Shown here piece after piece: positions 1 through 64,000 of a stretch of DNA of 64,000 nt. The notes under the pieces were generated by a model. That model saw nothing but the letters and a program-made list of their open reading frames with translations. It was not told the origin of the DNA and did no database searches. Source of the DNA: Pelagibacteraceae bacterium (GTDB lineage: Bacteria; Pseudomonadota; Alphaproteobacteria; HIMB59); the NCBI GenBank assembly GCA_019651435.1, contig BOYI01000001.1:62001-126000 (forward strand), read 5' to 3'. Both the position numbers and the translations under genes were made by a program. Within the stretch, counting starts at the first letter, position 1. The number at the start of each line of letters is the position of its first letter.

Positions 1-1
1 T

Positions 2-882
2 GGTGGTCAGTGTGCTGAGCTTTATCCAGATAAAAATCTATACGATATTCCCTCACGCCCTGCCATTACAGGTCAAGAATTAACAGATGATTTGATCACC
101 CAAGCAGAACCCTTTGGACCCACATATCACCTTAATCAATTAACTGCTAAAATTGATGTCCAAAAAGATCAAATTGAAGTGACGACCAATTTGAACACTA
201 TCATCAAGTGTAAGTCTTTAGTGATTGCGGCAGGCTCTGGAAGTTTTGTTCCTCGAAAATTACCTGTTTCCAATGTAGAAGAATTTGAAAATAAAAATAT
301 TTTTTATTCTGTTAAAAAAAGAACAGACTTTGAGGGAAAGAAAATTTTGATTGCTGGTGGTGGCGACTCTGCCTTGGACTACGTGATGGGTTTTCATCAA
401 ATCGCCTCTGATATTACTTTAATTCATCGTCGAAAAGAATTTAAAGGCGTTCAAGACTCCGTGAACAAAGTAATGAGCTTAGTCGATCAAGGAGAAGTCA
501 AATTTAATATGGGCACTGTAAAACAAATAGTTGATAATGGTAAAGGCCAAGTGGATATCACCTTAGATGATAACACTGTTATTGATGGAGTTGATGCCAT
601 CTTCCCTTTCTTTGGATTAAAAATTGAATTAGGGCCAATTGCTGATTGGGGTTTGAACTTAGAAAATAATTTAATCTCGGTGAATACAGAAAACTTTGAA
701 ACATCTACTCCTCGAATTTTTGCTGTTGGCGATATTTGTACTTATCCTGGTAAGTTAAAATTAATTTTAAGCGGTTTTCATGAAGCGGCACTCGCTGCAA
801 AGAAAATGTTTCATTATTGCCATAATATAAGAAATATGTTTTTCGTTATACGACTTCCTCTAAAGAATTCAGGAAAAATTAG
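2..882 (+). CDS. fpr: Ferredoxin--NADP reductase, thioredoxin-reductase type (5'-partial, frameshifted near the end)
   Basis: FAD/NAD(P)H flavoprotein that moves electrons between NADPH and ferredoxin or flavodoxin in the cytoplasm. The frame is open from base 2 (GGQCAELYPDK), so the N-terminal FAD-binding GxGxxG part lies outside the window. Visible are the NADPH-binding motif GGGDSALD and the C-terminal FAD motif FAVGDICTYPGKLKLILSGF. The original frame runs on to 898 with an unlikely tail. From about base 829 the next frame reads KKYVFRYTTSSKEF and stops at 882; YTTSS is the usual end of this family. A one-base shift near 823-829 is therefore the best explanation. It converges with the CDGSH gene on the other strand. 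Confidence 0.85.
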
Positions 883-894
883 GCGTAAAATAAA

Positions 895-1135
895 CTAGTC
901 TTCAAGCCTATTGTGTGTTCCATCACAAGCGGTTTTTTATTGATGCTTGCATCCACAAAAAAAAACTTTTTGGTTGCTTCAGCAGTGTAAGGAATACAGG
1001 AAAACCCGGGTTTATTTATGAGGAACATCACAAAAAAGGGTTGTTTTGGCTTAATCCACATGCACACCAAAAGTATTTTTGCCCTCTTGACTTCGACAAC
1101 ATAAGATCCTTTTGAGCAATATTGGGTTTTGACAT
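895..1135 (-). pseudogene. CDGSH iron-sulfur domain protein, broken by several frameshifts
   Basis: No single frame holds this gene, but reading the minus strand across frames gives one continuous family match. It starts MSKPNIAQK at 1135, then SYVVEVKRAK, KYFWCACGLSQ, PFCDVPHK, NKPGFSCIPYTAEATKKFFF, FCGCKH and ACDGTHNRLED with a stop at 895-897. Two CDGSH-type [2Fe-2S] centres are recognisable: CxC followed by PFCDxxH, and CGCKH followed by CDGTH. The family binds 2Fe-2S clusters through three Cys and one His. The breaks fall in runs of A or T, so at least four small indels are needed. Either a consensus error hotspot or a dead gene; the preserved ligands favour error. Confidence 0.75.
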
Positions 1136-1210
1136 AAATTTCTCCTGTTTATCAGTCTTCTTCGCGGGTACAGAATTTCAGATCAAATTTATTATTTTTT
1201 GAATGTGTTT

Positions 1211-2293
1211 TTAAACAGTAGTACGTGAAATATTTAAGGTTTTTGAAACAGCAGTAATTTTACCATCTAATTGATCATATGTTTTCTGAATAAGTAAGCA
1301 TTTTTGTTCTTTTAAAGTTGAGTCGTAACATTCTGAACAAGGTGTGTAAGTAGGAGTTGTATTCTTAGTTTTAGTATTTGGAGCACTAGTTACTTGCTTT
1401 TGAAAAAGTTTCATAAATACACTTGATCCTAGCCAGTCTTTTACTTGAACAATTTTATCTGCATTCATATCATGAGCAACATTTTCAAATGGAGTGGTGA
1501 AGATATTGTAAAAATCTTTTGATTCATCTTTGTACAAACCACTTAACATAATTCTTGTATTTGAGTTAACCCCTTCGATTTGCCCATCTTCGTTTATAGC
1601 AATTAATCCAATACTATTAGTGTGAAGATATTCACTTCGTGGATGAAAGGAATAAATATTAGTGTGTTTAAAATTTTCTAGAAAAACTTTTTGTTCAACA
1701 GACTTTGCTGAAAGTTTAACAAGGGCTAATGTATGATCTTGTCGACTGCTTGTATCAGTTGAAGCATCCAAAACCCCAATAATATTTTGATTGTGATCAA
1801 AGATAGGACTTGCAAAACAAGAAAGACCCCCATGGCTTGTAAAGAAGTGTTCACCTCCAGCAACGATGGTAGGTGATTTTGTTTGTAAGCTTAATCCCAA
1901 ACCATTTGTTCCTCGGTATTTTTCCAACCAAACTGAGCCAGGTATAACTACTTTGCTAGCTTGGCTATTTAAAAATTGATTATCGTAAATGGTATCAAGG
2001 ACTACACCATCATTATTAGCGAAAGCCACCATAAAATTTGATCCAGCAATTTGGGAGTAGAGCAATTCTAATTCAGGCACGATGAAATCTCTAATATCTT
2101 GATATTGTTCTTTTATCTCCCCAAGCTCTTTTTGATTTAAAACACTTTCAATTGGGTTTGAATTTGGACGTAGTCCGTGTTCAAAACAACGAACCCAACT
2201 ATCCGCAATGTTCTTATCAGTGAAATCTAGAGAAATACCTCTCTCTTTTTCCAAAGATCGGGCCTGTTCTACTAGACTTCTATAAGAATGCAT
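1211..2293 (-). CDS. AcoR-like GAF/HTH transcriptional regulator without an AAA+ domain
   Basis: Cytoplasmic regulator. Residues 1-200 match the sensory half of AcoR-type activators: an N-terminal helical part with SWVRCFEHGL and a GAF domain with GTNGLGLSL, HFFTSHGGLSCFASPIFD and IIGVLDAST. A PAS-like stretch follows (about 225-270). The C terminus has a Fis-type helix-turn-helix, DGKITAVSKTLNISRTTV. The sigma-54-interacting AAA+ ATPase (GAFTGA, Walker A) found in true AcoR proteins is absent at 360 residues. The stop falls inside the recognition helix (family: SRTTVYKxL); a one-base change would extend it as VYK. It is divergent from the alcohol dehydrogenase and probably controls it. Function inferred from family and position. 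Confidence 0.75.
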   Translation of the reverse strand: MHSYRSLVEQARSLEKERGISLDFTDKNIADSWVRCFEHGLRPNSNPIESVLNQKELGEIKEQYQDIRDFIVPELELLYSQIAGSNFMVAFANNDGVVLDTIYDNQFLNSQASKVVIPGSVWLEKYRGTNGLGLSLQTKSPTIVAGGEHFFTSHGGLSCFASPIFDHNQNIIGVLDASTDTSSRQDHTLALVKLSAKSVEQKVFLENFKHTNIYSFHPRSEYLHTNSIGLIAINEDGQIEGVNSNTRIMLSGLYKDESKDFYNIFTTPFENVAHDMNADKIVQVKDWLGSSVFMKLFQKQVTSAPNTKTKNTTPTYTPCSECYDSTLKEQKCLLIQKTYDQLDGKITAVSKTLNISRTTV

Positions 2294-2335
2294 GGGAAAA
2301 AGTTATGAAATTATTGATAAATATACAACTTTTAT

Positions 2336-2356
2336 ATTGTTCAAAAAATGAACAAT
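2336..2356. promoter_or_regulatory. Perfect inverted repeat, candidate operator of the AcoR-like regulator
   Basis: ATTGTTCA, five A, TGAACAAT: a perfect 8-bp inverted repeat with a 5-base spacer in the 160-base gap between the divergent regulator and alcohol dehydrogenase genes. Its size and symmetry fit a dimeric Fis-type HTH binding site. No convincing GG-N10-GC sigma-54 promoter was seen downstream, in keeping with the missing AAA+ domain. Confidence 0.5.
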
Positions 2357-2455
2357 TTTTTAAGTTTTTCACAAAAAAAATAAAATTTCACGATCGTGGG
2401 TCGTTGGAGAGAGTAAAAATTTGTAGTTAAATATTTTTACTTTCGGGAGGGATTG

Positions 2456-3511
2456 ATGAAAGCACAAGTATTACATAGTTACGATCCTGATATGAAGCAG
2501 GACGTTTGGGTAAAAGAGGAAGAAGTTCCTAACCCAAAATTAGAAAAATCCACTGACGTTATTGTGAAGATTGGTGCAGCTGGTGTTTGCCGAACAGATT
2601 TACATATTATTGAGGGTGTATGGAAACATATCCAAGATCCAGATGATAAACTTTTACCTTGCGTAATGGGCCATGAAAATGCTGGTTGGGTAGAAGATGT
2701 TGGAAGCGATGTGGAAGGCTTCAAAAAAGGTGACCCAGTCATTTTACATCCGCTAATTTCTGGTGGCACTTGTTTAAACTGCCGTCGTGGTCATGATATG
2801 CACGCAGCTGATGGTGCATTTCCAGGTTTGAACATTAAAGAAGGTGGCTACTCTGAGCTTTTACGCACAGGTGTTAGAAACCTTATCAAACTTCCAACAG
2901 TTTTAACACCTAAAGATGTTGCTCCTTTTTCTGATGCGGGCTTAACTGCTTACCGTGTCGTAAAGAAAGCAACACGTCACTTATTACCAGGTCAGTCCTG
3001 TGTAGTAATAGGTGCTGGTGGACTTGGGCATATTGCTATTCAGTGTTTACGAGCAATGTGTGCAGCAAACATTATCATTGTTGAAAAATCTCAAACTGCT
3101 CTAGATCATGCAATGCCTTTGGGTGGCGATCATGGCGTCTTGATTGATGGTAATGAAATTGAACGAGTAAAAGAATTAACTAAAGGTAATGGTGCAGAAG
3201 CAGTGATTGACTTTGTGGGTGAGCACGGCTCAACCAAAATGGGTCTTGATATGACTGCTAACGCGGGTTCTTATTATATTGTAGGTTACGGTGAGAAAAT
3301 TGAAATTCTTGCTGTGGACGCAATTATCTCCGAGAAGAGCATCATTGGTAATTTAGTAGGTACATGGGCAGAACTCTATGAATTAATGGAGTTAGCCGAT
3401 AAAGGCCTAGTGAAACTTTCCATGCAGGAATACAAGTTAAGCGAAGCCAACAAAGCACTTCATGATTTGAACACTGGTCAAGTCAAAGGAAGAGCTGTTT
3501 TAGTACCATAA
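2456..3511 (+). CDS. Zinc-dependent alcohol dehydrogenase, NAD-dependent MDR family
   Basis: Medium-chain dehydrogenase/reductase that oxidises an alcohol to an aldehyde or ketone with NAD(P). Catalytic zinc ligands are visible as CRTD (residues 44-47) and GHENAG; the Rossmann motif is GAGGLGH (about 178-184), followed by an acidic end of strand 2 (IIIVEKSQ). The structural zinc loop is reduced: CLNCRRGHDMH is followed by AAD rather than two more Cys. I chose ATG 2456 over TTG 2453 because GGGAGG lies just upstream. The gene stands before the two-ATPase ABC importer and opposite the AcoR-like regulator, so it may oxidise an imported polyol or an alcohol. Substrate not predictable from sequence. 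Confidence 0.85.
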   Translation: MKAQVLHSYDPDMKQDVWVKEEEVPNPKLEKSTDVIVKIGAAGVCRTDLHIIEGVWKHIQDPDDKLLPCVMGHENAGWVEDVGSDVEGFKKGDPVILHPLISGGTCLNCRRGHDMHAADGAFPGLNIKEGGYSELLRTGVRNLIKLPTVLTPKDVAPFSDAGLTAYRVVKKATRHLLPGQSCVVIGAGGLGHIAIQCLRAMCAANIIIVEKSQTALDHAMPLGGDHGVLIDGNEIERVKELTKGNGAEAVIDFVGEHGSTKMGLDMTANAGSYYIVGYGEKIEILAVDAIISEKSIIGNLVGTWAELYELMELADKGLVKLSMQEYKLSEANKALHDLNTGQVKGRAVLVP

Positions 3512-3573
3512 AAGTTTGTTTACAGAATTGAATTCTGGGCAAAAAAAAACGAAGTAATAAGGGAGGGAATTAT

Positions 3574-5092
3574 ATGAAACTTAAAACCTTCGTAAGCACT
3601 CTGGCATCAGTCCTCTTGATTGGTAGCCAAGTAGCTTATGCAGATAAGTGGGGCGATCAGTTTCCACATATCGCAGCAACAGGAGATATTCCTGGGATGT
3701 GTTCATATGAAGAGACATCTAAAAAAGACTACAGTGGTAGAACACTAACAATTAACACTCACGCGATCCCAGTTATGGGTGAGCCAACTGCCCTTCACGC
3801 AGAGCAGTTTGAAAAATTAACAGGTGCAAAAGTAGAAGTTACGCATACTCCTGCTGGTGACCTATACTCAAAGGCAATGGTTCCTTTCCAATCAGGTCAG
3901 GCTCCTTACGATATCGTCTTTGGTTTTTCTAACTTCATCAATGACTGGAAGAGATACTTAGCTCCAGTTCCACAAAAGTATGTTGATCAAATGACTGATG
4001 TTACTGCATCACACATTGCGATCGCTTCTTGGGGCGATACCATGTATCAGTACCCAGTGGATGGAGATAGACACTATCTAAAGTACAGAAAAGATGTAAT
4101 CGATAATCCTGAAATGCAAGCAAAGTATAAAGCAGATACAGGAAAAGAATTACGTGTTCCACAAACCTGGAAAGAGTATGCTGAAATGGCTAAATACTTT
4201 AATGGTTGGGACTGGGATGGTGACGGTGAATTAGAATATGGTTCAGCTGAGGTTATGAAAAAGATGACCTTATGTATGCTGCTTTCTATTCACGTTCTGC
4301 TGCTTACTCTAAGAACCCAAGAACCCAGGTGGTTTCTTCTTTGATTTAGAAACAATGACACCACTAATTAAATCCTGGTTTCGTTGAAGCGCTACTGATT
4401 GGGTTGAGCTGTAAACTACGTACCACCAGGAGGTATTAACTTTGGTCTTGGTGATGAGATTAACTCATTCGGTGGCGGTCAAACACTTTTCAGCTTCTCA
4501 TGGGATGATGCTTTCGTTGCAGCGATGCAAGATGATAGTCCTATTAAGAACCAAGTTGGGCAGCACAGTTACCTGGCGCTGACCGAGTTTGGAACAGAGA
4601 AAATGGAATGTGGGACGCTAAAGCAAACCAAGCTCCTTTCTTCGTATGGGGTTGGGCTGTTGGTGTAGCAGGAAAATCTAAAAACCAAGATATGGCTTTT
4701 GATTACCTTTGCTTCTTTGCAAATGGCGCAAACCACCAGGCAGACATTGGCATCGGCCGATTTGGTGTAAATCCTTTTATGGAAGAGGATTTCAAAGCAG
4801 ACGTTTGGACTGCAATGGCTGGGACGCACAAGTTGCTCAAGAGTACGTTGATACACTTGCTGAAATGGAAGAAAGTACAAACAGAGTATTCCCACTAAGA
4901 GTACCCGGTACTTTTGAATTCAATAGTGCGCTTGCTACAGGAACTGCGAAAGCGCTAGCGGGTCAATTATCTCCTCAAGAAGCTCTTGATGAAGTTGCAG
5001 CTGAATGGACTGCAATTCTCGAGAGAGTTGGCGCTGATAATGTAAGAGATGCTTACGCTGTCGGTGTTGCAATGGAAGATAACGAACTTTAA
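3574..5092 (+). pseudogene. ABC importer solute-binding protein (family 1), interrupted by about six frameshifts
   Basis: Periplasmic solute-binding protein with a signal peptide (MKLKTFVSTLASVLLIG, cleaved after VAYA). The first frame is intact to about 4260 and contains EQFEKLTGAKVEV and APYDIVFGFSNF. Pieces in other frames continue the protein: DDLMYAAFYSRSAAYSKNP, GGFFFDLETMTPLIKS, VNYVPPGGINFGLGDEI, AQLPGADRVWNRENG, PFFVWGWAVGVAGKSKNQDM and a long C-terminal part ending EDNEL at 5092. Shifts lie near 4260 (A run), 4320, 4390, 4412, 4560 and 4818. The reassembled protein is about 505 residues, normal for the family. Ribosome site GGGAGG. With GlpS/GlpT-type ATPases downstream, a glycerol-like or polyol substrate is possible but unproven. 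Confidence 0.8.
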
Positions 5093-5105
5093 ATACATAA
5101 ATCTC

Positions 5106-5139
5106 AGTGATCGTCCAATTTTCTTGGGCGATCACTTTT
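5106..5139 (+). terminator. Hairpin with T tract between binding-protein and permease genes
   Basis: AGTGATCGTCC (5106-5116) pairs with GGGCGATCACT (5126-5136) through 11 bp including one G-T pair, with a 9-base loop, then TTTT. It sits between the binding-protein stop and the permease start. In ABC operons such a hairpin usually acts as a partial terminator or an mRNA 3' stabiliser and gives more binding protein than membrane parts. Confidence 0.75.
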
Positions 5140-5164
5140 AATTTAAGCTATAATTTAAACATTA

Positions 5165-6028
5165 ATGAACTTTAAACATAAATTTGTATTTTTGCTTCCT
5201 GGTTTAATTGTTCTTATTGGAATTTTAATTTTTCCAATTATTTTTACAGTCCGTTTGAGTTTGTCTGGCTGGAATAGCTATAATCCTGGTTTAGATTTTG
5301 TAGGCATTAAAAATTACATCAGATTATTTACTGATGATCCTCGTTTTTGGGAGTCATTTTTTCGTTTAAGTTTCTTAGCAATTACTACTGTTTTTCTTCA
5401 ATATATTATTGGATTTTTTTTAGCCCATGTTGTTTGGAAAGATATTAAATTTAAAAGATTTTTTCGAGTACTTTTCTTAATTCCAATGATGACTACTCCT
5501 GTCATCATGACAGTTATTTGGAGAACCTTTTTTCATGAGTCGCTAGGTCCGCTAAATGATTTTCTTAGTATTTTTGGAGTACAACCCCAGTGGTTATCAA
5601 GTCCAGGGTTAGCAAAAATATCTATTATTGTAGTTGAAGTTTGGCAATGGACTTCATTTATGTTTTTACTACTGCTTGCTGGATTATTGAGTTTACCTAA
5701 AGAACCTTTTTTGGCCGCCTCTATTGATGGCGCTAGTCCATTTAAGAAATTTATGTATGTAACTTTTCCTTTAATGGCACCTATATCAATTGGAGCTATC
5801 ATTATACGTTTAATCGAAGCTTCTAAAATTATGGATACAGTATTTGTTCTGACAAGCGGAGGTCCGGGAACCGCAACAGAAACTTCAAGTTTTTATATTT
5901 TCATTAAAGGTCTCAGAGAATTTCAGATGGGGTATGCAGCAACCATGTCTTTTACCTATCTTATTATTATGATCATTAGTTTGACTATTATTGCCAAAGT
6001 TTTAACGAAAGTGTTGATGAAGGAGTAA
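5165..6028 (+). CDS. ABC sugar/polyol importer permease 1 (MalF/UgpA type)
   Basis: Inner-membrane permease with six predicted helices, 287 residues. The first helix is FVFLLPGLIVLIGILIF. The cytoplasmic EAA loop that docks the ATPase is visible as AASIDGASPFKKFMYVTFPL (about 184-203). It begins shortly after the hairpin that follows the binding-protein gene and is followed two bases later by the second permease. Intact, unlike its neighbours. Works with the permease at 6031 and the two ATPases at 6880 and 7955. Confidence 0.85.
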   Translation: MNFKHKFVFLLPGLIVLIGILIFPIIFTVRLSLSGWNSYNPGLDFVGIKNYIRLFTDDPRFWESFFRLSFLAITTVFLQYIIGFFLAHVVWKDIKFKRFFRVLFLIPMMTTPVIMTVIWRTFFHESLGPLNDFLSIFGVQPQWLSSPGLAKISIIVVEVWQWTSFMFLLLLAGLLSLPKEPFLAASIDGASPFKKFMYVTFPLMAPISIGAIIIRLIEASKIMDTVFVLTSGGPGTATETSSFYIFIKGLREFQMGYAATMSFTYLIIMIISLTIIAKVLTKVLMKE

Positions 6029-6030
6029 AA

Positions 6031-6879
6031 ATGCCCAAGTTATATACCTTTTTAAAATATTTTTGTGTCATTCTTTGGTCTTGTTTTGTTATTGCTCCAT
6101 TTCTATGGGCTATTTCAACTTCGTTTAAAGATTTTAACTCTGTAACAGGAGGGGCAACTTATATCCCCTGGTTACAATTTGAGCCTACACTAGATGGTTG
6201 GAGTGTATTGTTTAAACCAGGATCACAGGGTGGTATTAATATCGTTGGTCCTTATTTTAATAGTATTTTTGTGACCTTTACTGCAAGTTTCATTAGTATC
6301 GCTTTAGGAACTTTAGCTGCTTACGCTTTATCTCGATATACTTTTAAAGCAGGTTTTGTGCAAAATAACGACATTACTTTTTTTTTCATCTCTCAAAGAA
6401 TTATGCCTCCAGTTGTTCTTTCCATTCCATTTTTTATTTTCTTAAGTACTATAGGTTTGCTTGATAGCTTGGCTGGTCTGATATTAGTTTATATCGTTTT
6501 ACTGATGCCCATAGCCGTTTGGATTATGGTCGATTTTTTCAATCGTGTTCCAAAAGAAATTGATGAAACAGCTCTAATTGATGGTTGTAATCCTTTTCAG
6601 GCATTTTTCAAAGTTGTGTTACCAAATTCCATTCCAGGTATGATTGTTGCAGGTCTCTTCTGTATTATTTTTGGTTGGATTGATTTTTTCTTTGCATTTA
6701 TTTTAACTTTTACAAATGTACAACTTTTACCTGTAAAAATTGTTGCACTTAACTCATCGATTACACCATGGTGGAGTTTGTCAGCTGCTGCTCTTGTTTC
6801 AGTTGCACCGCTTATTATTGTTGCTTTTGTTGTTGAACGTTTCTTATCAAAAGGAAATTTATCAGGAGCTCTTAAATAA
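6031..6879 (+). CDS. ABC sugar/polyol importer permease 2 (MalG/UgpE type)
   Basis: Second inner-membrane permease, 282 residues and about six helices. The EAA loop reads DETALIDGCNPFQAFFKVVLP (roughly residues 173-193). The N-terminal helix FCVILWSCFVIAPFLWAIS and the following periplasmic segment with TYIPWLQFEPTL are typical of the MalG group. It starts two bases after permease 1 and the first ATPase begins on the base after its stop, so translation is probably coupled. Intact. Confidence 0.85.
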   Translation: MPKLYTFLKYFCVILWSCFVIAPFLWAISTSFKDFNSVTGGATYIPWLQFEPTLDGWSVLFKPGSQGGINIVGPYFNSIFVTFTASFISIALGTLAAYALSRYTFKAGFVQNNDITFFFISQRIMPPVVLSIPFFIFLSTIGLLDSLAGLILVYIVLLMPIAVWIMVDFFNRVPKEIDETALIDGCNPFQAFFKVVLPNSIPGMIVAGLFCIIFGWIDFFFAFILTFTNVQLLPVKIVALNSSITPWWSLSAAALVSVAPLIIVAFVVERFLSKGNLSGALK

Positions 6880-7955
6880 ATGTCTTTGAATTTAGGAAAT
6901 ATTATTTTTAAACCTACCGAGCAATATCATCTAAATGATATCTCTCTTAATTTTGAGCCAGGAAAAATGTATACTATTCTTGGAAGAACCCTCTCTGGAA
7001 AAACCACACTTATTAAAAACTATAGCAGGTCTACTAACTCCAGACTCAGGCAATATCCAATTTGAAGGCAAAGACTTTTTAGCAATTCCTGTTTGGGAAA
7101 GAAACGTCGCTATGGTTTATCAGCAATTTATCAATTATCCGCACTTAAATGTTAAACAAAATATCGAATTTCCTTTAAAACAAAGGAAAATGGACCCTAA
7201 ATTTAATCGAAAAAGAGGTTAGTGATGCTATTCAAAAAGTTGGCCTCAAAGGCTTTGAGGCTAGAAAAATTCAAGAATTATCTGGTGGTCAACAGCAGCG
7301 TGTGGCACTAGCAAGATCTTTAGCAAAAAAAGCTAAAATACTTTTATTGGATGAGCCTCTTGTTAATTTAGATTACAAACTTCGTGAAGGCCTTAGAGAA
7401 GAGTTTAAGAAATTGTTTACTGGCTCTGAGGCTTCACAATCTATTTTTATTTATGCGAGCACTGATCCGTTAGAGGCGATGCAGTTAAATGGAGATATTA
7501 TTGTCATTGATGAAGGTAAAATTCTTCAAACTGGTTCGGCAAAAGAAGTTTTTGAAAATCCAGCAAATGCGAAAGTTGCTGAAATTACCAATGACCCTGC
7601 TATGAATTTAAACAAAGGTAAAATTGAAAATAATAAACTAATTCTTAATAATAATATTCAATTTAATCTCCCCACTAATTTACAGACCATGTCTTCGGGC
7701 GACTATTTAGTCGGTATCCGCGCCACTGATTTACATTTGGATAACAATGGTTATGACTTTAAAGTAGATATCTCTGAAATATCAGGATCAGAAACATTCC
7801 TTCATTTACATAATGAAGATATCAAATGTGTTGCCACCATCGAGGAAGTAAAATCTTATGAGGTTGATGAAAATGTAAAAATTAATTTTGATTTATCAAA
7901 AATATACTTATTTAAGGAGTCAGGAGAATTGCTTTATTCTCCTTATCAAAAATAA
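6880..7955 (+). CDS. ABC importer ATPase 1, GlpS type (two frameshifts)
   Basis: Cytoplasmic ATPase of a two-ATPase importer. Walker A is GRTLSGKTT, the Thr-Leu-x-Gly-Lys form seen in GlpS-type proteins of glycerol importers rather than GPSGCGKST. Signature LSGGQQQRVALARSL and Walker B ILLLDEPLVNLD are intact, and a regulatory C-terminal domain follows. A shift near 7015-7020 (frame two carries IAGLLTPDSGNIQFEG and VAMVYQQF) and another near 7195-7215 (third frame EVSDAIQKVGLKGF) split the gene. The H-loop His is replaced: the usual THD after the D-loop reads STDPLEAMQL. It overlaps the next gene as TAATG. Known GlpS/GlpT pairs form a heterodimer, which I infer here. Confidence 0.82.
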
Positions 7956-9026
7956 TGGCTAAAATAGAATTAAATAACATTGCACATAGTTATAATCCCA
8001 ATGACCCTAATCCAATTTTTGCTCTTAAAGAAATGTCTCTATCATGGGCAGATGGTGGGCGCTATGCTTTATTAGGTCCATCAGGTTGTGGCAAAACAAC
8101 AATGCTAAATATTATGAGTGGATTGGTAACCCCCTCTCATGGAAAAGTAATGTTTGATCAAAAAGATGTTACCCGTACTATTACGGAAGAGAGAAATATT
8201 GCTCAAGTATTTCAATTCCCCGTAATTTATGGAACTATGTCTGTTTACGAAAATTTAGCTTTTCCCCTTAAGTGTCGTCAACTCCCGATGATCAAATTGA
8301 TAAAAGGTTAAAGAAGTTGCAGAAATATTGAATTTACAAGACTTTTTAAATAATAGAGCTAAAGGCCTGACTGCAGATCAAAAACAATTAATTTCCCTAG
8401 GAAGAGGATTGGTTCGAGAGGATGTTGCTGCTATCCTTATGGATGAACCATTAACTGTTATTGATCCTGATTTGAAATTTCGTTTACGTCGTAAACTCAA
8501 AGAGATTAATGCTAAATATAAGACGACACTAATTTACGTTACTCATGATCAAAATGAAGCTATGACTTTTGCAGATAATATTATTGTAATGGATGAAGGA
8601 GAAGTGGTGCAAGCCGGATCTCCTAAAGATTTATTCGAAAAACCTCAAACAACATTTGTTGGTTATTTTATTGGTTCTCCTGCGATGAACCTATATGAAT
8701 GCAAAGCGGATAACTCTAATCAGGTATCTGTCGGATCAAATAATATTGCTGTTCAAACCAATTTAGGTTCAACTAATACTTCAAATTTAAAATTAGGAAT
8801 TCGCTCAGAATATATCACTGTTGAACAGTCATCAGGGCCAAATACTATTCATGCTGACATAATTGAAGTAGAAGATTTTGGAAACTATAAGCTCATTACT
8901 GCTCAACAAGACTTAATTCGTATCAAAGCAAAAGTAAAAAGAGAACAAGAAGTGCCATCTGAAAAAGTTTTTTTAAAATTTCCAGCAGAGCACTGTTGTG
9001 TTTATGCAGACAACAAACTCATTTAA
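7955..9026 (+). CDS. ABC importer ATPase 2, GlpT type (one frameshift)
   Basis: Partner ATPase. It has a standard Walker A, GPSGCGKTT, and the Q-loop VFQFPVIYGTMSVYENLAFP typical of the GlpT branch. The ABC signature LSGGQ is missing; at that place it reads GLTADQKQLISLGRGLVRED, the pattern of GlpT-type subunits. Walker B is AILMDEPLTVIDPD and the H-loop YVTHDQNEAM is present. A shift near 8290-8310 separates residues 1-115 from the remainder. The C-terminal regulatory domain ends CCVYADNKLI. The aldose dehydrogenase gene starts inside its last 23 bases. Together the two ATPases could provide one complete and one degenerate ATP site; that is inference from motif loss. Confidence 0.82.
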
Positions 9027-10089
9027 AAATTTTCTTTTAGCTTTTTTTTGTATTTTTTTTATTAATATACCTGCATCAGGTATCACACTTATAGAAACAC
9101 CAGTAAAATTAGATGCGCCATGGGGGATGACTTGGTTAGATGATAATAACATATTGATCACCCAAAAATCTGGAGAGATTTTTCTAATAAACACAGAAGA
9201 CTATACTCAAACTCAGATCAAACATGACATCCCATCGGTTCAATATGGTCAAGGAGGTCTGCTAGATATAATTAATGATAAAAATATTATTTGGGTTACT
9301 TGCTCAGTTGAAAAAAATGGTAAGTATACCACTGCGATTTATCAGGCAGAATTATCTGGCGATACTCTGATTAATGAAAAAAAGATTTATGAAGCTCTTC
9401 CTTATATTAAAAGTCCTTATCACTTTGGATCAAGATTAGAGATAAAAGAAGATTATCTCTATGCCAGTATCGGTGAGAGAGGAGAGGGAATGATTGCTCA
9501 AGATCCAACCAACTCTATTGGTTCTATTATTAGAATTCATAAAAATGGAAACAATCCAGATGATAATCCTTACATCAATAATCCAGATTGGTTGCCAGAA
9601 ATATATCAAATTGGTGTGCGTAACCCTCAAGGAATGACCCTAGATCCTTTAACCAAAGATATTTTTATTTCAAATCATGGGCCTAAAGGAGGAGATTTTA
9701 TTGGACCTGTCTTACCTGGCACAAATTATGGATGGAAACAAATCGGATGGGGCGGAACTAATTATTCTGGTACAAAAGTTGGAGATGGAAATGCTTGGGA
9801 GCCAGGATTTTTAAAGCCAGATTTTATTTGGGTTCCTTCAATTGGTATTGGAGGCATAAAGTTTTATCAAGGAAAATCCTTTCCTGAATGGCAAAATTCA
9901 TTGTTAATTGGTTCGTTAAAATATGAGTATTTATCTATCCTTCACAGAAAGGATAATAAATTTATTGAAGAAGAAATAATATTTAAAAATGAAATTGGTC
10001 GAGTTAGGGATATTGAAATTAACAATAAGGGTGATGTTTTCCTTATAGCTGATGAGTCTGACTCAAGTCTTTATATTCTTAAACCCTAA
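9004..10089 (+). CDS. PQQ-dependent soluble aldose sugar dehydrogenase family protein
   Basis: Predicted periplasmic beta-propeller of the glucose/sorbosone dehydrogenase family. A signal peptide (FKNFLLAFFCIFFINIPASG) is followed by LDAPWGMTWLDDNNILITQKSGEI, YGQGGLLDI, HFGSRLEIKEDYLYASIGERG and IYQIGVRNPQGMTLDP, the expected blade and active-site blocks, and GPKGGDFIGPVLPGTNYGW. Family members oxidise aldoses to lactones with PQQ. I start at ATG 9004, not GTG 8998; both overlap the ATPase end. Being last in the transporter operon suggests oxidation of the same substrate in the periplasm. PQQ synthesis genes are not in this window. Confidence 0.82.
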   Translation: MQTTNSFKNFLLAFFCIFFINIPASGITLIETPVKLDAPWGMTWLDDNNILITQKSGEIFLINTEDYTQTQIKHDIPSVQYGQGGLLDIINDKNIIWVTCSVEKNGKYTTAIYQAELSGDTLINEKKIYEALPYIKSPYHFGSRLEIKEDYLYASIGERGEGMIAQDPTNSIGSIIRIHKNGNNPDDNPYINNPDWLPEIYQIGVRNPQGMTLDPLTKDIFISNHGPKGGDFIGPVLPGTNYGWKQIGWGGTNYSGTKVGDGNAWEPGFLKPDFIWVPSIGIGGIKFYQGKSFPEWQNSLLIGSLKYEYLSILHRKDNKFIEEEIIFKNEIGRVRDIEINNKGDVFLIADESDSSLYILKP

Positions 10090-10144
10090 TTATTTAAAGA
10101 AAAATTAAAGTAAATATCTATTAATTTAAGTATAATTTAAAGAG

Positions 10145-11124
10145 ATGAAAATTTTAGTAGTAGGTGGTGCCGGTTACATTGGTTCACACATGTTAAAACG
10201 TTTTCAAGACACAAACCATAAAGTAGAGGTTTTGGATAACTTGTCTACTGGATTTGAAACGAACTGTCTTGACTTCACATTACATAAATGTGATCTCGCT
10301 AACAGAGAAGAAGTTTATTCAATTTTACAAAATAATTATGATTTAGTTATGCACTTTGCATCATACATCAATGTAGGTGAGTCATATATTAATCCACAAA
10401 AGTATTATGAGAATAATGTTGTTAATACTTTGAATCTTTTAAATTGTATGGTTGACCTAAAGATACTCAATTTTGTTTTTTCTTCCACCGCAGCTGTGTA
10501 TGGAGAACCAAAATCAAATCCTATTTCTGAAATTAATCCAATGACTCCTGTAAATCCATATGGTCAAACTAAAGCGATAGTTGAAAATATTTTGAAAGAT
10601 TATGACAATTCTTATGGTTTAAAATCAATAAGTCTTAGATACTTTAATGCTTGTGGCGCTCACCCAGATGGAACGATTGGAGAAAGACACGATCCTGAAA
10701 CTCATTTAATTCCATTAATTCTTCAGGCGGCTTCTGGAAGAAAAGATAAAATAACTATATATGGCGATGATTACCCAACAAAGGACGGTACTTGCGTCAG
10801 AGACTATATTCACGTAATGGATTTAGCTGAGGCACATTTATTAGCTTTAGATAGATTATCTCAAACCCAATTATCTGATGTTTACAATGTAGGAATAATG
10901 AGGGTTTTAGTGTTAGAGAAATTATTGAGGTTGCTAAAAAAATCACTAATCAAAAAAATGGATATTGAAATTCAAAAGTAGACGTAAGGGAGATCCAGCT
11001 GAATTAATTGCAGATAATCAAAAATAAAGTCGGAATTGAATTGAAAGCTAAACATTCTGATTTAGATAAAATTATTTCATCTGCTTGGCAATGGGAGCAA
11101 AAACTACTTACATTTAACCAATAA
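10145..11124 (+). CDS. galE: UDP-glucose 4-epimerase (3' end frameshifted)
   Basis: Interconverts UDP-galactose and UDP-glucose (Leloir pathway). Extended SDR fold: NAD motif GGAGYIGSH at residues 7-15, active-site SSTAAVYGEP and the catalytic YGQTK. The last ~75 residues are scrambled: near 10890 the frame shifts and NEGFSVREIIEVAKKIT appears, then SRRKGDPAELIADNQ, then AKHSDLDKIISSAWQWEQK and a stop at 11122-11124. Reading across gives the usual ~327-residue length. It lies just before the galactoside importer, with galT and galK downstream. Confidence 0.88.
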
Positions 11125-11164
11125 TTACTCGAAACTTACTAAAATTATCTTTATATTAATGAAT

Positions 11165-11207
11165 GTTATATAACTAAACAAAATGCTATATATCTCAATT
11201 TAGCATT
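11165..11207. promoter_or_regulatory. Palindromes in the galactoside-operon leader
   Basis: In the 99-base gap before the binding-protein gene lie a perfect 10-bp palindrome GTTATATAAC (11165-11174) and an inverted repeat AATGCTA (11182-11188) / TAGCATT (11201-11207) directly before the ribosome site AAGGAGG. They could be operator and leader hairpin. AT-rich palindromes also arise by chance, so the call is weak. Confidence 0.3.
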
Positions 11208-11223
11208 CAAGGAGGAAAACAAC

Positions 11224-12465
11224 ATGAGAAAAATCTTAGCTACATTAATTGCTATAGCAAGCTTAGGTTATTCTTCTGCTTTTGCTGGAACTTTGGTCAT
11301 AAACACTGACTTAACAGACCCAGCACCAAAAGCTGCTTTTGAGTGGGCTTTTAATAAGTTTCAAGAAGAAAATCCTGATGTAACTATAGAAGTAAATAAC
11401 TTCGATCATGAAGGTTACAAGCAAGCAATTAGAAATTTTTTAACTACAAATCCACCAGATGTATTCAACTGGTATGCTGGTAACAGGATGTTACCTTTCG
11501 TAAGAGCCGGTCTTGTAGAGGATGTATCTGATATTTGGTCTGATACTGGTTGGGTTGATGGAAATTTGACAGAAGGAATGTCCCACGCAAAAAAACCAAT
11601 GACAATTGGTGGAAAACAATGGGGTATCCCTTACACTTATTATCAATGGGGTGTATATTACAGAAAAGATCTTTTTGAAGCCAATGGAATTTCAGTTCCT
11701 ACTACATGGGATGAATTTGTAGCTGCTTGTGCAACACTAAAAGCTGCAGGTATAACTCCGATTACTATTGGATCTAAGTATCTTTGGACCACTGCTGGTG
11801 TTTTTGATTATTTAAACTTAAGAACAAATGGTTATGAATTCCATATGGCTTTAACTAAAGGTGAAGTTCCATATACAGATCCTAAAGTTCATGCTGTATT
11901 TGACAAATGGGATGAATTAGTTAAACCAGGTTACTTTTTAGAAAATCATGCATCGCTGGCTTGGCAAGAAGCTATTCCTCCAATGGTGAATGGTGAGGCA
12001 GCCATGTATGTAATGGGAAACTTCTCAGTTGCATTATTTAAAGAGGGTGGATTAACTAATGACAATCTTGGTTTTTTCCAATTCCCAGAAATAACCCCAG
12101 GTATTCCTATGGCTGAAGAAGCACCAACTGATACAATGCACATTGCTTCAGGCGCTAAAAACAAGAAAGACGCAAAGAGATTCCTTATCTTTTTGAGTAG
12201 AGCTGATGTTCAAGAAGAGATGAATAAAACTCTTGGACAGCTTCCTGTTAATAGCGGCTCTAAAGTTGACCCAGATCCTTTTTTAGAGGCAGGTTTGAAT
12301 ATGCTAAACAATGCATATGCTATGGCTCAATTCTACGATAGAGACGCACCAGCCGAAATGGCATCTGAGGGAATGAAGGGTTTTCAGGAGTATATGGTTA
12401 ACCCAGATAGAAGAGATAAAATTCTTGAGCGTTTAGAAAAAGTACGTCAAAGAGTTTATAAATAA
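11224..12465 (+). CDS. Galactoside-type ABC solute-binding protein (family 1)
   Basis: Periplasmic binding protein, 413 residues, intact. The signal peptide MRKILATLIAIASLGYSSAFA is followed by VINTDLTDPAPKAAFEWAF and PPDVFNWYAGNRMLPFVRAG, the usual first-lobe blocks of family 1 sugar-binding proteins, and YYRKDLFEANGISVPTTWDE. The start is supported by AAGGAGG. It is the first gene of a run with two permeases, alpha-galactosidase, galT and galK, so an alpha-galactoside such as melibiose, raffinose or galactosylglycerol is the likely ligand. The link to galactose is by context only. Confidence 0.85.
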   Translation: MRKILATLIAIASLGYSSAFAGTLVINTDLTDPAPKAAFEWAFNKFQEENPDVTIEVNNFDHEGYKQAIRNFLTTNPPDVFNWYAGNRMLPFVRAGLVEDVSDIWSDTGWVDGNLTEGMSHAKKPMTIGGKQWGIPYTYYQWGVYYRKDLFEANGISVPTTWDEFVAACATLKAAGITPITIGSKYLWTTAGVFDYLNLRTNGYEFHMALTKGEVPYTDPKVHAVFDKWDELVKPGYFLENHASLAWQEAIPPMVNGEAAMYVMGNFSVALFKEGGLTNDNLGFFQFPEITPGIPMAEEAPTDTMHIASGAKNKKDAKRFLIFLSRADVQEEMNKTLGQLPVNSGSKVDPDPFLEAGLNMLNNAYAMAQFYDRDAPAEMASEGMKGFQEYMVNPDRRDKILERLEKVRQRVYK

Positions 12466-12477
12466 TCAATTAAAAGG

Positions 12478-12501
12478 GGGGTGGTGCAAAAACACCACCC
12501 C
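12478..12501 (+). terminator. GC-rich hairpin after the binding-protein gene
   Basis: GGGGTGGTG (12478-12486), loop CAAAAA, CACCACCCC (12493-12501): a perfect 9-bp GC-rich stem that stands out in AT-rich DNA. No good T tract follows, so an mRNA-stabilising or processing hairpin is more likely than a full terminator. The downstream permease start is only 8 bases away. Confidence 0.65.
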
Positions 12502-12509
12502 TTAAAAAC

Positions 12510-13427
12510 TTGCCTAATTCAATTCAATTATCATACAGAAAATCCTCGTGGTGGAAGCTTAACCAACAAAGATTAACACCATTTATTTTTTTAGCTCCAG
12601 GCCTTTTGCTATTTATAGTTTATGTAATTTGGCCAATCTTTAATTCTTTATATATATCTTTATTACAATGGGATGGACTATCTCCTGCAATATTTGTTGG
12701 TATTTCAAATTATGTTGAATTATTGGATGATGAATATTTTTATATTTCGTTAATGAATAATTTAAAATGGCTAATTTTCTTTATGTTGGCTGTTCCTATA
12801 GGATTAGGTTTAGCTATTTTTTTAAATCAAACAATTTTTGGAATAAGATTAATTAAATCTCTTTTCTTTTTTCCATTTGTAATTTCGCAAGTAGTGATAG
12901 GAATTATTTTTGCTTGGTTTTATAATCCTCGAGGAGTTATTGGTCCATTTCTTGAATATATTGGTTTAGGTAATTATGCGATATTAGCAGATGAAAATTT
13001 TGCCACATATGGAATTATTTTTGCAGGTATATATCCACAAATAGCCTATTGTATGATTTTATATTTAACAGGATTAAATAATCTTAATACAGATCAAATT
13101 GAGGCTGGAAGAATGGATGGTGCTAAGGGTTTTTCCTTATTTCGAAATATTATTTTGCCTCAACTGAGACCAGCAACATTTTTAGCAATTGTTGTGACTG
13201 TAATTGGATCCCTTAGAAGTTTTGACATGGTAGCAATTATGACTCAAGGAGGCCCTTGGGGTTCTACTAATGTATTGGCCTATTATATGTTTGAGACAGC
13301 ATTGAGCGAATATGGCTACAGAATGGGATATGGATCAGCAATTGCAGCAGTTTTATTTACAATAATGATGTTTTACATATTGTTTTTCATTTATCGGATG
13401 TATCAAAGTGAAAAAAAGGGACTTTAA
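12510..13427 (+). CDS. Galactoside ABC importer permease 1
   Basis: Inner-membrane permease, 305 residues, about six helices; the first is FIFLAPGLLLFIVYVIWPIF. EAA loop: EAGRMDGAKGFSLFRNIILP (about 191-210). The start is probably TTG at 12510 (MPNSIQLSYRKSS), since no ATG precedes the first helix. Starting next to a strong hairpin and with a weak codon, it is likely translated at a lower level than the binding protein. Confidence 0.85.
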   Translation: MPNSIQLSYRKSSWWKLNQQRLTPFIFLAPGLLLFIVYVIWPIFNSLYISLLQWDGLSPAIFVGISNYVELLDDEYFYISLMNNLKWLIFFMLAVPIGLGLAIFLNQTIFGIRLIKSLFFFPFVISQVVIGIIFAWFYNPRGVIGPFLEYIGLGNYAILADENFATYGIIFAGIYPQIAYCMILYLTGLNNLNTDQIEAGRMDGAKGFSLFRNIILPQLRPATFLAIVVTVIGSLRSFDMVAIMTQGGPWGSTNVLAYYMFETALSEYGYRMGYGSAIAAVLFTIMMFYILFFIYRMYQSEKKGL

Positions 13428-13431
13428 TTAA

Positions 13432-14283
13432 ATGTTTCCTATTCCAATACAAAAAAGACCACTTATCAATCAAATTTCATACAAAATTTTAATTCCCATC
13501 TCTTTGCTAATATGGCTTGTCCCTTTAATTGGAATTATGCTGACCTCAATTAGAGGACTAGGAGATATTTCTCAGGGAAATCTTTGGGGCGTGCCAAGTG
13601 AGTTTCTTTTATTTAGTAATCTAAAAGATGTTTTTACTAATACTCCAATGATCTCTTATATAATAAATAGTTTTAAAATTACTATTCCAACAATGATTGG
13701 AGCAGTAGCATTAAGTTGTATGACAGGATTTGCCTTAGCTTCTTATAAATTTAAGGCAAATTTATTTATCTTTTTTACTTTTATAGCTGGGAATTTTGTT
13801 CCTTTTCAAATTCTAATGATACCTGTAAGAGATTTGACTTTTCAAATGGGTCTATATGATACTGTTACTGGACTAGTTTTATTTCATGTAGCTTTTCAAA
13901 CTGGTTTTTGCACTTTATTTATGAGAAACTTTATTAAAGCTCTCCCGAGTGAATTATTTGAAGCTGCAAGAATGGATGGTACTTCTGAATTTAATATTTT
14001 TTTAAAAATAGTACTTCCTCTTACTCGTCCTGCTATAGCGGCTTTATGTGTTTTAATTTTTACTTTTATTTGGAATGATTTTTTCTGGGCAACAGTTTTA
14101 ATACAAGGACATCATGCAATGCCAATTACTGCTGGATTAAAATCCTTGAATGGACAATGGATATCTGCTTATCATCTTCTCTCAGCTGGATCAATTATGG
14201 CTGCAATCCCACCTGTGATTATGTTTTTCTTAATGCAAAAACATTTTATTGCAGGTTTAACTTTAGGCGCAAGCAAGGGTTAA
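13432..14283 (+). CDS. Galactoside ABC importer permease 2
   Basis: MalG-type inner-membrane permease, 283 residues. First helix KILIPISLLIWLVPLIGIML; EAA loop ELFEAARMDGTSEFNIFLKI (about 176-195). It lies four bases after permease 1 and is followed at once by the alpha-galactosidase gene (ATG 14286). No ATPase gene is present in this operon; the MalK-type ATPase next to the beta-galactosidase (22596-23626) is the best candidate partner. Confidence 0.85.
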   Translation: MFPIPIQKRPLINQISYKILIPISLLIWLVPLIGIMLTSIRGLGDISQGNLWGVPSEFLLFSNLKDVFTNTPMISYIINSFKITIPTMIGAVALSCMTGFALASYKFKANLFIFFTFIAGNFVPFQILMIPVRDLTFQMGLYDTVTGLVLFHVAFQTGFCTLFMRNFIKALPSELFEAARMDGTSEFNIFLKIVLPLTRPAIAALCVLIFTFIWNDFFWATVLIQGHHAMPITAGLKSLNGQWISAYHLLSAGSIMAAIPPVIMFFLMQKHFIAGLTLGASKG

Positions 14284-14285
14284 TC

Positions 14286-15614
14286 ATGACAAAAATTGTA
14301 TTTATTGGGGCAGGCAGCACTGTGTTTATGAAAAATATTTTAACTGATGTTTTATTAGAGACAGAACTCCAATCATCTCATATTGTCCTTCACGACATTG
14401 ATGATAAACGACTTCAAACTTCTCAATTAGTAGCTGAGAAAGTATCATCGACAATTGGAACTTCAGCTAAAATAGAAATTAAAGCAGACCGTAAAGAGGC
14501 ACTGAAAAACGCTGAATTTGTTATAGTTATGATCCAAGTGGGAGGCTATAAACCCTCAACTATTATCGATTTTGAGATACCTGCTAAATACGGACTTCAG
14601 CAAACAATTGCGGATACCCTTGGTATTGGAGGTATCATGCGAGGATTAAGAACAGTTCCGGTTCTTGTTGATATTGCAAAAGACATGATGGAGCTATGCC
14701 CTCAAGCATTAATGCTTCAGTATGTAAATCCAATGGCAATAAACTGTTTGGGTCTTTCTCATTTTGTACCTGAACTAAAATATGTTGGTTTATGCCACTC
14801 AGTACAGGGAACAGCCGCAGATCTGGCAAGAGATATTGGTGAAGATATCAATCAAATCCAATATGAGTGCTCAGGCATCAATCATATGGCTTTTTATACT
14901 AAGTTTGAAAAAAAACTAGCAGATGGCTCAAACCAAGACTTATACCCTCAAATACATCGAGTGGGGGAAGAAGGATCTTTTGGACTTAACTGGGATGGTT
15001 GTACTAATCACGTCCGCTATGAGATTTTAAAAAGACTTGGTTATTTTGTAACTGAGTCTTCAGAACATTTTGCTGAGTATACTCCTTGGTTCATTAAAAA
15101 TCATCAACAGGGATTGTTAAAAGATTTTAATATTCCTATTAATGAATATATCCGTCGTTGTGAAAAACAAATTCAAGAATGGGAAGATCAAGAACAACAA
15201 TTACTTAGTAATAAAGAGTTAGTTTGTGAGAAGTCGGTGGAATATGCCTCTAGAATCATTCTCAGTATGGTGACAGGTAAAGAAGATCTCATTTATGGAA
15301 ATGTTTTGAATATAAACTTAATACCCAATCTTCCTTCTAATAGTTGTGTGGAGGTTCCTTGTCTTGTGAAAAAAAATGAACTAGTTCCTCAATCAGTCGC
15401 GCCTTTGCCAATGCATTTAGCAAACCTCATTCAGACAAATATTAATGTTCAACAATTAACAGTTGAAGCTTTAAAGAATAAAAAAAAAGAAACTGTGTAC
15501 CATGCTGCCATGCTTGATCCTCATACTGCAGGAGAGTTAAGTCTTGATCAAATATGGAAGATGGTGGATGAGTTAATTGAAGCTCACGGCTCAATGCTCC
15601 CGACGCTATCTTAA
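14286..15614 (+). CDS. melA: Alpha-galactosidase, glycoside hydrolase family 4
   Basis: Cytoplasmic NAD- and metal-dependent hydrolase that releases galactose from alpha-galactosides. N-terminal NAD motif VFIGAGSTVF, then TLGIGGIMRGLRTVP, MLQYVNPMAINC, the metal-binding GLCHSVQG (MelA-type CHS) and GINHMAFY. 442 residues, normal for GH4. ATG 14286 is the start; the open frame extends upstream into the permease but that is a different frame of a real gene. It is followed with no gap by galT. The CHS motif fits alpha-galactosidase rather than 6-phosphoglucosidase, which has CN. Confidence 0.9.
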   Translation: MTKIVFIGAGSTVFMKNILTDVLLETELQSSHIVLHDIDDKRLQTSQLVAEKVSSTIGTSAKIEIKADRKEALKNAEFVIVMIQVGGYKPSTIIDFEIPAKYGLQQTIADTLGIGGIMRGLRTVPVLVDIAKDMMELCPQALMLQYVNPMAINCLGLSHFVPELKYVGLCHSVQGTAADLARDIGEDINQIQYECSGINHMAFYTKFEKKLADGSNQDLYPQIHRVGEEGSFGLNWDGCTNHVRYEILKRLGYFVTESSEHFAEYTPWFIKNHQQGLLKDFNIPINEYIRRCEKQIQEWEDQEQQLLSNKELVCEKSVEYASRIILSMVTGKEDLIYGNVLNINLIPNLPSNSCVEVPCLVKKNELVPQSVAPLPMHLANLIQTNINVQQLTVEALKNKKKETVYHAAMLDPHTAGELSLDQIWKMVDELIEAHGSMLPTLS

Positions 15615-16670
15615 ATGAACAAAATTTTTATAGAGACCATTGATCGTGGAGACGGTAAAAAGCTTTATCTTTATAGTCAAAACAAACCTAATTATAAGAC
15701 TTTTTCAGGATTGCCGCCCGTGGAAGGCAATCAAACCCACCTTCGATTTCATCCCACCCGCTCAGAATGGGTGGCTTATTCTACTTCTAGGCAAAATAGA
15801 ACATTTCTTCCAAATGCAATGGAGTGTCCCTTATGTCCGATGGATACTGAGGAAAAGGCAAGTGATATTCCTGTAGATCAATATGAGGTTGCTATTTTTA
15901 CTAATCGTTTCAGCTCTCTTCGTATGGAAGAAACCCATGTTCCTGAATTAGAAATATCTACACAATCTGCTACCGGTACATGCGATGTTATCTCTTATAG
16001 CTCAAACCACAAAGACCAATTTTCTGAATTATCACAAGAACGCATCGAGTTGATTTTAAAAGCTGTAGCTCATAGAAGCAAAGAACTCTTAAATAATTCT
16101 CATATAGAGTATGTACTTCCATTTGAAAATAAAGGTAAAGAAATTGGAGTTACGCTAGAACATCCACATGGTCAGATTTATAGTTTTGGACATATACCTG
16201 AGACAATAAAAAGACAATCTGAAAATCAAATACAAAATCCTTTATTAGAAACAATTGCTCAAATTCCAAAAGAATTAATTTTACATGAAAATACATCAGG
16301 TATTAGTTTTGTACCTCGTTGGGCAAGATATCCTTTTGAAATTTGGATAGTTCCCCATCGTCGTGTATCACAAGTTTATGATTTAGATGATGAAGAAATT
16401 AAAAATCTATCTCGTCTTTTATTAGAGTCTTCCAAAATGTTAGATAAAGTTTTCAATGAACCAATGCCTTATACACTTGCTTGGCAATTAGCACCGAAGG
16501 GATATCAGGATAGCCATCATCTGCATTGGTGTTTTCAGCCTATTAAACGTTCTAAGACAAAATTAAAATATTTGGCTGGTGTGGAACAGATTACTGGTTT
16601 TTATTTAGTTGATCTCCCCCCTGAACGTTCAGCAAGAATTCTTCGAGGCGAAGAGCAACCTGATGAGTAG
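15615..16670 (+). CDS. galT: Galactose-1-phosphate uridylyltransferase
   Basis: Transfers UMP between UDP-glucose and galactose-1-phosphate. Substrate block RFHPTRSEWVAYSTSRQNR, zinc-type CPLCP, nucleotide block FTNRFSSLR, and the active-site motif EHPHGQIYSFGHIP with the nucleophilic His in HPH. 351 residues. ATG directly follows the stop of the alpha-galactosidase, and the end overlaps galK by 8 bases, so melA-galT-galK is a tight operon. Confidence 0.93.
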   Translation: MNKIFIETIDRGDGKKLYLYSQNKPNYKTFSGLPPVEGNQTHLRFHPTRSEWVAYSTSRQNRTFLPNAMECPLCPMDTEEKASDIPVDQYEVAIFTNRFSSLRMEETHVPELEISTQSATGTCDVISYSSNHKDQFSELSQERIELILKAVAHRSKELLNNSHIEYVLPFENKGKEIGVTLEHPHGQIYSFGHIPETIKRQSENQIQNPLLETIAQIPKELILHENTSGISFVPRWARYPFEIWIVPHRRVSQVYDLDDEEIKNLSRLLLESSKMLDKVFNEPMPYTLAWQLAPKGYQDSHHLHWCFQPIKRSKTKLKYLAGVEQITGFYLVDLPPERSARILRGEEQPDE

Positions 16671-17745
16671 CGCTAAACTATTTCATTCTTTTTTTCAAAA
16701 AGAACCCTCGATTACAACTTCCGCTCATGGACGAGTAAATCTAATAGGGGAACACACAGATTATAATAATGGTTTTGTTTTACCTTCGCTTATTCCCCAA
16801 TCATTACAAGTAAGTATTAGTCTTAGAGATGATGATAAAATTATTGGTATTTCAAGCGAATTTGGTGAATTACAATCTTCAATTTCTTCATCAAATGATG
16901 GAACTTGGTTAGATTTTGTAAGAGGTGCCATTTATTTTTGTCAAAAAATATCACCTTCAATTAAGGGAATGGAGATTGCTGTTAGTTCAAGTATTCCCTC
17001 TGGATCGGGGCTTTCTTCTTCTGCCGCTTTGGAAATTGCCTTATTGAGAGCAATATCTCAATTAAAAGATATCTCAATTCAATCAGAAGAAATGGCAAAA
17101 ATAGGTCAGCAAATTGAACACCAATTTGTAGGAACTCAGTGTGGGATCATGGATCAGATGGCATCTGCTTGTGGAACATTTGGACAAGCTATTTTTTTAG
17201 ATTGTGAAAATCTTCAAACTAAATCTATCCCAGTTTTTGCTCATCACAGTTTTGTCATTATTCATTCAGGCAGCACCCGAAAACTTTCTCATGGTAAATA
17301 CAATGAACGAAAAAATGAAACTTCAAAAGCATCAGAAATTTTGGAAGTTCCTTCTCTTCGTCATGCTACTATTGATCAATTAATGAAAATCGAGGATCCA
17401 ATTATAAATAAAAGAGCAAAACATATTATCTCTGAAAATGATCGTGTGCTTAAAGCAGTTTCTTGTCTAGAACAAGACGATCCCATCTCTTTTGGTAAAT
17501 TAATGAATTCTAGTCATCATTCGATGAGAGATGACTATGAGATCTCCAGTGATGAATTAAATCAGGTGGTTGAGTCAGCAAATAAAAATGGCGCCCTAGG
17601 GGCAAGACTTACTGGTGCTGGTTTTGGAGGTTGTGTTGTGATATTGACTCCTAATAAAGAATTACCATCAGTTTCAAAGTCAGTTTTAGATGATTGCCCT
17701 CAGGCTTATCTAGTGACAACCATATCTAAAGAATTAAATTCCTAA
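16663..17745 (+). CDS. galK: Galactokinase
   Basis: GHMP-family kinase that makes galactose-1-phosphate. Galactokinase signature GRVNLIGEHTDYNNG near residue 20, ATP loop SSIPSGSGLSSSAALE (about 125-140) and the C-terminal GAGFGGCVV. ATG 16663 (MSSAKLFHSFF) overlaps the galT stop by 8 bases; a longer frame from 16609 is just overlap. 360 residues. Last gene of the operon; it converges on and overlaps the dehydrogenase by 12 bases. Galactose mutarotase galM was not found. Confidence 0.93.
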   Translation: MSSAKLFHSFFQKEPSITTSAHGRVNLIGEHTDYNNGFVLPSLIPQSLQVSISLRDDDKIIGISSEFGELQSSISSSNDGTWLDFVRGAIYFCQKISPSIKGMEIAVSSSIPSGSGLSSSAALEIALLRAISQLKDISIQSEEMAKIGQQIEHQFVGTQCGIMDQMASACGTFGQAIFLDCENLQTKSIPVFAHHSFVIIHSGSTRKLSHGKYNERKNETSKASEILEVPSLRHATIDQLMKIEDPIINKRAKHIISENDRVLKAVSCLEQDDPISFGKLMNSSHHSMRDDYEISSDELNQVVESANKNGALGARLTGAGFGGCVVILTPNKELPSVSKSVLDDCPQAYLVTTISKELNS

Positions 17746-18703
17746 TTCTTTTCTATTAATAATATTTTGAAGGTTTAATTTTTCTTTATTTTTCAAATAA
17801 AATGAGACAGTTTCACAGACTTCTACCGCCATTCTCATTCGACACTCTAGAGTCAGAGCAGCATTGTGAGGAGTTAACAAGACATTAGATAAATCAAATA
17901 AAGGGTGGTCAGATGGTGGAGGCTCTTGTTCATAGACATCTAGTCCTGCCGCCCGTAACTTTTTATCTTTAAGAGCTTGATAAAGATCTTGCTCATTAAT
18001 TATTCCTCCCCTTGCTGTATTAACAATAACACAACTATCTTTCATTTCTTGAAAGCTTTTGGCATTAATGAAATTTTTGGTTTCATCATTTAAGGGTAAA
18101 TGAACACTGACAAAATCAGCAAGTTTTAAACTGTCTTCAATTGAAATTGAATGACAACCCATTTTCTCAATCGTATCTTTAGATACATAGGGATCATAAA
18201 CATAAACATTCATTTCAAAACCTAAACACCGCTTTGCAACGGCTTGGCCAATTCGACCAAAGCCTAAAATGAGAACATTTTTTTGATATAACTCAAAAAA
18301 AGAAGGAAGATTTCCTTTTTCTTGAAACTTGCCTTTTCGAGTAAGTTCATCAGAGAGATGTATATTTTTTGTTAGTTGTAAAAAAAAAGTCATTACATGT
18401 TCTGCCACACTGACTGCATTAGCAGTACCCGTAACTCCAAGAGCAATTTTTTTTTTATTTAAATAACTTAAATCGACATTGTCATATCCAACGCCGTGAC
18501 GAGCAATGATTTGAAGATTAGGGCAGGCATCGATAACTTCATTGGGCATTTGAGCAGTACGAAGCACTATCCCTGATACATCTGCTAATTCCTTTTTTAA
18601 GTTACTTCGTACTAACATCAGTAACTTCAATAATAGAATGCCCTTGAGATCGAAGAACTTCCCATCCCAACTCATGAATTGAACCCACTAATCCTATTTT
18701 CAT
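17734..18703 (-). CDS. D-2-hydroxyacid dehydrogenase (phosphoglycerate dehydrogenase-like), one frameshift
   Basis: NAD-dependent dehydrogenase. The intact frame shows the Rossmann motif GFGRIGQAVAKRC and the catalytic residues R (NTARGGIIN), E (DVYEQEPP) and H (TPHNAAL). The N terminus lies in another frame: MKIGLVGSIHELGWEVLRSQ from ATG 18703, ending at a stop near 18607, so a shift sits near 18600-18615 (DVS to RSNLKKELADVSG). About 320 residues, shorter than SerA with its ACT domain. It could act on phosphoglycerate, glyoxylate/hydroxypyruvate or a sugar acid; the site does not tell. Between galK and iolD. Confidence 0.82.
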
Positions 18704-18805
18704 TGAATTATCAAACTATGAAAAAAAGACATTATTTTCAAAGGGTTTTTCATTCAAATTCTGATGAGATTATGTAAGATACACAACTGATTAAAAGGAG
18801 GAATA

Positions 18806-20650
18806 ATGAAAACTTTAAGATTATCTTGTGCACACGCGCTTTTTAAATTTTTAATCGCTCAAAAAACCATCATTGATGGAAAAAAAGTTCCATTATTCCC
18901 AGGTGCCTTTGCTATTTATGGACATGGAAATGTCGCCTGTCTTGGTCAAGCGATGGAGGAGTTTCAATCAGACCTTCCTGGTTATCGTGGTCACCATGAG
19001 CAGAGCATGGCGCTATCTGGCATAGGATATGCAAGAGCGATGCGCCGAAAACAAATTTTTATTGCAACTTCTTCTTCTGGTCCGGGTGCTATGAATATGG
19101 TTACTGCTGCTGGTGTGGCTTTAAGTAATCGTCTGCCCTTGCTTTTATTACCTGGTGATGTGTTCGCTTCTCGTTTTCCGGACCCTGTATTACAACAAGT
19201 AGAAAACTTTAACTCTCCTGTTGAAAATCAAAATGATGCCTTCAAACCAGTTTCTCGATTTTTTGATCGAATTACAAGACCAGAACAGATACTAAACTCT
19301 CTACCCCAAGCTATTCAAATTATGCTAGATCCTGCAGACTGTGGTCCGGCCACGATTGCGATCTCTCAAGATGTACAAGGAGAGTCTTTTGATTACCCTG
19401 AAGCTTTTTTTGAAGAACGCATTCATGAGATTAGAAGAATTCATCCTGATCCTAATCAAGTTAAAGTTGCAGCTGAAAAATTAAAAAATTCAAAACAACC
19501 AATCATCATATCTGGAGGAGGGGTTTTATACTCCGAAGCTGAAGAAGAATTATCGCGTTTTGCCAAAAAACATAATATCCCCGTCACAGCAACAGCGATG
19601 GGTATTGGCTGTATGACTAAAGACGATCCGTATTATATTGGAGGAATAGGAGGCTTAGGTGAAAAGTCTGCTAATAATCTTTCAAAAGAAACTGATCTTG
19701 CTTTGGCCATTGGTACTAAACTTGCTGACTTTACCACAGGCTCTTGGGCTAATTTTGAGAGTGATAACTTTCAATTAGTCTCTTTGAATGCAGCTCGTTT
19801 TGATACTGTCAAACACTTAGCTACACCTATTGTGAGTGATGCAAAAATAGGACTTCAGCAATTATCAGAAGCTTTAGGTGATTGGAAAGCGCCCGATAAT
19901 TGGTACCAAAAAGCAATTAAAGAACGAGCAGAGTGGGAAGCACATGTTCAAAAACAAAGTGGCCCGACTAACCAAGAAGAACCTTCTTATGCTCATGCAG
20001 TAGGGGCGGTTTATCGAAACGCTGATCCTAGTGACATAGTTGTAACTGCAGCAGGAGGTTTAGTTGGTGAAGTCGTTCAAGTATGGAAACCTAAACAAAT
20101 CAACACATTTGAGACTGAGTGGGGTTTTAGTTGTATGGGGTATGAGATTAGCGGAGCGCTGGGAATTAAAATGGCAAAACCCGATCAAGATGTCGTCGTT
20201 TTCTTGGGCGATGGTTCTTATCTATTAAGCAACAGTGATATTTATAGCTCTGTTCTCTATGACCAAAAGCTCATCATCGTTGTTTGTGATAATGGAGGCC
20301 ATATGGTGATCAATCGTCTTCAATTAGCCAAGGGAGGAAAAGAGTACATTTGTAATCTTCGAGCAGCTCGCGCCACAAATTTACAGTTTGTGGATTTTGA
20401 AAATCATGCCAAAAGCATGGGGGCAAATGCGGAGACTGTCAGCTCTACATCTGAACTTGAGGCCGCATATAAACGAGCTAAAGACTCTGATAAAACCTAT
20501 GTGATTGTTATTAAAACACATGGCTACGAATGGTTAGAGGGAAGTGCATTTTGGGAATCGCCAACTCTGCACGATCCTATTACAAAAGAAAACAAAAATG
20601 CCTTAGCTGACTTCCAAGGTGGAAAAGAAAAACAGCGAAAAGGTGTTTAA
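18806..20650 (+). CDS. iolD: 3D-(3,5/4)-trihydroxycyclohexane-1,2-dione hydrolase
   Basis: ThDP-dependent enzyme of myo-inositol breakdown that opens the ring of the trione intermediate. N-terminal ThDP domain: FAIYGHGNVACLG, the catalytic Glu region YRGHHEQSMAL, GPGAMNMVTAAGVAL, LPLLLLPGDVF and DPVLQQ, all characteristic of IolD. C-terminal ThDP-binding motif GDGSYLLSNSDIYSS followed by CDNGGHMVIN. 614 residues, full length. Strong ribosome site AAAGGAGG. No other iol gene is in the window, so it is either an isolated iol gene or part of a scattered set. Converges with the beta-galactosidase. Confidence 0.88.
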   Translation: MKTLRLSCAHALFKFLIAQKTIIDGKKVPLFPGAFAIYGHGNVACLGQAMEEFQSDLPGYRGHHEQSMALSGIGYARAMRRKQIFIATSSSGPGAMNMVTAAGVALSNRLPLLLLPGDVFASRFPDPVLQQVENFNSPVENQNDAFKPVSRFFDRITRPEQILNSLPQAIQIMLDPADCGPATIAISQDVQGESFDYPEAFFEERIHEIRRIHPDPNQVKVAAEKLKNSKQPIIISGGGVLYSEAEEELSRFAKKHNIPVTATAMGIGCMTKDDPYYIGGIGGLGEKSANNLSKETDLALAIGTKLADFTTGSWANFESDNFQLVSLNAARFDTVKHLATPIVSDAKIGLQQLSEALGDWKAPDNWYQKAIKERAEWEAHVQKQSGPTNQEEPSYAHAVGAVYRNADPSDIVVTAAGGLVGEVVQVWKPKQINTFETEWGFSCMGYEISGALGIKMAKPDQDVVVFLGDGSYLLSNSDIYSSVLYDQKLIIVVCDNGGHMVINRLQLAKGGKEYICNLRAARATNLQFVDFENHAKSMGANAETVSSTSELEAAYKRAKDSDKTYVIVIKTHGYEWLEGSAFWESPTLHDPITKENKNALADFQGGKEKQRKGV

Positions 20651-22593
20651 TTTATTTTTAAGATAGAAATATCAGCTTGAGATAAAGTTCGCTTCCCAAG
20701 AAGAAGCTCACCCTGATAGACTTCAGGTATAGATACATCCTGAGTTCCGTAGTTTGTGAAGAATAATAAATTGCCTCTTCGGCGAACTCTTAGATATTCT
20801 GGAAGTTCTACTACATCTAGACCAGCTAATTGCATTTGATTTTTCATAATAGCATTCAATAGCTTTTGATCGGGCCATCCACAAAGATAACTTCCCTGAT
20901 TTCCACTTGTCAGAACTGCCATGTCATCACTTGATTTACCTTCGCTGACACCTGAAGTTAATCCATGCTCTCTCCAAACAGAAAAGTTTCCTTTAATTCC
21001 ATTCCACTCAACGGACACAGGCAAATCTCTGGGGAGAGCATCTACGCGTCGAACTTGAAACCCTAGCCCTTCGAGACTTAACTCATTGGGGAGTTGAAAA
21101 TCTGGAGTTTTAGTTCCAGTTCTGGGGCCCGCTAAAATTTGAGCACCAGATTTAATCACTCTTTGTAAGTCCTCTTCTTGAAAATGAACGAAAGAGGGGA
21201 TAATGACTAATTTATATCCAGTAAAATCAGCATTTTTTCCAACAATATCCAAAGATCCCCCATTCATTCTCACAGCTTTATAGAAATCTAAGAGAAGTCT
21301 GGTGTAATGAAAATCATGGGTTTGGCCATCAAGCTCAGTCATCCAACATGCTTCATAGTCATGAACAAGAGCGATAGGAGATTGTTCAGTTTTAGGCATT
21401 TCTATTTTTTTTATTTCTTCGCTTACTTGTTTGGCCTCTTCTTGGCCTGGAGCAGGAGTATTGTCTCTGTACATTAAACCAGCATGCATTTGCTCCTGAG
21501 CATAGGGCGCCTGCCTCCATCGAAAATAACTCACCACTTCAGCATCATGTGCAAAAGCCTCCCATGACCATAGACGCACAGCCCCTTTAACTGGAATAGG
21601 ATTATATTTCGCCCAATTAACAGGACCAGGTTGTTGTTCCATCACCCACAACCGACCCATGCCTCGATACAAGTCATGATGGTAAGCTTGAAAGTCAGGA
21701 TCGCCAATTCGATAACATTCTTGCAGAAGTTTTTTATCTTCACGAGCAATCACTTGCATATTTTGAAGGAACCCTAAAGGATAACTATCCCAAGCTGCAA
21801 TTTCTAAATCTTGAGATACTTCACGATGATCAAATTCTGTAAAGTGACCCATATAATTATGACTGACAGGTCTGCCAGGAGAATATTTATTTATAATTTC
21901 AACCTGAGCTAAATTAAATTTTCTCACTTGATCAGAACTAAATAGTTGAAAATTAAAGTTATGAGATGGGTTTGCTTCTGTAACGGTTAAGTTAGGTAAT
22001 TCTATTTCCTCAAAATTATTATATTCCATGGACCAAAATACATTGCCCCAAGACTCATTTAACTTCTCTATCGATGAATATTTTTTTTTTAGCCATATTC
22101 TGAACTCCTTCAATGAAGAATGACACCAAGAGTATGTTGTTTCATGGCACCCATATTCATTATCTGTTTGCCATGCTTGCACATAAGGATTGTCCCCATA
22201 CCGTTGAGCTAAAATTTTTGTAATTCTTTTTGATTGTTCTAAATATCCTGAATGAGAAAATGAATAATGTCTTCGGGAGCCAAATTTCCGAGGCTGACCA
22301 TTACTATCAACAGCTACCATATCCGGCATTTGATCAACTAGCCATTTGGGTGGAGTTGCAGTTGGAGTACACATCACAATCTTCAGACCTGCTTTACCTA
22401 GGATATCCACAATCTTATCCAACCATTCAAAGTCAAAGTTATCAGGGCTTTTTTCAATACGAGACCAAGCAAATTCAGCTATTCTGACCCATTTGATACC
22501 TGTTTTGACCATGTTTTCAGCATCACTTATCCACAAATCTTGAGGCCAATGCTCAGGATAATAACAGACTCCAAGTTCAGGGTTGGAGGACAT
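20647..22593 (-). CDS. Beta-galactosidase, glycoside hydrolase family 42
   Basis: Cytoplasmic hydrolase of beta-galactosides, 648 residues, no signal peptide. The TIM barrel begins LGVCYYPEHWPQDLW; RIAEFAWSRIE and WQTDNEYGCH (acid/base Glu) are clear, and the nucleophile Glu is expected in VMEQQPGPVNW. The trimerisation domain and a short C-terminal beta domain follow. It starts three bases after the upstream MalK-type ATPase stop, forming a two-gene unit. Adds a beta-galactoside route to the neighbouring alpha-galactosidase and Leloir genes. Confidence 0.92.
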   Translation of the reverse strand: MSSNPELGVCYYPEHWPQDLWISDAENMVKTGIKWVRIAEFAWSRIEKSPDNFDFEWLDKIVDILGKAGLKIVMCTPTATPPKWLVDQMPDMVAVDSNGQPRKFGSRRHYSFSHSGYLEQSKRITKILAQRYGDNPYVQAWQTDNEYGCHETTYSWCHSSLKEFRIWLKKKYSSIEKLNESWGNVFWSMEYNNFEEIELPNLTVTEANPSHNFNFQLFSSDQVRKFNLAQVEIINKYSPGRPVSHNYMGHFTEFDHREVSQDLEIAAWDSYPLGFLQNMQVIAREDKKLLQECYRIGDPDFQAYHHDLYRGMGRLWVMEQQPGPVNWAKYNPIPVKGAVRLWSWEAFAHDAEVVSYFRWRQAPYAQEQMHAGLMYRDNTPAPGQEEAKQVSEEIKKIEMPKTEQSPIALVHDYEACWMTELDGQTHDFHYTRLLLDFYKAVRMNGGSLDIVGKNADFTGYKLVIIPSFVHFQEEDLQRVIKSGAQILAGPRTGTKTPDFQLPNELSLEGLGFQVRRVDALPRDLPVSVEWNGIKGNFSVWREHGLTSGVSEGKSSDDMAVLTSGNQGSYLCGWPDQKLLNAIMKNQMQLAGLDVVELPEYLRVRRRGNLLFFTNYGTQDVSIPEVYQGELLLGKRTLSQADISILKIN

Positions 22594-22595
22594 AG

Positions 22596-23626
22596 CTAAC
22601 TAATCGATATTCCGGTGCTGTTAAAAAAGTGGGTATTTTCTGAAACCCACCCAAGATTGATATCTTGATTTAAAATAGCAGAGCTTGAGACATCTAACTT
22701 AGCAGTAATTTCATTGTCTCCACCAATGTTGATATAACAAAGAAGATGTTCTCCTAAATTTTCAATATGACGGACATTGCCTTTTAATTTAGTCTCACTC
22801 TCAGGAGTAACGAATAAGTGCTCTGGTCTAATCCCCACTTTTGAAGTTTGACTTGGGGTATTAATATTTTTCAAACTATGATCTGCGTCCTTTTCAAGAT
22901 CAATAATGTTCATTTTTGGACTGCCGATAAACTCAGCAACAAATTGATTTTTAGGAGAACTATAAAGTTCTATAGGAGTTCCTACTTGCTCAATAATACC
23001 TTGGTTTAATACTACAATTCGATCAGCTAATGTCATCGCCTCCACTTGATCGTGTGTAACATAAATCATTGTGGCTGTTAGTTGACTATGAAGTTTTGCA
23101 ATCTCAATTCTTGTCTGAACTCTAAGCGCAGCATCCAAATTAGATAATGGCTCATCAAATAAAAAAACTTTTGGATCTCGAACAATAGCACGTCCAATAG
23201 CAACACGTTGACGTTGTCCACCTGACAGTTGTTTTGGTAGGCGTTCAAATAAATTTTCTATTTGTAAGATTTTAGCTGCTTCAGTTACTCTTTGTTGGAT
23301 TTCATCTTTTGGAGCCTTTGCTTGTTTTAATGCAAAGACATATTTTCAAAAACGGTCATATGAGGATAAAGAGCATAAGATTGAAAAACCATTGCTACAC
23401 CTCTTTCTGCAGCGATAACATTATTTACTACTTCACCACCGATTGAAATTTCCCCTTCAGTAATTTCTTCTAAACCCGCAATCATTCTGAGCAAGGTTGA
23501 TTTCCCACACCCCGAAGGTCCAACAAATACCACAAACTCTCCTGATTTGATGTCTAAATCAACACCATGAACAACTTCGGTTTTATCATATGTTTTCTTT
23601 ACACTATTAAGCTGAACATCCGCCAT
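22596..23626 (-). CDS. MalK/UgpC-type sugar ABC transporter ATPase, one frameshift
   Basis: Energy-coupling subunit of a sugar importer. Walker [11 protein letters not shown]-loop [14 protein letters not shown], signature [14 protein letters not shown], Walker [13 protein letters not shown]-loop [10 protein letters not shown] and a C-terminal OB domain with GIRPEHL. A shift near 23330-23340 breaks the frame at ENMSLH; the next frame continues [17 protein letters not shown]. About 343 residues when joined. Cotranscribed with the GH42 gene. Since the galactoside permease operon has no ATPase, this protein probably serves it; such ATPases can also be shared between importers. Confidence 0.85.
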
Positions 23627-23674
23627 AATCGGTGAATTATAATGTTCTTTTGTTCTTTTGCACTAAATATGATT

Positions 23675-25405
23675 TTAAGGTTTTTTAAAGTTAGATATCC
23701 AAACTGTTTGATAAGCCTTCAGTGTTATAATTGACTTTATATCTTCTATTTCAAGATTGTTTATTAGTTCCCACCAATTTTCTGACTCAATTAAATTTAA
23801 TTCAGTTAAATCTAGGTATTGAAAAATATTAGTCACATTAGTTACACTAAAAATCGATTGTTTTTTATCGAGACTTTGTCTCCAAATACCAAAAAAATTT
23901 TTTCCTAAATTAAATGTAAATTGAATAGCATTAGGATGAAAAGCAGGTTGATTTTTTCTTATTTTAATTAAATTTATAATTGATTTATAAACTTGATTAT
24001 TAATTGATTTTTCATCAAGCAGTCTTTTTTTAATTTCATTTGAGTCCCATGATTTTCTATTTATTGATCTATTCTGGGAATTTTTTTTCATTAGCTCATA
24101 ATCATTAGTTGTTCCAAGGACGCTATGTATGTAAAAAGCTGGGATTCCTTCCAAGCTTAACATAATAGCATGACAGGCAATAAATCGTTCAACCTGCATA
24201 TGATCGATGCCTTTAAATGTACCCTTCATAGCATCAAGTAATGCTATATTAAGTTCATACACAGTCTCAGTTCCATCAGGTTTTTTTCGATTGCTTATAA
24301 CTCCACCAAATTCTTTGACTATATCAATTAATGTATCCCTCTCCTGATTTGTAAGAATGTTTTCAGTAGGTCTCAGCCCAATACCATCGTGAGAGGCAAT
24401 AAAATTAAAATAAGTTGTATTTTCTTTAGCTGGTGGCATGCTCATCGACCATTTTCTTAGAGCCGTACTATCTCCCATCAAAAGAGTCCAAATAAGAAGA
24501 GGTGGAAGTGTAAAGTTATAAATTGCATTTGCTTCATCGCCATTTCCAAAATAACTAAGATTTTCCAGATTAGGCAGGTTAGTCTCTGTAATTAACAGGG
24601 TATTCTGGTTGTAATTATCTAAAAGTGTTCGAATTAATTTTACAACTTCATGAGTTTGGGGAAGATTTAGACAATTAGTTCCTTTTTCTTTCCATAAAAA
24701 AGCAACAGCATCAAGCCTGAAAACTTTTACACCGTTTTTTAAATAAAGGTAAATAAGCTCGATAAAAAACAATAATACTTCGGGATTTTTAAAGTTTAGG
24801 TCAATTTGATCGTGACCAAAGGTGCACCATAGATATTTTTTTTTATTGCTAATATCCATCTCTTGAAAGAGATCAGAGCTTCTAGGTCGAACAACATTTT
24901 CAAATCCTTCATCTTTATCTAGTGAGATGAAAAAATCTTTGTATGCGTCACTTCCTTTAAGAAATTCTTCAAAATATTCACTTTGTCTAGAGGCATGGTT
25001 GATCACAATATCGGCCATTACCCTATAATCCTGAGATAATAAACTAATATCTTCCCAACCCCCTAAATCATCACGAACTTTTTTGTAATCAACGATAGAA
25101 AAACCATCATCTGAACTAAATGGGAAAAAAGGAAGGATATGAATATTATTAAAGTAAGGTTTAATAAATTCATCAACAAAGTTTTTTAAAGTTTTTAATT
25201 TTTTATTTTTTGCAGAAAATATAGAGTCTCCATAAGTGATTAAAAAAATATCACTTTCATTCCAATTTTCTAAATTATCATCATTTTTTAATTTTGGAAT
25301 TTTTTCAAAAATTTGATTTGATAAATTATTTATTTCTTCATCTGTTAAAATATTTTGATAGATAATTTTGAGATGAGAGTGAACTTTTTTATGAAATGTA
25401 TTCAA
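23675..25405 (-). CDS. GH13 subfamily 18 phosphorylase (sucrose / glucosylglycerate / glucosylglycerol phosphorylase group)
   Basis: Cytoplasmic TIM-barrel enzyme, 576 residues, that probably phosphorolyses an alpha-glucoside to glucose-1-phosphate. Visible blocks: ILPFFPFSSDDGFSIVDY, ADIVINHASRQ, the nucleophile Asp in VFRLDAVAFLWK, the acid/base Glu in LLITETNLPN, and FIASHDGIGLRP with the transition-state Asp. The block DDGFSIVDYKKVRDDLG is closer to the glucosylglycerate/glucosylglycerol branch than to true sucrose phosphorylase; this is my impression, not an alignment. It ends the AglEFGK-like operon. Substrate must be tested. Confidence 0.8.
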   Translation of the reverse strand: MNTFHKKVHSHLKIIYQNILTDEEINNLSNQIFEKIPKLKNDDNLENWNESDIFLITYGDSIFSAKNKKLKTLKNFVDEFIKPYFNNIHILPFFPFSSDDGFSIVDYKKVRDDLGGWEDISLLSQDYRVMADIVINHASRQSEYFEEFLKGSDAYKDFFISLDKDEGFENVVRPRSSDLFQEMDISNKKKYLWCTFGHDQIDLNFKNPEVLLFFIELIYLYLKNGVKVFRLDAVAFLWKEKGTNCLNLPQTHEVVKLIRTLLDNYNQNTLLITETNLPNLENLSYFGNGDEANAIYNFTLPPLLIWTLLMGDSTALRKWSMSMPPAKENTTYFNFIASHDGIGLRPTENILTNQERDTLIDIVKEFGGVISNRKKPDGTETVYELNIALLDAMKGTFKGIDHMQVERFIACHAIMLSLEGIPAFYIHSVLGTTNDYELMKKNSQNRSINRKSWDSNEIKKRLLDEKSINNQVYKSIINLIKIRKNQPAFHPNAIQFTFNLGKNFFGIWRQSLDKKQSIFSVTNVTNIFQYLDLTELNLIESENWWELINNLEIEDIKSIITLKAYQTVWISNFKKP

Positions 25406-25411
25406 GTTATG

Positions 25412-25432
25412 AGATAATTCCTTGAATTATCT
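25412..25432 (-). other. Inverted repeat in the GH1-GH13 gap
   Basis: AGATAATTC, loop CTT, GAATTATCT: a perfect 9-bp stem in the 91-base space between the GH1 stop and the GH13_18 start (both minus strand). It may be a processing hairpin or an operator for the distal gene. There is no strong T tract on the minus strand. Confidence 0.35.
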
Positions 25433-25496
25433 TTTAAATCAATAGATTGAAAATAAAAGATTTTTCTCGTTGATTTGTTTTCATATAGTTATTGCA

Positions 25497-26822
25497 TTAA
25501 ACACATAGGTATTTTTGAAATTCATAATAAGATTTTTTTGGTATCCTTTTGAAGGATTGATAGTCAACATACACCATGCCAAATCTTTTTTCATATCCAA
25601 ATGACCACTCATAATTATCCATCAAAGACCAAGCAAAATAACCTTTTATAGGAATACCCTTATTTAGGCATTTGAGAACTTCTTTTAAGTGAAGATCAAA
25701 ATATTCTATTCTATCTAAGTCTATAATTTCATTCTTTTCGTTTAAAAAATCTTTATTTGCCATACCATTTTCAGTGATATAAATCGGAATTTTCTTATTA
25801 TATTCATTATGTATGCGCTCAATAAAATATCCAAGTCCTTGAGGGTAAAATTCCCAATCCATATCAGTTTTTTTTAAATCTCCTCTTAAGCACTCGTAAT
25901 TAATGCCATCATTTGATTTATAATTTTTGATCAGAGATCTTGTATAATAATTTAGACCAAGCCAATCTATTGGTGTTGAGATAATCTTCAAATCATCTCT
26001 AAATTCTGAGGGCAAATATTTACCTAAAACTTCAAGTGCTATTTCAGGATATTTACCAAGAAAAATTGCATCTGAGAACCAGCGGTTATAAATAGCATCA
26101 AAAAGATTTGCTGCATCAATATTGTTTGGATCATCATTTATAGGAGAGGCATATTCATTATTTAAGACAATTCCAACTTCTGAAGATGAAATAGATTTTA
26201 AAGCTGTCACGGCTAAACCATGGGCATATAATATATTGTGCATCGCTTGAGCAGCGCTTCTTAAATCTTTGATGCCAGGGGCATGCTCTCCTAAATAATG
26301 ACTCAGCCAAGACACACACCAAGGCTCATTGATGGTCGCTATTTTATTATACCTATCACTAAAGTGCTCAGCGATAAATAAGGCGAAGTCACTAAAATAT
26401 TTTGCTGTATCTTTATTTGTCCATCCACCTTGATCTTGGAAACGGATAGGTAAATCCCAATGATAAAGTGTAGGATACGGTTCAAGTTCTTGTTTATGGA
26501 TTTCATCAAGTAATCGATTATAAAAATCTAAACCAAGATTATTTAATTTCTGATTTTTTTCTGGAAAAAGGCGAGGCCAGGAAAAAGAAAAACGATAAGA
26601 CTTAAAACCGGCATCTTTGATTAATTTAATATCCTCTTTAAAAAAATCTAAGTGTCTGCAAGCTTCTTTTCCATCTATTCCATTTAGTTTTTTTCTGGCA
26701 AAATCATCCCAAATAGATAAACCACAGTCTCCGTTTTTATTTCCTTCTATTTGATAGGAAGATGTTGCAACACCGAATATAAAATCTGAAGGAAATTCTT
26801 GAATAACAGAAAGGTTATGCAA
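25497..26822 (-). CDS. Beta-glucosidase, glycoside hydrolase family 1
   Basis: Retaining beta-glycosidase, cytoplasmic. Typical start FPSDFIFGVATSSYQIEG, then CRHLDFFKEDIKLIKDAGFKSYRFSFSWPR, the acid/base motif TINEPWC, the nucleophile motif YITENGMA, and the C-terminal WSLMDNYEWSFGYEKRFG. The open frame extends to 26870 inside the ATPase gene; I prefer TTG 26822 (MHNLSVIQEFPSDF), which overlaps the ATPase stop by 8 bases. About 441 residues. The only beta-glucosidase in the alpha-glucoside-type operon, so the importer may accept more than one linkage. Confidence 0.9.
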   Translation of the reverse strand: MHNLSVIQEFPSDFIFGVATSSYQIEGNKNGDCGLSIWDDFARKKLNGIDGKEACRHLDFFKEDIKLIKDAGFKSYRFSFSWPRLFPEKNQKLNNLGLDFYNRLLDEIHKQELEPYPTLYHWDLPIRFQDQGGWTNKDTAKYFSDFALFIAEHFSDRYNKIATINEPWCVSWLSHYLGEHAPGIKDLRSAAQAMHNILYAHGLAVTALKSISSSEVGIVLNNEYASPINDDPNNIDAANLFDAIYNRWFSDAIFLGKYPEIALEVLGKYLPSEFRDDLKIISTPIDWLGLNYYTRSLIKNYKSNDGINYECLRGDLKKTDMDWEFYPQGLGYFIERIHNEYNKKIPIYITENGMANKDFLNEKNEIIDLDRIEYFDLHLKEVLKCLNKGIPIKGYFAWSLMDNYEWSFGYEKRFGMVYVDYQSFKRIPKKSYYEFQKYLCV

Positions 26823-27894
26823 GGATATTGGTGTTTTCTTTATTAAACAAATGACTTTTAGATAAATCAAATTTTACTTTGATTATATCGCCACTTTTAA
26901 TTGAGCTATCTCCAGCGCATTCAACTACTATCGGTTCGCCTTCATTTTCTAAATAAACAAAAGTACTAGAGCCAAGTTTTTCTACAACAAAGGCTTTACT
27001 TTCCCAGTCAAAGTCTGTGCTCTCGGTTAGGTGAATATCTTCAGGTCGAATACCAAATTTGACTTCCTCGGAACTTAACTGACCTTGAATATTTTTAGGT
27101 AAGACAAAACTTTTATTTAATAAACTTAAATCTATTTTATCGGTATTTTGTGAATTTATTTTAGCATCAATAAAATTCATTTTTGGCGACCCAATAAATC
27201 CAGCAACAAAAAGATTATTAGGCTTATTGTATAAATCTAAAGGAATTCCTTTCTGAGAGATTTCTCCTTGATCTAAAACAATAATTTCATCAGATAAAGT
27301 CATGGCTTCAGTTTGATCATGAGTAACATATACCATCGTAGCATCTAGTTGCTCGTGTAGTTTTGCTAACTCAATTCTCATTTGAACTCTGAGAGCAGCA
27401 TCAAGATTAGATAGCGGCTCATCAAAAAGAAATACTTTTGGTTTTCTCGTAATTGCTCGACCAATTGCAACTCTTTGTCTCTGACCCCCTGAGAGTTGTT
27501 TAGGTTTGCGTTGAAGGTATTCTTCAATTTGAAGTGTTTTTGCTGCCTCATGTACTCGTTCTTTTATTTCTTCTTTAGATCTCTTTTCTAACTTTAATCC
27601 AAATGCCATATTATCGAATACAGTCATATGAGGGTATAAGGCATATGATTGGAATACCATTGCTATGTTCCTCTCCTTTGGAGAAAGATCATTCACCACT
27701 CGATCATCAATTGAAATAGTTCCAGAATTAATTCCCTCTAAACCAGCAATCATACGAAGTAATGTAGATTTCCCACATCCAGAGGGCCCAACCAAAGTAG
27801 TGAAAGATTGACTTTTCACTTTTACAGAGAAATCTTTAATAACATGGGCTTTCCCATAGAGTTTATTCAGTTTTTTAATTTCAATTTCAGACAT
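26815..27894 (-). CDS. aglK: AglK-type sugar ABC transporter ATPase
   Basis: Intact 359-residue MalK/UgpC-family ATPase. Walker [11 protein letters not shown]-loop [21 protein letters not shown], signature [14 protein letters not shown], Walker [17 protein letters not shown]-loop YVTHDQTEAM, and a C-terminal regulatory OB fold with FGIRPEDIHL. It starts on the last base of the GH4 stop region (1-base overlap) and overlaps GH1 by 8 bases, so it belongs to the AglEFG-type operon. The name follows context; family alone gives only MalK/UgpC. Confidence 0.85.
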   Translation of the reverse strand: MSEIEIKKLNKLYGKAHVIKDFSVKVKSQSFTTLVGPSGCGKSTLLRMIAGLEGINSGTISIDDRVVNDLSPKERNIAMVFQSYALYPHMTVFDNMAFGLKLEKRSKEEIKERVHEAAKTLQIEEYLQRKPKQLSGGQRQRVAIGRAITRKPKVFLFDEPLSNLDAALRVQMRIELAKLHEQLDATMVYVTHDQTEAMTLSDEIIVLDQGEISQKGIPLDLYNKPNNLFVAGFIGSPKMNFIDAKINSQNTDKIDLSLLNKSFVLPKNIQGQLSSEEVKFGIRPEDIHLTESTDFDWESKAFVVEKLGSSTFVYLENEGEPIVVECAGDSSIKSGDIIKVKFDLSKSHLFNKENTNILA

Positions 27895-29210
27895 TAATTT
27901 AAATATCCTAAATAATCATTTTGTTGAAAAAGCATGGTATCTAATAATAATGATGCAGCTTTAGCATCGTGTACCACAGGATCTGCTAATAGCGCGAACA
28001 AAGCATCTTTTTTAGAATGATTGAGAATAGCTTGAGTTGTCATTTGAATGGCACCAACTTGTGAATTTAATAAAGCCCCAAACGACTTAGGATAATTTTC
28101 TAATTTCTTACCATGTATTCCACTTTTATTTATTATTGCTGGCACTTCCACAACAATATCTGACGGAAGACATTCAATAAAACCCTTATTAGGAATATTA
28201 ACCGCATGCTCCAATGCGTTAGTGTCGTTAACTATATTTTCAATTATAGGTACTATTCTTTCATGAGGCTCTTTTACTTTAGGATCAAAATATTCATCGT
28301 AACTATCATTCTCATAATAATTTAAGCACTTTCTTTTATAGTTTTCGTAAAAATCTAGGATACCATCATGGTCAGCGACGCTATAGGCCCATGGAAGATA
28401 TTCGCCTATGTGACTATCTGTTGTGATTGGAAGATAATTATATTGGTTAAATAATTCAAAAAAAACTCCTCGCTCTGCTCCTGGCTTTGAAATAAAACCT
28501 TCATGGTCATTAACAAGAGTGGAATAATAATCATTAAATTTTTCTCTTATAATAGGATAGCCGTCTTTACCAGTATCTTTGTAATTTACTTTAAGGAGTA
28601 TCGAAAAATGGTTTAAGCCACCTGCTTCAAATTCAATATTTTCTAAAGGGGTCTCAAGAAGAGTTGGGAGTTGTCGGTCCATTGATTTTACTTCATGACA
28701 AAGACCTATGATTTTTAAATTAGGAAAACGTGTTGTCAAAGCATGACATATTCTTTGCATTGGGTTAGAGTAACTAAAAACAAATGCCTCTGGACAAATC
28801 TTTTCAATATCTTCACAAATTTCAATAATAGCTGGAACTTGACGCATTGCATGAAACATCCCTCCAGGGCCTCCGTTTTCTCCATAAACTTGTTTGATGC
28901 CATACTGAAGAGGGGTTTTCCAATCTTGGTCCCACAAATCAAATCGGCGACCCACTTCGATAGAAATTAAGCAAAAATGGGCTCCCTTTAAAGCTTCTGA
29001 TCTTGAGGTAGTAGCCTGAATTTCAAAATTAACTCCTAATTTTTCTTTATAAGAAAGAGCTATATTCTTTGTATTTTCAAGGGTTTTCGCATTAATATCA
29101 TGTAGCACAAGGGTAGAGCCCTCTAAAATTTTAGATTTAAAAAAATCTCCAACAATACCTAATCCAAAATTAGTACTGCCTGCACCTATAATTACTATTC
29201 GATTGCTCAT
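27894..29210 (-). CDS. Glycoside hydrolase family 4 enzyme (alpha-glycosidase)
   Basis: NAD- and divalent-metal-dependent hydrolase, 438 residues. N-terminal NAD motif VIIGAGSTNFGLG, then GENGGPGGMFHAMRQVPAI, FSYSNPMQRIC, metal-site GLCHEVKSM and AGGLNHFSILL. The triplet after the metal Cys-His is Glu (CHE), unlike the CHS of the alpha-galactosidase at 14286, so substrate specificity probably differs; an alpha-glucosidase is plausible in this operon. Only about a third resembles the other GH4 copy by eye, arguing against recent duplication. Lies between permease aglG and ATPase aglK. Confidence 0.85.
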   Translation of the reverse strand: MSNRIVIIGAGSTNFGLGIVGDFFKSKILEGSTLVLHDINAKTLENTKNIALSYKEKLGVNFEIQATTSRSEALKGAHFCLISIEVGRRFDLWDQDWKTPLQYGIKQVYGENGGPGGMFHAMRQVPAIIEICEDIEKICPEAFVFSYSNPMQRICHALTTRFPNLKIIGLCHEVKSMDRQLPTLLETPLENIEFEAGGLNHFSILLKVNYKDTGKDGYPIIREKFNDYYSTLVNDHEGFISKPGAERGVFFELFNQYNYLPITTDSHIGEYLPWAYSVADHDGILDFYENYKRKCLNYYENDSYDEYFDPKVKEPHERIVPIIENIVNDTNALEHAVNIPNKGFIECLPSDIVVEVPAIINKSGIHGKKLENYPKSFGALLNSQVGAIQMTTQAILNHSKKDALFALLADPVVHDAKAASLLLDTMLFQQNDYLGYLN

Positions 29211-29222
29211 GATTTCCCTTTC

Positions 29223-30365
29223 TTATCCTTTCACCGAACCTGCAACTAATCCTCTTATAAAATATCTTTGTAAAGAAAAGAAGATCAACAATGGCACACT
29301 CATTGAGATGAATGCACCGGTAGTAAGTATTTCCCAATTCTCTCCTCGAGAACCAAGAAGTTCTTTTAACTTTGCAGTTAAAATAATTTCGCTTGGGTGT
29401 TTATCTAAGAAGACCAGACCTACTAAGAGGTCATTCCATACCCATAAAAATTGTAAAATAAAAATAGAAGCAAAAGCTGGTATAGAGAGTGGGACTACAA
29501 TTTTTATAAAAGTATCATAGTGAGTAGCGCCATCAACTCTTGCGGCTTCCATCATCTCATTAGGAAGTGATTTTAAAAAATTCCATAATAAAAAAGTTGT
29601 CGAAGCGAGACCAAAGCCAGTATGCGCCATCCATATTCCTGGAAATGATTTTGCGGCTACTCCAAACAAAGCACCAATATCATTATAAATGGAAAGGATA
29701 GGAATTAAGGACATTTGTAAGGGAACCACTAAAGCAGCTATCACAGTAGCTAATAATAAATCTCTTCCATAAAATCTCATCCAAGTTAGGGAGTAAGCAA
29801 AAAAAGAACATATAATAAGAGGAATTAATGTCGAGGGTATCGCAACAGCGAATGTATTAATGAATGCCTGACCTAGTCCCTCTCTTAATAGAACCTCTTT
29901 ATAGTTATCGAGTGTAAAACTAGGGGGACTTGTAGCTGAAACAAAAATTCTCTTTCCTTTTTTTTTAGTAAATTTTTCTTTTGATCTCCAAAAGTAGTTT
30001 CCCTCCTTATCGATAGAAATTTCAGAGCCATCTTTAAATACAGCAATTTCTCCTACCTCAAATTCATCAATATTTTTTGAAGTAATACCAAAACGAGAAA
30101 TTATTTTTCCGCTACCCTCCTCAAAAACTTTATCTTTGATAATAAAGTATCCATCTTCCTCAATTTGAGCTTCCATTCCTTTTGTGCGATAAATTTCATT
30201 AACATCAGTAGTAGTAAAAGAGGTCCACCATCCACTGATCGCCAGCACGTCTTTATCTCGAAGAGAACTTATAAAAAGACCAAAAGTAGGAGCTATCCAT
30301 ACAAAAACAAAAATAAGAAGCAATAACTGGGCAAAAATTGAAGAAATAGAGAGTTTTTTGATCAT
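29223..30365 (-). CDS. aglG: AglG-like alpha-glucoside ABC permease with periplasmic insertion
   Basis: Inner-membrane permease, 380 residues, about 100 longer than standard MalG proteins. After helix 1 (LLLIFVFVWIAPTFGLFISSL) comes a hydrophilic insertion (about 40-145) with WWTSFTTTDVNEIYRTKG and YFIIKDKVFEEG, as in AglG-type permeases. The EAA loop is EMMEAARVDGATHYDTFIKI. Its start overlaps aglF by 4 bases. Shares the AglG plan with cyanobacterial glucosylglycerol permease GgtD, which keeps that substrate possible. Confidence 0.85.
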   Translation of the reverse strand: MIKKLSISSIFAQLLLLIFVFVWIAPTFGLFISSLRDKDVLAISGWWTSFTTTDVNEIYRTKGMEAQIEEDGYFIIKDKVFEEGSGKIISRFGITSKNIDEFEVGEIAVFKDGSEISIDKEGNYFWRSKEKFTKKKGKRIFVSATSPPSFTLDNYKEVLLREGLGQAFINTFAVAIPSTLIPLIICSFFAYSLTWMRFYGRDLLLATVIAALVVPLQMSLIPILSIYNDIGALFGVAAKSFPGIWMAHTGFGLASTTFLLWNFLKSLPNEMMEAARVDGATHYDTFIKIVVPLSIPAFASIFILQFLWVWNDLLVGLVFLDKHPSEIILTAKLKELLGSRGENWEILTTGAFISMSVPLLIFFSLQRYFIRGLVAGSVKG

Positions 30366-31345
30366 ATTTTCTGCTCTTTTCTATGCTGATATAAGTTCCA
30401 TCCTAGAATTGGTATAACCCCAATCATAATACAGAAGGCGAGCACACTTCCTCTACCAGAGTCACCACCGCCCCTGAACATCCAGTCATACATGAGATTT
30501 GCTAAAACCTCAGTCTGCCATTGACCATTAGTCATAGCGTAAATGATGTCAAAAACTTTCAATACTAAAATTGTAATAATAGTCCAGATAACCAGAATTG
30601 TTTGCTGGAGATAAGGAATGATTATGGACCAAAATATTTTCAACTCACTGGCACCATCAATTCTAGCGGCATCTAATGTTTCGCTAGGAATACTTCTCAA
30701 TGCAGCACTAAATATAACTAATGCTAATCCTGTTTGTATCCAAATCATGATAGCCATTAGAAATAAATTATTCCAAACAGGAATAGTTAACCAAGCTTGT
30801 GGTTCAAAACCAAATGCAACCACAATTGCATTTAGAAGCCCAATTTGCTCTTGTTCAGGTCCTCGATAATCATAAATAAATTTCCAAATTACGCCAGCTC
30901 CAACAAAAGAGATAGCCATAGGCATAAAAATAATGGATTTAGCAATTGTACCCCACCAGACCCGATCCGCAAGATTTGCTATTACTAAACCAAAAAATGT
31001 ACTTAATGTTGGAACAATTAAAAGCCAACCAAAATTATTTAAAATACTTCTGCGAAAGTCAGGGTCTTTAATAGCCCAAGCATAATTAGACCAACCTAAA
31101 AATTCTCTACCTATTTTATCATAAAAACTTAAACGAATTGTTTCAAAGACAGGATAAATAATAAATACAAAAAGGATAATGAAGGCAGGTGCAATAAAAA
31201 TGACTGCACGAAGAGAATTCTCTAATTTAAATATCTTTGAAGAACGCTTACCGAAATAATCTAAAAGAAAATTTGATACATGAAAAAATAAAACAAAAGC
31301 TAATATTCCTAATAGAACAGTTAGAGCTAAAGAGAATATAGTCAT
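30362..31345 (-). CDS. aglF: AglF-like alpha-glucoside ABC permease
   Basis: Inner-membrane permease, 327 residues. It has an extra N-terminal helix (TIFSLALTVLLGILAFVLFF) before the usual first helix FIAPAFIILFVFIIYPVF, as in AglF/GgtC proteins. EAA loop ETLDAARIDGASELKIFWSI; conserved C-terminal RGGGDSGRGSVLA. It follows the binding-protein gene after a hairpin and overlaps aglG by 4 bases. Confidence 0.87.
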   Translation of the reverse strand: MTIFSLALTVLLGILAFVLFFHVSNFLLDYFGKRSSKIFKLENSLRAVIFIAPAFIILFVFIIYPVFETIRLSFYDKIGREFLGWSNYAWAIKDPDFRRSILNNFGWLLIVPTLSTFFGLVIANLADRVWWGTIAKSIIFMPMAISFVGAGVIWKFIYDYRGPEQEQIGLLNAIVVAFGFEPQAWLTIPVWNNLFLMAIMIWIQTGLALVIFSAALRSIPSETLDAARIDGASELKIFWSIIIPYLQQTILVIWTIITILVLKVFDIIYAMTNGQWQTEVLANLMYDWMFRGGGDSGRGSVLAFCIMIGVIPILGWNLYQHRKEQKI

Positions 31346-31372
31346 TAGGAATAATTAGTAACGAAGTTTTAA

Positions 31373-31396
31373 GGCGAATAAATTAAATTATTCGCC
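31373..31396 (-). terminator. Hairpin between aglE and aglF
   Basis: GGCGAATAA (31373-31381) pairs with TTATTCGCC (31388-31396) around a 6-base loop in the 66-base gap after the binding-protein stop. On the minus strand TTAAAA follows, so it may be a weak terminator or stabiliser. Same position as the hairpins after the other three binding-protein genes. Confidence 0.6.
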
Positions 31397-31411
31397 CTAA
31401 TTGAAAATATT

Positions 31412-32714
31412 TTATTGACCAGCTATCCAGCTTGCCTGAATTGCATCAGCAACTTCTTGGGCTGATTTACCGTTAGTGTAGTCAACCATTCCTGTCCAGA
31501 ATGAACCTGCACCAACCCAACCTGGCATTAGATCTGATCCGTCAAATCTAAATGTTGTAGCGTTTTGAAGAACTTCATGAAGACTTCTAAATGTATCACT
31601 AGCATATTTGCTAGTATCTACACCAGTGTGAGGTGTTAAAAATCCACCTTTTTCCATGAATCTTTCATGCGCTTCTGGATGCATTAAAAATTTCATAAAC
31701 TCGGTAGTTACTCTGTTCATATTAGTGGCAGTTAAAACAGTACCACCGCCAAGAACTGGTTTACCTAGATCCTTTTCAGCAAATGCAGGAAAGTAAAAGA
31801 AGTCATAGTCTACCCTGCTTCTAATCCTTCAGGGAAGAATGCAGGAATAAAGCTAGCCTGTCTATGCATCATACACTTTGGCTGGTGACGTAAATAGACC
31901 TTTAGGACTGTCTCTGAAATCGGTAGTTGCCACAGCAGCAGCTCCACCATCAACATAAGAGTCATTTAGAGCGAAGGAACCAAAGAAGTCCATGGCATCA
32001 AAGACCTTTGGATCATTGAACTTTAATTCATTAGATACCCAGTTATCATATACAAAAGGAGGATGTGATCTAAGCATTACATCTTCCATCCAGTCTGTTG
32101 CTGGCCAACCTGTTGCTCCACCTGAGCCAAGACCAATACACCATGGTGTATTACCATCAGCTGCCATTTGTTCTGTAAGCGCAATTAGCTCTTCCATAGT
32201 GTCTGGCACTTCATAACCATTGTCTTCAAAGTTATCTGGTGAATACCAAACTAAACTTTTGACGTTTACTCGATAAAAACACCATAAAATTTATCAAACC
32301 ACTGCATCTTTTAAGTGCAAGATCAATCCAAGATTGAGCTGCTGCATAATTAGATGAAACTAAACTTTTAACATCTGGTCCTAAAGGCTTAAGACATCCT
32401 GTTGCTGCTATATTAGCTGCAAGACCTGGCTGTGGGAAGACAGCTATGTCGGGTGGGCTACCTGCCTGACAGTCAATGTTAATGATTTGTTCAAATTCAT
32501 CAGAACCACCATATTCTACAGTAGCACCTGTTGCATTTTCAAATATTGAGATTACATCTCTAAATGACTCATCTTCAGGAGCCATCCAAGGACCAAGAAT
32601 AGTTAAGCTTTCGCCTGATAGATCCGGTCCTGTATAAGCGGAACTAGCATTACCAAAGCTTGTAGTAAAAATTGATAATGTAAGTACGCTTACTATTAGT
32701 TTAATGAGTTTCAT
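31412..32714 (-). pseudogene. aglE: AglE-like alpha-glucoside solute-binding protein, about three frameshifts
   Basis: Periplasmic binding protein with signal peptide (MKLIKLIVSVLTLSIFTTSFG). First part: LTILGPWMAPEDESFRDVIS and CQAGSPPDIAVFPQPGL. After a shift near 32295 the protein goes on VPDTMEELIALTEQMAADG and GGATGWPATDWMEDVMLR (highly typical of AglE), then after shifts near 31870 and 31815, MNRVTTEFMKFLMHPEAHER to the end ASWIAGQ. Reassembled length about 433, normal. First gene of the operon; ribosome site AAGGAGGAG precedes ATG 32714. The flanking genes are clean, so consensus error is likely. Confidence 0.83.
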
Positions 32715-32753
32715 GAAACTCCTCCTTACATAAAATAATAGATCACAGGTTTT

Positions 32754-32769
32754 ACCAAAACGTTTTGGT
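32754..32769. promoter_or_regulatory. LacI-type operator palindrome
   Basis: ACCAAAACGTTTTGGT is a perfect 16-bp palindrome with a central CG, the hallmark of LacI/GalR operators. It lies in the 82-base gap between the divergent aglE operon and the LacI-family regulator gene, so it can control both. Confidence 0.8.
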
Positions 32770-32796
32770 TGTCAAACTAAAATTACACTCTATTCT

Positions 32797-33819
32797 ATGC
32801 ATATTATGAATATCATCAAATTAGCTAAGAAACTCAACCTTTCTATCACCACTGTATCAAGGGCTCTTGGTGGGTATTCAGATGTTAGTGAAGCAACCAG
32901 AAAGAGGGTTATGGACTTCGCCAAAAAACATAATTACAACCCCAACCCTTATGCAAGTAATTTGGCTTCTCATAAATCTAATGCTGTTGGTTTCGTAATT
33001 CCACTTTATGGACTTAATAACAATACCTTAAACCAAATTGCTTATTTCAAATTTGTTGCAGGAATGTCATCTAAAATTAATCAAGATAATATTTTGTTCT
33101 ATATGTTATTTGCTAATAGCGCCAAAGAAGAAATGGACTCTTATAAAAAGTTAGTAGAAGTCAATAAAGTTAAAAATATTATCATCCATAATGTTCAAAC
33201 AGATGATAAACGTATTGAATATTTAAATTCAAAAAAAATAAATTTTGTTGCCTGGGGTAGATCAAAAAAAATAAATTATTCTTGGGTAGACTTGGATAAT
33301 GAACTAGCTACAGAGCTTATAGTTGACTATCTTTATTCGAAAGGCCAAAAGTTATTTGCTTTTATTAATGTTTCTGAGAAATATAATTTTGCTCATTTAA
33401 GAAAAAAAGGATTTCAAAAGGCATTAAAAAAATATCAAATAAAATTTGATAAATCTCTTTATCGAACAACTAGTTTAGAGGATCCATCATTTTCTAAAGA
33501 AATCACGATTGATCTTCTTAGAAACAATCCTGAATTAAATTGTATTATATGCTCAACAGAGTACTCAAGTGTTGGGGCCATTCAGGCTTGTGCAGAATTA
33601 AATAAACAAATTGGAAAGGATATCTCTATCATTACTTTTGATGGCCCTGTTGTAGAGTCGCTCACTAATCCTAAATTAACTGCTATCTCTCACCCACTTG
33701 AAGAACTTGGGACTAATGCCATTAATATTCTTTTAGGTTCTAAGAAAAAAAAACTATCTTCCAATTATTTAGTTAAACCTCATATTATTGAACGAGGTTC
33801 TGTAAAATCCCTAATTTAG
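32797..33819 (+). CDS. LacI-family transcriptional regulator of the alpha-glucoside operon
   Basis: Sugar-responsive repressor, 340 residues. The N-terminal HTH reads NIIKLAKKLNLSITTVSRAL, with hinge helix NPNPYASNLASHKSNAVGFVIP, then a periplasmic-binding-protein-like effector domain (CSTEYSSVGAIQACAEL, SIITFDGP). Start may be ATG 32797 or ATG 32806, the latter giving the common length before the HTH. Divergent from aglE with a perfect operator between them; analogous to AglR of Sinorhizobium by position. Confidence 0.88.
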   Translation: MHIMNIIKLAKKLNLSITTVSRALGGYSDVSEATRKRVMDFAKKHNYNPNPYASNLASHKSNAVGFVIPLYGLNNNTLNQIAYFKFVAGMSSKINQDNILFYMLFANSAKEEMDSYKKLVEVNKVKNIIIHNVQTDDKRIEYLNSKKINFVAWGRSKKINYSWVDLDNELATELIVDYLYSKGQKLFAFINVSEKYNFAHLRKKGFQKALKKYQIKFDKSLYRTTSLEDPSFSKEITIDLLRNNPELNCIICSTEYSSVGAIQACAELNKQIGKDISIITFDGPVVESLTNPKLTAISHPLEELGTNAINILLGSKKKKLSSNYLVKPHIIERGSVKSLI

Positions 33820-33872
33820 TTATTATTAAATAAGAGATTTATATTCTTAAAATCATCCCTATATAATAAGTA

Positions 33873-35678
33873 ATGAGTCAATCTACGCTTCAGCGTACAG
33901 TTAGCCTTTTGGTCCCATTCTTATGGCCAAAAGATAAAAAATCCATGAAATTCAGGGTTATTGCTGCTGTTATTTGTTTATTGCTTGCCAAAGCGGCCAA
34001 TATTGGGACGCCTCCCATATTGGGCTATGCGGTTGACTCCCTGACAGAGCTCTCTCAAGGCCTTAATGTCTACATGTTAATACCCTTAGCTTTGATTATT
34101 TCATATGGAATAGCGCGTGTAGCCGCTCTAGCATTTGGAGAATTAAGAAATGCATTTTTCTCTAAAGTCGCTCAAAATGCCATCACCCAATTAACCTTAA
34201 ATACTTTCAAGCACTTACATTCTTTATCTTTGCAGTTCCATTTAGGAAGACAAACAGGAGCCCTAAGTAAGTTTATCGATCGAGGAACAAAAGGGGTAAA
34301 CTTCCTTCTTACCTATGTTCTTTTTAATGTCATACCAACTATCATTGAAATCTTTTTAGTAGCTGGAATATTAGCTTACATCTATGGATGGAAGTATGCC
34401 TTAGTCACTTTAGTAACAATTGGTCTTTATATAACGGTAACTTTTACAGTCACACAATGGAGATTGCAATTTCGTCGTCGAATGAATGCCGCTGATAACG
34501 ATGTGAGTACGAAATTAGTTGATAGTCTTTTAAATTTTGAAACAGTTAAGTATTTTAATAATGAGAACCATGAATATAAAAGACTTTTTAAATCACTCGA
34601 TCAATATGAAATCGAATCAATTAAAAATCAATATACTTTAAGTTATCTAAACATTGCACAAACTATCGTCATCATGACGGGTATCACGATCATGTTAGTT
34701 ATGTCGGCATTTGATATCCGAGCTGGAAATTTAACGATTGGTGGATTTGTGGTAATTAACGCCTACATGCTTCAGCTTTACCAACCACTCAATTTTTTTG
34801 GAACGGTTTATCGTGAAATCCGACAATCTTTAACCGATATGGAAAATCTTTTTACTCTCTGGGAAGAAAAACCCAACCTCACAGATAGTGAGAAAACTCT
34901 TCATAAATCAGAAGAGGCCTCAATTCGATTTGAAAATGTAAGTTTTGATTACGATGCGAGAAGAACGATTATTCAAAACATCTCCTTTGAAGTCCCCAAT
35001 GGAAAAAAAGTAGCGCTTGTTGGACCCACAGGCGCTGGAAAATCAACAATTAGCAGGCTTTTATTTAGATTTTACGATCCTAAAGAAGGTGCTGTTTATG
35101 TAAACAACCAAAATATTAAAGACATTTCTCAACAATCATTAAGAAAAATAATCGGTGTTGTCCCTCAAGATACTGTGCTTTTTAACGATACGATTTATTA
35201 CAATATCTCTTATGGCAATCCTGAGGCCACAGAAGAGCAAATTCATGAAGCTGCTAAGAGTGCAGATATTCATAACTTTGTCATTAACCTACCGGATGGA
35301 TACCAAACTATTGTAGGAGAAAGAGGATTAAAACTCAGTGGTGGGGAGAAACAGCGAGTAGCAATAGCTAGAGCTATCTTAAAAAACCCTTCCATCTTCT
35401 TCTTCGATGAAGCCACATCAGCATTGGATAGTACAACAGAAAAAGAAATTCAAAAAAACTTACAAACTATTTCTCAAAATCGAACTACTTTAGTTATAGC
35501 TCATCGTCTATCAACAGCTGCCGATGCAGATGAAATTTTAGTTCTTGAACAAGGACAAATTACGGAGCGCGGAACACACAAAGAACTCTTAAGTCGTGAT
35601 GGTAAATACGCTGAAATGTGGAATAAACAAAAAGATACTCAAGCCGTTCAAGACCTTGAGACTAGTGTTTTGTCATAG
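33873..35678 (+). CDS. Atm1-type ABC exporter (ABCB7/HMT1 family)
   Basis: Half-transporter with fused membrane and ATPase domains, 601 residues. About six helices (residues 20-310) are followed by Walker A GPTGAGKST, Q-loop VPQDTVLFNDTI, signature LSGGEKQRVAIARA, Walker B IFFFDEATSALD and H-loop VIAHRLST. The block RGTKGVNFLLTYVLFNVIPT and NFETVKYFNNENHEY match bacterial Atm1 proteins, which export glutathione-linked metal or sulfur compounds. It converges with and overlaps the cytochrome gene by 17 bases. Placement beside copper-related genes fits metal handling, but that is only context. Confidence 0.88.
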   Translation: MSQSTLQRTVSLLVPFLWPKDKKSMKFRVIAAVICLLLAKAANIGTPPILGYAVDSLTELSQGLNVYMLIPLALIISYGIARVAALAFGELRNAFFSKVAQNAITQLTLNTFKHLHSLSLQFHLGRQTGALSKFIDRGTKGVNFLLTYVLFNVIPTIIEIFLVAGILAYIYGWKYALVTLVTIGLYITVTFTVTQWRLQFRRRMNAADNDVSTKLVDSLLNFETVKYFNNENHEYKRLFKSLDQYEIESIKNQYTLSYLNIAQTIVIMTGITIMLVMSAFDIRAGNLTIGGFVVINAYMLQLYQPLNFFGTVYREIRQSLTDMENLFTLWEEKPNLTDSEKTLHKSEEASIRFENVSFDYDARRTIIQNISFEVPNGKKVALVGPTGAGKSTISRLLFRFYDPKEGAVYVNNQNIKDISQQSLRKIIGVVPQDTVLFNDTIYYNISYGNPEATEEQIHEAAKSADIHNFVINLPDGYQTIVGERGLKLSGGEKQRVAIARAILKNPSIFFFDEATSALDSTTEKEIQKNLQTISQNRTTLVIAHRLSTAADADEILVLEQGQITERGTHKELLSRDGKYAEMWNKQKDTQAVQDLETSVLS

Positions 35679-36126
35679 TCTTATATTTTTTTTGAATAGA
35701 CTCGGGCCAAACAGATTTAATATATGCTAAGATTGACCAAACATCCTCATCGCTAAGCTTGTCATTGCCCTGCATTTTTCCTTCATAGTTTTCATTATAA
35801 AACTTTAAGCCGTAGCGAATGATATTATAGAGTTGCTCTTCACTATGATGCCAAGTATGACCAGTTCCATTCAGTGGTGGGGCATAATTATGTCCGTCCT
35901 CGTCTAATGAGGTTTTCCATTTGGGTTGACCTTGTAGATTATCACCATGGCAAGAGGCACAATGGGTATAGTAGAGAGCTTTTCCTAATTCTAATTTGGC
36001 ACTGACCTCATCTAGCGACACGTTTGATATATTTACTTCCTCTGTACTGTTCTTTGAATGAAAAAATATAAAGTAGCTAACTATAGATAGGATAATAATT
36101 ACCAATAAAATCAGTAATTTTTTCAT
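35662..36126 (-). CDS. Membrane-anchored class I cytochrome c
   Basis: One-haem cytochrome, 154 residues. N-terminal helix LLILLVIIILSIVSYFIFF acts as anchor or signal; haem motif CASCH at about residue 57, and the Met ligand is probably in GKMQGNDKLSDEDVWSILAYIKS, the usual C-terminal helix. Overlaps the csoR stop by one base, so it is cotranscribed with csoR. Electron partner unknown; related small cytochromes occur with copper-handling genes. Confidence 0.85.
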   Translation of the reverse strand: MKKLLILLVIIILSIVSYFIFFHSKNSTEEVNISNVSLDEVSAKLELGKALYYTHCASCHGDNLQGQPKWKTSLDEDGHNYAPPLNGTGHTWHHSEEQLYNIIRYGLKFYNENYEGKMQGNDKLSDEDVWSILAYIKSVWPESIQKKYKTMTKH

Positions 36127-36398
36127 TAAGCATTAATTTTTTTAAGCAGATCTTGAATTTCTGAGATTTTTTCATTTTTGTCTTTATTATTTTTTTTTAT
36201 CGCATCTGTCACGCAATGATCTATGTGCTTATTAAGAATATTATTTTCTAAAGACTTAATTGCTGATGAGACTGCCCTTGTTTGTTGCAAAATATCCATA
36301 CAATATTTTTTTTCAACTATCATTTTTTCAACACCTTTTAGCTGTCCCATAATACGATTAATTCTATGTATGTTTCTAATATGGTCTGGATTTGACAT
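36126..36398 (-). CDS. csoR: CsoR/RcnR-family metal-sensing repressor
   Basis: All-helical DUF156 regulator of 90 residues. Metal ligand pattern C-H-C: KKYCMDILQQ (Cys), NKHIDHC (His and Cys), which fits Cu(I)-sensing CsoR. A longer open frame exists to 36530, but MSNPDHIRNIHRINRIMGQL from ATG 36398 is the family start. Divergent from a cupredoxin gene, with a palindrome between. Expected to derepress the copper-linked genes when copper rises. Confidence 0.85.
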   Translation of the reverse strand: MSNPDHIRNIHRINRIMGQLKGVEKMIVEKKYCMDILQQTRAVSSAIKSLENNILNKHIDHCVTDAIKKNNKDKNEKISEIQDLLKKINA

Positions 36399-36413
36399 AA
36401 TATATGTATACCC

Positions 36414-36425
36414 TATACTAGTATA
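36414..36425. promoter_or_regulatory. Candidate CsoR operator
   Basis: TATACTAGTATA is a perfect 12-bp palindrome, preceded by TATACCC, in the 52-base gap between csoR and the cupredoxin gene. It overlaps the likely promoters of both, as expected for an autorepressing CsoR. Confidence 0.55.
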
Positions 36426-36450
36426 AAGTAAATAAAAAAAAGAGGAGATC

Positions 36451-36804
36451 ATGAATTTTTTAATTAAATTAATATTTTTATTAATTGTTCCTTTAATCAG
36501 CATTGCGGGCCCTGGTGATGATATTGGCAAAATGGGAGTATCAAAAGATGTCCAAAAAGTTATTAGAGTTCAGATGTATGACAATTACTTTAAACCTGCC
36601 ACCTATAAAATTAAAGCTGGTCAAACAGTAAAGTTCATAGTGGAAAACAAAGGCCAGTTTGTTCATGAATTTAATATTGGAACAGAGCCACAACACATAA
36701 AACACCAACCAGAAATGGCAGAAATGACCATGATGGGAATTTTATATCCGGAATATATAGATAAGGAAAAAATGAAGGAAATGGCAAAGATGAAATGTAA
36801 ATAA
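36451..36804 (+). CDS. Short cupredoxin-like protein lacking the C-terminal copper ligands
   Basis: Secreted protein of 117 residues with signal peptide (LIKLIFLLIVPLISIAG). The fold start is clear: VIRVQMYDNYFKPATYKIKAGQTVKFIVENKGQFVHEFNIG, including the first His ligand (VHEF). Family members of about 160 residues continue to a Cys-x-His-x-Met copper loop; here it stops at KMKCK, and only 26 bases separate it from the next gene, so no lost half lies nearby. The Met/His-rich tail (HIKHQPEMAEMTMMG) could bind copper on its own. Ribosome site AGAGGAG. Truncated or a distinct short form. Confidence 0.7.
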   Translation: MNFLIKLIFLLIVPLISIAGPGDDIGKMGVSKDVQKVIRVQMYDNYFKPATYKIKAGQTVKFIVENKGQFVHEFNIGTEPQHIKHQPEMAEMTMMGILYPEYIDKEKMKEMAKMKCK

Positions 36805-36830
36805 AAAATAGAGGAGCTTCATGTAATAGC

Positions 36831-37280
36831 ATGACAATGACAACAGCTGTAGCTAATTTTAACTGGAAGTGTAAACACACATGGAAGCGAAGTGCCCATA
36901 ATACCAAATGGTGCTTAATTGGTTGTGCCATAGGTGATATGGGAACCATTTTGTTTTTTCAGATGACTGGAATACCATGGTCAACTTTAGCCATCATGTC
37001 ACTTGCCATAATTAATGGCCTGCTTACTAGCATCGCCCTAGAGACTATTATTTTGATGCGTCAGGAATTCAATTTTCAACAAGCATTAAAAACTGCGCTA
37101 GGTATGAGTTTTATTTCAATGATTTCAATGGAAGCCGCCATGAACATCACAGATGTTCTTTTAACTGGTGGGGCTATGCTCACATGGTGGGTAGTGCCGA
37201 TTATGCTTTTTGTAGGATTTATTACTCCTTGGCCTTACAACTATTGGCGTTTGAAGAAATATAATATTGCGTGTCACTAA
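36831..37280 (+). CDS. DUF4396 membrane protein
   Basis: Inner-membrane protein, 149 residues and about four helices. NTKWCLIGCAIGDMGTILFF, LAIINGLLTSIALETIILM and the late MLTWWVVPIMLFVGFITPWPYNYWRL match DUF4396 (function unknown, often beside copper or heavy-metal genes). It lies 26 bases after the cupredoxin gene and overlaps the nuclease gene by 10 bases. Possible copper role from context. Confidence 0.75.
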   Translation: MTMTTAVANFNWKCKHTWKRSAHNTKWCLIGCAIGDMGTILFFQMTGIPWSTLAIMSLAIINGLLTSIALETIILMRQEFNFQQALKTALGMSFISMISMEAAMNITDVLLTGGAMLTWWVVPIMLFVGFITPWPYNYWRLKKYNIACH

Positions 37281-37732
37281 TTAAGCTCTCTTTATACCTT
37301 TTTTTTGGAATATTAATTTTTTCCTCAGCTAATTCAGATCTATTGATTGTTACAGATGGAGATACTATCCGCATTGGAGATGAACGCATTCGATTTAGTG
37401 GTATCGATGCTCCGGAAATAAAGCAAACCTGTATTTATCAAGAAATAGAGTTTAAATGTGGTGAGTTTTCTAAAAATCTTTTAATTGAAAAAATTTCAAA
37501 TCAAGAAGTAAGTTGTATTAGAGAAAACACAGATCAATACGGAAGAACTTTAGCAGAATGTTTTGTTGGAAAAGAGTCTCTTAGTAGTTATTTAGTAAGA
37601 GAGGGATACGCTTTCGCATATCGTAAGTATTCCGATAAATTTATTCCAGATGAAGAATATGCCCAAAGTAAAGGCAATGGAATGTGGAGCATGGATTTTA
37701 TGTTCCCATGGGATTTTCGAAAATCACAATAA
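37271..37732 (+). CDS. Secreted thermonuclease-family nuclease (SNase-like)
   Basis: Calcium-dependent OB-fold nuclease, 153 residues, with an N-terminal signal segment. Active-site elements of staphylococcal nuclease are seen in order: VTDGDTIRI (Asp), RIRFSGIDAPE (Arg and Glu) and DQYGRTLAEC (second Arg). Starts at GTG 37271 inside the end of the DUF4396 gene. Likely degrades extracellular or periplasmic DNA/RNA for nutrients. Confidence 0.82.
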   Translation: MSLIKLSLYLFFGILIFSSANSDLLIVTDGDTIRIGDERIRFSGIDAPEIKQTCIYQEIEFKCGEFSKNLLIEKISNQEVSCIRENTDQYGRTLAECFVGKESLSSYLVREGYAFAYRKYSDKFIPDEEYAQSKGNGMWSMDFMFPWDFRKSQ

Positions 37733-37775
37733 TTATTCTTATAGTATCTCATTTATCGTGATGTAAAATTTTTCT

Positions 37776-38997
37776 GTGAACAAAAAAGAAATAGCAGTAA
37801 TAGGAGCAGGTATTGTTGGATTGAGCACTGCTTATTATCTTCAAAAAGCTGGATGCCAAGTAATTTTAATTGATAAACAAGATCCGGGTACAGGTACGTC
37901 GCGTGGACATGCGAGTATGATTGCCAATTATGGAGTCCCAGGTATTAATCAACCTCAAGTATGGCAACAGTTGCCAAGATATCTTTTCTCTAAGTCTTCA
38001 CCCATAGCCATTCAATGGAGCAAAATAGGAAAAATGACTCCATGGCTAATTCAATTTTTAAAAAACTGTAATACTGCCTCAATGGAAAAAACAGCATCAC
38101 ATACTTCCTATCTTCTAAAAAGTGCTCTCTCTAATTATCAAGAATTATTAAAAGAAGTAGGAGCTCAAAACTTATTAACTCATCGAGGAGTTTTGTATGT
38201 CTGGATTGATCCTCGCCAACAACCTAATTCTTCGCAAATTAATATTCGATCTGAATCAGGAGTAGAACAAATCAAACTATCTGGAGAAGAAATCAGAGAG
38301 TTGGAGCCCAATCTCTCTGATCAAATTCAAGGGGGATGGCATTTTCCAAAAGCTCATCACACTCTTGATCCCGATCTTATCTTAGAAAAATTGTATCAAA
38401 ACTTTCTTAGTCGAGGCGGTCAATTTCAAAAAGAAGAGGTTTCAGCTATTCATCCCAGAAGAGGGTTCAACTCAAATCAATAATAGTGATTATGATCAAG
38501 TAGTCGTATGTACAGGGGCATTCTCAAAATCACTGGTAAAGCAGATTGAAGGTCAGTTCATTCCACTCGAAACAGAAAGAGGCTATCACATTGAATTTAT
38601 TGAAAAACAACAACTTTTAAGTCGTCCCACCTGTTTGGTAGAGTCAGGGATGTATTTAACACCTCTACATAATCGACTCCGCGCCGTTGGGACCGTGGAA
38701 CTGGGAGGCTTACATTCTGAGATCTCCCAAGCCCGTATAGATTATATTGCGCGAGATGCCAAACGATTACTGCCCTCACTTCAAGATTATCAAAACCCTG
38801 GCTTGGTTATCGCCCACAATGCCCGATTGCCTGCCTGTGCTAGGCAGATCGCCAAAATATAAAAATATCTTTTACGCTTTGGTCATAATCATCTAGGTTG
38901 GACCCTTGGACCTACGACAGGAAAAGTTAATTACTGATCTTATTTGTCATGGTAGGAAATTAATTCAGTTTATAGCATCGACAGGTATCTCTCATAA
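37776..38997 (+). pseudogene. dadA: D-amino-acid dehydrogenase (DadA family), about three frameshifts
   Basis: FAD-dependent oxidase/dehydrogenase of the DAO family that deaminates D-amino acids at the membrane. GTG start at 37776; FAD motif VIGAGIVGLSTAYYLQKAG, then GTSRGHASMIANYG. The frame breaks near 38450; QVVVCTGAFSKSLV and SGMYLTPLHNRLRAVGTVELGG follow in the next frame; after a break near 38860 come FYAFGHNHLGWTLGPTTGK and SVYSIDRYLS with a TAA overlapping the next ATG. About 405 residues in total, as expected, so the gene is otherwise complete. Confidence 0.83.
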
Positions 38998-39563
38998 TGA
39001 AACACATCATCAGTTTTATTTTCGTATTTCTTTGGACCTTGCCAATTAAAGCGGATGCTTTTTTTCAAGATTACTGTATTGGATATTTTGAGGAAGTTTA
39101 TTGGGTCTTAGATCCTATTGAAGAGGAAGAAGTTCGAGATGAAATTATAAATTTCTTTAATGAGAAATTTCCTCAATCCAAGTCTCTAAATTTTAATTTA
39201 TATTATAGCTCTTCTATAAGGCAGTTTATATTTGATGATCAAAAAAAAGATCTTAGCCAGTTCATTCAGGTCAACTATCCTAATTTTGAAATAATTCTTT
39301 TGGATGCTTATATTAATTTATTTACTCAAGGAGATAATTACTGTCCTGCCTTTTGGAATGATTGCTCAGAGGAATCTTTGGATAGTTTTTTTTCAGGAGC
39401 TAAAGAATTTAGTGATACTTGGAGGGGTGAAGAAAATGTTTTAAGTTTTCTTGAAAATGACTTCATTAATAATCAATGTATTTCACTCCTCAACACTGAA
39501 ATAGATCGAACTCAATTTATTGCTGACTTAAATATTCTTATTAAAGAATTAACTAAAAATTAA
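38997..39563 (+). CDS. Hypothetical secreted protein
   Basis: 188 residues, not recognised. A signal peptide (MKHIISFIFVFLWTLPIKADA) precedes a mature part rich in acidic and aromatic residues, with four Cys (DYCIGYF, NYCPAF, DCSEES, NQCISLL) that could form two disulfides in the periplasm. ATG overlaps the dadA stop by one base, which supports real translation. Ends 10 bases before the convergent lactate dehydrogenase gene. Confidence 0.6.
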   Translation: MKHIISFIFVFLWTLPIKADAFFQDYCIGYFEEVYWVLDPIEEEEVRDEIINFFNEKFPQSKSLNFNLYYSSSIRQFIFDDQKKDLSQFIQVNYPNFEIILLDAYINLFTQGDNYCPAFWNDCSEESLDSFFSGAKEFSDTWRGEENVLSFLENDFINNQCISLLNTEIDRTQFIADLNILIKELTKN

Positions 39564-39573
39564 TTAAATTAAT

Positions 39574-40731
39574 TTAGTCTCGAAATCTTAGGTTTTTCTT
39601 GGATAACTCACCTATATTTGAGACACCCATTAAAATCATGTCTCGCTCAATTTCTTTTTTTAAATTACCAAGCGCTCTTTCTACACCTTTTTGCCCTCCA
39701 GCAGCTAAAGCATACAAATACATTCTTCCTCCAGAACAGGCCTTTGCTCCTAAAGATAGAGCCTTTAAGATATGAGTACCTCTTCTAATACCTCCCTCAC
39801 AAATAACATCAATTTTATCTCCAACTGCATTTACTATTTCTTCTAATTGGTCAAAAGGAGAACGAGATCCGTCTAGTTGTCGACCGCCATGGTTCGATAT
39901 CATGATTGCCGTTGCACCAACATCGACAGCTTTTTTAGCATCTTCAACTGACATAATGCCTTTAATTGCAAATGGTTTTCCCCATTTCTGATTTATTTCT
40001 TCAATTTTTTTCCAGGATAATGAGTTATCTAGCATTTTCGTGAAATAATCACCTATGCTAGTCATGAGGTTTGTCCCTTCTGTAACATGTTTGTTGAGAT
40101 TGCTAAGTTCCCATTTAGGTTTGGTAAAATAATTAAAAGCCCAAGCAGGATGAGTCGCAAAACTAATAATACTTTTTATTGATAAATTTAGTGGAATAGT
40201 AAACCCGGTATATAAATCTCTTTCTCGATTACCTCCCACTGAAGAATCAACAGTAACCGCCATCGTATCAAAATTATGTTCTTTGCACTGATCAATTAAA
40301 TAATCATTCAAGCCCTGATCTTTATGTACATAGAGTTGAAATAATTTTGGAGTGGAGATTAAGTTTGCTATTTCCTCTATGCTTGCTGTTCCCAGAGATG
40401 AGACTCCAAACATGGTGCCAAATTTTTCAGCTGCCTTACCAACACCAATTTCTCCATCAGGATGAAATAATCTTTGAAGAGCTGTAGGAGCACAGTAAAT
40501 AGGTAAGTCTAATTTTTGACCCATCACTGTCGTTGACATATCAATATTTTCAACACCAGTTAAAACATTTGGAACTAAATCACATTGATCATAAGCTTCC
40601 GTATTACGTCGGTAAGTCACTTCATCATCGGCTGCGCCATCAATATAATGAAAGATAGGAGAGGGAAGTCTGCTTTTAGCTAAGTTTCGAAAATCTTTAA
40701 AATTATGGCAACTATTGATGCTCTTAAACAT
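39574..40731 (-). CDS. lldD: FMN-dependent L-lactate dehydrogenase / alpha-hydroxyacid oxidase
   Basis: Oxidises L-lactate (or another 2-hydroxyacid) to the ketoacid. 385 residues; IYCAPTALQRLFHPDGE, LFQLYVHKDQ, VTVDSSVGGNRERD, and the active-site block AIMISNHGGRQLDG with the catalytic His, then CEGGIRRGTHILKAL. It lies 22 bases after the rhamnulokinase-type gene in the same direction. As bifunctional RhaD yields L-lactate, this enzyme would finish the route to pyruvate; that link is inference. Confidence 0.88.
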   Translation of the reverse strand: MFKSINSCHNFKDFRNLAKSRLPSPIFHYIDGAADDEVTYRRNTEAYDQCDLVPNVLTGVENIDMSTTVMGQKLDLPIYCAPTALQRLFHPDGEIGVGKAAEKFGTMFGVSSLGTASIEEIANLISTPKLFQLYVHKDQGLNDYLIDQCKEHNFDTMAVTVDSSVGGNRERDLYTGFTIPLNLSIKSIISFATHPAWAFNYFTKPKWELSNLNKHVTEGTNLMTSIGDYFTKMLDNSLSWKKIEEINQKWGKPFAIKGIMSVEDAKKAVDVGATAIMISNHGGRQLDGSRSPFDQLEEIVNAVGDKIDVICEGGIRRGTHILKALSLGAKACSGGRMYLYALAAGGQKGVERALGNLKKEIERDMILMGVSNIGELSKKNLRFRD

Positions 40732-40752
40732 AATTACATTTTAAATAAAAAA

Positions 40753-42120
40753 TTAAGGATGACTAAACAATTCTTTTTTATAAAGATTTGACTCCCATAA
40801 TTGATAAAGGCTAAATAATGATTGATTTTGAAATTTCTTAATCGAAATAGTATCTAACTTATTTTTTCTATTAATATTAAAAAGATTTGTAGCTCCCAAG
40901 CTAGTTCCTATTTCCCTTTTGTTTTTAAGAACAGTCTGTTTGGGGCGAAGGGTAGATAATAATTTCATTATCATAAGATTTTTAGTAATGGGTCCATCTA
41001 GGATTATTGTATTTTTTGAATTCATTTTATTGAGACAATAATTCAACATAAATGCTATGTATAAGCACACTAAATAATATATTTGTTCTTTTTTAAGATT
41101 TTTATACTTACTGATATTAATTTTACTGATTTTGAACGCACCGCCAGAAGCATAGCTCGGATAGATTAGATAATCCTCTAAATTAAAATTACTTATGGGT
41201 TTGAGCTTAGAAGTAAGCTTAAATTTTTCTAAAAGATAGTCGTACTCTCTACCTCCCATAAACCTCATTGTGGGAACTGCTTTTCCATAAACATCTATGT
41301 TGGACAGCATATCCAGTTCGGGCTTCAATTTTTTTAGAGAATTTTTTTGATTAAAGATAATGTACCAAGTTCCTGAGGAAACTAAGGTAAAATTTTTAAT
41401 ATTTGAATTTTTAAAATACAAATAAGAGGCATTACTGTCATGAACCCCATTGATGATTTGTAATTTTGAATGACCAATTTTTTTGACTCCAATTGTTTTC
41501 CAGGCTTTTTCATTTGAAGGAAATTTACTTTGAAATTTCAGTTTTTTCACAAGAGAGGAGAGTTTATTTTTTTTAAAATCCCATAGATGGGTATGACAAC
41601 CCAAATAGGAAATTTCAGAAGTATAATTGTTTGTCATTTTCCAAGTTATATATTGAGGATAATTGAGAAAATATTTTGTTTTTTTAATCAACTCAGGTTT
41701 TTTTTGATTTAAGTAATAAAGTTGAAGGCCAGTATTAAGACCATTTTCTAACAAGGGTGTATAGCTTTCATTAAAAGAAGGAATAATTTTTTGATATCCC
41801 TTAACATATTTATGATATGGAAATTCATAATCAGTGCATGCAATTAATTCTTTATCATTAAAATCAATTAGAGCCGTTGAGCAAGCATGTGCCGTGCAAA
41901 CAAACTTATTTAACTGATATTTTTTTTCGACTGTTTTTATTTTTTGTAATGTCCATTCATAAACCGATGGTGAGTTTAAAACTTTAATTCCATGTTTTTT
42001 GGTGGAACGCTGTTTAGAATTAAAAGATTTTACTACTTTATTATTTTGATCAAAGAAAATGAGTTTGATATTGGTTTTTCCAATATCAAGAACAATATTT
42101 AATTTTTTATTTGCACGCAT
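40753..42120 (-). CDS. rhaK: L-rhamnulose kinase-type FGGY carbohydrate kinase
   Basis: ATP-dependent sugar kinase, 455 residues. Phosphate-1 motif VLDIGKTNIKLIFFD at the N terminus; GVHDSNASYL and VSSGTWYIIF are typical FGGY blocks, and IILDGPITKNLMIM stands near the C-terminal ATP site. The gene overlaps rhaD by one base, so they are translated together. It resembles rhizobial RhaK more than enteric RhaB by overall plan. Very AT-rich, many Lys/Asn codons, more than its neighbours. Confidence 0.82.
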   Translation of the reverse strand: MRANKKLNIVLDIGKTNIKLIFFDQNNKVVKSFNSKQRSTKKHGIKVLNSPSVYEWTLQKIKTVEKKYQLNKFVCTAHACSTALIDFNDKELIACTDYEFPYHKYVKGYQKIIPSFNESYTPLLENGLNTGLQLYYLNQKKPELIKKTKYFLNYPQYITWKMTNNYTSEISYLGCHTHLWDFKKNKLSSLVKKLKFQSKFPSNEKAWKTIGVKKIGHSKLQIINGVHDSNASYLYFKNSNIKNFTLVSSGTWYIIFNQKNSLKKLKPELDMLSNIDVYGKAVPTMRFMGGREYDYLLEKFKLTSKLKPISNFNLEDYLIYPSYASGGAFKISKINISKYKNLKKEQIYYLVCLYIAFMLNYCLNKMNSKNTIILDGPITKNLMIMKLLSTLRPKQTVLKNKREIGTSLGATNLFNINRKNKLDTISIKKFQNQSLFSLYQLWESNLYKKELFSHP

Positions 42121-44200
42121 TACCTTGTAAATGAGGTAATGTTTCCTCCATCAACATTGATAATATTACCTGTTGATTTTTTTGATTTGGAACTAGCAAA
42201 AAAGTAAATACCTTCTGCAATATCTTCGGGCAATATACTCTCTTTGAGTAAACTTCTATTTTTATAGAACTCTTCCACATTATTAATGCTTATCTTATTG
42301 CTGATAGCTCTTTGTTTCTTCCAATCACCTTTCCATATTTTTGAACCTTGTATTACAGCATCAGGATTTACAACATTTGATCGAATTTTATAGGCGGAGC
42401 CTTCAAGGGCAATCAAACGAGAAAGATGAAGTAATGAGCTTTTTGCAACGCTATATGCAGACGCACCCTTTGAGGCACTAAGACTATTTTTACTGGAGAC
42501 AAAAATAATGGAGCCACCATTATTTTGTTCAATCATTTTTTGGTACACTTCTCGGCTAATCAAAAAACAACCTTTTGATAGAATATCCATATTCTTATCC
42601 CATAGTTTTGTGGATGTTTTTTCAAAAAGTGCCACTGAAGCAAAGCCTGCATTGGCAACAAGAATATCAATTCCACCAAACTGGTTAATACTTTCCGAAA
42701 CAGCATTTTGAACATCTTTTTCACTAGTGACATCCATCAAAATAGAATGAACAACGTCTTTCCCATACTTTTCAACAAACTCACTATGTTTGGATTGCAG
42801 GGCAGACTTATCTATGTCTGTAAGAATGACACAACATCCCTCACTTAAAAACTTATTAGCTGTCGCTGAACCAATACCTCCGGCAGCTCCAGTGATTAAT
42901 GCAACTTTACCTGCGAGCTCTTTTTCGGGCGGCATTCTTCTTAACTTTGCTTCTTCAAGTTCCCAGTATTCTATTCTAAATGCCTCTCTTTCAGAGAGCC
43001 CCGTGTATTTACTTACACCTTCTGCACCTTTCATTACATTCATTGCGTTGCAAAAAAATTCACTTGAAACTCGCGCAGTAGCCTTATTCTTTGCAAAAGA
43101 CATCATGCCATACTCAGGTATAAGAATAATTACCGGATACGGATCTCTTAAATTGGGAGAACCTTTTTCTTTGTTTCTATTGTAATAATTTGTATACGCC
43201 TCTTTGTATTTTCCTAAATGACTTTTGATGACACTATCAATTTTTTCTTCACTTTTCTTTAATTCACTTAATGAAGGTAAGACCATTGGCAGTCTTTTGG
43301 TTCTAAGAAAATGGTCAGGGCATGAGGTCCCTACCGATGCAACTTTTTTTAAATTCTGTGAATTTACAAATTCTAAAGTGATATCTGATTTATCTAAATG
43401 AAGTATTTTTGAATTATCAATTGATAATTGACCACGAATTGTTGAAATTAGTTTTGTCTCAAAATCAGGATAAGATTTCTTTTGAAAAAGAGGCTTTCCA
43501 AAAGAATATTTTTTAATCGAGTTATTTAAATATGTCTGTGCTTGCTTGATTAATTTTATGGAGTTGGAATAGCACTCTTTGCTTGTATCGCCCAAGTAAA
43601 TAGACCGTGGTGTCCAAGAACAATGCCCATGATATGTGGGTTTTTTTGAATTAAATTTTCCATACGAAGACCAAGGTCAAATCCTGGACGCTGCCATCCA
43701 AGCCAACCCACTTTTCCTCGATAAACTTTATTAATAATTTCTTTTCCGTTTTTCATCGTGGCCAATGCGATAATTGAGTCAGGATGTGTGTGATCTACTT
43801 CAGGAAAAGGTACATAACCATGCAGTGGTGTATCGATACTAGCAGCTCTTGGGTTATTATTAAAAGTACACATAGGGTAATAGCTCACCATTTCATCTTC
43901 AAAGTTAAAGCCCCTATAAATATTTTTTAAACTATTAAACTTATCTAGATATAGACTTGCAAAACCATCTTCTTTTATTGAGCCTAAGTCACCACCAGAA
44001 CCTTTTACATATAATATAGTCTCCATTTTTTTGGTAATGGGATCTTTGACTTGAATTTTTGATGAAGTATTTCCACCACCGAAATTTGTAACTTTTAAAT
44101 CAGACCCAAGCAGATTGGAACGTGTAATTAATTGATTGAGCTTTGAGAGTTTGTTGTAACTGTCTTTCCAGTAATTTTTAACATTTTTTTGAAAAATCAT
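42120..44200 (-). CDS. rhaD: Bifunctional rhamnulose-1-phosphate aldolase / lactaldehyde dehydrogenase (one frameshift)
   Basis: Two-domain enzyme splitting rhamnulose-1-phosphate into dihydroxyacetone phosphate and L-lactaldehyde and oxidising the latter to L-lactate. Domain 1, class II aldolase: NFGGGNTSSKI, TPLHGYVPFPEVDHTHPDS (metal His residues), LGHHGLFTW. Domain 2, short-chain dehydrogenase: ALITGAAGGIGSATANKF, LVANAGFA, YSVAKSSLL (Tyr-Lys). A shift near 43585-43595 breaks LFTW from GDTSKECY; joined it is about 693 residues, the usual length. First gene of the minus-strand rhaD-rhaK-lldD unit, divergent from rhaS. Confidence 0.9.
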
Positions 44201-44314
44201 TTTTCTTTTTTAAATGAAAGCCTTACTGCCTACAATAAAAAATTCTTAAATAATTTGATTTAAACAACAAAAAAAGAAATAATAAAACAAGGTTAAAATT
44301 AGGAGGATTAAGAT

Positions 44315-45302
44315 ATGAAAAAACTATTCTTAGTTGTTATTTCATCGATTCTATTTGCTTTTAACGCCAATGCAGCTGATATGAGAATTGCATTAGTAGT
44401 TAAAGGTTTAGGTATTGGCTTCTTTGAAGCTGCTGCTGAAGGTGGCCAAGAGGCTGCATCTGAAATTGGTGGTATAGAAGTTATATACACCGGTCCTGCA
44501 ACAACAACTGCAGAGGCACAAATTGAGGTAATTAACTCTTTAATTGCACAAAAAGTAGACGCGATTGCTATTTCTGCAAATGACAGAGACGCTCTTGCTT
44601 CTATTGGTAAAAAAGCAATGGACAGAGGAATCACTGTGATTTCTTGGGACTCAGGTATTGCTGAAGAGGGAAGAGTCATGAACTTAGACCCTTCCAACAC
44701 AGCACTTATTGGTTCATCAAACATCAAGTGGATGAAAAACTCCATGGGTGATGAGGGTGAATTTGCAATTCTTAGTGCAACCAGTCAAGCAAACCAACCA
44801 AAATGCTTGGATTGAAGAAATGAAAAAAGAATTTGCAAAGCCTGAATACTCCAAGATGAAGTGGGTTGATACCGTTTATGGTGATGACTTATTTGATAAG
44901 AGCTACCAAGAAGCTTTAGGTCTATTCAAAAAGTATCCTAACCTAAAAGGAATTATCGCTCCAACATCTGTTGGTATTGTTGCAGCAGCGAAGGCTGTTG
45001 AAGACCAAGGTCTTGTAGGTAAGGTTTTTGTAACTGGTTTAGGTCTTCCAAGTGAAATGCAATCTCACGTTAAAAGTGGTGCTGCAAAACAATTTGGTAT
45101 TTGGAATCCAATTGACCTAGGTTACTCAGCTGTTTACTTATCATATCAGATTGCATCTGGTGCTTATACTGGCCAAGAGGGTGAGTGTATCCCAACAGGT
45201 AGAATGGGTGAAATCTGTGTTGGCGCTGGTAACAGTGCAGCGATGGCTGACCCATTTATTTTTGATGAGTCAAACATCGATAAGTTCGCAGCAATCTTTT
45301 AA
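44315..45302 (+). CDS. rhaS: Rhamnose ABC importer solute-binding protein (one frameshift)
   Basis: Periplasmic family-2 (ribose-type) binding protein. Signal peptide MKKLFLVVISSILFAFNANA, then IALVVKGLGIGFFEAAAEGG. A shift near 44795-44805 separates SATSQANQ from NAWIEEMKKEF; the second frame carries FVTGLGLPSEMQSHVKSG and FGIWNPIDLGYSAVYLSYQ, which are diagnostic of RhaS. About 328 residues when joined. Ribosome site AGGAGG. First gene of the plus-strand importer operon; followed by a strong hairpin. Confidence 0.87.
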
Positions 45303-45317
45303 TTCTAAATTAATATC

Positions 45318-45347
45318 ACACACGACCCCAAGGGGTCGTGTGTTTTT
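45318..45347 (+). terminator. Strong intrinsic hairpin between rhaS and rhaT
   Basis: ACACACGACCCC (45318-45329) pairs perfectly with GGGGTCGTGTGT (45332-45343), loop AA, then TTTTT (to 45347). A classical rho-independent terminator only two bases before the rhaT start, so rhaT-rhaP-rhaQ expression needs partial read-through. Confidence 0.88.
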
Positions 45348-45349
45348 CA

Positions 45350-46810
45350 ATGAAGCTTGAACTTAAAAACATCTCCAAAAACTTCCATGGAGTCAAGGCG
45401 CTCCAAAACGTTGATTTTCAACTAAAAGAGAACAGTATTCATGCGTTATTAGGTGAAAATGGTGCAGGAAAATCCACTCTGGTTAAAATTCTTTGTGGTG
45501 TATATCAACCAGATAGCGGCTCCATTCATTTAAATAACCAGCAACAAACAATTTCAAATCCTGCTATATCACTATCTTTAGGGATCTCTGCTATTCATCA
45601 AGAATCAGTCATGTTTGACGAACTGACAGTCACTGAAAATATTTTTATTGGAAATCATCTGACAAAGTCTAACAGACTAATTGATTGGGGATTGATGGAG
45701 AGTAAGACCAAACAATTACTTGAAGAGCTAGAGGCAAATATTGAACCTAATGAAAAATAAAAGATTTAAGTATTGCCCAACGACATATAGTGCAAATTTC
45801 TCGTCTCTAATCATGACGCAGATATCGTGATTATGGATGAACCACAGCATCCCTATCTCAAAAGAAATCAATGAGCTTTACACAATCATCAGAAATTTAA
45901 AAAACAAAATAAATCGATTATCTTTTATCTCTCATAAATTAGATGAGGTTATGGAAGTTTGTGATGACTTTACGGTTCTACGAGATGGAGAATTAATTAA
46001 ATCTGATACTATTTCAAATACAGACAAAGACCAGTTAATCACTCATATGGCAGGCGAGAAGTTAATCAGATATTTCCAAAAATAACGTGACAATCGAAAA
46101 CGAAATTTTTCAAGTCAGCAATTTCTATAAAAACCCAGTTTAAAAATATTAATTTCAACTTAAGAAAAAAGAAATCTTAGGTTTTTATGGTCTGGTGGGA
46201 TCGGGTCGAACAGAAATTATGAAATCCATCTTTGGCATTACCAAACCCGATGAAGGAGAGATTCATTTCAAAGATCAAAAATTCCATTGCAAACCTAGCG
46301 ATGCCATCAATCAGGGGATCGTTTATTTGTCGAGGAAAGACAGCAATTGGGAATGACGGTTAATGTCTGTTAAAGACAACATCAATATGGCGATAATGGA
46401 CCGAAATTCGCAGTTTTATATCATGGATACCTTAAAAGAGATTAAAATGCCTCGGCTATGCAAGAAAAACTCAATATCAAAGTTTCGTATTGGAGCCAGT
46501 TAACTCAAAGTTTATCTGGAGGTAATCAGCAAAAAACAGTATCGCCAAATGGCTTTCTACGAAGCCAGAGGTTTTAATTTTAGATGAACCCACTAAAGGG
46601 ATTGATGTTCGATCGAAATCTGCAGTTCATGAATTTATGGGAGAATTAGTAGGAGAGGGATGTCGATTATCATGATCTCATCTGAATTACCAGAGATTCT
46701 AGGGATGTGCGATCGAGTTGTGGTTATGTATAAGGGTTTGATAAAGAAATTTTAGATGTGAAAATGCATCCTCGGAGCAAATAGTAAAACTAGCGAGCGG
46801 TGAGTCATGA
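45350..46810 (+). pseudogene. rhaT: Rhamnose ABC importer ATPase (duplicated ABC domains), many frameshifts
   Basis: RbsA/AraG-like ATPase with two ABC domains. Domain 1: LGENGAGKSTLVKIL, ISAIHQESVMFDELTV, then after breaks near 45760 to 45850 the frames give SIAQRHIVQIS, IVIMDEP, SHKLDEVMEVCDDFTVLRDG. Domain 2: [71 protein letters not shown], then VKLASGES ending at 46810. At least eight small shifts are needed for about 490 residues. ATGA overlap with the permease. Start ATG 45350, directly after the terminator. Confidence 0.82.
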
Positions 46811-47765
46811 AAAAGTTTTTAACTAATAGAGACTTTATCCTCTTTGCCATTATCATGATAGGGTTAGTAGCAGTAGGATTTGCCAATCCACTTTTTGTTA
46901 CCCCTTCAAGTATTTCTGACGTTCTAACTGATACTTCTATTTTAATTATTCTAGCTCTTAGTCAGATGATCGTCATCTTGATACGAGCTATTGATTTATC
47001 GGTGCATCGAACTTAGCTCTCTCTGGAATGTTAATTTCTTTACTCTCCACGTGCATCCTGAGTTACCAGTTTACTATTTTATCGCTTTATCTGTGTGATT
47101 GGAACAGTCTTAGGAAGTATTGAATGGTGTTCCATTGCAATTTTAAAGGTACCTTTCATTGTAACACATTGGGACTTTGAGTATCTATCGAGGATTGATT
47201 TATTTTGTCAGTGATGGAAAGCAAGTTTACTCGAATGAGTTTTCAGAGGATTTCCTTGCTCTTATTCATTATAAATTTTTATCTTTGTCTTTCTTGTTTT
47301 GGCTGGCTGTTGCTGTCTTTATTATTATTTACATTTTGCTTAATCATACCCGCTTTGGAAGAAACCTTTATTCGCTGGGAGGAAACCCAGATGCCGCGAA
47401 ATATATAGGTATTAATGAGAATAAGTACATTATTTTAGCCTATTCTATCTCTGGTTTCTTTGCAGGTCTGTGTGGCTACCTTTGGGTTGCTCGATATTCG
47501 GTCGCCTCCACTCAAATCGCTATTGGTTTTGAGCTCACCGTGATCTCGGCTTGTGTGGTAGGGGGCATAGTGTGATGGGGGCGTTGGAACTGTTTTAGGT
47601 TGTGTTCTGGGAGCCTTACTAATAGGACTGATTAGAAATGCCTTACCGGCAGTAGATATTTCTCAGTTCTGGCAATTGGCATCTCTGGTGCAATTATCTT
47701 GATTGCCATTATCATTAATACAAAACTGAACAGCGAAAAGAAAAACAATTATGGTGGAAAACTAA
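46807..47765 (+). pseudogene. rhaP: Rhamnose ABC importer permease 1, several frameshifts
   Basis: RbsC/RhaP-type inner-membrane permease. Pieces in order: FILFAIIMIGLVAVGFANPLF, LALSQMIVILIRAIDLSV, VPFIV with TLSIYRGLIYFVSDGKQVY, RFGRNLYSLGGNPDAAKYIGI (conserved ATPase-contact loop), LAYSISGFFAGLCGYLWVAR and a final LIGLIRNALPAVDISQFWQL. Breaks near 47005, 47060, 47165 and 47575-47680. About 320 residues. ATG overlaps the rhaT stop. The end is uncertain; a TAATG overlap at 47763-47767 with the next gene is likely. Confidence 0.8.
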
Positions 47766-48734
47766 TGAGCATGATCCCTGAAAACCACCGTTTAAACTTT
47801 TAGATATACTCTACAAAAAAGAATTTATTCTTTTTGTGGTGTTAGTCTCTATTTATTATCAATTCGAATATCTCTCCTTACTTTTTAGATTTATATAATT
47901 TAATCGATAGCACTTTTTATTTAGTGAAAAAGCAATTATCGCTTTAACCATGACATTTGTCATTATTGCAAGACAAATTGATTTATCCGTGGCTTCTATC
48001 ATCGCGGTCTCTTCTTGTGTCTTGGGTTATACAACAAGTTTGGGCTATGACACTTGGTTGGTGATCTCTTTGACCTTATTAAGTGGAGCCTATATGCGGT
48101 GCCTTTAATGGTGCGATCATCACGAAATTTGCTATTCCCTCAATTATTGTCACCATTGGAACAATGTCTTTATTCCGAGGTCTCGCATACTCTCTTTTAG
48201 AGGACTCTTATTATAATAAGTTTCCTAAGTTAGTGAGTAATTTGGGAGGAGGGTATTTATTTGGATACATCCCCTACGCCTTTTTAACCTTTATTATACT
48301 AGCTATTATCTTTGCTTTTATTTTGCACAAGACTTCTGTTGGAAAGAAAATTTATTCCATTGGAAATAACCCTGATGCCGCCCAATATACGGTATAGCCG
48401 TTGATAAATATACCTTTGTGCTCTTTACCTAAACGGCCTATTTTCCGCCTGGCAGCGATTTTCCTTCTGGAAGATTATCCAGTGTAAGACCGAACATTGC
48501 ATTTGGCTGGGAATTAGAGATTATTACATGGTGGTTTTAGGTGGTGTTTATATTTATGGAGGCTCGGGATCCATCTTAGGGAGTGGTAATATCCATATTT
48601 ATTTTGGGGATGCTTTCTTTGGACTTGGTCTCTCGAATGTTCCAGGTGTGGGTATATTATCTTTACCGGACTGCTTTAATCTTAAGTATTGGTTTCCCTT
48701 CCTTTATTCAAACCCTAAGGAGAAAAATGAGTGA
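47765..48734 (+). pseudogene. rhaQ: Rhamnose ABC importer permease 2, several frameshifts
   Basis: Second RbsC-type permease. Pieces: KKEFILFVVLVSI, TMTFVIIARQIDLSVASIIAV, AFNGAIITKFAIPSIIVTIGTMSLFRGLAY, KKIYSIGNNPDAAQY, EIITMVVLGGVYIYGGSGSILG, LGLSNVPGVG. Breaks near 47865, 48090, 48390-48520 and 48585-48650. In one frame SFIQTLRRK runs on without a stop into the ASRT-like start (ATG 48727); in another it stops at 48734 after KEKNE. Overlap of 8 bases is the simpler reading, but a fusion cannot be excluded until the sequence is corrected. Confidence 0.78.
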
Positions 48735-49114
48735 TCATTTAGGTAAAAAGTTTGGGCTTTTCCTGACGCCTTCCTTCCAGCTGAAGGTCACCCATACAAA
48801 ACAACCGATCACGGTGATCAGTTTGGCATGAGTCTTTATGTATTGTGAATTACAGCACTCAAGATGCCAATATCCAATTAGATTTTTTATATGAAGATCA
48901 AGACCCTATAGAAAATTATTCTTTTTCGATGAAAGGCAAAAGAAGTTTGCATTTACGCTTAGACCATTTAGAGATTGATGGAGTAAAACTCCCTCGTGAA
49001 AAACCATATTCCATCATATTAAAAAGCGATATTGAAGTCGTCGCCCAATTATCTAGACTAGATACCACATCAGATAAGAATGCATTCATGACAACCATGG
49101 GTTGGGGGGTTTAA
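48727..49114 (+). CDS. ASRT-family protein (sensory rhodopsin transducer fold, PF07100-like), two frameshifts
   Basis: Small beta-rich cytoplasmic protein of about 128 residues. It reads MSDHLGKKFGLF, then in the next frame PDAFLPAEGHPYKTTDHG and FGMSLYV, then in a third frame NYSTQDANIQLDFLYEDQDP, KRSLHLRLDHLEIDGV, LPREKPYSIILKSDIEV, AQLSRLDTT. The FYEDQDPIENY and HLRLD blocks match the family of Anabaena sensory rhodopsin transducer. Shifts near 48765 and 48845. It sits between rhaQ and rhaI with overlaps at both ends (8 bases and TAATG). No rhodopsin gene is near, so a sugar-binding or regulatory role in rhamnose use is more likely. Family call from memory of motifs. Confidence 0.7.
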
Positions 49115-50403
49115 TGTTCAAAGCGATAAACAAAGAATTAATTGATCAGCACAATCAAAGCCAAAAATCCAATCTCGATTTTGATTTTGAGTATTTAGAA
49201 CAAAAGTTAAAAAAATTCAACATCGATATTCATGCCATCAAAGAACAAATTAAAAAATTTCAAGTAGCCGTGCCCACGTGGGGAGTTGGAACAGGGGGGA
49301 CTCGATTTGCCCGTTTTCCTGGTATTGGTGAACCCCAAAATATCTTTGATAAGATTGAAGATTGCGCTGTTATCAATGATTTAATTGGTTTTACCCAGAA
49401 AGTTTCACCTCATTTTCCATGGGATAATGTGGAGGATTTTAAAGAATTAAAAGAATTTGCGGACAGCTACGGCATTGGATTTGATGTCGTCAACTCCAAT
49501 ACCTTCCAAGATCCTGCCGATGGCTTGGCTAGTTTTAAATACGGAAGTCTGACGAACTCTAGCCAGGAAGCTAGAGACAAGGCGATTGAGGTGAATACCC
49601 AGTCCATTGATAATGGAAAAATCTTAGGCTCTAAGGGTTTAACTGTGTGGATAGGAGATGGTGGAAACTTCCCAGGACAAATGAGTTTTTCAAAGTCATT
49701 AGAACGATATATCGACTCGATGAAAAAGATTTATGCGCATCTTCCCAAAGATTGGACTGTCTTATTAGAACATAAACCCTATGAACCTGCTTTTTATTCC
49801 ACAGTCATTAGTGATTGGGGTACGAGTTATATTTGTGCTAAAGAGCTTGGAGATCAAGCGATGTGTTTAGTGGACTTAGGGCACCATCTTCCCAATACAA
49901 ACATTGAAATGGTTGTCTCCCGTTTAATTGATGTCAATAAATTAGGAGGCTTTCATTTTAATGACAGCAAGTTTGGTGATGATGACTTGGATGCCGGCTC
50001 AATCAACCCTTATGAATTATTTTTAATTTTCAATGAGCTCACTGCTGCTTCTCAAAAAAACAAACTCTCTAATATCGCTTATATGATTGATCAGTCTCAT
50101 AACGTCACTGACCCGATTGAAAGTTTGATGCTCAGTGCTAATGAAATTGTTAATTCTTATGCAAAATCATTATTAGTTAATTACGCCCAATTAGAAGAGG
50201 CACAGGATCAACATGATCCTTTTTCCATGCAAAAACTTAAAATTTTCCTTTTTTGCACTGATGTCGCCCCCGGGGTTTTAATGGCCCCGTTTTTAAAATG
50301 GCCCTGCCATTGATCCAATTTTAAGCCGCCATGAACTTTGGATTAAAAAAAAAAATCCAAACTCGAAAAAAAAGTGGGGCAAATTCTTCCGGAAAAGTTT
50401 TAA
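49114..50403 (+). CDS. rhaI: L-rhamnose isomerase, rhizobial RhaI type (3' end frameshifted)
   Basis: TIM-barrel isomerase converting L-rhamnose to L-rhamnulose. PTWGVGTGGTRFARFPGIGEP, EDCAVINDLIGFT, FPWDNVEDF, GIGFDVVNSNTFQDP, the metal-binding LLEHKPYEPAFYSTV, CLVDLGHHLPNTNIE and GGFHFNDSKFGDDDLDAG are all present. The last 50 residues are scrambled: frames near 50250-50330 give CTDVAPVL-like and GPAIDP-like pieces and end KVGQILPEKF with a stop at 50401-50403, exactly 430 codons. ATG overlaps the preceding stop (TAATG). Confidence 0.9.
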
Positions 50404-50497
50404 TCAAAATTAACAAAATATTTTTACACACAACTTTTTGATGATCTTTCTCACTTACCGGTGGATTGAGAGTCAGACTATCTTATATAATAAGACA

Positions 50498-50692
50498 ATG
50501 GGATGGTGGCTCGGAGAAGAAGAAAAACAAGAAGAATCAACCATTCCCTACTCCAAATGTACTGAATGCGGTGATTACAAAGAAGTTTCTAAGAAATATA
50601 TAAATAAGACAACCGAGGAGATGGTCACCATCTGCTATGACTGTGGAAAGCAACGCTATATCCGAGTCTTTGATGGTTGTTTCCACCATTGA
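50498..50692 (+). CDS. Small zinc-ribbon protein
   Basis: Not recognised by name. 64 residues starting MGWWLGEEEKQEE at ATG 50498 (an upstream frame to 50438 is unlikely). Two CxxC pairs, SKCTECGDY and TICYDCGKQ, about 25 residues apart, form a probable zinc ribbon. Ends just before a terminator hairpin. Similar short zinc-ribbon genes are common in bacteria with no known role. Confidence 0.55.
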   Translation: MGWWLGEEEKQEESTIPYSKCTECGDYKEVSKKYINKTTEEMVTICYDCGKQRYIRVFDGCFHH

Positions 50693-50717
50693 AGGGATTG
50701 ATGATTACTAATGTATG

Positions 50718-50744
50718 TAAGCCCATGATGAATTCATGGGCTTA
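50718..50744. terminator. Bidirectional terminator hairpin
   Basis: TAAGCCCATGA (50718-50728) pairs perfectly with TCATGGGCTTA (50734-50744) around TGAAT. It sits between the convergent zinc-ribbon gene and the broken minus-strand gene and can end both. Confidence 0.75.
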
Positions 50745-50764
50745 GAAATTAAATTTAGTTAGTA

Positions 50765-51069
50765 TTAATTTCCTGAAAGGACTAAAGTTTCAGGAAAATT
50801 AGTAAAAGCTGTATCCATATAAGATTGTCACATTTCTCCAGACTCCACATCGACAACTTCTGCTCTTCGTTTGATTAACTCCTCATCTGATTGAAATTTC
50901 TTTAGATGCTCCATGGACTCAAAGTGAATGATGGTATGTAAAATTGTAGGATCATTTGCCTGGACCCCTGCAAAAACAAAAGGTCATTCCATATTCTTTA
51001 ATTTATCGTCGCTGTCTTGAACCATCTTTTTCCACTCTTGAAAATCTTTATTAGTTTAATTTTTCCCAT
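50765..51069 (-). pseudogene. Broken small protein, possibly dimeric alpha-beta barrel type
   Basis: Not named. Minus-strand frames give MGKIKLIKIF, then FQEWKKMVQDSDDKLKNM, a break, then PFVFAGVQANDPTILHTIIH and FESMEHLKKFQSDEELIKRR with AEVVDVESGEM, an in-frame TGA, and MDTAFTNFPETLVLSGN to the stop at 50765. About 100 residues. The pattern (beta strand, two-helix stretch, HTIIHFESMEHLKKF) resembles small monooxygenase or ligand-binding ferredoxin-like proteins. TGA codons at two places are better explained by one-base errors than by recoding. Confidence 0.5.
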
Positions 51070-51212
51070 GACTAACACTTAGGCCACCTCCCTTTTTTTA
51101 TTAGATATTTTTGATTTTAATAGATTTCCTAACATAAAGAAAAGATTTAAATTTACCTTACTAAAAAAGCTTTCTTGAGGAAACTAGTTTGAAATAACTA
51201 TCATGTGTAAGT

Positions 51213-51583
51213 ATGTTCAAAATGCTTTTGGTTTCTTTTTCTACCTGGTGTAGTTTTGTCTAATGACCTGATTTGCCAATCCTCTAAAGATCTTGGAGGA
51301 CATTTGGGTTTTTCATTCACTCCCCCAGGACTAACTTTACAGTCATGTGAAACCAAGCAACAAATTTGCAATTTCGTTAGAATTTGAACACCTCGAAAAT
51401 CACACCTTTGAAACCTCTGGTTCTTTTATTTTTAATGGTAGTCGATCAGAGACCTTAGTCTTTGATGGAATGTTTGAAAACTTAATTGTGAAAACAGATT
51501 ATGCTCTTTCTCGCTCTGGAGATCCTATTAAGTCTAAAAATATTCAGTCTCAATTTGTTTGTAAAATAGCAAACTCTGTTTAA
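51213..51583 (+). CDS. Hypothetical secreted protein, two frameshifts
   Basis: Not recognised. ATG 51213 gives MFKMLLVSFSTWCSFV, a short signal-like start; the next frame then reads LSNDLICQSSKDLGGHLGF and SFTPPGLTLQSCETKQQIC; a third frame covers EFEHLENHTFETSGSFIFNG to VCKIANSV at 51583. Three to four Cys suggest an exported protein. About 123 residues. The order and smooth joins suggest one gene, but there is no family match to prove it. Confidence 0.4.
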
Positions 51584-51592
51584 TTATATCTC

Positions 51593-52485
51593 GTGCATAT
51601 TTTCTACCATCCTGATTACGATATTCCTGTTCCATCTACGCATCGATTTGTAGGATCGAAGTTCTCTGATTTATATATGTCATCTTCAAACTCAACCGTT
51701 TGGCGTAAATTAAGAGTAGGCCAGCCAACACCAGCCCCGATGGATCGTATTATTCGAGGCTCACTCTTCTTCCTACATAAATAAAGTATCCGGAATGCAG
51801 GCTATCTAGAGAAGACCTGCGCCTTATTAATCTTCCTTGGTCACAGCGACTTCGCAATCGTTCATTTTTAGCTATTGAGGCACCTACCTAGCAACCCAAG
51901 ACAAGCTCTCAGTCAGGGTACTGTCATGTGGGAGAGGCACACATCATGCTCACCGTGATCATGGTTTGGGTTTTTGTGTCTTCAATGATTTAGGATATAC
52001 CGCAATAAATTTAATTGCCGAAGGTCATGTTGAAAAAGTTTTAATTCTCGATCTGGATGTACATCAAGGACGGTACGATTGATATCTGCCAAGGCGATCC
52101 TCACATCTTTACTTGCTCTATTCACAGTGAGAGTAATTTTCCCTTTGAGAAAAAACAAGGTTGGATGGATATCGGCCTTCCTGCTGGAACCAAAGATGAT
52201 GCATATTTAGACACCCTCAGTCAAACACTTCAATCAATTGAAAGTTCTCTTACACCCGATCTTGTCTTATTTGATGCGGGAATTGACGTTTACTCAGATG
52301 ACGGATTAGGGAATTTGGAGCTTAGCATTGAGGGTATTCGAAAAAGAGATCAGTTAGTTTTTGAGCATTTTCGGGGAAGAGATATTCCCGTGGCCACAGT
52401 CATCGGAGGAGGTTATAGCCAAGACCGCCAAGAATTAGCTAGTCGACACGGTCTAATTTTTGAGTCCGCGATCAACTATTTATAG
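51593..52485 (+). pseudogene. Histone deacetylase-family (acetylpolyamine amidohydrolase/AcuC-like) protein, many frameshifts
   Basis: Zinc-dependent deacetylase fold. GTG 51593 starts MHIFYHPDYDIPVPSTHRFVGSKF, the family N terminus. Across frames follow PTPAPMDRIIR, then HHAHRDHGLGFCVFNDLGYTA (catalytic His pair), KVLILDLDVHQG followed by the zinc Asp-x-His block, FEKKQGWMDIGLPAGTKDDA, VLFDAGIDVYSDDGLG and VIGGGYSQD to 52485. At least five small indels, mainly between 51680 and 52070. About 300 residues, normal. Substrate in bacteria is usually an acetylated small molecule or protein; not predictable here. Confidence 0.8.
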
Positions 52486-52516
52486 TTCTCTTATTTTTCA
52501 GTAAAATAAAATACAA

Positions 52517-52699
52517 ATGAAAGCAGAGATTATCTTTCCTCTTATTTACATGATCTGTTTGCTAATTTTAGTGGGACCAAGATTTTTAGATATGAACTCT
52601 AATTTCAGACAGTTCCTCAGTAATCTTTCGATATGGGCTATTATCGTCTTAGCTATAGCAACAGGGTATCAGGGATATTTTTATTTTTTAGGTCGTTGA
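52517..52699 (+). CDS. Small two-helix membrane protein
   Basis: 60 residues, not recognised. Helix 1 IIFPLIYMICLLILVGPRF and helix 2 LSIWAIIVLAIATGYQGYFYF are joined by a short polar loop (DMNSNFRQFLSN). Placed 32 bases after the deacetylase gene in the same direction and followed by a terminator, so it may be cotranscribed. Such short proteins often precede membrane proteases in alphaproteobacteria, but none follows here. Confidence 0.5.
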   Translation: MKAEIIFPLIYMICLLILVGPRFLDMNSNFRQFLSNLSIWAIIVLAIATGYQGYFYFLGR

Positions 52700-52729
52700 G
52701 GTGAAGCCCAATGACTGGGCTTAACTCAA
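52696..52729. terminator. Hairpin terminator between convergent small genes
   Basis: AAGCCCA (52704-52710) pairs with TGGGCTT (52716-52722) around ATGAC, extended by TTGAG (52696-52700) with CTCAA (52725-52729). T-rich sequence follows on the plus strand. Confidence 0.7.
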
Positions 52730-52737
52730 CTTCTTAT

Positions 52738-52953
52738 TTAACGGACTTTGTTGTCGTCTGCATAAAAACGAGGATCGAATTCATTTAACACGACATCTTT
52801 AATAGCTAGAGAGGGCTGAGAAAAATCACAACCGTTAGTTAGCTTTTCAAAAGGGGTATCGATAAGCATCTTTTTTGCTGTCTCTGCAGAGTTAGCTTCA
52901 ACTTCTACTTCGAAGTCATAAGTCTTGCTCATCTTCACTGTGTAAGATTTCAT
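52738..52953 (-). CDS. Small DpnD/PcfM-like protein
   Basis: 71 residues, function unknown. ATG 52953 is chosen because AGGAGAG stands 5 bases before it; the upstream extension to 52989 is unlikely. MKSYTVKMSKTYDFEVEVEANSAETAKKMLID is the beta-beta-alpha pattern seen in small DpnD/PcfM-type domains (strand, strand with VEVEANS, helix). Alone in its orientation, with a terminator at its 3' end. Confidence 0.5.
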   Translation of the reverse strand: MKSYTVKMSKTYDFEVEVEANSAETAKKMLIDTPFEKLTNGCDFSQPSLAIKDVVLNEFDPRFYADDNKVR

Positions 52954-53202
52954 ATTCTCTCCTTTCTTCTTGTTATTTAAACGAAACAAATAGTAAGCAG
53001 GATTATTAAAAAAGAAAGAATTTATTTCCTCTGGTATATTGTATTACAGATACCAGCAAATGATTCAATCACTATTGATTTTCAAATCTTTTTTGAAAAT
53101 GAAAATAAATTCTTTTCTAAATTTAAAATTCTTGCGACATTTTTATTCAATAAAAATTGAGATAAAAATGAAATTACAAGAAAAATACTAAAATCAAATT
53201 TC

Positions 53203-53709
53203 ATGAAAAAACTTTTAGCAATGCTGATTTTAATCCCAAGCCTATCTTGGACTAGCGAGGTTGAGCAAGAGGCCTTTCAATCGCCTAAGTTAATTGGGGA
53301 GGGTACGCTGAAGGTCTTGATGTGGGAGGTCTACGATTTAAGATTGTATACAGATGGAACAGCTTTTTCTTGGCAAGATAAGTTCATGCTAGAGTTTGAT
53401 TACAGTCGAGAATTGAAGAAAGAAAGCGTCATTGATGCCTCTTTAAAGGAATTTAAACTTCAGCCCAATGTGACAGATAAAGATATCAAGGCTTGGGAAG
53501 TTTTTTTAGAACAGGTTATTCAACCTGTTCAAAAAGGAACAAAAGCAAATGTTTTTGGGCTCCAAAAGGGTAAAATTATTTTCCATTATGAAGGTTCTCA
53601 ACCTTCAACAATAGAAAATGAGGATTTTGCTCGAGCTTTTCTCAATATATGGCTTGGAGATAAGACTTCTAGACCAAAATTACGAAGTCAACTTCTTAAT
53701 GAATATTAG
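53203..53709 (+). CDS. Secreted chalcone isomerase-like domain protein
   Basis: 168 residues with a signal peptide (MKKLLAMLILIPSLSWTS). KLIGEGTLKVLMWEVYDLRLYTDG, FDYSRELKKESVIDASLKEF and the C-terminal FLNIWLGDKTSRPKLRSQLL match the chalcone isomerase-like family of periplasmic bacterial proteins. Despite the fold, bacterial members are not expected to make flavonoids and the role is unknown; some may bind lipids. Own transcription unit; a 249-base gene-free, AT-rich stretch precedes it and shows no clear signal. Confidence 0.72.
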   Translation: MKKLLAMLILIPSLSWTSEVEQEAFQSPKLIGEGTLKVLMWEVYDLRLYTDGTAFSWQDKFMLEFDYSRELKKESVIDASLKEFKLQPNVTDKDIKAWEVFLEQVIQPVQKGTKANVFGLQKGKIIFHYEGSQPSTIENEDFARAFLNIWLGDKTSRPKLRSQLLNEY

Positions 53710-53715
53710 GCTTGG

Positions 53716-53735
53716 TGGGGAGGTTATACTCCCCA
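53716..53735. terminator. Hairpin between convergent genes
   Basis: TGGGGAG (53716-53722), loop GTTATA, CTCCCCA (53729-53735), directly after the chalcone-isomerase-like stop and before the stop of the short minus-strand gene. No clear T tract, so moderate support. Confidence 0.5.
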
Positions 53736-53757
53736 GGGCCTTCATCGCATCTTCTAA

Positions 53758-53895
53758 TTAAGCTGCGATCCTTTTGCTTTGGTTGCGGGGCTTGTTAAAG
53801 CCAGCAAAAGTGATCTTCTGTGTGTTCAAAGAAGAAAAGCGAAAACTCTCTGGCTTGGCGCCTTTGAGGATATTTAATCTGATTTTATTAATCAT
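53758..53895 (-). CDS. Short basic protein of 45 residues
   Basis: ATG 53895 is preceded by AAGGAG at good distance and the frame gives MINKIRLNILKGAKPESFRF, then SSLNTQKITFAGFNKPRNQS and a basic end KRIAA. About one residue in four is Lys or Arg, with no acidic cluster, suggesting nucleic-acid or ribosome binding. Not recognised. The hairpin at 53716-53735 lies just beyond its stop. An open frame on the opposite strand (53774-53977) has no ribosome site and is rejected. Confidence 0.5.
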   Translation of the reverse strand: MINKIRLNILKGAKPESFRFSSLNTQKITFAGFNKPRNQSKRIAA

Positions 53896-54108
53896 GGTCT
53901 GTATTCTCCTTATTTTCAGAGTTTTACTAGCAGGACTTGGTTATAGATGTGTGTTGGTGAGGGCTTGTGCAAAATGAGCATATCTTGATAGGATTTCTGC
54001 TCAAAAGCATTGTATCTATTGACTTTTTTTATCAACAAACGGGCCATTTTATTAGCTCAATTCCTACTACCCATGAAGGGTTTTTTTGCTATGATCTCGT
54101 GCTTAATC

Positions 54109-56448
54109 ATGACCGCGTTTAAAAAAATTGTTGTAATTGGTGCAGGAACAATGGGTTCTGGCATTGCTGCTCATTTAGCCAACTCCAAGCGCGATGTCGT
54201 GTTATTGGATTTAAAAGGGAAAGGTTCTCCCAATGAAATCAGCGAGCGCGCGATTGATATTATTAAAAAATCTGACCCTCCTTTATTAGTGGAGAAGTCT
54301 CGCCTAGAATATATTAAGCCTGGAAACCTCACAGATGACTTTGATCAGATCAAAGATGCAGACTGGATTATTGAAGCCGTTGTTGAGCGCATTGATATTA
54401 AACACCAGCTCTATGCTCAAATAGATAAAGTTCGAAATTCCTCTTCGATCGTTTCTTCAAATACTTCTACTATTCCATTATCCGTTTTAACCTCGGAGAT
54501 GTCCGAGACTATGAAATCAGATTTTTGTATTACTCACTTCTTCAATCCGGTTCGCTTCATGCGATTACTCGAGATTGTAGAAACTCCAGGAGTGAATGCT
54601 GTGAAAATGAGTTCACTTCGAGATTTTTGTAAGAATGAATTAGGCAAGGGGATTGTGAATTGTAATGATACACCTGGATTTATAGGAAATCGTATCGGCG
54701 TGTATGCAATGCAAGTCGCAATGTACGAGGCCCTAGATCGTGGGCTACCTGTCGAGATCGCTGACGCTTTATTTGGTCGACCTTTGGGAATTCCTAAAAC
54801 AGGTGTCTTTGGATTATATGATCTCATCGGAATTGATTTGATGAAGGATGTCTTGGCATCTTTTAAAAAAGAATTACAACCTGAGGATCCCTTTATGGAA
54901 GTGGTCAAGCCTCATCCTGTTGTCGAGGCTTTATTAGAGAAGGGCTATACAGGCAATAAGGGCCCTGGTGGTTTTTATGAGACCAAAGTGGTGGACGGTG
55001 ATGAGATGTCAAAGCGCTCAAGACCTCGGATATGAGTTACTATGATTTTGATAAGGTGGACTTACCCATTGCTCGTCGAGTGGAGAAGGAGGGTATTAAA
55101 GCTCTTCTGAATGATGAGAGTGATTATGGACGCTACGCCTTTGCTGTCTTTGCTAAAATCATTAATTATAGCGCTTTTTGTGTACCTAAAGGTTTCCTCA
55201 AAAGTAACCGATATTGATGATGCGCTAAGAATGGGCTTTAACTGGAATGAGGGTCCGTTTGAATTATTGTTTGAGTATGGCATGAATAATTACATTCATC
55301 GCCTTCAAGATCTAGAGATGGAAGTCCCGCCGTTATTAGCGACTATGTCTCGGTTAAAGCAAGAGCCCTACGACTCGACTTCTTCACGTGCCTATAATCA
55401 TGAGGAGGGAATGAAGTTTATCAACCGAGGTGAGGGAGTCCGCCGATTAGGAGATCATAAAAAATACGCAAATGCCTTATCTCGTAATTATGCCTCCACG
55501 ATTTGGCAGTTTAATGATGATGCCCGTAAGCAGCGCTTACTAGTTTGTGAATTTCACACTAAGGCCAATGCTTTAAACGGCGATGCCATGAAAGTTTTAG
55601 AGGAGGCTGTGGAGCGTTTAGAAAAAGATGATTATCAAGGTCTTGTTGTTTACAACGAAGCAATGAATTTCTCTGCTGGAGCTGATTTGAATACTATGAT
55701 TGGTTTAGCTGATAAGGAAGATTGGACGGGTATTGATAAATACTTATCTCACTTCCAGAGTGTTTGCCAAAAAATGAGGTATGCCTCCAAGCCTACAGTG
55801 AGTGCAGTTGCTGGTTTGGCGATTGGTGGTGGATTTGAAGTGGCCTGTCAGACCTCTCGTATGGTCGCACACATGAATTCGACTTTAGGTTTGGTTGAAA
55901 CAGGTGTGGGATTGGTTCCAGGCGGTGGAGGTTGTAAGGAGTTGCTCTGGCGCTGGACTTCTGACCCTGACTTTGAAGGTAAATCTGATGAAGCGGCCCT
56001 TAAAGTTTTTGATATTATCGGTTATGGCTTGATGGCTCATTCACCGCTGCAAGCCAAAAAACATAAATTTTTCATTGAGGGTGATGTGATGGTTCTTAAT
56101 CGTGATCACCTGCTCGTTGAGGCTTTCAAACAAGTCCATGAACTAAAAGAGGGATACACTCCTCCAGTCAAACCAACTTTTCAGTTAAGCGGGGCGGAGA
56201 CCAAAGAGAAAATGCATCAGGTTCTTTTAGATTTAGAGAAAAAAAACATTATTTTTGGCTACGATGTGGACATTGGTCTGCATTTAGCAACGGTCCTAAG
56301 TGGCGGAGATACCGACCCATCAAAGACTTTAAGCGAAAAAGATCTGTATAAATTAGAGCGACAGTCTTTAATAAATTTAATACAATCCTCAAAGACGCGA
56401 GATCGTATCCATGCGATGTTGCTGTCGGGGAGGAGACTGAAGAACTAA
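54109..56448 (+). CDS. 3-hydroxyacyl-CoA dehydrogenase / enoyl-CoA hydratase, dehydrogenase-first fusion (two frameshifts)
   Basis: Beta-oxidation enzyme catalysing hydration and NAD-dependent oxidation. Domain order is dehydrogenase first, as in Bacillus FadN, the reverse of FadB. NAD motif VVIGAGTMGSGIAAHLANS from ATG 54109, SNTSTIPLSVL, ITHFFNPVRFM, DTPGFIGNRIGVYAM; then the crotonase part with NFSAGADLNTMIG and GLAIGGGFEVACQ and VPGGGGCKELLW. Shifts near 55020 and 55190 (KSNRY versus KVSSKVTDIDDALRMGFNW). About 780 residues. Ends overlapping the acyl-CoA synthetase start by one base. Confidence 0.88.
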
Positions 56449-58073
56449 TGAACCATTTTGAACAGGGGATGCATAAAAATGATGCAAACTTTGTTCCTTT
56501 AACCCCCCTTAGTTTTCTCGACCGTATCAAAGACGTCTATCCCAATTATGAAGCCCTGATTTACGGCTCTCGCAAATATACTTGGAAACAAGTCTATGAG
56601 CGCTGCACGCAGTTTGCTAGTGCCCTAACGAAAATAGGCGTGGGCGAGGGTGATGTCGTCTCCGTTATGGCGGCCAATACCCCTGAGCTTTTTGAAGTCC
56701 ATTATTCTGTTCCAATGACGGGAGGTGTTGTCAACACCATTAATACCCGATTAGATGTTCGAACCGTTGCCTACATTCTCAATCATAGTGATTGTAAAGT
56801 TTTTATTGTGGATCGTCAGTTTCAACCTGTTGCTGCCGAGGCTCTTCTTCAAGTGGAGCGAGATGTAGTTGTTATTGATATTGATGATCAGCAGGCTGGC
56901 CTAGGAGATGTCCCAGCCATCGGCGAGCTCGAGTATGAAAGTTTTTTAAAGACAGGTGATGTGGGATTTGAATGGGTTCGACCCAAAGATGAGTGGCAAG
57001 CCATTTCCTTAAATTATACTTCTGGTACCACAGGTAATCCTAAGGGCGTGGTGTACCATCACCGAGGATCGTATTTGATGTCCATGGGAAGTGTGAGCGC
57101 TTGGAATATGCCGAACCGACTAACTTATCTCTATACCGTTCCCATGTTTCACTGTAATGGATGGGGCTATCCTTGGACTCTCGCGATGCTTCACGCTCGC
57201 GTTGTATTTATTCGCAATATTATCGTCAAAGAAATTTTTGACTTAATCGATCAGTATCAAGTTACTCACTTTGGCGGAGCGCCAATTGTTTTAAATATGA
57301 TCGCCAATGCCCCAACAGAAGATCAAAAAGCATTGAAAAATAAAGTTTATGTGATGACGGCAGGAGCGCCACCGCCTAGTAGTATTCTTTTAAAGATGGA
57401 GTCCTTGGGATTTGAGGTGATGCACGTCTATGGTTTAACCGAGACCTACGGCCATGTGGTTCACTGTGCATGGAATGAGGACTGGAATGATTTGCCTGAA
57501 GAGCAACGCTCAGAGAGAAAATCCTATCAGGGCGTTCGATATCCTCATACCGAAGTCGTCGCCGTTCTAGATCCAGCTACACTTCAACCCGTCCCAGCCG
57601 ATGGCTCCACTATGGGCGAGATTATGATCCGAGGAAATACCGTGATGAAGGGCTATTATAAAAATGAGGATGCCACTAAGGATGTAATGAAGGATGGCTG
57701 GTTTCACTCAGGAGATCTTGCAGTTATCCATCCCAATGGATACATCCAAGTTAAAGACCGCTCCAAGGATATAATCATTAGTGGAGGAGAGAACATCTCT
57801 TCAGTGGAAATAGAAAATATCGTCACGAAACATCCTGCTGTTTCCTTAGCAGCGGTTGTTGCCCGACCTGATGAAAAGTGGGGGGAGACGCCTTGCGCTT
57901 TTATTGAGTTAGTGGAAGGACAGCAAGTCGAAGAGGAGGAATTGAAAAAGTTTTGCCGAGAGCACTTAGCTGGATTTAAAATGCCTAAGACTTTTGTCTT
58001 CCAAACACTGCCCAAAACTTCAACGGGTAAAATTCAAAAGTTCGAACTTCGCGAAGCCGTTAAGCGTCTTTAG
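56448..58073 (+). CDS. Acyl-CoA synthetase (AMP-forming), medium-chain/DmdB-like group
   Basis: Activates a carboxylic acid to its CoA thioester. AMP-binding block YTSGTTGNPKGVVYHH, YGLTETYGHVVH, the hinge GDLAVIHPNGYIQVKDRSKD, IIISGGENISSVEIE and the catalytic Lys in TSTGKIQK. 541 residues, intact. FNxWGYPWTL-type block (MFHCNGWGYPWTLAM) is shared by medium-chain fatty-acid ligases and by DmdB, which activates methylmercaptopropionate in marine bacteria. Coupled to the beta-oxidation fusion, so fatty acid use is favoured; DmdB activity is possible. Confidence 0.88.
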   Translation: MNHFEQGMHKNDANFVPLTPLSFLDRIKDVYPNYEALIYGSRKYTWKQVYERCTQFASALTKIGVGEGDVVSVMAANTPELFEVHYSVPMTGGVVNTINTRLDVRTVAYILNHSDCKVFIVDRQFQPVAAEALLQVERDVVVIDIDDQQAGLGDVPAIGELEYESFLKTGDVGFEWVRPKDEWQAISLNYTSGTTGNPKGVVYHHRGSYLMSMGSVSAWNMPNRLTYLYTVPMFHCNGWGYPWTLAMLHARVVFIRNIIVKEIFDLIDQYQVTHFGGAPIVLNMIANAPTEDQKALKNKVYVMTAGAPPPSSILLKMESLGFEVMHVYGLTETYGHVVHCAWNEDWNDLPEEQRSERKSYQGVRYPHTEVVAVLDPATLQPVPADGSTMGEIMIRGNTVMKGYYKNEDATKDVMKDGWFHSGDLAVIHPNGYIQVKDRSKDIIISGGENISSVEIENIVTKHPAVSLAAVVARPDEKWGETPCAFIELVEGQQVEEEELKKFCREHLAGFKMPKTFVFQTLPKTSTGKIQKFELREAVKRL

Positions 58074-58275
58074 ATTTATTTAAATTTTTAAGATCTTTTT
58101 CCTGATCGATGATCCTCATGGACTTCAGTCTTTTAAAGCAATTATAGCAAACCATATTTTGGTTATGCTCAATGAGGTTTTGAACTTTTTGAGGAGACAT
58201 GTGCAGTTCGGATTGTATATATACACCGTCCATCGGTGAGAGCTCACTCTCGCAGTATTTGCAGGACTCAGCCAT
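58060..58275 (-). CDS. Small zinc-ribbon protein
   Basis: 71 residues, function unknown. CKYCESELSP near the N terminus and MVCYNCFKRL about 33 residues later give two CxxC pairs for one zinc. A basic tail (LKNLNKSKDA) follows. The 3' end overlaps the acyl-CoA synthetase by 14 bases on the other strand. Lies three bases after the photolyase-related gene and is probably cotranscribed with it. Confidence 0.55.
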   Translation of the reverse strand: MAESCKYCESELSPMDGVYIQSELHMSPQKVQNLIEHNQNMVCYNCFKRLKSMRIIDQEKDLKNLNKSKDA

Positions 58276-58278
58276 TAA

Positions 58279-58674
58279 TTAATATCTTAAGTTTTTCTTA
58301 ACCTTGTTCCAATATTGAAAGAAGCGTTTAGCGGGCTGAAGGTAATTATCTGTTGATAAAAAGTAGTCGGGTAGAAGTTCTAAGCTATGATTTTGCTTCA
58401 TTTTTTGAAAAAGTTCTTGATACATTGGGCGAAATGTCGACTTGGTGATAATGGAGGAGATAGGGTTTTGGAGATGAATTTCTGCAATAATATCAAGGGT
58501 TTTGCCCTGATAGATCTCGGCTCCCGCTTGTTCGGCTAGTTGATATCGATACATCAGAACCTTATCACTGATTTCATATCCCTCCTGAATTTCTGGGTCA
58601 ATGATATAGACCGCCTGTCCCTCCAGATGGTCGGGGACGCGCATAAATTCATCGTAGAGATAGATCAGGTTCAT
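58279..58674 (-). CDS. Stand-alone photolyase-type N-terminal (Rossmann) domain, short form
   Basis: 131 residues. IYLYDEFMRVPDHL, VYIIDPEIQEGYEISDKVLMYRYQLAEQAG and IYQGKTLDIIAEIHLQNP follow the alpha/beta plan of the photolyase N-terminal domain (strand with IDPE, then RxxxLAE-type helix, then a strand and helix pair). It overlaps the separate FAD-binding-domain gene upstream by 4 bases (ATGA). In ordinary photolyases the two domains are one chain in the reverse order. I infer that the two products work together. The family call for this short piece is by pattern and less sure. Confidence 0.6.
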   Translation of the reverse strand: MNLIYLYDEFMRVPDHLEGQAVYIIDPEIQEGYEISDKVLMYRYQLAEQAGAEIYQGKTLDIIAEIHLQNPISSIITKSTFRPMYQELFQKMKQNHSLELLPDYFLSTDNYLQPAKRFFQYWNKVKKNLRY

Positions 58675-59405
58675 AGATTGGGAAATAACCTCGCGCTGAT
58701 TTCTTCGTAGCTCCCATCAATCTCTTGGTTTTGTTTAGGGTCAATAGAAAGGGTTTGGTGGCAGTATTTGTGGACGTTTTCCAAATTGAAAATATAGGGC
58801 TTACCGGCAAAGGTACTGGCAATCCACTGCCAAGAAAAATTATTACTAGCAAGATCACCATCGAGTAAATGAGTCATAAAAAATTTAGCACCCGCCTGCC
58901 ACTTAACTCGGCGGAAGTGAACCACATAAGAGGCTACATACATCCGGGCGTGATTGTGAAGATAGCCTGTTTGCTTTAACTCTTGAATAAAAGAGTTGAT
59001 CACCTGTGTGGGTGTCTCTCCTTTTTCAATATCTTCTGGGAGATCATCTAAATAGTCACTAGACTTAAAACCTGTTTTGTATTCTTCTACATCTGTCCAC
59101 AATTGATCGGGGTGATGATAAGCATAGCTTCGCCAAAAATCTCTCCAGGCTAGTTCTTGAATAAATTTTTCACTTTCTTGAAAATTAAATTTATCTTGAA
59201 TGATATTCAGTAATTCTCTGTTTTGAATAACCCCGTGTTTAATGTGAGGAGACATTTGGGAAATGTGCCCATTGAGGAAGTTGCGAGTTTTCGCGTATCG
59301 ACTAGGATTGAAATTTTGAAATTTTTGAAGTGCATCCTCGCGAGAGGGCCAAGTGGGCTGGGATGAAGATTGAGGAAATAAATCTTGCTGGCTCTCTATT
59401 TTCAT
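58671..59405 (-). CDS. Stand-alone FAD-binding domain of the photolyase/cryptochrome family
   Basis: 244 residues, containing only the helical catalytic FAD-binding domain. SPHIKHGVIQNRELLNII, ELAWRDFWRSYAYHHPD, the FAD/DNA block HNHARMYVASYVVHFRR, then THLLDGDLASNNFSWQWIAS and FAGKPYIFNLENVHKY are present and intact. Full photolyases have about 470 residues with an N-terminal Rossmann domain, which is missing here and lies in the next gene instead. No frameshift joins them: frames are intact and the ATGA overlap is clean. May repair UV-induced dimers or act as a light sensor. Confidence 0.85.
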   Translation of the reverse strand: MKIESQQDLFPQSSSQPTWPSREDALQKFQNFNPSRYAKTRNFLNGHISQMSPHIKHGVIQNRELLNIIQDKFNFQESEKFIQELAWRDFWRSYAYHHPDQLWTDVEEYKTGFKSSDYLDDLPEDIEKGETPTQVINSFIQELKQTGYLHNHARMYVASYVVHFRRVKWQAGAKFFMTHLLDGDLASNNFSWQWIASTFAGKPYIFNLENVHKYCHQTLSIDPKQNQEIDGSYEEISARLFPNL

Positions 59406-59443
59406 TTTCCTTTATACTTTAAGGAAAGATAACTAGACCAGCG

Positions 59444-60310
59444 CTACAGATCGAAGGTGATTTTCGTCCCTGGGGGAAGTTGAGCGATTTTGGAGATATC
59501 CTCACTGGCCATAATGGCAATTTTAGGATAGCCGCCCGTACAGGGAATATCACGCATCAAGATAATGGGTTGACCATTGCTTGGAACCTGAATGCAACCA
59601 GGAAGGATCCCTTCAGATAAAATATCATGAGAAATATGGCTTTTTAGGGGCTCTCCCTCTAGGCGCAGACCCATGCGATCGCTTTGGGTTGTAATAGTAA
59701 AAGGACTGGAGACAAATGTCTGAAGAACTTCATCTGAGAAGTAGTTCATCTGAGGTCCGGGGTAGACTTTGAAATTTGTTTGTTTGGAAATATTCACCTC
59801 TTCATTGGATTGAAGGTCCCAAGAGCTAACATCTTTGGATACTTCAAACTGATCCCCAATTTGAAGGGGTCGATTGATGCTACCAATTTGTGCCTTGGTG
59901 TCGGTAGCAAAACTTTGAAGGCAGGGCTCTAATCCCAAACCATTTTCAAAGGCAATGTAACCGTATACGGAGTCGATGGTGTTATGAATTGTCAGTTCAT
60001 CTCCCTCAAACAAATTAATACTGGTATAAGGCGCATGTTCAATTTGAGTATTATTATTTTTTTGGACAAAGATATTACACTGACCACCCACACTGACTTT
60101 AATCGCCCCCTGTTCTACTTTCAACGAGGGACCCACATAGGCAAATTCTAAAAATTGATTTTGATGATGGGGAATGACCTTGGCTAAGGCTTCCGGAATA
60201 CGTTGATCCATTATTCCACTAGGCGATACCCCAAGATGTTGATAATGAAATCGACCCCAGTCTTGGACGGTGAGATACGTTCCCGTTCGAGTGATCTGAA
60301 ATCTATTCAC
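59444..60310 (-). CDS. pxpC: 5-oxoprolinase subunit C (KipA family)
   Basis: Part of the ATP-dependent PxpABC enzyme that opens 5-oxoproline to glutamate. 288 residues; VQDWGRFHYQHLGVSPSGIMDQ, ALAKVIPHHQNQFLEFAYVGP, YPGPQMNYFSDEVLQTF, DRMGLRLEG, and SEGILPGCIQVPSNGQPIIL match KipA/PxpC. Starts 4 bases inside pxpB, so translation is coupled. Confidence 0.9.
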   Translation of the reverse strand: MNRFQITRTGTYLTVQDWGRFHYQHLGVSPSGIMDQRIPEALAKVIPHHQNQFLEFAYVGPSLKVEQGAIKVSVGGQCNIFVQKNNNTQIEHAPYTSINLFEGDELTIHNTIDSVYGYIAFENGLGLEPCLQSFATDTKAQIGSINRPLQIGDQFEVSKDVSSWDLQSNEEVNISKQTNFKVYPGPQMNYFSDEVLQTFVSSPFTITTQSDRMGLRLEGEPLKSHISHDILSEGILPGCIQVPSNGQPIILMRDIPCTGGYPKIAIMASEDISKIAQLPPGTKITFDL

Positions 60311-61026
60311 TTTGAAAACTCCTTGATGATTTCATCAAATGCGAGATGTTTGGATTGGATTTGTAAAAATTCTTTTTCAGAGATGGACTGAAATTGGACT
60401 GTGTCTCCAGGAAGAAATAAAGAGGTTCTGGAGTGCTCCAAGCTGAAAATATCAAAGGGGACCTGGCCTATAATATTCCAACCCCCCGGGGAGACTTTGG
60501 GGTAGACGCATGTATGCTCTTTAGCGATGCCTATGGATCGAGCAGGAATTTGAATTCGAGGTGTGGCTAATCGAGGAGTAATCAGCGAGGGGTCAATATC
60601 TCCTAAATAGGGAAAGCCTGGCATGAAGCCAATGTAGTAGGCGTAGTAAGAAGTACACGTGTGTTTGGATATAACCTCTTCTTTGCTCAGTCCATGGGTT
60701 GCTTGAATAAGCTCGCGATCCAGAGCATAGCTATCCTCATAGCATGCAGGAATATTCCATAATTTTCGGTCTTTTTGAGAGTTTGTCAGATTTGCTTTGG
60801 TCAGATTATGCTCAATAGCATCTTGAGCTTGATTGCGATCTTTGCTGTTTTGGAAGGCTAGCACAATTTTATTAAAGGAGGGGATGATATTTAGTTGAGG
60901 CATATCAAGATCTTGGATAAGGGCGTAGACAGCATTGACCTCTTGGGAGATTTGCTGGGAGCTGTCCGAGCCAAAATCAAGAATTAATCCCAGATCACCG
61001 TAATGATTTATTCCTTTGAAAAACAC
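60307..61026 (-). CDS. pxpB: 5-oxoprolinase subunit B (KipI family)
   Basis: Cyclophilin-like subunit, 239 residues, acting with PxpC and PxpA. LGLILDFGSDSSQQISQEVNA, NIIPSFNKIVLAF, IPACYEDSYALDRELI, GFMPGFPYLGDIDPSL, ARSIGIAKEHTCVYPKVSPG and GGWNIIGQVPFDIF are the family blocks. GTG at 61026 is the likely start. Divergent from pxpA across a 23-base gap, so both share a very compact promoter region. Confidence 0.9.
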   Translation of the reverse strand: MFFKGINHYGDLGLILDFGSDSSQQISQEVNAVYALIQDLDMPQLNIIPSFNKIVLAFQNSKDRNQAQDAIEHNLTKANLTNSQKDRKLWNIPACYEDSYALDRELIQATHGLSKEEVISKHTCTSYYAYYIGFMPGFPYLGDIDPSLITPRLATPRIQIPARSIGIAKEHTCVYPKVSPGGWNIIGQVPFDIFSLEHSRTSLFLPGDTVQFQSISEKEFLQIQSKHLAFDEIIKEFSK

Positions 61027-61049
61027 ATATTTATCTTAATGTAATATTG

Positions 61050-61820
61050 ATGTCTGTGAATAAAATAAATTTCAACTCTGATTTAGCAGAGCGAGACTTT
61101 TCTTTTTATCAGTCAGTGGATTTACCTTTAATCACTCAAATCAACTCCGCTAATATTGGATGTCTTTATCATGGTGGAGTAGAAGAGGTCGTTCAAAAAG
61201 CTACTCAAGAATGTTATCACCAAGGTGTCTCCATTGGTGCTCATATTTCTTTTTTAGACAAAGATAATTTTGGAAGAACTCCGATGGATTGGAATGAAGA
61301 GCTCATTCATAGTCTCATCAATGAACAATTTTCTATTTTATCAAATTTAAAAGACCCTCAAATTTCTATTACTCACCTTAAGCCTCATGGTGCGTTAAAT
61401 AATATGGCTTGCAAAGATCCCGAGTTAGCTCAAGTCATTGTTTCCTATGTAAAACAACACTATCCAGAACTCATAATGTTAGCCCCAGTCCTCAGTGAAC
61501 TAGCCAAGGCAAGTCAGACTGCGGGACTTGTTACGGCCCTAGAGGTATTTGCTGATCGAACTTATGAGGATGATGGAACTTTAACTCCGAGATCTATTGA
61601 GGGCTCTTTAATCACTGATCCATTACAGGTTAGCAATCATGTCAAAAATATGATCGAGGAAAAAGCGATCATCAGTCGATCAGGAAAAAAGCTTCCTACT
61701 ACTTTTAATTCTATTTGTCTTCATAGCGACACCCCAAATAGTGTTGAAATTTCCAATCAAATTTGCATACTCCTCCGTTCCATGGGAGTACAACAACAAA
61801 CACTACCTGAATTATTTTAG
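61050..61820 (+). CDS. pxpA: 5-oxoprolinase subunit A (LamB/YcsF family)
   Basis: Deacetylase-fold subunit of 5-oxoprolinase. NFNSDLAERDFSF, ITQINSANIGCLYHGG, HQGVSIGAHISFLDKDNFGR, THLKPHGALNN, EVFADRTYEDDGTLTPRS and ICLHSDTPN are present; 256 residues. ATG 61050 is preferred over TTG 61047. Followed 5 bases later by a gamma-glutamylcyclotransferase-like gene. Confidence 0.92.
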   Translation: MSVNKINFNSDLAERDFSFYQSVDLPLITQINSANIGCLYHGGVEEVVQKATQECYHQGVSIGAHISFLDKDNFGRTPMDWNEELIHSLINEQFSILSNLKDPQISITHLKPHGALNNMACKDPELAQVIVSYVKQHYPELIMLAPVLSELAKASQTAGLVTALEVFADRTYEDDGTLTPRSIEGSLITDPLQVSNHVKNMIEEKAIISRSGKKLPTTFNSICLHSDTPNSVEISNQICILLRSMGVQQQTLPELF

Positions 61821-61825
61821 TCAAT

Positions 61826-62323
61826 ATGAACAAGTTTTTTTTCTACGGCACTCTTCGATCTATTCCTATTTTAGAGGCTGTAATTGGCCATAAATCAGAC
61901 TATTTAGAGTTCATCCCGGCATTTGCGCCTCGTAGTGAGCTTCGTCTTGTTATTAACGAAACTTTCCCCGTCATCGTCTTTAATGATAGTTATGTTGGCG
62001 TCCACGGAACACTCGTGAAGGGTTTAAATGGTGAGGATATTAATCGTATTTTGTTTTTTGAAGATGTGGAATTTACCCCCCAACAACTCGATCTAGAAAT
62101 AAATGGTGAAATAGAGCAGGCAAGCTATTTCTCCCAGCAAGGTGTAAGACCTTCAGATGATCCTTGGTCGTTTGATGAGTGGCAGCAAAAAGATGAACGT
62201 CTCTCTGTAGTTACAGCTGAGCTTTGGATGGAACTCTATGATAAGTACTCGGCGGAAGAGGCCGATCGTTACTGGAATGACGTTAAACAAGCAGCATTAA
62301 AAAAATATCAATCTGAGGGATGA
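61826..62323 (+). CDS. Gamma-glutamylcyclotransferase-like (AIG2/GGCT) protein
   Basis: 165 residues. Substrate-loop motif FFYGTLRS at the N terminus, VHGTLVKGLNGEDINRILFFE with the region holding the catalytic Glu, then a longer C-terminal tail DYSAEEADRYW-like (YDKYSAEEADRYWND). GGCT-fold enzymes release 5-oxoproline from gamma-glutamyl compounds, which PxpABC next door would recycle to glutamate. Some AIG2 relatives in bacteria are fused to or act as ADP-ribose-type partners, so activity is inferred. Confidence 0.75.
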   Translation: MNKFFFYGTLRSIPILEAVIGHKSDYLEFIPAFAPRSELRLVINETFPVIVFNDSYVGVHGTLVKGLNGEDINRILFFEDVEFTPQQLDLEINGEIEQASYFSQQGVRPSDDPWSFDEWQQKDERLSVVTAELWMELYDKYSAEEADRYWNDVKQAALKKYQSEG

Positions 62324-62877
62324 GATATTTTCTTTCAATATTAATTTTTATTTTTTCTTTAATTTTTTCTTCAGCGTATGCAAGTGAGTCTGCTTGGAGT
62401 TTATTAGAAGAGGGTGGGAAGATCATCTTTATCCGCCATGCCTATGCGCCTGGTGGTGGTGATCCTGATAATTTTGTTATCGAAGATTGCTCTACACAAC
62501 GAAATTTAAATCAACAAGGAATTGATCAGTCGATTTCCATGGGTCAAGAATTTTCAAAAAGGGATATACCTATTCAACAAGTATACTCCTCTCAGTGGTG
62601 TCGGTGTAAAGACACTGCTTCCTATGCCTTTGGCGATTACCAAGAACTCAGTTCGCTTAATTCAACATTTGAAGGGGAGTATCGCCAAAACCATCAACGC
62701 CAAATAAAAGAACTCAAAGAATTGATTGCTCGATGGGATGATACTGATGGCAATTTAATACTGGTAACCCATTACGTGATTGTTGGGGGCGCTCTCGGAT
62801 ATTATCCAAGCTCTGGTGAATTAGTCATTACGGATAAAAGCTTAGAGGTATTGGATAGTATTAAAACTAAGTACTAG
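62320..62877 (+). CDS. Secreted histidine phosphatase-family protein
   Basis: Phosphoglycerate-mutase-like phosphatase, 185 residues. Signal peptide FLSILIFIFSLIFSSAYA; nucleophile motif IIFIRHAYAPGGGD, QVYSSQWCRCKDTA, and second His in LILVTHYVIVGGALGY. Overlaps the preceding gene by 4 bases and the convergent HupE gene by 4 bases. Probably periplasmic; phosphatase substrate unknown. Similar periplasmic members are seen next to phosphate or lipid genes. Confidence 0.8.
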   Translation: MRYFLSILIFIFSLIFSSAYASESAWSLLEEGGKIIFIRHAYAPGGGDPDNFVIEDCSTQRNLNQQGIDQSISMGQEFSKRDIPIQQVYSSQWCRCKDTASYAFGDYQELSSLNSTFEGEYRQNHQRQIKELKELIARWDDTDGNLILVTHYVIVGGALGYYPSSGELVITDKSLEVLDSIKTKY

Positions 62878-63995
62878 AAAAAGACTCGCTCAAAAAACCA
62901 GTAAATTCCAATTAATCCAATGACTAAGGAAAAAGGGATTTGAATTGCTTTTCGATACCATAGTTGTTTTGAGGGATAAAACATCAAGAGATAGGCCAAA
63001 ACTACTAATCCAATCTGAGCAATTTCTACACCAATATTAAAGGAGAGTAGACTTAAGATTAATTGTCCGGTCGGAAGACCTATATCTTCCAAGACAAAAG
63101 CAAACCCTAAACCATGAATTAATCCAAAAAAGAAAATAACAGCATATCGAATGATATTTGAATTAGATCTGAACTTGTCCTGTCGTTGGAAAATATTTTC
63201 AAAAGCGACATAGCCAATGGATAAAGCAATTAAAGGCTCAATAATAGAGGCTGGGATAAAGACCAGCTTTAAGCTCGCCAAAATAAGAGTTAGAGAATGA
63301 GCTAGGGTAAACATTGTCACTTGCCATAAAAGGGGTTTTAATTTGACAGCGAAAAAGAATACCCCAAATATAAAGAGAATATGGTCAAGTCCTTTGGGCA
63401 CGATGTGTTCAATTCCTAAGATAATATATTCCACTATTGTTTGTGACACAGTCGCATTGCTTTGGGATGAAAGTTCAGCTGATATTTCACCTGGCTGAAG
63501 GTAAGTTGAAAAAATCATATTTTCCTTTTTGATATCTTCAAATTGCCGAATAACAACAGGACCAAGCTCAGTAACAAATTGAATAGTAAATTCGTTTTGA
63601 TTAAGTGGAACTACGGTTTTGAGGTTGGTATCTCGAGGGTATTCAGGATTGACATCTTGATCGATCATTAGACCAACTAAGTTTAAAGACGAAGATCCTG
63701 AAAATCCGTTAATAATTATTTGATCTTGAAATAAATTCCAATTTTGTTGAATGTCTTGCTTTAATTCCTCTTCGTTCTTTTCTCGATACTGATCATAAAG
63801 TTCTGCCTGAGGGGAGTCATTGGTATCTTGATATTTGGAGGCATCTACACCTGCCAAGACTTGTTCGGCATTAATCTTAAAATCAATTGATGCCTGACCA
63901 TCAGCAATGATAAGATCAATTATGGCTGGTTTGATTTCATGGGAGTTGATTGTTGATGAGAAAAAGAAAAGTATTGCAAACCACCATCCCCGCAT
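62874..63995 (-). CDS. HupE/UreJ-family membrane protein
   Basis: 373 residues. A signal peptide (MRGWWFAILFFFSSTINS) and a periplasmic beta-rich region (20-195) precede about six helices. GLDHILFIFGVFFFAVKL and FTLAHSLTLILASLKLVF carry the conserved His of the HupE/UreJ type, with FFFGLIHGLGFAFVLEDIGLP further on. Family members are linked to nickel uptake or hydrogenase/urease maturation, but those genes are not here, so the role is unknown. ATG 63995 lies at the window edge; nothing of the upstream side is visible. Confidence 0.78.
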   Translation of the reverse strand: MRGWWFAILFFFSSTINSHEIKPAIIDLIIADGQASIDFKINAEQVLAGVDASKYQDTNDSPQAELYDQYREKNEEELKQDIQQNWNLFQDQIIINGFSGSSSLNLVGLMIDQDVNPEYPRDTNLKTVVPLNQNEFTIQFVTELGPVVIRQFEDIKKENMIFSTYLQPGEISAELSSQSNATVSQTIVEYIILGIEHIVPKGLDHILFIFGVFFFAVKLKPLLWQVTMFTLAHSLTLILASLKLVFIPASIIEPLIALSIGYVAFENIFQRQDKFRSNSNIIRYAVIFFFGLIHGLGFAFVLEDIGLPTGQLILSLLSFNIGVEIAQIGLVVLAYLLMFYPSKQLWYRKAIQIPFSLVIGLIGIYWFFERVFF

Positions 63996-64000
63996 AGGTA

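Follow-up and report, generated by a model that had tools for sequence, protein, structure and literature searches.

A probable two-subunit photolyase in an alphaproteobacterium, with the FAD-binding domain encoded first and its small partner domain encoded separately

The closest described counterparts of the locus treated here are the phr4/phr5 genes, which occur in all marine Synechococcus as a photolyase split in two and in reversed order, with a fused form, phr6 (Haney et al. 2022, PMC9426592). Synechococcus RS9916 survived UV-C less well when phr4 was disrupted, and an E. coli phr mutant survived it better when given phr4/phr5, a protection that was not significantly light-dependent; the same study predicted a (6-4) photolyase and considered heterodimerisation as well as frameshifting for the two genes (PMC9426592). 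The short photolyase-like proteins (SPLs) are a named class (Xu et al. 2021, here as cited in PMC9649867 and PMC9178010), proposed as photolyase/cryptochrome ancestors without the N-terminal domain (PMC9649867). In NewPHL (Phr7), an N-terminal FAD domain is followed by a C-terminal Z-domain (PMC13274461, PMC9426592).

The window, that is, the whole stretch of 64,000 nucleotides that was analysed, holds two overlapping genes that bear on all of these, followed 3 nt on by a third small gene:

58671..59405, minus strand: gene 1 (P0001), 244 aa, predicted catalytic FAD-binding subunit of the short photolyase-like (SPL) type
58279..58674, minus strand: gene 2 (P0002), 131 aa, predicted stand-alone photolyase N-terminal-type alpha/beta (Rossmann-like) domain
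58671..58674, minus strand: ATGA overlap of the gene 1 stop and the gene 2 start, read from the sequence
58060..58275, minus strand: gene 3, 71 aa with CxxC...CxxC, beginning 3 nt past gene 2, possibly a zinc-ribbon protein

An earlier note on this DNA had read the pair as a photolyase split into two coupled genes in reversed domain order, an intact FAD-binding domain of 244 residues running through an ATGA overlap into a separate gene of 131. That reading holds: the frame at 59405-58671 (minus strand) is open and matches PF03441 FAD_binding_7 (E 2.2e-27, residues 80-212), and the N-domain-type gene follows downstream in its own open frame at 58674-58279 (minus strand). The overlap, consistent with translational coupling, is identical in all genus loci read across the junction, and the order 1-2-3 is kept within the genus. 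We think it likely that genes 1 and 2 are two subunits of one photolyase, most likely a heterodimeric light-driven CPD type; heterodimer formation, CPD specificity and light dependence are what we infer for the pair.

The FAD-gene-first order and the separate photolyase-domain gene are shared with the split Phr4/Phr5 of marine Synechococcus and Cyanobium, of which a fused version, Phr6, also exists, and in the window, too, the adjacent downstream gene encodes a DNA photolyase-type alpha/beta domain. The cyanobacterial genes lie 7 bp apart and carry Fe-S cysteines, whereas the alphaproteobacterial pair overlaps by 4 nt, is without these cysteines and has a third small gene after it. By homology the same two domains make up class I CPD photolyases such as E. 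coli Phr and the A. nidulans enzyme, but on one chain and with the alpha/beta domain first. NewPHL has its catalytic domain first, as here, but is a single gene; in gene 1 no fused Z-domain follows the catalytic part, and a gene of its own encodes the second domain. The window pair is an alphaproteobacterial case of an already described split, reversed photolyase. Of the earlier note's view that the separately encoded partner is unusual, the reversed split has proved real and the novelty has not, phr4/phr5 having been published in 2022 (PMC9426592). What is new here is the breadth of the pairing, the existence of unlinked cases, and the prospect that SPLs may not truly lack an N-terminal domain.

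Gene 1 resembles the SPLs, as had been proposed: its product of 244 residues matches PF03441 and had no PF00875 match in the Pfam search, so that the chain is without the N-terminal alpha/beta domain. Its match to A. nidulans photolyase 1owl is strong (phmmer E 9.3e-22), with solved photolyases matched down to about 1e-21. Positions aligned to lesion and FAD contacts of the A. nidulans enzyme are largely retained: E84, W87, N151, M155 and D182 align with E283, W286, N349, M353 and D380, and D184, N188, W192 and W169 with D382, N386, W390 and W367 (A. nidulans numbering partly from PMC9426592). Two of the three classical triad tryptophans are aligned, the distal one, A. nidulans W314, falling opposite S115 in a poorly aligned stretch. 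The rest of the contact-residue numbering is general background, and N151 and M155 we take to be CPD-type rather than (6-4)-type residues. Since the lesion and FAD residues, these two included, are largely kept and two of the three triad tryptophans align, a heterodimeric CPD photolyase is favoured. The C-terminal Fe-S pattern CxxC...C, which most SPLs of Cyanobacteria and Acidobacteria have, is absent from P0001 and its genus; these cysteines are an optional SPL feature, the absence of which does not exclude gene 1 from the class. On the tree, class I photolyases form a clade separate from the SPLs (support 100/100).

In the proposed enzyme gene 1 would be the catalytic subunit, binding FAD and the UV lesion and using light-driven electron transfer to split cyclobutane pyrimidine dimers. 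The alpha/beta domain, in ordinary photolyases the N-terminal part of the same chain, would here come in trans from gene 2, probably packing on gene 1 so as to close and stabilise the FAD site. An antenna chromophore on this domain is possible; FO synthase (cofG), whose presence would have hinted at an 8-HDF antenna, was not found in the genome, which is only 69% complete. Through the ATGA overlap, synthesis of the two subunits would be coupled and near-equimolar. A light sensor, that is, a cryptochrome-like signalling complex and not a repair enzyme, is an unlikely role for the pair: the genome does carry at least one intact full-length class I photolyase and another family member, so that repair may already be covered, but the lesion and FAD contact residues of CPD photolyases are conserved in gene 1, no signalling gene adjoins the pair, and the cyanobacterial homologues give UV protection (PMC9426592).

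The identity of gene 2 was less readily recognized. P0002 alone found nothing significant in searches of Pfam, NCBIfam and PDB, and a first partner profile of nine sequences gave chance-level PDB matches only. A profile of the genus partners found distant homologues within the class, in every case with an SPL gene immediately upstream. In the wider partner family, 30 of the 46 aligned members match PF00875 DNA_photolyase (best E 2.4e-7), as against four matching Usp, and hhalign joined the family to canonical N-domains over the whole domain (probability 97.1, E 6.2e-11). The subfamily of the window partner aligns with the rest of the family at a probability of 99.2 and directly with canonical N-domains at 7.8%, which is not significant; because direct matches are not significant, the tie of P0002 to the photolyase N-domain runs via the wider family. 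The AlphaFold (AF2) model of gene 2 (pLDDT 87.1) has a five-stranded alpha/beta fold. With this model Foldseek gave weak E-values, the KdpD USP domain coming first (0.012) and photolyases and cryptochromes filling most of the top rows; in VIA-align the first 25 rows were photolyase/cryptochrome entries (Z 10.8 to 9.2), aligned mostly over their N-terminal domain, and the KdpD USP domain scored Z 9.2. Profiles and predicted fold together indicate homology between the small-protein family and the alpha/beta domain at the N-terminus of photolyases. The earlier note had taken the partner for a photolyase-type Rossmann domain, to be checked by structure prediction and profile search, and both bear this out, the former with a fold related to photolyase N-domains and the latter, for the window's own subfamily, by way of the family.

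It could still be supposed that gene 1 is a photolyase on its own and gene 2 a separate HUP/USP-like protein, merely co-transcribed. The KdpD matches would suit this, and the SPL studied by Xu et al. in 2021 reportedly repaired CPDs by itself, which may make the partner dispensable; yet we consider the supposition improbable, given the photolyase N-domains in the top VIA-align rows, the dominance of PF00875 over Usp, the fusions and unlinked co-occurrence described below, and a confident two-domain model. That model was made for L118, a Nostocales locus, with SPL and partner (some 265 and 135 residues long) as one chain and the single stop read as Q, a modelling device and not a claimed protein. 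The joined AF2 model reached a pTM of 0.89 and a mean pLDDT of 91, with both domains mostly above 90 and the linker disordered. Since unsure packing would by our own estimate give a pTM of about 0.6, the model implies a confidently placed domain interface. Structural aligners, which are bound to chain order, confirmed the FAD domain of the joined model.

Genes 1 and 2 were both present in 41 of the 52 genomes of the genus and both absent in the other 11. A scan of 84,980 species genomes with the SPL alignment, from which the best 80 of a larger number of further SPL loci were taken, brought the total to 85 loci, including a few genomes counted twice because two tools led to them (e.g., L073 and L093) and spanning Alpha- and Gammaproteobacteria, Cyanobacteria, Acidobacteria and Chloroflexi. 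Among the matches listed, the partner lies directly downstream of the SPL gene at 68 of the 85 loci and is unlinked at 13, all of them Nostocales; one further locus is fused and three are at contig ends. Whole-genome search found the partner elsewhere in 13 of the 13 unlinked cases (once as a contig-end fragment). SPLs have been described as being without the N-domain, whereas nearly every locus examined here has it in the next gene or at another place in the genome. The pairing, whose conservation the earlier note had put forward as a check, is thus kept both within the genus and across several phyla. Because the arrangement is widespread and sometimes unlinked, two partner proteins are favoured over an accidental split.

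Programmed frameshifting, making one polypeptide from both genes, has already been suggested in print for Synechococcus phr4/phr5 (PMC9426592) and would sit well with the constancy of the ATGA overlap in the genus and the existence of natural Deinococcus fusions, but it is highly improbable here: the partner is unlinked in 13 Nostocales genomes, and outside the genus the gap between the genes ranges from about -44 to +226 nt, in no constant frame. Any frameshift would have to be lineage-specific, and the same observations favour separate subunits. The dN/dS of genes 1 and 2 is 0.06-0.21 (comparisons with unsaturated synonymous sites only), and all three genes are well below 1 against close relatives. 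With both frames open and conserved in relatives, the overlap constant and dN/dS low, chance open reading frames or a frameshift error are excluded for the pair, in agreement with the earlier note's claim of a frameshift-free region. Since the genes are conserved in 41 genomes and under purifying selection, a split by sequencing error or pseudogene formation is ruled out.

Gene 3, which the earlier note had not mentioned, is conserved beside the pair across the genus, was not found adjoining it in other lineages, and had no match above cut-off in family searches. The genome also has a rhodopsin gene, which fits a sunlit habitat, and its named relatives come from uncultured marine Alphaproteobacteria and from SAR116-cluster single-cell genomes. 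At locus L161 of the same genome, which lies outside the window (G000:C1:443500-447000; 1168-1716 and 2200-2646, minus strand), a gene related to PhrB-type photolyases appears to be in fragments; its counterpart in many genus members is an open frame of ~500 aa, and either pseudogene formation or faulty assembly may explain the fragments. One genome of the genus where the pair is absent (G008) encodes a 380-aa FAD-domain protein with a C-terminal extension, NewPHL-like (L160:1926-3068, plus strand), possibly a case of one reversed photolyase replaced by another; sequence comparison detected no match between its C-terminal region and the partner family.

Fusions of the two domains occur in the same reversed order. 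On Deinococcus plasmids both are on one chain, FAD domain first (partner HMM E ~1e-36), and a protein from a Burkholderiales MAG (L152:2974-4170, plus strand) carries, fused behind its SPL domain, a divergent C-terminal domain that resembles the partner (hhalign 74%). In the SPL tree, where many deep forks are unresolved, the Deinococcus and Burkholderiales fusions fall at two places among split forms, and the split is therefore probably the older state within SPLs. Whether the SPL class overall is a two-subunit photolyase, its alpha/beta domain nearly always in trans and its split old, with at least two independent later reversed fusions, we judge to be evenly balanced.

The small-protein family, of which the one annotated separate copy among those examined, in Deinococcus sp. 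QL22, is called merely hypothetical, gains a likely function. Should the broader reading of the SPL class be true, SPLs would not be domain-lacking ancestors, but would either keep a pre-fusion state of cryptochromes and photolyases or derive from an ancient fission. If the N-domain is nearly always supplied in trans, the argument for SPLs as ancestors would need restating, and the pair would offer a concrete two-protein system for studying how the domains were joined.
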